From a virus: a stretch of DNA of 28,716 nucleotides. This document shows positions 1 to 28,716 of this stretch, piece after piece. A model generated the notes under the pieces. It was not told the DNA's origin. It saw only the letters and a program-made list of their open reading frames with translations, and made no database searches. Numbering within the stretch: position 1 is the first letter of the stretch; every line of letters begins with the position of its first letter. A program made the position numbers and the translations under genes. The stretch spans positions 1 to 28,716 of the IMG/VR virus record IMGVR_UViG_3300030103_005395. The stretch is one strand, 5' to 3'.

Positions 1-1383
1 GGATCAGTTCCCATTCGAGATGATAATACATGCAGTTGGGGGGTCATCGATGTTGATCGTTATAATATACAGCATCAAGAAATTATATCGATTATACGGA
101 AAAGGAAATACCCACTCGTACCGTTCAGATCAAAGTCCAACGGACTCCATTTAATTTTATTCATTGAAGGTGTAGTTGCTGCATCTGCAATGCGTAAAAA
201 ATTAATTGAACTTGCATCTGACTTAGGTATCAACGACACAACAACAGATATATTCCCAGCACAAGATGAAGTCGACTTGACTCCTGAAAACTGGGATGAA
301 AAAAGAAAAGGAAATTTTGTTAATCTTCCTTATCAAAAAGCACATATGACAACAAGAGTTGCAATGGATGATAGTTGCAACTCTGTAAGTATAAAAGATT
401 TATATAAGTTTGTATCTAATTATAGATTAAAGCCAGCAGAATTTAAGAAATTAAAAATTTTCCAAGACGATGAAACAAAAGATTACCCACCTTGTGTTGT
501 TAATTTTATGAAAAACAAAGTACAAAAAGGTGAAGGTAGAAATGATGCAATGTTTAACGTTGCAGTATTAGCAAAAAAAATAAATCCAGATCCTGTTATG
601 TATGAGGATTGGACAAGAAACATGATGAGTAAAGTTTGTTCTGAAACACTTCATCCAAAAGAATTGCAAAATATATTTAAAGGTGTAGAAAATAAGGAAT
701 ATGCGTACAAATGTAAAACGTCAATCGCTAGAATGCACTGTGTATCATCTGAATGCGTTAAGCGTAAACTTGGGATTGGAGCTAATGAAGCTTTACCTGA
801 AGTAGGTAAACTCATAAAAGTAAATTCATATCCTGAACCATATTGGATTTTACCAATACAAGGTAAATCTATAAGACTTTCAACAAAACAATTATACCAA
901 CAGCAGTTACTTGGTGAACAACTTTTAAATTACGATATAGTGTGGAGACCACTCAAGCCAAGTAAAAGAGACCCAGATCCATATAGAGATTGGTTAGATG
1001 AATTAATGACAAACAAACAAGACATGGAAGGTTTTGATGCTACTGAAGAAGGTAGTGATGTATTTAATTCTAGAATGTCTAGATTTTTAGAAGATGTAGA
1101 AGATACAACAGAATTTGATCAAATAGATTCTGGTAATATTTGGAAAGATGATTCAGAAATGAGATTTAAATTAGAAACTTTTAGATCATTTATGAAGAAG
1201 ATGGGTTATAATTGGAACGAAAAAGAATGCACAAGATTTTTAGAACAAGGTGGAGCAAAACCAAAAGCAAAATTCAAAGGTATACAAAGCAGACACTGGA
1301 TTGTAGCTTTACCACAACAAATGGAGCATAAAAATAAAGATGTCAAATTCACTAAACCGAAGGCTGCGTGGGAAGACAATTAA
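1..1383 (+). CDS. Archaeo-eukaryotic-type primase (AEP), 5' end outside window
   Basis: The frame is open from base 1, so the gene is cut by the window; the first internal ATG at 190 is not its start. Counting from base 1, residues 13-22 read WGVIDVDRYN, the hhhDhD metal-binding motif (D17, D19). Residues 44-50 read SKSNGLH, the sxH nucleotide-binding motif of AEP primases. Further on come TDIFPAQ and FVNLPYQ, similar to the 'IFPKQ' and 'NLPY' segments of phage and TOTE-type AEP domains, and a cysteine-containing C-terminal part around residues 210-260. Its role would be to make primers at the fork. It overlaps the SF1 helicase by 44 bases and lies 2 kb upstream of the polymerase, so the three look like one replisome operon. 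The family call is fairly secure; the substrate (RNA or DNA primers) cannot be told. Confidence 0.8.
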   Translation, partial: GSVPIRDDNTCSWGVIDVDRYNIQHQEIISIIRKRKYPLVPFRSKSNGLHLILFIEGVVAASAMRKKLIELASDLGINDTTTDIFPAQDEVDLTPENWDEKRKGNFVNLPYQKAHMTTRVAMDDSCNSVSIKDLYKFVSNYRLKPAEFKKLKIFQDDETKDYPPCVVNFMKNKVQKGEGRNDAMFNVAVLAKKINPDPVMYEDWTRNMMSKVCSETLHPKELQNIFKGVENKEYAYKCKTSIARMHCVSSECVKRKLGIGANEALPEVGKLIKVNSYPEPYWILPIQGKSIRLSTKQLYQQQLLGEQLLNYDIVWRPLKPSKRDPDPYRDWLDELMTNKQDMEGFDATEEGSDVFNSRMSRFLEDVEDTTEFDQIDSGNIWKDDSEMRFKLETFRSFMKKMGYNWNEKECTRFLEQGGAKPKAKFKGIQSRHWIVALPQQMEHKNKDVKFTKPKAAWEDN

Positions 1384-2950
1384 AATTTTTGGTCCTCCAG
1401 GTACAGGTAAAACAGAAAATTTATTAAAACGTGTGCAACGTTACTTACGGCAAGGATATTCTCCTGATGAAATTTGTTACGTGTCTTTTACAAATAAAGC
1501 TGTAAATGAATGTGTTGCTAGAGTTAGAAAAAGATTTAAAGAATATGATGAAGATGATTTCAAATACTTTCGAACGTTACATTCTTTGGCAAGACAACAG
1601 TTTGCTGAGATTCCCGTTTTAGATCCAAAAGCAGATATGCTTATGTTTCATACACAATATGGAACTGTAAAAGTTAACTACAAAGATGGTCACGATGATG
1701 CAAAAGTTTATAACAATTGGTCACTACAAATTTATGACAGAGCTAGAAATATGAAAGTTGATCCTGTGTGGTTATATAAACAACAATCTAGAAAATCTGT
1801 AAGACTTCAGCAGTTTAAATCTATAATTGCAGGTTATGAACAATTCAAAACAATGGAGTTGGAAAATGGCCAACGAACACCGGACAGATTAGATTTTACT
1901 GATATGGTGCAAAGATACATTACAGATGGTTTGGTAATACCATTCAAGGTTTTAATGGTTGATGAAGCTCAAGATCTAACACCCCTGCAGTGGGATATGA
2001 TTGTAAAGATATCTGAATCTGTAGACAGAGTTTACATAGCTGGAGATGATGACCAAGCTATATATGAATGGAACGGTGCTGATGTAAATTTATTTCAAAC
2101 ATTTCCAGGCAAGTCTCTTGTTTTAAAAAAAAGTGTTAGATTAAATAAAAACATACATTACTTCTCAAGTTGTCTTCTTAGTTCTATGGGTAATAACAGA
2201 ATAGAAAAAGAATTTTATTCTAACGGTAAAGATGGATCTATACAAAGATGGAACGGATTAAAGAAAGTACCTTGGGATTTAGATGGTAGTTGGATGGTGT
2301 TAGCTAGAATCAATGATGTTAAGAAGGAGCTGCAGCAGGAGGCAAAGAATCTTGGCCTGTACTATCAAGATCAAAAAAACAATAAATCATTTGATCCAAA
2401 TCAATTTATGGCAATTGAGTTATGGGGGAAGATTTGCGAAGGTGGTGCTATATCAAGAGAAGAAGCCTGCATAATGTACGAGTATTTATTAAATATAGAC
2501 CACGGATACCGGTCACAGGATAGTAAAAAATGGTCTTTTGCACATCCAAATCAAGTGTTTACTTTTGATGAATTACACTTAAGGTGTGGTATGCGAGACG
2601 AAAAAGGTCCATGGAATCAAGTGTTTAAAAGAAAATTTAAAGACAAGGATAAACAATACTTTAACAAATTAATGAAAGAAGGTGTGGATCTTACGCAACC
2701 ACCAAATATTATTATTGATACTATCCATCAAGTAAAAGGTGGTGAGGCAGACAATGTGGTGTTGGCCAGCAAATGTAATTTCCCATCACATTTTGACAAA
2801 AAGAATCTAGCAGAAAAAGTAAAAGAACTTAGAGTTTGGTATACAGGTGTTACTAGATGTAAGCAAAGTTTACACTTGCTAGGTACAAATCATCAATATA
2901 ACTTTCCATTAGGAAAATATTTTAAATTATACGAGGCAAATTATGTTTAG
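1340..2950 (+). CDS. UvrD/Rep-like superfamily 1 DNA helicase
   Basis: This 536-aa ATP-dependent DNA helicase has the SF1 motifs in order: Walker A GPPGTGKT (residues 18-25), motif Ia VSFTNKA (48-54), Walker B DEAQD (208-212), motif III GDDDQAIYEW (235-244), motif V TIHQVKGGEAD (about 459-469) and motif VI YTGVTRCK (about 500). It is shorter than cellular UvrD (about 700 aa), which fits compact phage versions. The ATG at 1340 lies inside the end of the primase gene, with GGAG about 14 bases upstream, suggesting translational coupling. No DnaB- or gp4-like ring helicase occurs in this window, so this may be the fork helicase, working with the primase and PolA; it could instead serve repair or recombination. 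Confidence 0.9.
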   Translation: MSNSLNRRLRGKTIKIFGPPGTGKTENLLKRVQRYLRQGYSPDEICYVSFTNKAVNECVARVRKRFKEYDEDDFKYFRTLHSLARQQFAEIPVLDPKADMLMFHTQYGTVKVNYKDGHDDAKVYNNWSLQIYDRARNMKVDPVWLYKQQSRKSVRLQQFKSIIAGYEQFKTMELENGQRTPDRLDFTDMVQRYITDGLVIPFKVLMVDEAQDLTPLQWDMIVKISESVDRVYIAGDDDQAIYEWNGADVNLFQTFPGKSLVLKKSVRLNKNIHYFSSCLLSSMGNNRIEKEFYSNGKDGSIQRWNGLKKVPWDLDGSWMVLARINDVKKELQQEAKNLGLYYQDQKNNKSFDPNQFMAIELWGKICEGGAISREEACIMYEYLLNIDHGYRSQDSKKWSFAHPNQVFTFDELHLRCGMRDEKGPWNQVFKRKFKDKDKQYFNKLMKEGVDLTQPPNIIIDTIHQVKGGEADNVVLASKCNFPSHFDKKNLAEKVKELRVWYTGVTRCKQSLHLLGTNHQYNFPLGKYFKLYEANYV

Positions 2951-3146
2951 AAAAATAATACTTGATGCACTTGAAGATAGATACATCGCACAAATATCTG
3001 AAGCAGAAGCAACTATAAAAATATATTTAGAAAAACCAGTTGGCATAGGAGAACATCCACAACACATAGATGAAGTAGATAAATTAATTGAAAAAATATC
3101 TACTGCAGAAGAAAAACTTGGAATCTTGAAAGGATTCAAACTATGA
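2943..3146 (+). CDS. Small hypothetical protein (67 aa)
   Basis: I do not recognise this family. The protein is acidic and predicted mostly alpha-helical, with charged heptad-like stretches rich in E, K and I. The start overlaps the last bases of the helicase gene and the end overlaps the next gene by four bases (ATGA), so it sits inside a tightly coupled operon. That position is the main evidence that it is real. Translation in the helicase operon suggests an accessory replication or regulatory role, but nothing in the sequence proves this. Confidence 0.65.
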   Translation: MFRKIILDALEDRYIAQISEAEATIKIYLEKPVGIGEHPQHIDEVDKLIEKISTAEEKLGILKGFKL

Positions 3147-3382
3147 CACATAAAGATTTATTTAAAGGAACTACTTACGATTCTTTAGAAAAGCAGGTAG
3201 GCGGGAATCACTACTCTAAAATGAAGATTCAGCCCGCACACTTTATTAACGAAAACAATTTAGAATTTGCTGAAGGCAATGCAATAAAATACATTTGCAG
3301 GCATAAATCAAAAGGTAAAGCTAAAGATATAGAAAAAGCTATACATTATCTTGAAATGATTTTAGAGAGAGATTATTCGTAA
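3143..3382 (+). CDS. DUF3310 family protein
   Basis: The 79-aa protein carries the hallmark of DUF3310: QVGGNHYSKMKIQP (residues 18-31), a helix with FAEGNAIKYICRHKSKGK (42-59) and a final DIEKAIHYLE segment. These small proteins are common in phage replication and nucleotide-metabolism regions and are often labelled 'nucleotide kinase', although no such activity follows from the motifs and there is no P-loop here. The length is usual for the single-domain form. It starts by ATGA overlap with the upstream gene, and its stop codon overlaps the ATG of the next one, so it is part of the same operon. Its biochemical role is unknown. Confidence 0.88.
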   Translation: MTHKDLFKGTTYDSLEKQVGGNHYSKMKIQPAHFINENNLEFAEGNAIKYICRHKSKGKAKDIEKAIHYLEMILERDYS

Positions 3383-3471
3383 TGGAATGGTTGTTTTCTA
3401 TTGCCTTGATAATGATAATATTTGGTGTAGTTTGTTTGTTATTACATTTTTGGAACAATGAAGATTTATGA
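3382..3471 (+). CDS. Tiny single-span membrane protein (29 aa)
   Basis: The ATG shares one base with the stop codon of the DUF3310 gene. The reading frame gives MEWLFSIALIMIIFG, then further hydrophobic residues, ending HFWNNEDL. This is one transmembrane segment of about 20 residues with a short charged tail. No family is recognised. It overlaps the lipoprotein gene that follows by four bases. An inner-membrane peptide paired with an outer-membrane lipoprotein recalls a spanin pair, but the periplasmic coiled coil of a normal i-spanin is missing, so that idea is weak. Confidence 0.45.
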   Translation: MEWLFSIALIMIIFGVVCLLLHFWNNEDL

Positions 3472-3587
3472 TACGTATAATTATTATAGTTGGTATTGTT
3501 ATGACCCTGACTTCGTGCATAAAAGACTACGATCTAAATCCCGCAACTACTATTATAAGATATATCGTAAATGACTCATCAACTTAA
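3468..3587 (+). CDS. Small predicted lipoprotein (39 aa)
   Basis: The frame starts at an ATG that overlaps the stop of the preceding tiny gene (ATGA). It encodes a short positive N-terminus, a hydrophobic stretch IIIIVGIVMT and a lipobox LTSC at residues 14-17. Signal peptidase II should cut before Cys17, leaving a lipidated mature peptide of about 23 residues, NPATTIIRYI being its middle part. The gene runs 17 bases into the start of the polymerase gene in another frame. An o-spanin/Rz1-like or superinfection-exclusion role is possible. The lipobox and the coupled position are the only evidence. Confidence 0.5.
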   Translation: MIRIIIIVGIVMTLTSCIKDYDLNPATTIIRYIVNDSST

Positions 3588-5439
3588 TTTTATTTATAAT
3601 GATAGCGATTGGGTATGTCCTAGTGAATATCCAGACCTAAGACATGCTAAAGAAATCGCAATAGATTTAGAAACAAAAGATCCAAATATCAAAACTAAAG
3701 GTGCAGGTTGGGCAACATTTGATGGAGCTATTGTTGGTTTTGCTGTAGCAGCTCTAGATCAACAATGGTATTTTCCTATTCAACATGATGCAGGAGGCAA
3801 TATGGATTTAGGTATCACAACTGCCTGGATGCAAGATATTTTAAAAACCCCAGCTACAAAAATATTTCATAATGCAAGTTATGATGTCGGTTGGTTGCTT
3901 GTAAATGGTTTTGAGATAAGAGGTAAGATTGTAGATACAATGATTGCTGCAGCGTTAATAAATGAAAATAGATATAGTTTTAGTTTAAACGCATGTGCAA
4001 AAGATTACCTAGGAGAAATTAAGAATGAAACATTTTTAAATGAAAAGGCCAAAGAATGGGGAATTGACCCTAAAGCTGACCTCTGGAGACTGCCTGCAGG
4101 TTACGTAGGATTCTATGCTGAACAAGATGCAGGTCTTACCCTTAAGTTATGGCAAAGATTTAAAACAGAAATATCGAAACAAAGTTTGAATGATGTTTGG
4201 GACATGGAGATGGAGCTCCTACCTATATTGATTGAAACTAGGAGAAGAGGAATTAGAGTTGATGAAGAGAAAGCTGCAAAATTAAAAAAAGAATTTAAAG
4301 AGAAAGAGTTTCAAGTTTTAAAAAAGATAAAAGAAAAGACTACAATTAAACCTGACATATGGGCTGCAAGATCTGTCGCTCAGGTATTTGATAGAATAGG
4401 TGTAGATTACCCAAGGACACCGAAAACTGGAGAACCAAGCTTTACGCAAAATTGGTTAGTAAATTGTAATAACCCGATAGCGCAACTAATAAGAGAAGCA
4501 AGAGAAATAAATAAATTCCATTCAACATTTATTGACTCAATTCAAAGGTTTGTACACAAAGGTAGAATACATTCAGAGATAAACCAATTAAGATCTGACC
4601 AAGGTGGAACTGTATCTGGACGTTTGTCATATTCTAATCCTAACCTACAACAAATTCCTGCTAGAAACAAAGAGTTTGGAGATAAAATAAGAAGTTTATT
4701 TTTACCTGAAGAAGGAAAACAGTGGGGGAGTTTTGATTACAGCCAACAGGAGCCAAGGTTAGTTGCTCACTATGCTGCTAGTGTAAATGAAGATTTTAGT
4801 GGTGCAGATGAATTTATCGAAGCTTACAAGAATGAAGCTGCTGACTTCCACCAAATAGTAGCTGATATGGCAGGTATATCAAGAACTCAGGCCAAGACGA
4901 TCAATTTGGGTCTTTTTTATGGCATGGGTAAGGCAAAGCTTTCTAAAGAATTAGGAATATCAAAAGACGCTGCTGAAAATTTATTAGGTAAATACCATAC
5001 AAGAGTACCATTTGTTAAGAGATTGGCTGAGGCAGTGACCAACAGTGCCTCAAAATATGGCTTTATTAGGACAATAAGGGGTCGTAAATGCCGATTCGAC
5101 ATGTGGGAGCCTGCTACCTTCGGAATGAACAAAGCAATGCAATACGAGGAGGCTAAGGCGATTTATGGAAATAATATTAGAAGAGCCTTTACTTATAAAG
5201 CCCTCAACAGGCTTATCCAAGGATCTGCAGCTGATCAAACAAAACAAGCAATGATAGATTGTTATAAGGCAGGATATGAACCATTATTACAAATTCATGA
5301 TGAGTTATGTTTTTCTATAAATAGTGAGAAAGATATTGCTGGAGTAAAAAATATTATGGAGTCTGCAATAGAAAATTTAAAAGTACCTTTCAAAGTAGAT
5401 GTAGCTCTAGGTAGAAGCTGGGGTGAAGCAAAAGAATAA
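3571..5439 (+). CDS. polA: Family A DNA polymerase with 3'-5' exonuclease domain
   Basis: This 622-aa replicative polymerase has an N-terminal DnaQ-like proofreading domain: Exo I IAIDLET (D32, E34), Exo II FHNASYD (N101, D105), Exo III YAEQD (Y182, D186). The polymerase domain has motif A FDYSQQEPR (about 386-394), motif B R438-x3-K442-x3-L446-x3-Y450, and motif C HDE (576-578). The 5'-3' exonuclease of cellular Pol I is absent, as in T7-like phages. Residue 446 aligns with E. coli Phe762 and is leucine; in marine viral PolA surveys this residue varies among F, Y and L and is discussed in relation to replication speed and lifestyle. It follows the primase-helicase operon and is followed after two bases by a carbamoyltransferase gene. 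No clear ribosome binding site precedes ATG 3571, so coupling to the overlapping lipoprotein gene is likely. Confidence 0.96.
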   Translation: MTHQLNFIYNDSDWVCPSEYPDLRHAKEIAIDLETKDPNIKTKGAGWATFDGAIVGFAVAALDQQWYFPIQHDAGGNMDLGITTAWMQDILKTPATKIFHNASYDVGWLLVNGFEIRGKIVDTMIAAALINENRYSFSLNACAKDYLGEIKNETFLNEKAKEWGIDPKADLWRLPAGYVGFYAEQDAGLTLKLWQRFKTEISKQSLNDVWDMEMELLPILIETRRRGIRVDEEKAAKLKKEFKEKEFQVLKKIKEKTTIKPDIWAARSVAQVFDRIGVDYPRTPKTGEPSFTQNWLVNCNNPIAQLIREAREINKFHSTFIDSIQRFVHKGRIHSEINQLRSDQGGTVSGRLSYSNPNLQQIPARNKEFGDKIRSLFLPEEGKQWGSFDYSQQEPRLVAHYAASVNEDFSGADEFIEAYKNEAADFHQIVADMAGISRTQAKTINLGLFYGMGKAKLSKELGISKDAAENLLGKYHTRVPFVKRLAEAVTNSASKYGFIRTIRGRKCRFDMWEPATFGMNKAMQYEEAKAIYGNNIRRAFTYKALNRLIQGSAADQTKQAMIDCYKAGYEPLLQIHDELCFSINSEKDIAGVKNIMESAIENLKVPFKVDVALGRSWGEAKE

Positions 5440-5441
5440 TA

Positions 5442-6938
5442 ATGAAATTTCTTGGTCTAAGGTTATGTGAGCACGACTCAAACATAACTTACTCGGATGG
5501 AGTGCAAGTAAAATATTTTAAATATGAAAGACACAATCAAATAAAACATTTTGGATTAAACAATCTTACTGATTGGGTAGATACTCAAAAAATATTAAAT
5601 TTTAAACTTGAAGAACTAGACGCAATAGCAATTGTTATTGATGTATTTAGGTATCCAGATATTAAAAAAGAAGATCCCGAAAAACTATTTGAAAAAATAA
5701 ACATACCTTACGAACCTTTTACAAACTTAAAATGTCCTGTGTATAGATTAGACCACCACTATGCTCACAAACTTTCTAATTGGCCTCTCGTAGATTCTTC
5801 TGATGTTGATTTTGTTCTAGATGGCTTTGGAGATTTAAGGAGGAGCTGCAGTATATTTAGAAAACACAAGCTTGAAGAAGTTTATACCTTAGACACCATG
5901 CATTCTTTCGGTAAACAAATGGCTGCTATGGGTAGACATATGGGTATATCAGGAATCGCTGATGATGCAGTTGGTAAACTAATGGCTTTGAAACAATTTG
6001 GTAACTTTAATCCTGAGTATTTTACTCAGATTTCTAAGTTTGGTTTAAAAGATTCTAAATTAATTTTTGATTTTAAAAGATTTGTTGATGTTATAGGTAG
6101 TGACCTTGCTGCTAATTACAAGTTTTTAGATTATGTTAGAACTTTGCATGATTATATGGAAATAGCTTTTCCTAAATTTTTTAACGAACGTGCAGGTCGG
6201 AATGAAGTTGTGACTTATTCTGGAGGAGTTGCTCATAATGTATGTATTAATTCTAAAATTAAAAGAGATCTTCCTAATTTAATTATACCACCTCATTGTA
6301 ACGATGAAGGATTGTCACTAGGATGTGTTGAGTTTTTAAGAATACATTGCAATCAACCTAGGTTTGACAAGACTGGTTTTCCATACTGGCAAACGGACAC
6401 AGGACCACGGACAGAGCCATCGAGTGAAACAATCAAGAAGACTGCTGAAGGTCTAGCGCAGGGTAAAATAATAGGTTGGTATCAAGGTCATGGCGAAATA
6501 GGACCTAGAGCTCTTGGCAATAGATCTATCTTGATGAGCCCCGAAGTGAAGAATGGTAAGTCCATATTAAATAGCAAAGTAAAACACAGAGAAGATTACA
6601 GGCCTTTTGCTGCTTCAATTCTTTATGATGATGTGCAAGATTATTTTGAATGGGAAGGTGAAAGTAATTTTATGAAATACAGCGTAAGCTTTAAGGATTC
6701 TATTTTTGAACCAATATCTCACATTGATAACACAAGTAGAATACAGACAGTTAGTCATGAACTTAAAATATTTCATGAATTGATTTATCAATTTAAGAAG
6801 TTAACTGGCTTACCAATGCTTCTGAATACTTCATTGAATGATAATGGAAAACCAATTGCAGGTAAACCAGCAGATGCATTATCCCTTTTGAATAATTCTC
6901 AAATGGATTCTTTAGTTGTAGGTGACGAAGTATTTTGA
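5442..6938 (+). CDS. NodU/TobZ-type O-carbamoyltransferase (first copy)
   Basis: The 498-aa protein has the two-domain form of the NodU/CmcH/TobZ family, which moves a carbamoyl group from carbamoyl phosphate via carbamoyl-AMP to a hydroxyl group. The N-terminal Kae1-like domain shows the metal-binding DHHYAH (residues 104-109), a VLDGFGD segment and SGGVAHN (260-266). The C-terminal YrdC-like domain shows GPRALGNRS (around 354-362), KHREDYRPFAAS, TVSHE and LLNTSLNDNG. All expected motifs are present, so it should be active. It lies two bases after polA on the same strand and is probably cotranscribed. The acceptor is unknown; sugars of surface polysaccharides or a modified base in phage DNA are possibilities. 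No hydroxymethylase or other base-modification gene is visible nearby. Confidence 0.9.
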   Translation: MKFLGLRLCEHDSNITYSDGVQVKYFKYERHNQIKHFGLNNLTDWVDTQKILNFKLEELDAIAIVIDVFRYPDIKKEDPEKLFEKINIPYEPFTNLKCPVYRLDHHYAHKLSNWPLVDSSDVDFVLDGFGDLRRSCSIFRKHKLEEVYTLDTMHSFGKQMAAMGRHMGISGIADDAVGKLMALKQFGNFNPEYFTQISKFGLKDSKLIFDFKRFVDVIGSDLAANYKFLDYVRTLHDYMEIAFPKFFNERAGRNEVVTYSGGVAHNVCINSKIKRDLPNLIIPPHCNDEGLSLGCVEFLRIHCNQPRFDKTGFPYWQTDTGPRTEPSSETIKKTAEGLAQGKIIGWYQGHGEIGPRALGNRSILMSPEVKNGKSILNSKVKHREDYRPFAASILYDDVQDYFEWEGESNFMKYSVSFKDSIFEPISHIDNTSRIQTVSHELKIFHELIYQFKKLTGLPMLLNTSLNDNGKPIAGKPADALSLLNNSQMDSLVVGDEVF

Positions 6939-7054
6939 GTTGCTTCAATCTCCTCTATTGTCATATCTTTTAGCTTTGGATTATAATTATAAAATTTTAT
7001 TTTATAACCTTTCTCCTTTAACTCTTTTAGTCTTTGTGGGTTCCAATAAAACAT
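6899..7054 (-). CDS. Small hypothetical protein (51 aa) antisense to the end of the first carbamoyltransferase
   Basis: On the minus strand an ATG at 7054 is preceded by AAAGGAGAGAGC, a strong Shine-Dalgarno sequence at good spacing, and further up by TATAAT. The protein begins MFYWNPQRLKELKEKGYKIK and continues with a lysine-rich helix, then a polar tail NTSSPTTKES. It is not similar to anything I recognise. Its last 40 bases overlap the last 40 bases of the plus-strand carbamoyltransferase gene. It is the most downstream gene of the minus-strand block, after the second carbamoyltransferase. The ribosome binding site and promoter make it more credible than its length suggests. Confidence 0.55.
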   Translation of the reverse strand: MFYWNPQRLKELKEKGYKIKFYNYNPKLKDMTIEEIEATQNTSSPTTKESI

Positions 7055-7079
7055 GCTCTCTCCTTTTTTGTTTTTACCT

Positions 7080-7085
7080 ATTATA
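7080..7085 (-). promoter_or_regulatory. Candidate -10 box for the 51-aa minus-strand gene
   Basis: The minus strand reads GGTATAATAGG here, a perfect TATAAT. The start codon at 7054 lies about 25 bases downstream, leaving room for a short leader with the AAAGGAGAG site. No good -35 hexamer sits 17 bases upstream; the region is A-rich instead. Confidence 0.4.
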
Positions 7086-7148
7086 CCATGGACGTTTTTT
7101 TAATTTTTTATTTTATTGAATAGTAGACGACTGCCTGTTGCGGGGGTT

Positions 7149-8510
7149 TTATTCTGGATGCGACACTGAATGCTTTTTGACTAATTTTTTTATTTCTGGA
7201 AAATAAATAAAATTAAGTGAACTTTGTTCAAATAACTTTTTTAAATCATAAAGAGTTTCAACTAAGACTTCACCTGGTAAATTTAAACTTGTGTTAATCA
7301 ATAAAGGAACTTTTGTTATTTTGTAAAAAGACTTAATTAATTCATGGTACAATGGATTATCTTTATCAGACACAGTTTGTAATCTTGATTTATTATCAAT
7401 TGATATACCTGCTTCTAATTTTTTGTCATTCTTAATTTCATAGACATACATCATGTGTGGAGAATTATCAGAAATATCAAACCAATCAGTGCTTTGTTCT
7501 TCTAAAATAGAACATGCAAAAGGTCTAAACCATTCTCTTTTTTTTATTTTGTTTAGTTTATAATTAGCTTTCTTATCCATTGGATTCATAAGCAATGATC
7601 TATTACCTAATCCTCTTTGACCTTGCTCACTTCTTGACTGAAAAATAGCTACAGGTTCTTTTACTAAAATCTCAGCCACGTCAGTGCTTTGAACATCTTC
7701 GACAGTATGATTAGAAAATATTTCCAAATCTAAACTTTGAGGTATGCCAAGATATATTTTATTGTTTCTAATGAAATTATTACAATACAGGTTAGCAGCT
7801 CCTAGGCTTATACCAAAATCACCATTGAAAGGATCACAAAATAATTTATTAAATTTTGTTTTTAATTTTGTATTGTACAAAACATTCTGAGCACATCCTC
7901 CTGTAAAAGTTAAATTTTGTTTTATGTTAAATCTGTGTATTAAATTATTCATCTTAGTCTCAAATCTATTTTGAACATTTCTTGGCAGCTCATGATGTAA
8001 ACTCCAGGCCATTGTCTTCCCACAATCAAAAGAACTTTCAAATTGTTCTGCTGTAAATAATTCATAGTCCATGCCTATGTTGTTTGATTCTGTTATTACA
8101 TGTTGTAAGTTTTTATCAAACAAGTAATAGCTTTCCTGCTCTCTACCATTTTGATAGTCTGCACCATTTCCATCACAAACTAAAATATTTTGATTGGAGC
8201 TCCAGGTTAAAGAACAATAAGCATGTAATAAATGATGATATTTATTACCATAATAAACTAAAGGTATGTTTTTTAATTTTTTAGAATTTTTAAATAAATT
8301 AATCCAAAGAGGTGTGCAATGATCAGTTAGATGACTAATGATTATTGTATCTATTTGTAACTTTTCTAACTCTGTAATTATTTCTTTTGTAGGAAAAGAA
8401 AAATGTTTAAATTTATTGTAACGATCTATTTGTGTATGAAAAATAATTTTATTATCTTCAACATAAGTTATGCTGCCATCATGTGAAGTATAAATAGATA
8501 AAATATTCAT
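7149..8510 (-). CDS. NodU-like carbamoyltransferase (second, divergent copy)
   Basis: This 453-aa protein belongs to the same family as the plus-strand copy but is clearly different. N-terminal domain: SHDGSI near the start, KYHHLLHAY (the HHxxHA metal site), VCDGNGAD, and TGGCAQN. C-terminal domain: GQRGLGNRSLLMNP, KKREWFRPFACS, LQTVS and LLINTSLNLPGE. The usual 'PRALGNRS' is changed to 'QRGLGNRS'. It is about 45 residues shorter than the first copy. It is transcribed from the minus strand and converges with the first copy. No Shine-Dalgarno sequence is visible before the ATG, and an intrinsic terminator lies just upstream, so it must have its own weak promoter or depend on read-through. The acceptor is unknown. 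Confidence 0.87.
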   Translation of the reverse strand: MNILSIYTSHDGSITYVEDNKIIFHTQIDRYNKFKHFSFPTKEIITELEKLQIDTIIISHLTDHCTPLWINLFKNSKKLKNIPLVYYGNKYHHLLHAYCSLTWSSNQNILVCDGNGADYQNGREQESYYLFDKNLQHVITESNNIGMDYELFTAEQFESSFDCGKTMAWSLHHELPRNVQNRFETKMNNLIHRFNIKQNLTFTGGCAQNVLYNTKLKTKFNKLFCDPFNGDFGISLGAANLYCNNFIRNNKIYLGIPQSLDLEIFSNHTVEDVQSTDVAEILVKEPVAIFQSRSEQGQRGLGNRSLLMNPMDKKANYKLNKIKKREWFRPFACSILEEQSTDWFDISDNSPHMMYVYEIKNDKKLEAGISIDNKSRLQTVSDKDNPLYHELIKSFYKITKVPLLINTSLNLPGEVLVETLYDLKKLFEQSSLNFIYFPEIKKLVKKHSVSHPE

Positions 8511-8551
8511 GCAGGTTAATTTAGAGACATAAGTAGCCTACAAAATATATG

Positions 8552-8581
8552 AAAAAAATAAAAAAGCTAGGTTAACTAGCT
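8552..8581 (-). terminator. Intrinsic terminator, minus strand
   Basis: Read on the minus strand, the stem AGCTAG-TTAAC-CTAGCT (6 bp, 5-base loop) is followed directly by TTTTTTATTTTTTTC. The TAA stop of the 62-aa gene lies in the loop. It would end the transcript of the small minus-strand genes before the second carbamoyltransferase gene. Confidence 0.7.
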
Positions 8582-8760
8582 ATATCAAAAAGACCTTTTT
8601 GTGCGTCTTCAACACTTTGATCATTAATCTTTGTTCTTAGATTTTTGATCTTGATATCGATCCACTTCATATCAGGTGTTACTCTGCCCTGAGTTAATGC
8701 CTGCGTTGCCCACTTGGACTCCAACTGAAGTTTCTCCGATATTAACTTTTGTAGTTGCAT
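8572..8760 (-). CDS. Small hypothetical protein (62 aa), overlapping its upstream neighbour by 89 bases
   Basis: I choose ATG 8760 because GAGGAGG lies nine bases upstream; a TTG six codons earlier is a weaker choice. The protein starts MQLQKLISEKLQLESKWATQ and contains VTPDMKWIDIKIKNLRTKIN, a helical, coiled-coil-like layout. The gene lies inside the 3' end of the 92-aa gene in a different frame, and its stop codon is in the terminator loop. No family is recognised. The strong ribosome binding site is the best evidence. Confidence 0.55.
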   Translation of the reverse strand: MQLQKLISEKLQLESKWATQALTQGRVTPDMKWIDIKIKNLRTKINDQSVEDAQKGLFDIAS

Positions 8761-8950
8761 CTCGGTCGACCTCCTCAAAGGTTAGAAATAAGATATCTGG
8801 ATTATGAAATCCAGGACCTTCACTTCCTGTTATAACTCCTGAGTCAACCTTTGTTGATAAATCCTCAAGAGCAGCTTTATCGTTCTTTGCCTCAAGCGTC
8901 TCATCAATATATATATTTTTATAGTTTACTTGGACGCGATATAGCTTCAT
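8672..8950 (-). CDS. Small hypothetical protein (92 aa)
   Basis: The protein begins MKLYRVQVNYKNIYIDETLE and looks like a small alternating beta/alpha protein up to about residue 65 (ILFLTFEEVDRDATTK). The final 25 residues (GETSVGVQVGNAG...) are glycine/serine-rich and read through the next gene. No Shine-Dalgarno sequence precedes the ATG, but a TTGCAT-18-TATAAT promoter ends five bases before it, so the message may be leaderless. Function unknown. The overlap with the 62-aa gene means that one of the two could have been mis-called, though both have start signals. Confidence 0.5.
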   Translation of the reverse strand: MKLYRVQVNYKNIYIDETLEAKNDKAALEDLSTKVDSGVITGSEGPGFHNPDILFLTFEEVDRDATTKVNIGETSVGVQVGNAGINSGQSNT

Positions 8951-8955
8951 ACATC

Positions 8956-8985
8956 ATTATATAACAAAATGTGATATAAATGCAA
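8956..8985 (-). promoter_or_regulatory. Sigma70-type promoter, minus strand (TTGCAT-18-TATAAT)
   Basis: On the minus strand TTGCAT (8985-8980) and a perfect TATAAT (8961-8956) are separated by 18 bases. The expected start of transcription falls on or next to the ATG at 8950, so a leaderless transcript of the 92-aa gene is predicted. Confidence 0.55.
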
Positions 8986-9216
8986 CTATGTGGAAGGTAG
9001 TTCTTTGCACTCAAATTTAATGGCTATTTTTTCCTTATTTATTCTCTCTAAGCCAATATAATCGTCATTTTTTAACAATTCAAAGGTTTGGCCAGATACT
9101 CGATAGCCTGCAATAGCACAATCATAATGGGTTGGATACATGTAAGAAGTGGTTTGGCTCTCAAAACACTTACCACTGAGTAAACTACAAATGTGTAAAA
9201 TTAATATGTATTTCAT
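8986..9216 (-). CDS. Small hypothetical protein with hydrophobic N-terminus (76 aa)
   Basis: The protein begins MKYILILHICSLLSGKCFES, a short hydrophobic stretch that may be a signal or anchor, followed by TSYMYPTHYDCAIAGY and a C-terminal KIAIKFECKELPST. The pattern of four to five cysteines with a final 'KFxCKE' recalls a family of small exported proteins seen in marine phages. This similarity is from memory and uncertain. It is the first gene of the minus-strand block, divergent from the plus-strand gene at 9321. No strong ribosome binding site is visible; a TATTAT box lies 14 bases upstream of the ATG. Confidence 0.6.
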   Translation of the reverse strand: MKYILILHICSLLSGKCFESQTTSYMYPTHYDCAIAGYRVSGQTFELLKNDDYIGLERINKEKIAIKFECKELPST

Positions 9217-9253
9217 CCTATATTTACCTATAATATCCCAACTTATTATTTAC

Positions 9254-9281
9254 TTGCATATCCCATTAAAATGATTATATG
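9254..9281 (+). promoter_or_regulatory. Candidate promoter TTGCAT-16-TATATG with ATCCCAT in the spacer
   Basis: TTGCAT (9254-9259) and TATATG (9276-9281) flank a 16-base spacer that begins ATCCCAT. The same ATCCCAT word occurs in the spacers of the promoters at 14666 and 14986. It lies in the divergent intergenic space before the plus-strand genes that run to the terminator at 11021. Confidence 0.5.
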
Positions 9282-9320
9282 TCAATTATGTTTTTTAAAT
9301 TAATTAACAAAGAGGTTATC

Positions 9321-9614
9321 ATGAAAAACAAAGAAGAGAAAGCTGCAATGACAGCTGCTGAAAAGCTTGGTGAAGCTTTGGTATTACACCCTGAATGGGA
9401 AGTTAAACCAAAGAGTGTTGCTATGACTCATGTCTTTTCAGTTACATTTAATGAGTCAACAAAAGAATTACATCTTGAGGTGAATGGTGAACATTACAGA
9501 ACTCTGAGATGTAAAGATATCCTAAGTGGAAAAATAAAATTTCACGAAGGTTTAAATGCAATGATTAGTAAATTTGATTTATGGAGGTTTGATGAGCCAA
9601 AGTCCAATAATTAA
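9321..9614 (+). CDS. Small hypothetical protein (97 aa)
   Basis: I take ATG 9321, preceded by AAGAGG five bases upstream, over an in-frame ATG 14 codons earlier. The protein starts MKNKEEKAAMTAAEKLGEAL with a charged helix; the middle HVFSVTFNESTKELHLEVNG looks like beta strands; the end is DLWRFDEPKSNN. No family is recognised. It follows the promoter at 9254 and overlaps the next gene by 23 bases. Expression together with the ParB-like gene downstream is likely. Confidence 0.6.
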   Translation: MKNKEEKAAMTAAEKLGEALVLHPEWEVKPKSVAMTHVFSVTFNESTKELHLEVNGEHYRTLRCKDILSGKIKFHEGLNAMISKFDLWRFDEPKSNN

Positions 9615-9870
9615 ATTAAAATCTGACTCAACTGTTTTAGGCAGTTGGGTAAGCAGAGTCGATAATATACTTAGTCAAGTACCAGTTATTACTGCAGGCA
9701 CTCATATGCCACTTGAATATTCAGATGATGAATTTCAACAAGCTATGAAGAAGCTGCAGCAGTGTGCAATGTACTTTGAAAACTTTCCGATTTATCCAAT
9801 TAATGAATCGATTGCTTCTAAGTTAATCTATGATCAACTACAGGGGGCTAATGACAAACCGGATTATTAG
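9592..9870 (+). CDS. Small hypothetical protein (92 aa)
   Basis: ATG 9592 is preceded by GGAGG four bases upstream, which supports this start inside the 3' end of the previous gene. The protein (MSQSPIIKLKSDSTVLGSWV...) contains the stretch SDDEFQQAMKKLQQCAMYFE, a likely helix, and ends with NESIASKLIYDQLQGANDKP. It has no transmembrane segment and no family I recognise. Its 3' end overlaps the tiny membrane gene at 9851. Confidence 0.6.
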   Translation: MSQSPIIKLKSDSTVLGSWVSRVDNILSQVPVITAGTHMPLEYSDDEFQQAMKKLQQCAMYFENFPIYPINESIASKLIYDQLQGANDKPDY

Positions 9871-9958
9871 TTTTTTGTTTTTGATTTCATTATTAGTAAT
9901 ACCACCAAAAATAATTTTATTAATCTTTGGTGCACTTACTTATGCAATATTGTTCTAA
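9851..9958 (+). CDS. Tiny two-span membrane protein (35 aa)
   Basis: ATG 9851 follows CAGGGGGCTA and lies within the last codons of the upstream gene. The protein is almost wholly hydrophobic: MTNRIISFLFLISLLVI, then PPK as a turn, then a second stretch ending YAILF. It looks like a two-helix hairpin in the inner membrane. Such peptides occur often in small phage operons. Function unknown. Confidence 0.45.
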   Translation: MTNRIISFLFLISLLVIPPKIILLIFGALTYAILF

Positions 9959-9973
9959 CCAAAGGAGGAAAAG

Positions 9974-10756
9974 ATGAACAATCAAATAAAAAATAAATAC
10001 TTTGAGACAACGGATTACTCAAAGTTTAAAAAGGCTAGAGGTAATAGACCTGTAGACGAAGCACATGTGGCACAATTAAAAAGATTGATTGCTGACAAGG
10101 ATTTATATGATCCAATACGTGTGAATAAAAATATGGAAGTGATAGATGGCCAACATACTTTACAAGCTAGAAAAGAACTAGACTTGAAAGTGCCATACAT
10201 CATAATCAATTCTGATGATCCACTTGATGTTGCAAGACTAAACACAGGTAGGAAGAATTGGTCCATGGAAGCATATCTAAACCATCACTGTGCAAGAAAC
10301 AAAATGGACTACAAGATATGTAGAAATAAAATGAACCAGTATGGCATCAATGTTGCAGAAGCAATTGTGTTACTTCTAAAACAATGTTCATTATGGAATC
10401 GTATATCAACTGATTTTAAGACAGGTCAATTTCAAATACCTGCAGGTGGTATCGAGAACTGTGATAGGATTGGAAGCCAACTGATGCATCTTAAAAAATA
10501 CTTTCTTGGTATGGATGATACAAAACGTAGATTAAAGAGATCTATGGTTATTGCATACATGATTGCTGAGAGATGCCCAGAGTTTGACTACAAAAGGTTT
10601 AGGTCAGCTTGTGCGTCTAAATCTTCATGGTTTCTGTCTGGGACTAGTACAAAAGACTATATTGTGATTATTGAACGTATTTACAATAGTGGTCGAAGTA
10701 AAAAGAAGATAAAACTTCTTGATTTCTTTGAGTCAAAAGAATATCAAGAGCATTAG
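9974..10756 (+). CDS. ParB/Srx-like domain protein
   Basis: The start is set by AAAGGAGG six bases before the ATG. Residues 25-75 match the N-terminal ParB/sulfiredoxin-like fold: NRPVDEAHVAQLKRLI, then DPIRVNKNMEVIDGQHTLQA with the DGQHT motif at 58-62. The rest (260 aa in total) lacks an obvious helix-turn-helix. The C-terminal half is basic and helical. Phage proteins of this group are either nucleases/NTP-binding or DNA-binding regulators; which applies here cannot be told. It is the largest gene of the 9.3-11.0 kb operon and is followed after nine bases by the 71-aa gene and the strong terminator. Confidence 0.78.
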   Translation: MNNQIKNKYFETTDYSKFKKARGNRPVDEAHVAQLKRLIADKDLYDPIRVNKNMEVIDGQHTLQARKELDLKVPYIIINSDDPLDVARLNTGRKNWSMEAYLNHHCARNKMDYKICRNKMNQYGINVAEAIVLLLKQCSLWNRISTDFKTGQFQIPAGGIENCDRIGSQLMHLKKYFLGMDDTKRRLKRSMVIAYMIAERCPEFDYKRFRSACASKSSWFLSGTSTKDYIVIIERIYNSGRSKKKIKLLDFFESKEYQEH

Positions 10757-10765
10757 GAGAAAATC

Positions 10766-10981
10766 ATGAACATCAATAAATGGAAGTCATGCGCAGTTGA
10801 TATCGATACCTACTGTATTATTAGAGCAATGGGACAACAAGGGTTTAGAAGACCTGGATCTATGATTGCCAAGATAGTTGATGATGAGGTAAAAAAGATA
10901 GCTAAAAAAGAGGGTAAAGCCTATCAATCAATGAAAGAGAATTTACTTTTGCAGGGCAAGAAGCTGCTGAATGGTAAGTAG
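10766..10981 (+). CDS. Small basic hypothetical protein (71 aa)
   Basis: TAGGAG seven bases upstream supports ATG 10766. The protein starts MNINKWKSCAVDIDTYCIIR and contains GFRRPGSMIAKIVDDEVKKI, then a lysine-rich helix. The RRPGSMI/KIVDDEV layout resembles a small ribbon-helix-helix or similar DNA-binding fold, but this is only an impression. It is the last gene before the intrinsic terminator at 11021. Confidence 0.65.
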   Translation: MNINKWKSCAVDIDTYCIIRAMGQQGFRRPGSMIAKIVDDEVKKIAKKEGKAYQSMKENLLLQGKKLLNGK

Positions 10982-11020
10982 ACCCGCAGGTTGGATGGTT
11001 AACCTTTAATCTGGGGTTGG

Positions 11021-11050
11021 AAAAAGGGCCGGGAGACTGGCCCTTTTTTA
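11021..11050 (+). terminator. Strong intrinsic terminator
   Basis: A perfect 10-bp stem AAAAAGGGCC / GGCCCTTTTT with an eight-base loop GGGAGACT runs into TTTTTT. It closes the operon that starts at 9321. This is the clearest rho-independent terminator in the window. Confidence 0.93.
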
Positions 11051-11052
11051 TG

Positions 11053-11079
11053 TTGCAATTAAGTCACAAATTTTATAAT
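11053..11079 (+). promoter_or_regulatory. Candidate promoter TTGCAA-15-TATAAT
   Basis: TTGCAA (11053-11058) and a perfect TATAAT (11074-11079) lie three bases after the terminator. The 15-base spacer is short; TAATAA two bases on gives 17. Transcription would start near 11086, leaving a leader of about 100 bases before the GTG at 11187. Confidence 0.5.
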
Positions 11080-11106
11080 AACAAATCATACGTATTCCTA
11101 AGCCTA

Positions 11107-11141
11107 GAATGAAAAGGTGAGGCTTTCAAAACACCTTATTC
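11107..11141 (+). other. Leader hairpin upstream of the 83-aa gene
   Basis: AAGGTG (11114-11119) can pair with CACCTT (11132-11137) around a 12-base loop, with GAAT/ATTC outside. It lies in the predicted 5' untranslated leader between the promoter at 11053 and the gene at 11187. A regulatory role is possible but not shown. Confidence 0.3.
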
Positions 11142-11186
11142 TCAATTAACAACGAAGGCTAATTTTAACTTTAAAAGGAGATATTA

Positions 11187-11438
11187 GTGGGTAAAGCTGT
11201 GAAAAAAAGCAGTGAAGAAGCATTAGACCAGGCGTTGGACAAGTTAGTTATGCTGTGTCCAAACAAGAAAACTTATGATGAGTTAACTAGTTTGATGTTT
11301 CAGTTGTATTGTGGAAATGACTATGGCTTAGGAAATTTCAGTTTATCTTTTCTCGACAAGATCGAGTCTAGATGGCAATCAGGCAGAAAGAAGATAGCTC
11401 AGGCTAAAGGTTTGAAGCTGGTTGTAAAAAATGTGTAG
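11187..11438 (+). CDS. Small hypothetical protein (83 aa), GTG start
   Basis: AAAAGGAG seven bases before GTG 11187 fixes the start. The protein (MGKAVKKSSEEALDQALDKL...) is helical. It contains PNKKTYDELTSLMFQLYCGN and a basic C-terminus KKIAQAKGLKLVVKN. No family is recognised. It is the first gene after the promoter at 11053 and has an unusually long leader with a possible hairpin. It is followed 45 bases later by a second small gene. Confidence 0.65.
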   Translation: MGKAVKKSSEEALDQALDKLVMLCPNKKTYDELTSLMFQLYCGNDYGLGNFSLSFLDKIESRWQSGRKKIAQAKGLKLVVKNV

Positions 11439-11482
11439 CCACGGTGTAATCCATAATCCATATCTTTTCCCGCATCGTGGTT

Positions 11483-11683
11483 ATGCAAATGGAAAAAAGT
11501 CCTAAAGGTTTAATTAATAAAACTATCGGGTTTGTTAAGTCGCTGCCAGGCGATGAAAAAACTACTTACATTGAAGAAATGTTAGATGACTATTATTTTG
11601 TAAGATCACAGAATTATCCTAAACCAACTATTAAGAAGTTTTATGAGTTATTCACCAAACTTGTTAAAAAATTTGGGCATTAA
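11483..11683 (+). CDS. Small hypothetical protein (66 aa)
   Basis: Start choice is uncertain: GTG 11477, ATG 11483 and ATG 11489 are in frame and none has a clear Shine-Dalgarno sequence. The protein includes KSPKGLINKTIGFVKSLPGD and PTIKKFYELFTKLVKKFGH, a basic, helical C-terminus. A 24-codon frame at 11431-11505 leads into it and could couple its translation. It overlaps the next gene by 41 bases. Function unknown. Confidence 0.5.
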   Translation: MQMEKSPKGLINKTIGFVKSLPGDEKTTYIEEMLDDYYFVRSQNYPKPTIKKFYELFTKLVKKFGH

Positions 11684-12062
11684 GTTAGCTATGGAGTTTG
11701 TAAAAGAAAACAGACCTCCTGAAGTTAGATTGTTTCAGGCTATATTATTACAAGCTTTTGAGGATTCTATGTCCGGTAGCGGGTTTAAGAGAGATACTTA
11801 TGCTAAGCAAGACTCCCATCAATGGTTTATAGATAACAGTGAAGATTTTCAGGAAATTTGTTGGAATGCAGATATGGACCCAGAATTAATTCGTGAAGAA
11901 TATTTAAAATTAATTAGAGGTGGAGTAGTTAAATTTAATAAGGTGCAAAGGTCATGGATTAATTATCGAGAGTATTACAGGTTATATAGGGCTGCTAAGA
12001 CTAAGGAGGAGAGAGCTGATATTAAGAAGAAAGTGTATTCAGATAAAGTCAGGATTAAATAG
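11643..12062 (+). CDS. Conserved-looking hypothetical phage protein (139 aa)
   Basis: The core RPPEVRLFQAILLQAFEDSM, the following SHQWFIDNSEDFQEICWNAD and DPELIREEYLKLI form a pattern I associate with a small protein common in marine phages ('AF-DA ... A--W----SEDF--VC--A'). The family is of unknown function; a helix-turn-helix-like DNA-binding role is possible. The start could also be ATG 11691 (MEFVKENRPPE). The C-terminus is basic with many K and R. It ends just before the hairpin at 12066, and closes this small operon. Confidence 0.62.
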   Translation: MSYSPNLLKNLGIKLAMEFVKENRPPEVRLFQAILLQAFEDSMSGSGFKRDTYAKQDSHQWFIDNSEDFQEICWNADMDPELIREEYLKLIRGGVVKFNKVQRSWINYREYYRLYRAAKTKEERADIKKKVYSDKVRIK

Positions 12063-12065
12063 TCA

Positions 12066-12104
12066 AGGGGGAGTAACTAAAGAGAGCTTAAATAGACTCC
12101 CCCT
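12066..12104 (+). terminator. Perfect 9-bp inverted repeat after the 139-aa gene
   Basis: AGGGGGAGT (12066-12074) and ACTCCCCCT (12096-12104) pair perfectly around a 21-base loop, three bases after the stop codon at 12062. No T-run follows directly; TCTTTTTT lies about 20 bases further. It may be a weak terminator or an RNA 3'-end stabiliser. Confidence 0.5.
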
Positions 12105-12140
12105 GGAGCTAATGAAATATTGATCTTTTTTAAGGACCAT

Positions 12141-12212
12141 ATGAAAAATATACCAGAATACCGGATACCGGACAATGGTAAAAATATTTACTATATAGAT
12201 ATCTCAGAGTAG
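12141..12212 (+). CDS. Possible micro-protein (23 aa)
   Basis: AAGGA lies four bases before the ATG, at usable spacing. The peptide begins MKNIPEYRIPDNG and ends YYIDISE. It contains tandem TACCGGA words at the DNA level. Only the ribosome binding site supports it, so it may not be a gene. Confidence 0.28.
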   Translation: MKNIPEYRIPDNGKNIYYIDISE

Positions 12213-12243
12213 TGAACAATAGAAAGCACCCCAGGGGGTAATA

Positions 12244-12351
12244 ATGGTGTATCTGATGTATCTAATCGATTATTATTCAATAATAGCAACACTTTTAGTC
12301 TATTTTAGTGGTGTATCTATGGTGTATCTATGGTGTATCTGGGATACACCA
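12244..12351 (+). repeat. Iteron-like 11-bp direct repeats ending in a hairpin
   Basis: The word ATGGTGTATCT occurs at 12244-12254, a shortened GATGTATCT follows at 12255-12263, and three head-to-tail copies lie at 12308-12318 (one mismatch), 12319-12329 and 12330-12340. The last copy pairs with GATACACCA (12343-12351), giving a perfect 9-bp stem with a 3-base loop. An 11-bp period puts all copies on the same DNA face. This could be a protein-binding array such as a replication origin or operator. The stretch 12063-12422 otherwise has no supported gene except the doubtful micro-protein. Confidence 0.7.
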
Positions 12352-12410
12352 GTCTTGCGGGAACGCAATCAGAAGTTTTTCAGGGAGTTTCTTTGTGATG
12401 AAATAATCTA

Positions 12411-12416
12411 TATAAT
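12411..12416 (+). promoter_or_regulatory. Candidate -10 box directly upstream of the basic protein gene
   Basis: A perfect TATAAT ends six bases before ATG 12423; there is no good -35 hexamer and no Shine-Dalgarno sequence. If used, the transcript would start at or next to the ATG, giving a leaderless message. Confidence 0.4.
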
Positions 12417-12422
12417 AAAAAT

Positions 12423-13181
12423 ATGCGTGGAATATTATTTAAAACTGTTAAAGAAGGATTTAGAAGACTTCATAAGCAACATAAGTCTGAGGTGGCTAGA
12501 TTGAAAAGATCTCCAAACACAGCTCCACCTGTTATTCCTATGTCATTAAAAAAAGCAGATTTCAAAAGAAAAATTAGAGGAACTAAATTTACGGGAGCTG
12601 CTGAATTTAAATCAACTCCAGGTTTGAAAAGAAGATTGATTGTAGGAATTGAAAAAGGTAGAAGAGAAAAAAAGAAATTAAGAAAACCAATAACTTATGG
12701 AAAAGCATTTGCATCTGATAAAAAAGGTAAAACACTACAGATACAACCACTTACATTTAAACAAAGAAAGCTTATGAAAAAAGAAATGGCTGAGTCAGCA
12801 AAAAATTTATATAAAAAAATGTTTTTAAGTAAAAAGAAAAAGGGTGGTTTGCAAAGAATTAAGAAAGTTAAAAAAGGATTAGAGAAAGCATCAGCATTGC
12901 ACGCAAAGCAAGCTCAATCTCTTGGTAAAGTTATTGATAAGAAAAAATTATTATTAGGTGGTTTACTTACTACAGGCATAAAAGGTGTAGCAAGAAAACT
13001 ATTTAAAAGTGGTACAAGAAAAACACAACAAATTGTAAAAGAGAGTGGTGGGTCTAGAGCTCATGCAAAAGCAGATGTTAAATCTGCTATTCGTAATGAT
13101 TTAAAATCACAACTAAGATCAAGTAATCTGATTAAAAGTAAAAAAAGAATGATAATCAGAGACATCAATAAATTAAGATAA
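12423..13181 (+). CDS. Highly basic protein (252 aa), possibly DNA-condensing or internal virion protein
   Basis: I do not recognise a family. The protein begins MRGILFKTVKEGFRRLHKQH and is rich in K and R along its whole length, with runs such as EKGRREKKKLRKP and SKKKKGGLQRIKKVKKG. It has one more hydrophobic part near residues 175-190 (LLLGGLLTTGIKG). The charge suggests nucleic-acid binding. It overlaps the terminase small subunit gene by one base (TAATGG), which places it at the start of the packaging region. Similar basic proteins lie at 18610, 24462 and 24956. Possible roles: DNA condensation in the capsid, an ejected protein, or a packaging accessory. Confidence 0.7.
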   Translation: MRGILFKTVKEGFRRLHKQHKSEVARLKRSPNTAPPVIPMSLKKADFKRKIRGTKFTGAAEFKSTPGLKRRLIVGIEKGRREKKKLRKPITYGKAFASDKKGKTLQIQPLTFKQRKLMKKEMAESAKNLYKKMFLSKKKKGGLQRIKKVKKGLEKASALHAKQAQSLGKVIDKKKLLLGGLLTTGIKGVARKLFKSGTRKTQQIVKESGGSRAHAKADVKSAIRNDLKSQLRSSNLIKSKKRMIIRDINKLR

Positions 13182-13702
13182 TGGGTGGGCTAACTAAAAA
13201 AGAGTTAAGAACTGAAAAGGATCTTACTCAAAAACAAAAAATGTTTGTAGAGATTATGGTGCAAGATCATGGTCAGATTACACAAGCAGAAGCTTTGAAG
13301 CGTGCAGGATATGATTGCAAAGATATTAACAGTGCAAGATCAACTGCATCACAATTATTAAACAGAAGAATAAATCCACATGTAGCAAAATACTACGACA
13401 AAAGGTTTGAACAAGAAGTAAAAAAATACGAGAGTGACAATCTCAGACGTTACAAAAGATTTGAAAGACTAGCAGATAAAGCCGAGAAGAAAGATCAATA
13501 CGCAGCAGCTATTAATGCTGAGTACAGATCTGGACAATTAGCCGGTGCTTTCATTGATAGAAAAGAAGTTAGAGTAACTGGACTGGAGGGTATGTCACGT
13601 GAGGAACTTGAAATCAAACTCAAGGAACTTTCAGAAAAAATCGATGGTCATAATGCAAAGACCATTGAATCTGAAGACGCAGTATTACTTAAAAAAAGCT
13701 AG
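13181..13702 (+). CDS. terS: Terminase small subunit
   Basis: The N-terminal part has the typical DNA-binding helix-turn-helix layout of small terminases: LTQKQKMFVEIMVQDHGQIT, then QAEALKRAGYD, ASQLLNRRINPHVAKYYDKR. A coiled-coil central part follows (residues 60-115), and the C-terminus has GLEGMSREELEIKLKELSEK. The length (173 aa) is usual. It recognises phage DNA and hands it to the large subunit. Unusually, the large subunit gene lies 3.4 kb downstream, with a nuclease gene and the cassette island between them. The start overlaps the preceding basic-protein gene by one base. Confidence 0.8.
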   Translation: MGGLTKKELRTEKDLTQKQKMFVEIMVQDHGQITQAEALKRAGYDCKDINSARSTASQLLNRRINPHVAKYYDKRFEQEVKKYESDNLRRYKRFERLADKAEKKDQYAAAINAEYRSGQLAGAFIDRKEVRVTGLEGMSREELEIKLKELSEKIDGHNAKTIESEDAVLLKKS

Positions 13703-13785
13703 CTGGTCAGAGTGGATCAAAGTTTTTAACTGTGTACATAATCCTACAATGTTTACTTCAGTCGGTGTAATTGAGGTCAAAATAC

Positions 13786-14082
13786 ATGAGAAAAAAAATA
13801 GCTATACCAAAAAAAGTAAAGAACCAAATAGATAAATATCCTATGGTTGCTGTCGAATGGTTTGACATCGTCTCGAATAGTAATTGGGTTTCATTTGATG
13901 AACTTAAAAAATCTAGTTTGGCCACCTGCATCACCAAAGGTCATTTGTTAAGTCAGAAGAATGGAGTGACTAGATTGTTTGGAGATTATTCATTTGCTGA
14001 CAATGGAATTGATATTGAAAGTATTGGAAATACAACTATTATACCTAACTCAGTAATTAAGGATATAAAGAAATTAAGTTAA
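13786..14082 (+). CDS. Conserved-looking small hypothetical protein (98 aa)
   Basis: ATG 13786 with GAGG nine bases upstream is preferred over TTG 13771. The protein starts MRKKIAIPKKVKNQIDKYPM and then has VEWFDIVSNSNWVSFDELKK, a threonine/cysteine turn (ATCITKGHLLSQ), and ends with TTIIPNSVIKDIKKL. The pattern 'W-DI-S---W-s-del' with a final 'viP---i--I' recalls a widespread phage family of unknown function. It precedes the nuclease gene by three bases, so both are probably expressed together. Confidence 0.65.
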   Translation: MRKKIAIPKKVKNQIDKYPMVAVEWFDIVSNSNWVSFDELKKSSLATCITKGHLLSQKNGVTRLFGDYSFADNGIDIESIGNTTIIPNSVIKDIKKLS

Positions 14083-14085
14083 TTA

Positions 14086-14484
14086 ATGACAGTAAAAGCA
14101 CAAGAATCTAGACTTTGGCAAAAGCTTAAAAACAACTTAACTAATTGTTATTTAACCCGCATAGAATCTAGCACAATTAATGGTATTCCTGATGTACACG
14201 CAGTTAATCAAGAGCATGTTTTCTGGATAGAACTTAAATCTGATGAAGCTAATTATCCTAAATTAAATAAGTGGCAAATCGTATGGATTAATAAATATAT
14301 TAAAGCTGGTGGTAAAGTAATTATTCTCAAAGAGACCCTCTCGAAGAGGTCTCTTAAACTGTACAGACCGGTGTCCAGTTTCACTGATCCTCGCTCGCTC
14401 GTGTCGTTTGCCTCGTTCTCGTTCCCGATACAATGGCCAACGGTCCAGCGTCTCCTGCTGGGATCCCTCCAGGAGGCAGCGTGA
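14086..14484 (+). CDS. VRR-NUC-type PD-(D/E)xK nuclease
   Basis: The active-site pattern is clear: INGIPDVHAV (D36) followed by FWIELKSDE (E49, K51), then KLNKWQIVWINKYIKAGGKV with the conserved glutamine helix. These features match small VRR-NUC nucleases of phages, which cut structured or branched DNA and resolve junctions before packaging. The last 45 residues come from a stretch with much higher G+C and many CTCGTT words, so the natural C-terminus may have been altered. A hairpin AAGAGACC...GGTCTCTT lies inside the coding region near 14332-14356. The position next to terS fits a packaging or recombination role. Confidence 0.8.
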   Translation: MTVKAQESRLWQKLKNNLTNCYLTRIESSTINGIPDVHAVNQEHVFWIELKSDEANYPKLNKWQIVWINKYIKAGGKVIILKETLSKRSLKLYRPVSSFTDPRSLVSFASFSFPIQWPTVQRLLLGSLQEAA

Positions 14485-14665
14485 TCTCGTTCTCGTTGTC
14501 AACTCTCGCTCGTCTCGTTTCAAAGACAGCATCAGGGCCCTTCCTGCAGACTGGCTCTGCGCCCCAGCAGCTCAGAGGATCTCGTGCTATGACCTGCCCC
14601 TCGTTTCTTTTTACTCTTTGTTAGTTTACGGGGGGCTGGTGATGGCACGGAAGGTAACTTCAGGT
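14485..14665 (+). other. G+C-rich stretch without a supported gene
   Basis: From about 14360 to 14660 the base composition shifts from the AT-rich background to clearly G+C-rich, with many CTCGTT words. Short open frames exist on both strands, but none has a ribosome binding site or a protein-like composition. I see no supported gene here. The promoter of the next cassette begins at 14666. Confidence 0.5.
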
Positions 14666-14694
14666 TTGACAATTATCCCATGATGTCGTATCGT
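14666..14694 (+). promoter_or_regulatory. Promoter TTGACA-17-TATCGT (cassette 1)
   Basis: Perfect -35 TTGACA (14666-14671), 17-base spacer containing ATCCCAT, and -10 TATCGT (14689-14694). The arrangement and much of the spacer are shared with the promoter at 14986 (ATCCCATnAnGTCnTAT). It lies 17 bases upstream of the next ATG, which has its own AAGGAG. Confidence 0.72.
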
Positions 14695-14711
14695 AAGGAA
14701 AAGGAGAAACA

Positions 14712-14930
14712 ATGACAGTAGATTTTGAAGCACTGGATCTCGTTCGAGGCGAGAACAAATCTCGTTTACACGACAGTAAGGTTGGGGAGCTAACTCGGCA
14801 GAACACTGAGCTCAGGCAGCTGGTGGCTGATGCCATAAAAATGGTAAAGGAATTTGAAAAAGATGATTACTGCGCTGGTAGTTGGAGCGTATATAGTGAT
14901 ATCTTGGAAAAGCGATTAGATAATATATAA
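14712..14930 (+). CDS. Small hypothetical protein (72 aa), cassette 1
   Basis: AAGGAG five bases upstream and the promoter at 14666 support this start. The protein reads MTVDFEALDLVRGENKSRLH, then a helical region GELTRQNTELRQLVADAIKM with coiled-coil character, and ends near SWSVYSDILEKRLDN. No family is recognised. It is the only gene between its promoter and the hairpin at 14933, so it forms a self-contained cassette. Its codons carry two CTCGTT words. Confidence 0.62.
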   Translation: MTVDFEALDLVRGENKSRLHDSKVGELTRQNTELRQLVADAIKMVKEFEKDDYCAGSWSVYSDILEKRLDNI

Positions 14931-14932
14931 TA

Positions 14933-14975
14933 CAGGTGCCTTGGTAAGGATACACGGACAACTTACCAAGGCCTG
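14933..14975 (+). terminator. Hairpin closing cassette 1
   Basis: CCTTGGTAAG (14939-14948) pairs perfectly with CTTACCAAGG (14962-14971); CAGG and CCTG extend the stem outside a two-base bulge. It starts two bases after the stop codon. There is no T-run, so it is either a weak or factor-assisted terminator or an RNA stabiliser. Confidence 0.55.
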
Positions 14976-14985
14976 AAAATTCTTC

Positions 14986-15014
14986 TTGACATATATCCCA
15001 TCACGTCTTATGTA
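14986..15014 (+). promoter_or_regulatory. Promoter TTGACA-17-TATGTA (cassette 2)
   Basis: TTGACA (14986-14991), 17-base spacer with ATCCCAT and CGTCTTAT, and -10 TATGTA (15009-15014). It resembles the promoter at 14666 closely. It begins ten bases after the hairpin of cassette 1. Confidence 0.7.
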
Positions 15015-15038
15015 ACCATCAACAAACAAAGGAGAACT

Positions 15039-15320
15039 ATGAACAAATATACTACGGCCCAGATACTAGCAGCTTGGGATGCTGCATATGGTGAAGACAT
15101 GATGGTGGAATACCCAGGCTTCTTTCAAAGACTAACAGAGGAGAATGCTTCGCAAGCCGGTGACCCCGGTAAAAGCACGGATAGAACCCAGACCGGAGCC
15201 CGTGCAGAGGAGGAAGGTCCTGTAGCAGGTAACACGTACGCATTGACTGGTGCACGCGGGACCAAATGCATTGCTAACGGTAACAGCTGGAAGGACTCGC
15301 TCGTTGAGGAGAACAACTGA
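15039..15320 (+). CDS. Small hypothetical protein (93 aa), cassette 2
   Basis: AAAGGAG lies four to five bases before the ATG. The first 35 residues (MNKYTTAQILAAWDAAYGED...) look like a normal folded protein with a helical start. The rest (ENASQAGDPGKSTDRTQTGA onward) is polar, glycine- and alanine-rich and probably unstructured, encoded by the G+C-rich DNA. No family is recognised. The TGA stop overlaps the ATG of a 22-codon frame, which may be coupled to it. Confidence 0.6.
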   Translation: MNKYTTAQILAAWDAAYGEDMMVEYPGFFQRLTEENASQAGDPGKSTDRTQTGARAEEEGPVAGNTYALTGARGTKCIANGNSWKDSLVEENN

Positions 15321-15388
15321 TGTTCTCGTTTGAACTACAGTTCGTACGGCAGCTCCTGCCAGGAAGGACTGGGGGCTGGGCAGCGTGA
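15320..15388 (+). CDS. Possible coupled micro-protein (22 aa), cassette 2
   Basis: The ATG overlaps the upstream stop (ATGA), and GAGGAG lies eight bases before it. The peptide is MFSFELQFVRQLLPGRTGG plus three residues. Its TGA stop overlaps a GTG start of the next tiny membrane gene. It may only serve to pass ribosomes on. Confidence 0.35.
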   Translation: MFSFELQFVRQLLPGRTGGWAA

Positions 15389-15486
15389 GCTTAATCACAT
15401 TGTACATTGTTTTGCTAATTCTTTACCCTGATGTAATGTGGGTGCTAACTGGTTTGCTTATTCTCGTAACAGTGAATGCCTTCTAA
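15385..15486 (+). CDS. Tiny two-span membrane protein (33 aa), cassette 2
   Basis: The GTG start overlaps the stop of the upstream frame (GTGA). The protein is strongly hydrophobic, MSLITLYIVLLILYPDVMW followed by a second helix ending VNAF, which fits an inner-membrane helical hairpin. The start codon assignment rests on the coupling and on GGGGG about ten bases upstream. It resembles in layout the 35-aa peptide at 9851. Function unknown. Confidence 0.45.
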   Translation: MSLITLYIVLLILYPDVMWVLTGLLILVTVNAF

Positions 15487-15502
15487 GAGCTCGTCTCGTT
15501 TA

Positions 15503-15529
15503 GAGCTGTGCCAGTTACCAGCACAGTTC
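15503..15529 (+). terminator. Hairpin after cassette 2
   Basis: GAGCTGTGC (15503-15511) pairs with GCACAGTTC (15521-15529) through 8 Watson-Crick pairs and one G-T, with a nine-base loop. It lies 17 bases after the tiny membrane gene. There is no T-run, as for the other cassette hairpins. Confidence 0.45.
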
Positions 15530-15577
15530 GTAATTGGCATCCCCCCAGCAGCAGAGAAATCTTGGGTGCGAAGCTAG

Positions 15578-15594
15578 TTTAGAATCATTCTAAA
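15578..15594 (+). promoter_or_regulatory. Perfect palindrome, possible operator
   Basis: TTTAGAATCATTCTAAA is a perfect 8+1+8 palindrome. It lies nine bases upstream of the -35 box of the promoter at 15604, a usual place for an activator or repressor site. Confidence 0.5.
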
Positions 15595-15603
15595 AAATAG
15601 TTG

Positions 15604-15632
15604 TTGCATTGGTAAGTGGGATTTGATAAGAC
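15604..15632 (+). promoter_or_regulatory. Promoter TTGCAT-17-TAAGAC (cassette 3)
   Basis: TTGCAT (15604-15609), 17-base spacer, TAAGAC (15627-15632) continuing as GAG. The same -35, spacing and ATAAGACGAG word recur at 16290, which makes a real promoter family likely although the -10 is far from TATAAT. Confidence 0.6.
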
Positions 15633-15661
15633 GAGTCTTAAACTTTAACAAAGGAGTAAAA

Positions 15662-16072
15662 ATGGGACTTGATATGTATGCCTATCGACACAAAGGCGAA
15701 AGGATAAACCACGAAACAGATAGAGAAAAGTTAGAAGGAACTGAAAGAGAGCCAATACAATTTGCCGATTGGCGAAAACACAATCGACTTCAAGGGTTCA
15801 TGCAAGAGATATATGACAAGCAGTCTGGATACCACGACATGCAAGGGTTCAACTGTGTACCACTTTACCTATCTCGTGAAGATTTAGACAGACTTGAAGA
15901 AGCCATAAGGTCACGAACTTTACCCGAAACAGCAGGGTTCTTCTTCGGTCAAGATAGCTACACATGGGAAGGTGAGCAGGAAGATTTAAAAGCGACCGAC
16001 TTAAAATTTGTCGCTGACGCAAAGAAATATCTTAACGAAGGATTCGAGGTGTTTTATGAGTGCTGGTGGTAA
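15662..16072 (+). CDS. 'MGLDMY' family phage protein (136 aa)
   Basis: ATG 15662 follows AAAGGAG with five bases of spacing. A TTG/ATT-type extension upstream would run through the promoter and is rejected. The protein begins MGLDMYAYRHKGER and contains FADWRKHNRLQGFMQEIYDK, FNCVPLYLSREDLDRLEEAI, PETAGFFFGQDSY and ends VFYECWW. This layout is typical of a small phage/bacterial family that is sometimes mislabelled phosphoglycerate kinase; its role is unknown. The gene overlaps the next one by 17 bases. It is the first gene of cassette 3. Confidence 0.82.
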   Translation: MGLDMYAYRHKGERINHETDREKLEGTEREPIQFADWRKHNRLQGFMQEIYDKQSGYHDMQGFNCVPLYLSREDLDRLEEAIRSRTLPETAGFFFGQDSYTWEGEQEDLKATDLKFVADAKKYLNEGFEVFYECWW

Positions 16073-16286
16073 GAAGGGTAATGTCGAGGCGACTAATGTC
16101 GCCTCGCTCGTTAAAGCGAAGCGAGAGCGCCTCGCTCGGAAAAGGCAAGAGGCAGCCACCCAGCAGATGATGGAATTTGTGCGAGGTCTTGAAAAATTTT
16201 TCGGAAAACCAAAATCAATACAACTAGAGGTAGAGCCAAATGTTATTAATATTACTGATAGACTTAATAAAAAAAGATTAAATTAA
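16056..16286 (+). CDS. Small basic hypothetical protein (76 aa)
   Basis: ATG 16056 has GAGG six bases upstream and lies within the last codons of the preceding gene. The protein starts MSAGGKKGNVEATNVASLVK and continues AKRERLARKRQEAATQQMME, a strongly charged helix. The middle of the coding sequence holds GAGGCGAC-TAAT-GTCGCCTC (16086-16105), a perfect 8-bp hairpin, followed by more CTCGCT/AGCGAG repeats. Its G+C is much higher than that of the second half, so the reading frame seems to be a mosaic. No family is recognised. Confidence 0.55.
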   Translation: MSAGGKKGNVEATNVASLVKAKRERLARKRQEAATQQMMEFVRGLEKFFGKPKSIQLEVEPNVINITDRLNKKRLN

Positions 16287-16289
16287 CTA

Positions 16290-16318
16290 TTGCATATATT
16301 AATGAGATGTAATAAGAC
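16290..16318 (+). promoter_or_regulatory. Promoter TTGCAT-17-TAAGAC (cassette 4)
   Basis: TTGCAT (16290-16295), 17-base spacer, TAAGAC (16313-16318) followed by GAG. It shares GnGATnTnATAAGACGAG with the promoter at 15604. The next ATG is 48 bases downstream. Confidence 0.6.
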
Positions 16319-16366
16319 GAGGTATCAATCATTAGATTGTGTAAATTAAACTAATAAAGAGGTCTT

Positions 16367-16693
16367 ATGACACAAGCACAAAAAAGACTAAAGCAAGATG
16401 AAAAAAAAGTAGTCTTGTCTTATGTCCAATTAAAGCTTAAAGCAAATAGACTAACAAAAGAGTTAGACACAATGAAACAAAACATTGTTGATTGCTTTGA
16501 GAGAACAAATCAAAACTTAATCATTGTTCAAGATGAACAAGGAAATAGTTTTGGATTACAAAAAATAAATCGTAAGCGAAAGAAATTTGAAACAGCAAAT
16601 TTCAAAATTGCTCATAATGATTTATATAATAAATTCACTACTGATATCGAGTATAGTGAATACAAAGCAATAGGAGATACAAATGCCCAATAA
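16367..16693 (+). CDS. Small basic hypothetical protein (108 aa)
   Basis: AAGAGG four bases before the ATG supports the start. The protein begins MTQAQKRLKQDEKKVVLSYV and has a long helix with KANRLTKELDTMKQNIVDCF, followed by a likely beta hairpin (LIIVQDEQGNSFGLQKI) and a basic NRKRKKFE. This resembles phage proteins with a coiled coil plus a small domain, but no family is named. It overlaps the next gene by 11 bases, and both belong to cassette 4. Confidence 0.65.
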   Translation: MTQAQKRLKQDEKKVVLSYVQLKLKANRLTKELDTMKQNIVDCFERTNQNLIIVQDEQGNSFGLQKINRKRKKFETANFKIAHNDLYNKFTTDIEYSEYKAIGDTNAQ

Positions 16694-16943
16694 TGATTTG
16701 ATGAATATTGCTCAAGTATTAGCTGAACGAGTGGGAAATAAAACACCTACACAATTAGCTGATATGGTTATCGACAATGGTCAGAAGAAACAACTCAACT
16801 ATGAGATTATGTTTCAACTGTTGATGGGCGAGTGTGAGAAACACATACTCGAGAATGTTGGCAACCCAATCGTTGACGAGTTTAAAGACAATGTACTAAA
16901 GAAATTTAGTACACTAGTACAAGCACTACATACACAAGAGTAA
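16683..16943 (+). CDS. Small hypothetical protein (86 aa)
   Basis: GGAG six bases before ATG 16683, and the overlap with the upstream gene, support the start. The protein reads MPNNDLMNIAQVLAERVGNK, then TPTQLADMVIDNGQKKQLNY and a helical end FSTLVQALHTQE. It is acidic and predicted all-helical. No family is recognised. It ends 11 bases before the hairpin at 16954. Confidence 0.65.
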   Translation: MPNNDLMNIAQVLAERVGNKTPTQLADMVIDNGQKKQLNYEIMFQLLMGECEKHILENVGNPIVDEFKDNVLKKFSTLVQALHTQE

Positions 16944-16953
16944 GTTATAACTA

Positions 16954-16979
16954 ACCAATGGCGCAATAGCGCCATTGGT
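16954..16979 (+). terminator. Strong 11-bp hairpin closing cassette 4
   Basis: ACCAATGGCGC (16954-16964) pairs perfectly with GCGCCATTGGT (16969-16979) around a four-base loop AATA. No T-run follows (GTATCTTGCC). It separates the island from the terminase gene. The 143 bases from here to 17122 hold no gene that I can support. Confidence 0.6.
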
Positions 16980-17122
16980 GTATCTTGCCTACACAAGGCT
17001 CATTTATTCCAAGAAAAATATCCTGTAAGTTCTACCTGTAAATTCACGCTGTAGGGTCAGGTTTTCTGGCGCAAAGAGGTTTACAAAGTAGGATATACAA
17101 ATATACTAGGGTCCCAAACGGT

Positions 17123-18601
17123 ATGAACATAGAACATCTTACAGAAGAAGAACTAAAAGATTTAATTTTTAAAAAGCAGTTGGAGTGGATCAAGTTATGC
17201 CAGGATGATTTTTTAATTTTCGCAACTGCTGTTTGGCAAGATTTTATCTATAGAAAAACAAAGGACCCAAAGAATTATGGTCACCATCAAATTATTGCTA
17301 ATGCATTTCAAAATATAGCTGCTGGAGAAGAAAAGAGGCTCATCATCAATATGCCTCCTAGACATACTAAATCAGAATTTGCATCTTACCTATTCCCTGC
17401 ATGGATGATAGGTAGGAATCCTAAAATGAAAATTATGCAGGTATCACACAATGCTGAACTTGCTTCAAGGTTCGGTAGTAAGGTTAGAAATTTAATGAAC
17501 ACCAAAGAGTATAAACAGATCTTTGGAGATGTTACACTTAGGGAAGATAGTAAAGCAAAAGGTAGGTGGGAAACCAATCACGGTGGTGAATACTTTGCAG
17601 CGGGTGTAGGCGGTTCGATTACAGGACGAGGGGCCGATTTGCTTATTATCGATGACCCACATACAGAACAAGACTCCATGTCTGACTCAGCTATGGACAG
17701 AGCATATGATTGGTATAATTCAGGACCCAGACAACGTTTACAACCCGGTGGCCGTATTTGTGTAGTCATGACCAGATGGGCTACGGATGATTTAACAGGA
17801 AGGCTCATCAAGGCACAATCTGAACCTAAAGCCGACAAATGGAGAGTAATAGAATTTCCTGCCATACTTCCAAACGATGAACCTGTTTGGCCCGAGTATT
17901 GGAACAAAGAAGATTTAGAAGCAGTTAAAGCTTCCATCTCCACTAAGAACTGGAATGCACAATACATGCAGGACCCAACTTCAGAAGAAGGTGCAATCAT
18001 CAAAAGAGATTGGTGGCAACATTGGGACTCAGAAAAACTTCCAAAACTACTCCACGTAATACAATCATACGATACTGCGTTTTCTAAAAAAGAAACTGCA
18101 GACTATTCAGCTATTACTACTTGGGGAATATTTGAACCTAATGAGGGTTACGAGAAATGTATTATATTATTAGATGCACAAAAAGGTAGGTATGACTTTC
18201 CTGATTTAAAAAATTTAGCTATAGAGCAATATCATTACTGGGAACCTGAAACAGTCATAGTTGAAGCAAAAGCCAGTGGTCAGCCATTGATACATGAATT
18301 GCGTAGAGCTGGTATACCTGTAGTTGATTTTGTGCCTGCAAGAGGCAGAGATAAGCATACGCGTATAAATAGCTGTGCTCCTGTATTTGAGTCTGGTATG
18401 GTATTTGCACCTTTAGACGAACACTGGGCACAGGAGGTTATTGAGGAATGTGCTGCATTTCCTAATGGCCAATATGATGACTATGTTGATTCTATGACCC
18501 AAGCTGTGTTAAGATATCGACAAGGTGGTTTTGTACAAACATACTCAGATGATTGGGACGAACCAAACTTTAAAATAGAAAAGGATTATAAATATTATTA
18601 G
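17123..18601 (+). CDS. terL: Terminase large subunit (ATPase and nuclease)
   Basis: This 492-aa packaging motor protein has the variant Walker A PPRHTKSE (residues 78-85), Walker B LLIIDDPH (173-180) and coupling motif MTRWATDDL (216-224) in the ATPase domain. The nuclease domain has D317 (QSYDTAF), D327 (ADYSAIT), E381 (VIVEAKASG) and DDYVDS (452-457), the acidic residues of the RNase H-like fold. The length is usual. It drives DNA into the prohead and cuts it. No clear Shine-Dalgarno sequence precedes ATG 17123; the upstream bases are CCCAAACGGT. It begins the head region and is followed after eight bases by a basic protein gene. Confidence 0.96.
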   Translation: MNIEHLTEEELKDLIFKKQLEWIKLCQDDFLIFATAVWQDFIYRKTKDPKNYGHHQIIANAFQNIAAGEEKRLIINMPPRHTKSEFASYLFPAWMIGRNPKMKIMQVSHNAELASRFGSKVRNLMNTKEYKQIFGDVTLREDSKAKGRWETNHGGEYFAAGVGGSITGRGADLLIIDDPHTEQDSMSDSAMDRAYDWYNSGPRQRLQPGGRICVVMTRWATDDLTGRLIKAQSEPKADKWRVIEFPAILPNDEPVWPEYWNKEDLEAVKASISTKNWNAQYMQDPTSEEGAIIKRDWWQHWDSEKLPKLLHVIQSYDTAFSKKETADYSAITTWGIFEPNEGYEKCIILLDAQKGRYDFPDLKNLAIEQYHYWEPETVIVEAKASGQPLIHELRRAGIPVVDFVPARGRDKHTRINSCAPVFESGMVFAPLDEHWAQEVIEECAAFPNGQYDDYVDSMTQAVLRYRQGGFVQTYSDDWDEPNFKIEKDYKYY

Positions 18602-18609
18602 GAGAACCT

Positions 18610-19425
18610 ATGGCACTTAAAGGAAACCAAAAAAAGTTAGATAAAAATAATAACAACAGAATTGATGCACAAGATTTTAAAATCTTAAAAGCAGAGAAAG
18701 CAAAAGGCAGAGGCATGGGTTTACAAGATGAAAAAGTAAAACCTGGTAAAGTCATGAAAGCTAGAATGGGTAATATAATTAAACCAAAAGGCCCGGGTGT
18801 TCTTAGACCAAAACCTACTTCAGGTGGTAAACCTTTAAAACCAAAACCAATCAAACCTAAAAAATATTCTAAAGGAAGTGGTAAAAAATTAATGACTCCA
18901 AAAGAAAGAGCAGAGTATGTTAAAAAAGCAAAAGGTTCTTTAGACGCTACTGCTGAATCTTTAATGGATAAAAATCAGCCAAAGAAAAGAGACAGATTAT
19001 TTTCAAAACATGGAAAAATGGGTGGTGGCATGATGAAAAAACCTATGGGTTACAACAGAGGTGGTATGTACCTATCTGACGAAAAAATTAAAAAAGTTTT
19101 TCCTAATAAAGATGCTAAGAGAAGAGCTAATATTTCTCAACTTGTAGGAGGAGATAGAGTTTCTCCTATGAAAAAAGAAAGATTTACAGCAGGTCAAAGA
19201 GCAAGAAGAAGAGATTTGTTAAAGAACCTTGGTAAACAAGCAGCTAAAGCAACTCCTTTAGGCTTAGGTATTAAAGTAGGAGAAGTAACAAGAAAAATAA
19301 AAGAAAAAATTTCTAAAAAAATGGGTGGTGGCATGATGCAAAGACCTATGGGTTATAAATCAGGCACGATGGTCATGGCCCGTGGTTGCAAACTCGGTAG
19401 AAAAAAAGCTACTAAAATTACGTAG
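18610..19425 (+). CDS. Basic Gly/Met/Lys-rich protein with an EF-hand-like loop (271 aa)
   Basis: AGGAG six bases before the ATG fixes the start. Residues 11-22 read DKNNNNRIDAQD, matching the 12-residue EF-hand/dockerin calcium loop (D1, N3, N5, I8, D9, D12), followed by FKILKAEKAKGRG. The rest is rich in lysine and arginine with two copies of MGGGMM(K/Q)(K/R)PMGY at about residues 137 and 238. It belongs with the other basic proteins at 12423, 24462 and 24956. Its place between terL and the next large gene suggests a virion component. DNA condensation inside the head is a reasonable but unproved role. Confidence 0.72.
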   Translation: MALKGNQKKLDKNNNNRIDAQDFKILKAEKAKGRGMGLQDEKVKPGKVMKARMGNIIKPKGPGVLRPKPTSGGKPLKPKPIKPKKYSKGSGKKLMTPKERAEYVKKAKGSLDATAESLMDKNQPKKRDRLFSKHGKMGGGMMKKPMGYNRGGMYLSDEKIKKVFPNKDAKRRANISQLVGGDRVSPMKKERFTAGQRARRRDLLKNLGKQAAKATPLGLGIKVGEVTRKIKEKISKKMGGGMMQRPMGYKSGTMVMARGCKLGRKKATKIT

Positions 19426-19433
19426 GAGGGATA

Positions 19434-21365
19434 ATGTCCCTTCGGAATCTATTTCAGTTTGGGAAGCGGCTTCTTAAAGGTAAGAAAGAATCAGCTACAC
19501 CGGCTACCGGACAACAACAAAAACAAATAACTTACGAGCCTAAGCCATCACAAAGTCAAGGTCAGGAGTTAGCAAAACAAGAGATAAGAAACCCTCCTGT
19601 AGTTTTAAAGAAAACAAAACCATTGCAAATGGGAGATGACATTGCTCCTGCATTTGGTTCATCTACTTATGATTGGGCAATGAAAATAGGTAGAGGTAAA
19701 TACTCTGCTGATGAATGGTTAAATCATTTAACCTCATCAAGAAAAGTAAACATGAGAATTTTTGGTAAACCTGCCTCAAGAATTGAAAGAGCAGATAAAA
19801 GATTTAAATATGATTCAGGTCCTTTTGCAGGAAAAGAAGTAAACATTTCAAGAGAAGAATTGTTTGATACCAATCTAGCAATATTTAACGAAGCTGGTGA
19901 TTTGACTGGTGGTTTATTATATGCAGCTAAAAAGTTTGGATTGAAATTAGATGCAAACGAAGTGGGTGCGATGATAAAATTAAATCCTGTGAATAGATTA
20001 AAAGCAGCAGAATTTGGTGTACAGAAAGGTGCACAAGAGACATTTAATAAAGCCTTTGATGAAATGACAAATACAATCAAAGCTGTTAAATTAAAATTTA
20101 GAGCGGACAGTGATTTAACAACACATCTTGATGATGCTTTATATCAAATGGGTTCAATGAAAAACGGTGAACTTGGCAAAGGTGTTTTCAATAGTTTAAG
20201 AAATTCATTAAGAGCTGCAAAAGCTAGACCTGATGTTAGAGAACAAGAAAAAATTTTACTTAATAAAGCTGAGGCAAAATTAAATAGTGCTGTAACACCT
20301 TTAAGAAGTAACAAAACTCAATATGGTAATGAAACAAATTATACTTTACAGGGTGGTAAAGATTACAGAGAAACTGTTTTTTATTTAGATGAACCAGTAG
20401 CTTCCAATACCAAACCTTTTATGGATCCGGGTCACTTTGGTAATACAGGTTTGAAAAATCAAATCTACCATGTCAGGTATGATACAAGATTTACCCCTGA
20501 TGGTAAAAAAGTTTTTATGATTAATGAAATACAATCAGACGTTAATCAAAGTATAGCTAAGAGTTTAAGTAAGACAGAACAATTATCTGGCACAAGAAGA
20601 TTTAATCCTTTTCAAGCAGATATAGAATTAAACTTACTAGCTAAGAATAGAAATAAACTTATGGACGACATAAACGTTGCTATTCAACAAGGTCAACCTA
20701 ATAAAGTCCAAGCTTTGACAAAAGAAGCTAGAGAAGTACAACAAAAAATGAATAACACATTTACAAGACAAAGAGATCAATATGGTGATATGTCTAGAAA
20801 AGATTATTTTCCTTTGGTTGAAGCAGATGCTTATGGCGACCATGCTCTTAAATATTTAATGCAGAAAGCTGCACGAGAAGGTGTTGATTACGTAGCCGTT
20901 GCTCCGTTTTCTAAATTAAGTTTCAGACAAGGTTACAAGGCGGGTAACGAAAGATTTTATGGTTACGCAACAGGAAAAGGTATCGGCAACAAAGGTAAAG
21001 CTGTAATGCCTGAGCTTATGAAAAAATCAGCAAGATTTTATAATACAAAAGCTGGACCTACAAAAATTTCATTGTCAGATCCAGCAATGCCATACAAATC
21101 AATTAAGAAAGACAAGTTTAAATATCCAGATACTGGAACTAAAAAAGGCAAAGAAATTACAAGTGAATATCATGCTGAAGCTGTTGATGAAGCTACAGCA
21201 AAAGCAGCAGACTTTAGCACCACATTAATACCAGCAGGTGATCCAAGGTTGTATTTTGATGCTTTTGCGATTAGAGTATCTCCATTAATGAGATCAACTC
21301 AAAAAACTTATAAATCTACAGGTGGACTTGTAGTAGATATGTTTAAAACAATGAGGTACAATTAA
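19434..21365 (+). CDS. Large head-region protein with polyvalent-protein-like domain (643 aa)
   Basis: GGAGG four bases before ATG 19434 supports the start. The N-terminus is basic (FGKRLLKGKK) and Q-rich. Residues about 80-190 (WAMKIGRGKYSADEWLNHL, NISREELFDTNLAIF) and about 310-370 (DYRETVFYLDEP, GHFGN, IYHVRYDTR, FMINEIQSDVNQ) match the layout of a domain in phage large polyvalent proteins, where 'YRE...HF...aHvR...dG..v..i.EiQSD..Q' is conserved. No enzyme activity is known for it. It lies between terL and portal, so it may be a virion protein injected with the DNA or a head-completion factor. The family match is from memory of the pattern. Confidence 0.72.
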   Translation: MSLRNLFQFGKRLLKGKKESATPATGQQQKQITYEPKPSQSQGQELAKQEIRNPPVVLKKTKPLQMGDDIAPAFGSSTYDWAMKIGRGKYSADEWLNHLTSSRKVNMRIFGKPASRIERADKRFKYDSGPFAGKEVNISREELFDTNLAIFNEAGDLTGGLLYAAKKFGLKLDANEVGAMIKLNPVNRLKAAEFGVQKGAQETFNKAFDEMTNTIKAVKLKFRADSDLTTHLDDALYQMGSMKNGELGKGVFNSLRNSLRAAKARPDVREQEKILLNKAEAKLNSAVTPLRSNKTQYGNETNYTLQGGKDYRETVFYLDEPVASNTKPFMDPGHFGNTGLKNQIYHVRYDTRFTPDGKKVFMINEIQSDVNQSIAKSLSKTEQLSGTRRFNPFQADIELNLLAKNRNKLMDDINVAIQQGQPNKVQALTKEAREVQQKMNNTFTRQRDQYGDMSRKDYFPLVEADAYGDHALKYLMQKAAREGVDYVAVAPFSKLSFRQGYKAGNERFYGYATGKGIGNKGKAVMPELMKKSARFYNTKAGPTKISLSDPAMPYKSIKKDKFKYPDTGTKKGKEITSEYHAEAVDEATAKAADFSTTLIPAGDPRLYFDAFAIRVSPLMRSTQKTYKSTGGLVVDMFKTMRYN

Positions 21366-21367
21366 GA

Positions 21368-23683
21368 ATGGCTGTAGAGAAAAATAACGAAATCATAGAA
21401 GAGGAATTACAAGAACAACCAGATGGTTTACCTGTAGATGTAACCATTGAAGGAGAAGAAGAGGTTGTTGAGGAAAGACCTCAAGACGATTTTAATGCAA
21501 ATCTTGCTGAGGACATGGATGAAAGAACACTTCAATCTATGGGAAGTGAATTAATATCAGAATACAAAAAAGATAAATTATCTAGAAAAGAATGGGAAGA
21601 AGCTTACATTAAAGGTTTAGATTTATTAGGCACAAAGTATCAAGAGGTAACAAGACCATTTAGAGGCGCAAGTGGTGTTACACATCCACTATTGGCTGAG
21701 TCTGTTACACAGTTTCAAGCACAAGCTTACAAAGAACTTATACCATCAGATGGTCCAGTAAGAGCTCAAGTTGTTGGTTTAAAAACACCAGCCGTAGAAG
21801 CACAAGCAGATCGTGTAAAAGACTACATGAATTTTTTACTTATGGAGGAGATGGAAGAGTACACTACTGATATGGATCAGATGTTATTCTATTTACCATT
21901 GTCCGGTAGCACATTTAAAAAAGTATATTACGATGCACTTTTAGGCAGACCTTGTTCTAAATTTATACCAGCTGAAGATTTAGTAGTACCTTACTACGCA
22001 TCAGATTTAAAAGATTGTGAAAGAATCACACACATCATTAAAATGACAGAGAATGAAGTTAATAAAAAAATGGCTGCAGGTTTTTACAGAGATGTAGAAC
22101 TAGCTACTCCATCAAGTCAAACGGATCAAGTACAACAGAAGGTAAATGAATTACAAGGAGTAAAGAAAACTGAATCAGATAGTTTACATACTATTCTTGA
22201 AATGCATGTAGATCTTAATTTAGATGAGTATGAAAACTTTGACGACAAAGCTAAGAAAGTAAAAATTCCATACATCGTAACTATAGATGAAGGTTCAGGA
22301 GAGATTCTATCAATTTATAGAAACTATAAACCAAATGATATCTCATATTCTAGAATAGAATATTTTGTGCATTACAAATTTTTACCAGGACTAGGCTTTT
22401 ATGGTTTTGGTCTAACACATATGATTGGTGGTTTAAGTAGAGCTGCAACACAATCACTTAGACAATTGATTGATGCAGGAACTTTGAAAAATTTACCAGC
22501 AGGATTTAAATCAAGAGGTATGAGAGTTAGAGATGACGATCAACCAATACAGCCAGGAGAGTTTAGAGATGTAGATGCACCAGGCGGAAACATAAGAGAT
22601 CAATTTTTTAACTTACCATTTACAGAACCATCGCCAACTTTATACAACTTGATGGGTTTTGTAGTTCAAGCAGGACAAAAATTTGCTGCAATAACCGATT
22701 CAAACATTGGTAATGACACACAAAACAGAGCAGTTGGTACTACAATTGCACTTATGGAACGAGGTTCACGTGTAATGAGTGGTGTTCATAAGCGATGTTA
22801 CTATGCAATGAGATTAGAATTTAAAATTTTATCTAAAATTTGCCAAGAATCTTTACCACCAGAGTATCCATATGATGTTTATGGTGGACCAAGACAAATT
22901 AAACAATCAGATTTTGATGAGAGAGTAGATATTTTACCAGTCGCTGACCCAAATATTATGTCTATGGCTCAAAGAGTGACACTTGCACAGACACAATTAC
23001 AAATTGCACAGTCAAATCCTCAAATGCACAATCTTCATGAAGCCTACAGAAGGGTTTATGAAGCATTAGGTACAAAACAAATCGAAGGATTACTTAAACC
23101 TGCACCAAAACAACCAGAACCATTAGATCCTGCTAAAGAAAATGCACGTGCATTACAAATGCAACTGTTAACTGCATTTGAATTTCAAGATCACGATGCC
23201 CATATAGCTGCTCACATGGCATTTATGGCTTCAAGAATGGTTCAGATTAATCCACAAGTGTATGCTTTAATGCAATCACACATATCTGACCACATTTCAT
23301 TCAAAGCTAAAGCACAAGTTACTGCTATGATGGCAGATGACCCAGAAATGATGCAAATGCAACAACAAGACCCACAACAATTTGAAATAATCTTTGAAGC
23401 TGAGGTAGCAAAAGTTGCTGCTCAAATAACTCAAGAGCTTGTTCAAACTGAAATGCAAACAAATGCTGCAAAACAAGACCCACTTGTAAGAATTAAACAA
23501 CAAGAAGTTGATTTAAGAGCAATGGACTTACAAAGAAAAGCTGAAGAAACTAAATTTAAAGCAGAACAAGAAAATTTAAGAGCTGCTGCAAGATTAGATT
23601 ACGATTATGACAAACTTCAACAACAAGATGAACAGTCTGACGAAAGATTAGACGTTGCGAGAGAAAAAATTGAGAAGAAATAA
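21368..23683 (+). CDS. Portal protein (771 aa)
   Basis: The long protein starts with an acidic tail (residues 1-50) and has portal-type segments: FRGASGVTHPLLAESVTQFQ, AYKELIPSDGPVRAQVVG, DQMLFYLPLSGSTFKKVYYD, FIPAEDLVVPYYASDL, a central HYKFLPGLGFYGFGLTHMIG and GNDTQNRAVGTTIALMERGS. The last 130 residues are glutamine-, lysine- and glutamate-rich with coiled-coil character. The dodecameric portal forms the DNA channel of the head. The order terL, then portal is typical. The length is at the upper end for portals and recalls large podovirus-type forms. No strong ribosome binding site precedes it. Confidence 0.9.
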   Translation: MAVEKNNEIIEEELQEQPDGLPVDVTIEGEEEVVEERPQDDFNANLAEDMDERTLQSMGSELISEYKKDKLSRKEWEEAYIKGLDLLGTKYQEVTRPFRGASGVTHPLLAESVTQFQAQAYKELIPSDGPVRAQVVGLKTPAVEAQADRVKDYMNFLLMEEMEEYTTDMDQMLFYLPLSGSTFKKVYYDALLGRPCSKFIPAEDLVVPYYASDLKDCERITHIIKMTENEVNKKMAAGFYRDVELATPSSQTDQVQQKVNELQGVKKTESDSLHTILEMHVDLNLDEYENFDDKAKKVKIPYIVTIDEGSGEILSIYRNYKPNDISYSRIEYFVHYKFLPGLGFYGFGLTHMIGGLSRAATQSLRQLIDAGTLKNLPAGFKSRGMRVRDDDQPIQPGEFRDVDAPGGNIRDQFFNLPFTEPSPTLYNLMGFVVQAGQKFAAITDSNIGNDTQNRAVGTTIALMERGSRVMSGVHKRCYYAMRLEFKILSKICQESLPPEYPYDVYGGPRQIKQSDFDERVDILPVADPNIMSMAQRVTLAQTQLQIAQSNPQMHNLHEAYRRVYEALGTKQIEGLLKPAPKQPEPLDPAKENARALQMQLLTAFEFQDHDAHIAAHMAFMASRMVQINPQVYALMQSHISDHISFKAKAQVTAMMADDPEMMQMQQQDPQQFEIIFEAEVAKVAAQITQELVQTEMQTNAAKQDPLVRIKQQEVDLRAMDLQRKAEETKFKAEQENLRAAARLDYDYDKLQQQDEQSDERLDVAREKIEKK

Positions 23684-23813
23684 CGAAAAAGGTTTAAGTG
23701 GAGGAGTTAGATTTGGGCCACCGCCCAAAAAAGGACCAAATCCACAAGGAATCAAAAAAGTTAGGTCTAAAAATGCAAAAAAACTTGTACGAAAGCCTTC
23801 CAGAAAAACTTAA
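23670..23813 (+). CDS. Small basic protein downstream of portal (47 aa), TTG start
   Basis: In the frame that begins with TTG inside the last codons of portal, the protein reads MRRNNEKGLSGGVRFGPPPK, then KGPNPQGIKKVRS and a basic tail ending KPSRKT. The GGVRFGPPPKKGPNPQG segment is proline/glycine-rich and looks protein-like, unlike an accidental frame. The LAGLIDADG gene starts within its last third. It may be a virion or linker peptide. The endonuclease insertion may have replaced its original C-terminus. The start codon is uncertain. Confidence 0.48.
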   Translation: MRRNNEKGLSGGVRFGPPPKKGPNPQGIKKVRSKNAKKLVRKPSRKT

Positions 23814-24120
23814 AATAATTTTTTTGGCTGGTTTATTTGATGGAGAAGGAAGTTTTGGTGTTTGGGGTAAAGGTAGTGGCAGAAAATCGTTTCAATGTTC
23901 TGTTGAAATGTGTGACAAGGATATAATTCAAAGATTTGTAGATTTATTTGGTGGTTCAGTGTTACCAGTTAAGATTCGTAATGAAAAATGGAAACAAACA
24001 TGGAAATGGAAGATGTCAGGCAAGAGGGCTTTCACAACAATTGGAAAAATGATAGAATATATGTGTCAAAGAAGAAAGGACAAGTTCAATGTGGTTAAGT
24101 GCAATAAAATTAGCGGTTAG
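23773..24120 (+). CDS. LAGLIDADG homing endonuclease, single-motif form (115 aa)
   Basis: ATG 23773 gives a protein starting MQKNLYESLPEKLKIIFLAG. The motif LAGLFDGEG (residues 18-26, catalytic acid E25) is the LAGLIDADG helix. It is followed by strands SFQCSVEMCDKDIIQRFVDL, FGGSV and KWKQTWKWKMSGKRAFTTIG. With one motif it should work as a homodimer, cutting a site near its own gene to spread it. A longer frame from GTG 23698 is possible, but residues 1-25 would then be read out of the basic upstream gene. It overlaps genes on both sides. Confidence 0.85.
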   Translation: MQKNLYESLPEKLKIIFLAGLFDGEGSFGVWGKGSGRKSFQCSVEMCDKDIIQRFVDLFGGSVLPVKIRNEKWKQTWKWKMSGKRAFTTIGKMIEYMCQRRKDKFNVVKCNKISG

Positions 24121-24232
24121 TGCAGGAAGTAAAATCTACGCTAACAAGCAAAGAACGAAGATGGCAATGTCAGATGCACAATTAATGCATGCTGAAAAGA
24201 TGGCCCGAGGTGACGAAGCTTACCAGGGCTAG
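24089..24232 (+). pseudogene. N-terminal part (47 aa) of a split membrane protein
   Basis: ATG 24089 opens a frame reading MWLSAIKLAVSAGSKIYANK, then QRTKMAMSDAQLMHAEKMAR and GDEAYQG before TAG at 24230. This looks like the amphipathic N-terminal third of a roughly 125-aa phage membrane protein whose remaining two transmembrane segments follow in the +1 frame (24189-24461). The first 32 bases overlap the endonuclease gene. Either the gene carries a frameshift mutation or sequencing error, the ribosome shifts +1 at GGC-TAG, or two polypeptides are made. Confidence 0.55.
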
Positions 24233-24461
24233 ACAATCAGATTGGAAGGACGAGGCAGTTTTGATAATTCTCTCGTTGCCCGTACTGGTGCTCGCTTGGG
24301 CAGTCGTATCAGACGACCCATCCGCTATGGACAAGGTAAAATTATTCTTTGATATGTTCTCGCAGCTCCCGTCATGGTTCACAAATTTGTGGATCTTGGT
24401 TGTGGCTTCGATATATGGTATAAAGGGAACACAAATATTCCGTAACGGAGGAAAAAAATAG
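24189..24461 (+). CDS. Two-span membrane protein, holin-like (90 aa; probably C-terminal part of a split gene)
   Basis: After a short charged start the protein has ARQSDWKDEAVLIILSLPVL, a first transmembrane helix to LAWAVVSDD, a loop SAMDKVKLFFDMFSQLPSWF and a second helix LWILVVASIYGIKG. The 'WKDE--LI-LS-P----W--F-DD ... LP-WF--LW--VVASIYGIKG' pattern is typical of a small membrane protein in marine phages that is often called a holin or tail-associated membrane protein. ATG 24189 lacks a ribosome binding site, and residues before about 15 do not fit the family; the natural N-terminus appears in the other frame. Lysis function is not proved. Confidence 0.62.
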   Translation: MLKRWPEVTKLTRARQSDWKDEAVLIILSLPVLVLAWAVVSDDPSAMDKVKLFFDMFSQLPSWFTNLWILVVASIYGIKGTQIFRNGGKK

Positions 24462-24956
24462 ATGACTAAATTATGTCCAAGAGGTAAGGCCGCAGCGAAA
24501 AGAAAATTCAAGGTGTATCCAAGCGCATATGCTAATGCCTACGCTAGTAAAATTTGTGCAGGTAAAATTAAAGATCCATCAGGAACTAAAAGAAAAGATT
24601 TTAGAGGACCAAAACCAGCAGGTGCAAAAAAAGGTGCAATGATGATTGTTATTGGTATTGGTAAAAAGAAAAAACCTGTTAAAGCAAGATTAGGTGCTGC
24701 TATAGGAGCAATAAGTGCTGGGGCAGGTGTAGTAGGTGCTGCTGCTGCAAGAGCTAATAGAAGAATATCAAATAAAGCTAAAGCAAAAAAAAGAGATAAA
24801 ATGAAAGTTCAAAAGAAAATGGGTGGTGGTATGCCAACAGCAGGTGGAATGTCTGCTATGGGTAGATTACAAAAAGCTAGAATGATGAACAAAGGTGGAT
24901 TAGCAAGAGGTGGTGGAGCTGCTGTCAGAGGGACAAATTTCGAAGGCGTTTTCTAA
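24462..24956 (+). CDS. Basic protein with 'YPSAYANAYA' cysteine motif (164 aa)
   Basis: GGAGG ten bases before ATG 24462 supports the start. The N-terminal motif LCPRGKAAAKRKFKVYPSAY, followed by ANAYASKICAGK, is a compact segment with two cysteines that is found in many marine phages and, as far as I recall, in giant viruses. The rest is lysine-rich, with a glycine/alanine-rich hydrophobic stretch (GAAIGAISAGAGVVGAAAAR) and MGGGMPTAGGMSAMGRLQ. This makes it part of the basic-protein group. The role is unknown; a DNA-associated virion component is plausible. It overlaps the next gene by one base. Confidence 0.72.
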   Translation: MTKLCPRGKAAAKRKFKVYPSAYANAYASKICAGKIKDPSGTKRKDFRGPKPAGAKKGAMMIVIGIGKKKKPVKARLGAAIGAISAGAGVVGAAAARANRRISNKAKAKKRDKMKVQKKMGGGMPTAGGMSAMGRLQKARMMNKGGLARGGGAAVRGTNFEGVF

Positions 24957-25318
24957 TGTATAAACGTGGCACGTGTTGGGAAGGCTACGTTCAAGCCGGT
25001 ATGAAAAAAAAAGGGAACAAGATGGTTCCTAACTGCGTACCAGCAGGTAGAAAAAAAATGGCCGAAGGTGGTCTTACAAAATGGTTTAAGCAAAAATGGG
25101 TGGATATTGGTTCAAAGAAAAAAGGTGGAGGCTTCAGGGAATGTGGAAGAAAATCTGCGAGTGGTTCAAAAAGAGCGTATCCAAAATGCGTCCCTGCTGC
25201 AAAAGCAGCAAGTATGACAGACTCCCAAAGACGGAGTGCCGTTGCAAGAAAGAGAAGTAAAGCTCAAGGTGTAGGCGGAAAACCAACAAACGTCAAAACA
25301 TTTGCAAAAAGAAGTTAA
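24956..25318 (+). CDS. Basic protein with 'CGRK...YPKCVP' motif (120 aa)
   Basis: The ATG overlaps the stop of the previous gene (TAATG). The N-terminal part RGTCWEGYVQAGMKKKGNKM and PNCVPAGRKK is one cysteine pair; the second part WVDIGSKKKGGGFRECGRKS, YPKCVPAAKA and MTDSQRRSAVARKRSK is another and recalls a DUF found in phages and large DNA viruses with 'ECGR...YPKCVP'. The pairs of cysteines could bind zinc. It is strongly basic (many K and R) and, together with the upstream gene, forms a two-gene unit. Function unknown. Confidence 0.72.
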   Translation: MYKRGTCWEGYVQAGMKKKGNKMVPNCVPAGRKKMAEGGLTKWFKQKWVDIGSKKKGGGFRECGRKSASGSKRAYPKCVPAAKAASMTDSQRRSAVARKRSKAQGVGGKPTNVKTFAKRS

Positions 25319-25335
25319 ACAGCTATAAATGCTGA

Positions 25336-25983
25336 ATGGCCAACGAAGGCAAGTTAATCTTTAAAACTTTTATTCCTGAAACTTTTGATACTTTACAAAA
25401 AATAAAACCAACAGATTATAAATGGTTTGCAAAAGCAGTAGAGGATTTTAAAAAAAAAGAACAAGGAACACACATCTTAAAATGTCCTGGAGTAAATAGC
25501 ATTATAAAAACAGGATGGATTCAAAAAAATTATCAAGATTTAAAAATTACAACTAATGGAGATGGTAGAACTTTCAAATGTATAATGACCTATGATCAAA
25601 TAAATCATAAATACGGTAAACTTATGTCAAACTATATTTCAGACCACCCACCTGAAATGTTTGATAAATTTAGACCCATGAATACTAATACTTTAAAAAC
25701 ATTCATTAAGTTTCAAACACCTTGGATTGCATATATTCCTGATGGATACAAGCTATTACAAATTCCTGTATCCTACAGTGATGAAAATACATTTACAGCA
25801 GCTACAGGCTTTTTAAAAGGTGCTTGTCATCTAAATGTACCTGTTTATTGGCATCAACTAAAAGGCGAACATATTCTTAAAAAAGGCACACCAATATGTC
25901 AATATCTTCTGATCAAAGATAATGATATTGAAACTGAAATCTCATGTGCTAATGATAATGATTATAATATATTTTTAAAATGA
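25336..25983 (+). CDS. Conserved-looking hypothetical protein (215 aa)
   Basis: No Shine-Dalgarno sequence is clear before ATG 25336. The protein begins MANEGKLIFKTFIPETFDTL. A later part, ILKCPGVNSIIKTGWI, WIAYIPDGYKLLQIPVSYSD, TAATGFLKGACHLNVPVYWH and GTPICQYLLIKDND, suggests a beta-rich fold and resembles an unnamed phage family with '...F.KkGTPLcQy..'. It shares an ATGA overlap with the methyltransferase-like gene, so the two are probably co-translated and may act together. I do not recognise a function. Confidence 0.6.
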   Translation: MANEGKLIFKTFIPETFDTLQKIKPTDYKWFAKAVEDFKKKEQGTHILKCPGVNSIIKTGWIQKNYQDLKITTNGDGRTFKCIMTYDQINHKYGKLMSNYISDHPPEMFDKFRPMNTNTLKTFIKFQTPWIAYIPDGYKLLQIPVSYSDENTFTAATGFLKGACHLNVPVYWHQLKGEHILKKGTPICQYLLIKDNDIETEISCANDNDYNIFLK

Positions 25984-26555
25984 TTAGAGGTGATAGTACA
26001 GAATACGAATTGTTAAAAAAATGGTGCAGCACGTTACCATTTTATCAAGAACCTAAATCAGTAACTACTTGTGAAGTGGGAGTAAGAGAGGGTTTAGGAT
26101 CAAAAATTATAATGATGGGGATTCAAGACAGAATCGGTAAAATACCTTACGAACATATTGGGATAGATCCATATAATAATTTAAAATACCAACATTATGA
26201 TGATAGAGAACCTGAAACAGCTGATTATACAGATGAGATGCGCCTTCAAATGTTAAAAGATTTAGCTCACGAAAAAAATTTTAATTTTTATCATTTTACA
26301 GATATCCAGTTTATGAATTTGTTTTTTCTTACAAATAAAGTATTTGATTTAGTTCATTTTGATGGACCTCATACTACAAAAGATATTTTAAGAGAGGCTT
26401 TGTGGTTTGCTGAAAAATCTAGAAAAGGCACAAGATTTGTTTTTGATGATAGTAAATTTTTTGACATAGAATTGGTAACAAAAGCACTAAGTCATTGGAA
26501 TTTTAAAGAGTTTGAATCAGGAAAAAATAAAGTTTGCTTACAAAAGGAGATTTAA
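25980..26555 (+). CDS. Class I SAM-dependent methyltransferase-like protein (191 aa)
   Basis: Rossmann-type features are present: motif I TTCEVGVREGLGSKII (residues 29-44; E-x-G-x-x-x-G-x-G), an acidic residue after strand 2 (GIDPYNN, 61-67), and FDLVHFDGPHTTKDILREAL (122-141), which resembles the D-x-x-H segment of Methyltransf_24-type enzymes. The end has GTRFVFDDS. The acceptor is unknown; small molecules or sugars are more typical for this group than DNA. The gene starts within the stop of the preceding gene. The last bases overlap the start of the following small gene by one base. Confidence 0.72.
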   Translation: MIRGDSTEYELLKKWCSTLPFYQEPKSVTTCEVGVREGLGSKIIMMGIQDRIGKIPYEHIGIDPYNNLKYQHYDDREPETADYTDEMRLQMLKDLAHEKNFNFYHFTDIQFMNLFFLTNKVFDLVHFDGPHTTKDILREALWFAEKSRKGTRFVFDDSKFFDIELVTKALSHWNFKEFESGKNKVCLQKEI

Positions 26556-26773
26556 TGGATATTGAAACTATTTCACTTGTACAATCTAAAATTAAAAAAA
26601 TTTTACTTCGACTCAAAGACCACGCTATATATGGTGTTGACACTATGGATAAACTACAATATGTTAGAGGTCAAATCAGGTCATTAGAGGACCTGCAACA
26701 GGATCTTAAAGACCTGCTGAAACAAACGGAGTATGAAGATGACGAAGTCCACGGAGACACCGAAACGGACTGA
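26555..26773 (+). CDS. Small coiled-coil hypothetical protein (72 aa)
   Basis: AAGGAG five bases before ATG 26555 is the reason for this start. The protein is MDIETISLVQSKIKKILLRL, followed by a short loop and a helix with VRGQIRSLEDLQQDLKDLLK; the tail is acidic. It is the size and shape of small head-tail or chaperone-like phage proteins of unknown role. Its 3' end overlaps the co-chaperonin gene by 35 bases. Confidence 0.65.
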   Translation: MDIETISLVQSKIKKILLRLKDHAIYGVDTMDKLQYVRGQIRSLEDLQQDLKDLLKQTEYEDDEVHGDTETD

Positions 26774-27185
26774 AGCTTTACTTGATGCCTACAAGGCAAA
26801 AGAAGAAGTCGAAACAGTCCTTGATCCTAAAGCGATCAAAAAATCAACGTTAGATAAATTACCTTCACCAACAGGTTACAGACTTTTGGTATTGCCATAT
26901 GCAGGACCAAAAAAAACCAAAGGTGGAATTCTTTTATCTGACACAACACAAGAAACAATACAGATGACCACAGTTTGTGGTCTTGTGCTAAAAATGGGAG
27001 ATCTTTGTTATCATGATAAAGATAAATTTCCAAAAGGAGCCTGGTGTAAACTAAATGATTGGATAATTTTTAGTAGGTACGCAGGTTCAAGATTCAAAAT
27101 AGATGGTGGAGAAGTAAGAGTTTTAAATGATGATGAAGTCATTTCTACGATTGCTGACCCACAAGATATTTTGCACCATTATTAA
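26739..27185 (+). CDS. GroES-like co-chaperonin (148 aa)
   Basis: Start ATG 26739 has GGAG seven bases upstream; an ATG two codons earlier would be too close to it. Residues from about 42 onward show the Cpn10 beta-barrel: LPSPTGYRLLVLPYAGPKKT, KGGILLSDTTQE, VCGLVLKMGDLCYHDKDKFP, WCKLNDWIIFSRYAGSRFKI and VRVLNDDEVISTI. The mobile loop, GGILLSD, matches GroES. The first 40 residues are a polar extension. Phage GroES-like proteins replace the host co-chaperonin to help the host GroEL fold the capsid protein (known for T4 gp31). The position just before the scaffold gene fits that job. Confidence 0.9.
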   Translation: MTKSTETPKRTEALLDAYKAKEEVETVLDPKAIKKSTLDKLPSPTGYRLLVLPYAGPKKTKGGILLSDTTQETIQMTTVCGLVLKMGDLCYHDKDKFPKGAWCKLNDWIIFSRYAGSRFKIDGGEVRVLNDDEVISTIADPQDILHHY

Positions 27186-27195
27186 GGAGGATACA

Positions 27196-28203
27196 ATGGC
27201 TGAAGAAACAAAAAATAATGAAGTTGAATTAGACACTGATGGAGTAAAAGAAGAAACTATTTCTGTTGAAACTCCAGAAACTAGTGGTAGTGAAAGCTTC
27301 GAAAAAAAAGAAGATGTTGATCTTGGTTATGTAGATGTAAGCCAAGGAGGAAAAACTGCTAAAGAACTTTTACAGGAAGCAAAACAAAATGAAAAACAAG
27401 AAGAACCTGTAGAAACAAAACCTAAATTTGAACAAAAAGAAGAAAAAGATGACGAAGGTCTTGTTGATTATTCTGACAAAGTTCAAAAAAGAATTAAAAA
27501 ATTAACTTTTCAAATACGAGAGGCGGAAAGAAGAGAAAAAGCTGCTGTTGAATATGCGAAAGGTCTTAAGAATAAATATGAGACTGCTCAAGAAAAATTT
27601 GAGGAAGTCGATACTAATTATCTTAAGGAATATGATGCAAGGATTGATGCAGAAAGAGATAAAGCTAAATCTGCATTGAAAGCTGCATTTGATTCTCAAG
27701 ATCCTGAACAAATTACTGAAGCTCAGGATAAGCTAACAAAATTAGCTGTTGAGAAAGAAAAAGTTTCTATATCTCTTGGTGAAAAAGAGACTAGGAAAAA
27801 AGAAGCTGAGTCAAAACCACAAGAAACTACTCCAGAACCTCAAATTAGTCATAAAGCTCAAGAATGGGCATCAGAAAATGAATGGTTTGGTAGTGATAGA
27901 GTAATGACTTCTGCTGCTATGGGAATACATGACGAGATAATTCAGCAGGGAATTGACGCAGAAACTGACGAGTATTATAATCAAATCAACAAACGTATGA
28001 AGGAATATTTCCCTCAGAAATTTGCCGACACGACTGAAGAAAAAACTGTGGTTACAAAAGAACCCGTCCAAAACGTTGCCTCAGTAAGTCGTAGATCTGG
28101 AGGACGCAAGTCTGTGAAGCTCACCAAGTCACAGGTAGTTATCGCTAAGAAATTAGGGGTGCCACTAGAGGAATACGCTAAATACGTGAAGGAAGGAGTA
28201 TAA
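27196..28203 (+). CDS. Probable capsid scaffolding protein (335 aa)
   Basis: AAGGAGG six bases before ATG 27196 is decisive. The protein has an acidic disordered N-terminus (EETKNNEVELDTDGVKEE), a long charged coiled coil (KRIKKLTFQIREAERREKAA, EYDARIDAERDKAKSALKAA), a helical part WASENEWFGSDRVMTSAAMG and a basic C-terminal end SRRSGGRKSVKLTKSQVVIA plus KKLGVPLEEYAKYVKEG. The acidic start, central coiled coil and basic tail are the layout of scaffolds that copolymerise with capsid protein. No motif proves it. It sits after GroES and before the expected capsid gene. Confidence 0.68.
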   Translation: MAEETKNNEVELDTDGVKEETISVETPETSGSESFEKKEDVDLGYVDVSQGGKTAKELLQEAKQNEKQEEPVETKPKFEQKEEKDDEGLVDYSDKVQKRIKKLTFQIREAERREKAAVEYAKGLKNKYETAQEKFEEVDTNYLKEYDARIDAERDKAKSALKAAFDSQDPEQITEAQDKLTKLAVEKEKVSISLGEKETRKKEAESKPQETTPEPQISHKAQEWASENEWFGSDRVMTSAAMGIHDEIIQQGIDAETDEYYNQINKRMKEYFPQKFADTTEEKTVVTKEPVQNVASVSRRSGGRKSVKLTKSQVVIAKKLGVPLEEYAKYVKEGV

Positions 28204-28204
28204 C

Positions 28205-28672
28205 ATGGAAAAAGTAAAAACTTCACGCGAGTCTGAAACTAGAATTAAAAAAGCTAGGAAGAAAGATTGGACTCCACCATCCAGTTTGGATGCGCCAGCT
28301 GCACCGCAAGGATTTGCACACAGATGGATAAGAACTTCAACTGCTGGTTTTGAAGATCCAGGAAATGTATCTAAGAAACTAAGAGAAGGTTGGGAATTTG
28401 TAAAAGCCGAAACAGTGTTAAGCGAAATCGGTGAACACGATTACCCAGTTATCCATGAAGGAAAACATGCTGGTCTCATCGGAATTGGTGGCCTTGTGTT
28501 GGCAAGGATACCGGAAGAGATTTTGAAACAACGTGCTGAGTATTTTAGAAAAATAACTCAAGATAGAACAGACGCGATTGATCGAGATCTTATGAAGGAG
28601 CAACACCCTGACATGCCAATCAATATTGATAGGCAGTCAAGAGTTACCTTTGGTGGTAGTCGTAAAAAATAA
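28205..28672 (+). CDS. Conserved head-region protein (155 aa)
   Basis: GGAG six bases before the ATG supports the start, one base after the scaffold gene. The protein begins MEKVKTSRESETRIKKARKK and then DWTPPSSLDAPAAPQGFAHR, WIRTSTAGFEDPGNVSKKLR, IGIGGLVLARIPEEI and ends PINIDRQSRVTFGGSRKK. The segments are strongly phage-like and I remember similar proteins next to the major capsid gene in marine phages, but no function is established. It could be a capsid decoration, chaperone or accessory protein. The remaining 44 bases of the window contain TTGCAT and no gene; the major capsid gene is expected beyond. Confidence 0.66.
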   Translation: MEKVKTSRESETRIKKARKKDWTPPSSLDAPAAPQGFAHRWIRTSTAGFEDPGNVSKKLREGWEFVKAETVLSEIGEHDYPVIHEGKHAGLIGIGGLVLARIPEEILKQRAEYFRKITQDRTDAIDRDLMKEQHPDMPINIDRQSRVTFGGSRKK

Positions 28673-28716
28673 TTTTTTTGCATTACCTACCCGAGATAGC
28701 TTGGATTATTAACATT

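Follow-up and report, generated by a model that had tools for sequence, protein, structure and literature searches.

A conserved antisense RNA hairpin may coordinate a block of small genes between terS and terL in a relative of SAR11 phages

The c4 RNA of phages P1 and P7 is a structured phage RNA that lies upstream of its targets; some of its segments are the antisense of a phage gene's ribosome-binding region. Morons are small phage genes with their own promoters and terminators and a different base composition, which lie in variable intervals and are individually present or absent between conserved neighbours. The locus described here lies between terS and terL in a stretch of 28,716 nucleotides (IMG/VR virus record IMGVR_UViG_3300030103_005395, positions 1 to 28,716), referred to below as the window. 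Its terL is 72.6% identical at the DNA level, over 1.4 kb, to that of HTVC023P-type pelagiphages, and the relatedness was also apparent on a terL tree. Judged by terL, the window is a relative of these phages and thereby kin of the most abundant known SAR11 phages; SAR11 is the presumed host of this metagenomic record solely by way of these relatives. The HTVC023P-type pelagiphages (PMC9599517, PMC12753301) share terL and some of the terS-terL arrangement with the window, but HTVC023P and HTVC027P lack the gene block, the hairpin and the repeat array reported below, whereas the window has all three.

A first-pass annotation had described the interval as a row of moron-like units, each expressed on its own. 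The four -35/-10 pairs that it listed were indeed present; so were the 15578 palindrome and the strong ribosome-binding sites ahead of the genes. The features of the interval are:

14666..14694, + strand: promoter P1, class A, TTGACA-17-TATCGT, with an ATCCCAT box within the spacer
14712..14930, + strand: g1, 72 aa, variable
14986..15014, + strand: promoter P2, class A, TTGACA-17-TATGTA
15039..15320, + strand: g2, 93 aa, with the conserved core KPxxGxxYALTG...CIANG
15385..15486, + strand: 33-aa membrane-like peptide with a GTG start, read from sequence
15578..15594, no strand: palindrome TTTAGAA-N3-TTCTAAA, just upstream of P3
15604..15632, + strand: promoter P3, class B, TTGCAT-17-TAAGAC, with an ATGGGAT-like box, TTTGATAAGA
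15640..15661, + strand: MGLDMY leader with AACAAAGGAG, a predicted loop target
15662..16072, + strand: MGLDMY-family gene, 136 aa, from alignment
16056..16286, + strand: g4, 76 aa, overlapping the end of the MGLDMY gene
16290..16318, + strand: promoter P4, class B, TTGCAT-17-TAAGAC, diverged in the window
16345..16366, + strand: g5 leader AAACTAATAAAGAGG, the strongest consistent predicted loop target
16367..16693, + strand: g5, 108 aa
16683..16943, + strand: g6, 86 aa

A consensus promoter scan returned 27 sites versus 21.3 +/- 4.8 in shuffled sequences, which is not above chance, and of P1 to P4 its list included P1 alone. We nevertheless take P1 to P4 as real, because they are conserved ahead of the same genes in the relatives. 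There, TTGACAnnTATCCCATnnnnTCTTATG stands ahead of the first unit or the first two, and TTGCA...ATGGGATTTGATAAGA ahead of MGLDMY and g5, with the order kept; P4 of the window deviates from the class-B consensus (ATGAGATGTAATAAGA). The + strand of the interval contained the strict class-B pattern 34 times, compared with 0 times in 245 kb outside it. A host promoter element could be ruled out for ATGGGATnnGATAAGA, which was found in 0 of 99 SAR11 genomes and is therefore phage specific. Since each unit has its own conserved promoter, separate transcription starts are likely. Unlike morons with a terminator of their own, the + strand of the interval yielded no intrinsic terminator by scan; of the hairpins listed in the first-pass annotation, the one at 14933 was recovered with the pattern used in a single tested relative (L016), and that at 16954 in roughly half.

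The individual promoters thus stood, but the individual gain and loss of units did not. Both g5 and g6 were present in 38 of 38 block-bearing relatives, the MGLDMY family in 35 and g2 in 32, so that single units do not appear to be gained or lost as morons are. The only variation within the block was in g1 (10/38), g4 (8/38 in a single-query tblastn count) and which version of MGLDMY is carried. Gene-for-gene conservation, which had been set beforehand as the refuting observation, was in fact largely found within the clade. Conversely, the whole block was missing in 15 relatives, all of which have Hjc and terL, and its presence or absence changed three times on the terL tree. One block-less relative (L048) carries ten different small leftward genes in the same terS-terL interval. 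Since the block as a whole is either present or absent, and other genes take its place in L048, the comparison supports a hot spot that would exchange one coordinated module; it does not support a row of independent cargo cassettes. Separately promoted cassettes, each gained or lost alone between terS and terL, would account for the conserved promoter ahead of each unit, for the higher G+C content of the interval (44% vs 34%), for the variation of g1 and MGLDMY and for the different genes that other relatives hold there. We nonetheless judge them improbable, and in the form proposed largely refuted, given the near-constant core genes, the gain and loss of the block as a whole, and the promoter and leader signals common to the units. 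The units of the window thus resemble morons in their small genes, own promoters, base composition and variable interval, but appear to be inherited as one block with shared signals rather than individually between conserved neighbours.

Searches for the functions of these genes gave little. MGLDMY and g5 had no credible match among Pfam or PDB sequences, and the MGLDMY fold had no significant match in the PDB. Its likeness to E. coli YfbM was weak and not significant, its matches in BFVD were uncharacterised phage proteins, and the structure model of g5 was poor. At the corresponding position, L005, L016 and L023 have reading frames for peptides resembling the 33-aa one. Defence escape, host takeover and immunity, roles suggested for such cargo, could be assigned to none of the units.

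The palindrome resembles the Irr box, and in nearly all block-bearing relatives it is found as a single copy per phage at a fixed place before P3. As with the iron control element of alphaproteobacteria, it adjoins a promoter, which would fit control of the MGLDMY unit by the host iron regulator Irr. Also in favour of this reading, SAR11 encodes Irr (PMC2864753), and host irr and iron uptake genes go up upon HTVC027P infection (PMC12753301). However, no more than 8 of 147 SAR11 genomes contained the exact box, a rate below that of a reversed-pattern control, a shorter form likewise fell below its control, and HTVC023P and HTVC027P have no palindrome. With the box so rare, a host Irr regulon sharing it was rejected; in contrast to Irr box systems, no matching regulon was found in the SAR11 genomes, and we regard control by Irr as very improbable. 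Matches to the palindrome elsewhere in IMG/VR, many of them within coding sequence (e.g. a polymerase-like gene), look like chance, and the number of whole contigs ending near it was about that expected by chance, so that a genome end was also dismissed.

The first-pass annotation did not contain the following features:

14583..14649, + strand: covarying RNA hairpin upstream of promoter 1, ~20 pairs, loop at 14605-14627
14614..14627, + strand: loop segment CUCUUUGUUAGUUU, antisense to unit leaders by duplex energies and controls
14390..16136, + strand: strand-polar CTCGTT / CTCGCTCG array, densest at 14390-14605
9254..9614, + strand: fifth unit, outside the interval, with promoter TTGCATATCCCAT, leader TTAACAAAGAGG and a gene at 9321-9614

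The hairpin at 14583-14649 folds with a z score of -7.85, and 86 loci have it in the same position. In an alignment of 32 sequences, compensatory changes were found at 10 of 12 stem pairs, with 54 double-change cells versus 18 +/- 3 after shuffling, while the loop was conserved. Stem cells were paired in 89% of cases versus 71.5% when shuffled and at most 56% in slid controls, and the + strand folded better in 27 of the 32. The hairpin model matched five relatives that had been left out of its building and had no match in relatives without the block. Rfam, at the gathering score, gave no match in the window and five relatives; the hairpin is an RNA family without an Rfam match.

The loop reads CUCUUUGUUAGUU, a sequence antisense to the leaders that hold the ribosome-binding sites of g5, MGLDMY and the fifth unit. 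Its duplex energy was -17.5 kcal/mol with the g5 leader and -15.0 with the MGLDMY leader, as opposed to -6.6 with that of terL and -7.3 with 207 other leaders. In 20 of 21 genomes, none of 200 shuffled loops equalled the native one. Other Shine-Dalgarno leaders averaged -8.8 against the loop, a g5 leader reduced to AAAGRG only averaged -9.9, and 5 of 80 unrelated Shine-Dalgarno leaders reached -14.9. Native pairs of g5 leader and loop beat swapped pairs (p 0.004), while the evidence of co-evolution was weak for the MGLDMY leader (p 0.08), both p values being made optimistic by the kinship of the sequences. The g1 leader of the window matched the loop poorly. When the whole locus was scanned with a longer loop segment that included stem bases, other + strand sites sometimes outscored the leaders; we prefer the leader-only comparison and do not rely on this less clear scan.

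Since the loop mirrors the ribosome-binding sites of the units in antisense, the RNA is likely to turn them off jointly. We therefore lean, with modest confidence, towards the interval being one coordinated phage regulon that uses a promoter class of its own and is silenced post-transcriptionally by an antisense hairpin RNA. The regulon would comprise at least five small units: g1; g2 with the tiny membrane-like peptide; MGLDMY with g4; g5 with g6; and the gene at 9321. These would start from related phage-specific promoters with an ATCCCAT or ATGGGAT box between -35 and -10, and several of their leaders, as read here, end in CUAACAAAG(A/G)G ahead of the start codon. The same-strand hairpin just upstream of promoter 1 displays the antisense of this leader in its loop (CCUCUUUGUUAGUU). 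From the computed structure, covariation, complementarity and conservation we infer that this RNA is made, acts in trans and represses: by base pairing with the leaders, its loop would mask the Shine-Dalgarno sequences and block translation of the units together. No separate promoter was identified for the hairpin RNA. A packaging-side transcript may make it later in infection and so shut down small genes expressed early, a late timing that we propose as the simplest, given that terS and the resolvase-like gene precede the hairpin.

This model of a hairpin-controlled regulon does not account for the CTCGTT array. Over 25 phages, TCTCGTT occurred 141 times in the forward and twice in the reverse direction; the repeats are dense and one-directional, spaced 5 or 6 apart, and run through coding and non-coding DNA alike. 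These properties, and the position between the terminase genes, would suit a DNA role of hairpin and array, as a terminase recognition (pac) site or a replication origin. This we consider unlikely: the loop-leader match exceeds chance, the stem retains G-U pairs that favour a + strand RNA, the ends of long contigs fall at varying distances from the array, and relatives without it, HTVC023P and HTVC027P included, package their DNA regardless. On the + strand, 14380-14620 contains more C (0.34) than G (0.23), unlike most of the window, where G exceeds C, and CTCGT is slightly more often unpaired than GC-matched 5-mers (0.40 vs 0.33). Lying just ahead of promoter 1, the array could thus load Rho and so terminate the terS-Hjc transcript, with the hairpin protecting or processing the new 3' end. 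We doubt this strongly, as Rho loading leaves the conserved loop and the leader match unaccounted for and should not require so constrained a word as CTCGTT. Because infected cells have been described as ribosome-deprived (PMC11066056), the array was also compared with host rRNA. An antisense role was rejected, since SAR11 16S rRNA lacks the complements of the commonest array 7-mers and contains only AACGAGC. An array kept in loops as RNA was likewise set aside, the difference in unpaired fraction (0.40 vs 0.33) being too slight to decide for it. The array is a strong but unexplained signal.

If a conserved antisense hairpin belongs to a defined group of small genes, it would offer a first entry point to their regulation; g5, g6, MGLDMY and the gene at 9321 are thereby marked as a candidate single functional set. 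More tentatively, the hairpin could represent a new class of riboregulator in abundant ocean phages, in which one loop mirrors a shared leader and silences several operons, the CUCGUU array being a second element of the same RNA, either a protein sponge or a processing signal. The c4 antisense RNA of P1 and P7 (Citron and Schuster 1990, as cited in PMC12197685) shows no sequence or Rfam match to the hairpin (c4 included if in Rfam). Both are structured and phage-encoded, lie upstream of target genes and have a segment complementary to the ribosome-binding region of their targets, by computation in the case of the hairpin, but the hairpin differs from c4 in that its single loop fits several separately promoted units, on which it is predicted to act.

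We fetched 80 IMG/VR loci with related terL, and the span from Hjc (a resolvase-like gene) to terL was covered in 53 of them, the window counted. The source record of the window comprises 30,531 bases, and the host of this phage is probably SAR11, because its terL matches that of Pelagibacter phage HTVC023P (72.6% DNA identity) and the terL tree placed HTVC023P among its relatives, with HTVC027P as a long outside branch. The features concerned are:

9321–9614: gene of a fifth unit, beyond the interval 14666–16979
14390–16136: strand-polar CTCGTT array in a G+C-rich stretch
14583–14649, + strand: hairpin, just upstream of P1
14666, 14986, 15604 and 16290: promoters P1 to P4
15039–15320: g2
15578–15594: palindrome TTTAGAA-N3-TTCTAAA, one copy per phage, directly before P3
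15662–16072: MGLDMY gene
16367–16693 and 16683–16943: g5 and g6

The first-pass annotation placed four promoter pairs, a palindrome and a set of small genes, and each was present at its position, but the annotation's reading of the island as a row of morons was not borne out. Among 38 phages bearing this block of small genes, every one had g5 and g6, 35 encoded an MGLDMY-family protein and 32 had g2, while the whole block was missing from 15 phages that have Hjc and terL. MGLDMY represents a single family in diverged versions (29–87% identity to that of the window). Since the block is kept or absent whole, its presence or absence requires three changes on the terL tree, and the same interval of a relative, L048, holds ten other, leftward genes, the terS-terL site is a hot spot at which one module moves. 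Block-less relatives with about ten different small leftward genes between terS and terL (L048 4499–9262) carry an alternative module there.

A consensus scan listed 27 promoter-like sites (21.3 ± 4.8 in shuffles), including P1 alone of the four. Matching promoters, however, preceded the corresponding genes in 26 phages of the clade, and P1 to P4 are convincing through this comparison rather than through the scan alone. The class A form, TTGACAnnTATCCCATnnnnTCTTATG, precedes the first units, and the class B form, TTGCA...ATGGGATTTGATAAGA, precedes MGLDMY and g5. The strict class B pattern occurred 34 times on the + strand in the interval and not once in 245 kb outside it; its core was not found across 99 SAR11 genomes. 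On the opposite strand, class A reads ATAAGA-N4-ATGGGA and class B ATGGGA-N4-ATAAGA. Both classes can be viewed as one direct repeat, ATRRGA-N4-ATRRGA, that runs in opposite directions, which suggests to us an operator overlapping the promoter.

The hairpin, with 20 pairs and a loop of 23 nt, has a predicted folding energy of −37.4 kcal/mol (z −7.85) and recurred in 86 loci, 21 of which were checked for a position directly after Hjc. In 32 sequences aligned on sequence only, 10 of 12 pairs displayed compensatory changes; 89% of cells were paired, a share that fell to 71.5% on shuffling and to 56% or less when partners were slid, and cells with double changes numbered 54, versus 18 ± 3. The stems of L064, another relative (CAGGGACACAGG...CCTGTGTCCCTG), and of the window (CCTGCCCCTCGT...ACGGGGGGCTGG) have almost no sequence in common. 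The + strand folded better than the other in 27 of the 32. A covariance model recovered the hairpin in five relatives left out of its building and found none in block-less relatives at E <0.01 (L038 scored 0.014); an Rfam search gave no family match.

The loop contains C(C/U)CUUUGUUAGUU or close variants, and downstream units have its reverse complement, AACUAACAAAG(A/G)G, as their leader (the ribosome-binding stretch before the gene start): the leaders of g5 (AAACUAAUAAAGAGG), MGLDMY (AAACUUUAACAAAGGAG) and the gene at 9321 (UUAACAAAGAGG) all match it. Over 21 genomes, the mean predicted loop duplex was −17.5 kcal/mol with the g5 leader and −15.0 with the MGLDMY leader. The corresponding value was −7.3 across 207 other leaders and close to −7 with shuffled loops; the terL leader is no target (−6.6). 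The match is more than simple anti-Shine-Dalgarno pairing, since non-block leaders with a Shine-Dalgarno sequence averaged −8.8 and g5 leaders shuffled outside their AAAGRG core −9.9. Native loop-leader pairs outperformed swapped pairs for g5 (p 0.004) and did so weakly for MGLDMY (p 0.08), values that are optimistic owing to the relatedness of the sequences. The fifth unit (9254–9614), distant from the interval, shares the leader of the island units and has a related promoter (TTGCATATCCCAT); both were found in relatives too, and in four of these the loop duplex with such leaders came to −16 to −22 kcal/mol.

From Hjc to g5, in the window and in L001–L073, CTCGTT and CTCGCTCG were strongly enriched on one strand. 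Over 25 phages, TCTCGTT occurred 141 times forward and twice in reverse (about 2 expected), and CGTTCTCG 78 times forward and never in reverse. Copies, often spaced 5 or 6 bases apart, occupy intergenic DNA as well as several reading frames of coding sequence. In our comparison of relatives, only block-bearing phages had the array. It may be a DNA site (pac or origin), a Rho-loading region or an RNA sponge. Antisense to rRNA was tested and not supported.

The palindrome site seems to have been reused with different cargo, because it stands before the MGLDMY promoter and, in identical form, at 6919–6935 of L048, where it precedes an unrelated gene running leftward. It presumably resembles the Irr iron box, a likeness that would favour Irr control. 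Host irr and iron uptake are also raised by HTVC027P infection (PMC12753301). Such control is nevertheless unlikely, as no Irr-type regulon via the palindrome was present in the SAR11 genomes searched and neither HTVC023P nor HTVC027P has the palindrome in the portions fetched.

No island protein has a known function. The predicted MGLDMY structure was good (pLDDT 85) and had no significant match in the PDB; its relatives were uncharacterised phage proteins only. Between g2 and the palindrome (15385–15486) lies a 33-aa membrane-like peptide, and similar peptides can be read there in L005, L016 and L023 despite differing DNA. In L023, promoter 2 and g2 are separated by a long, G+C-rich non-coding insert that looks structured (~7630–7960; no Rfam match). 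Elsewhere in the window, we noted by eye a facing pair of diverged carbamoyltransferase-like genes (5442–6938, +; 7149–8510, −) and, among structural genes, an ORF with LAGLFDGEGSF resembling a LAGLIDADG homing endonuclease (23698–24120).

The structure of the hairpin, its conservation and its loop-leader complementarity are established by computation; from these we infer its expression as RNA, its timing and the repression of the units. In an early phase the units would be driven by one promoter class, and later the packaging-side transcript would yield the antisense hairpin, which would silence them together. Phages P1 and P7 provide the nearest functional precedent in their c4 antisense RNA (PMC12197685), although we do not claim the hairpin as a member of that family.
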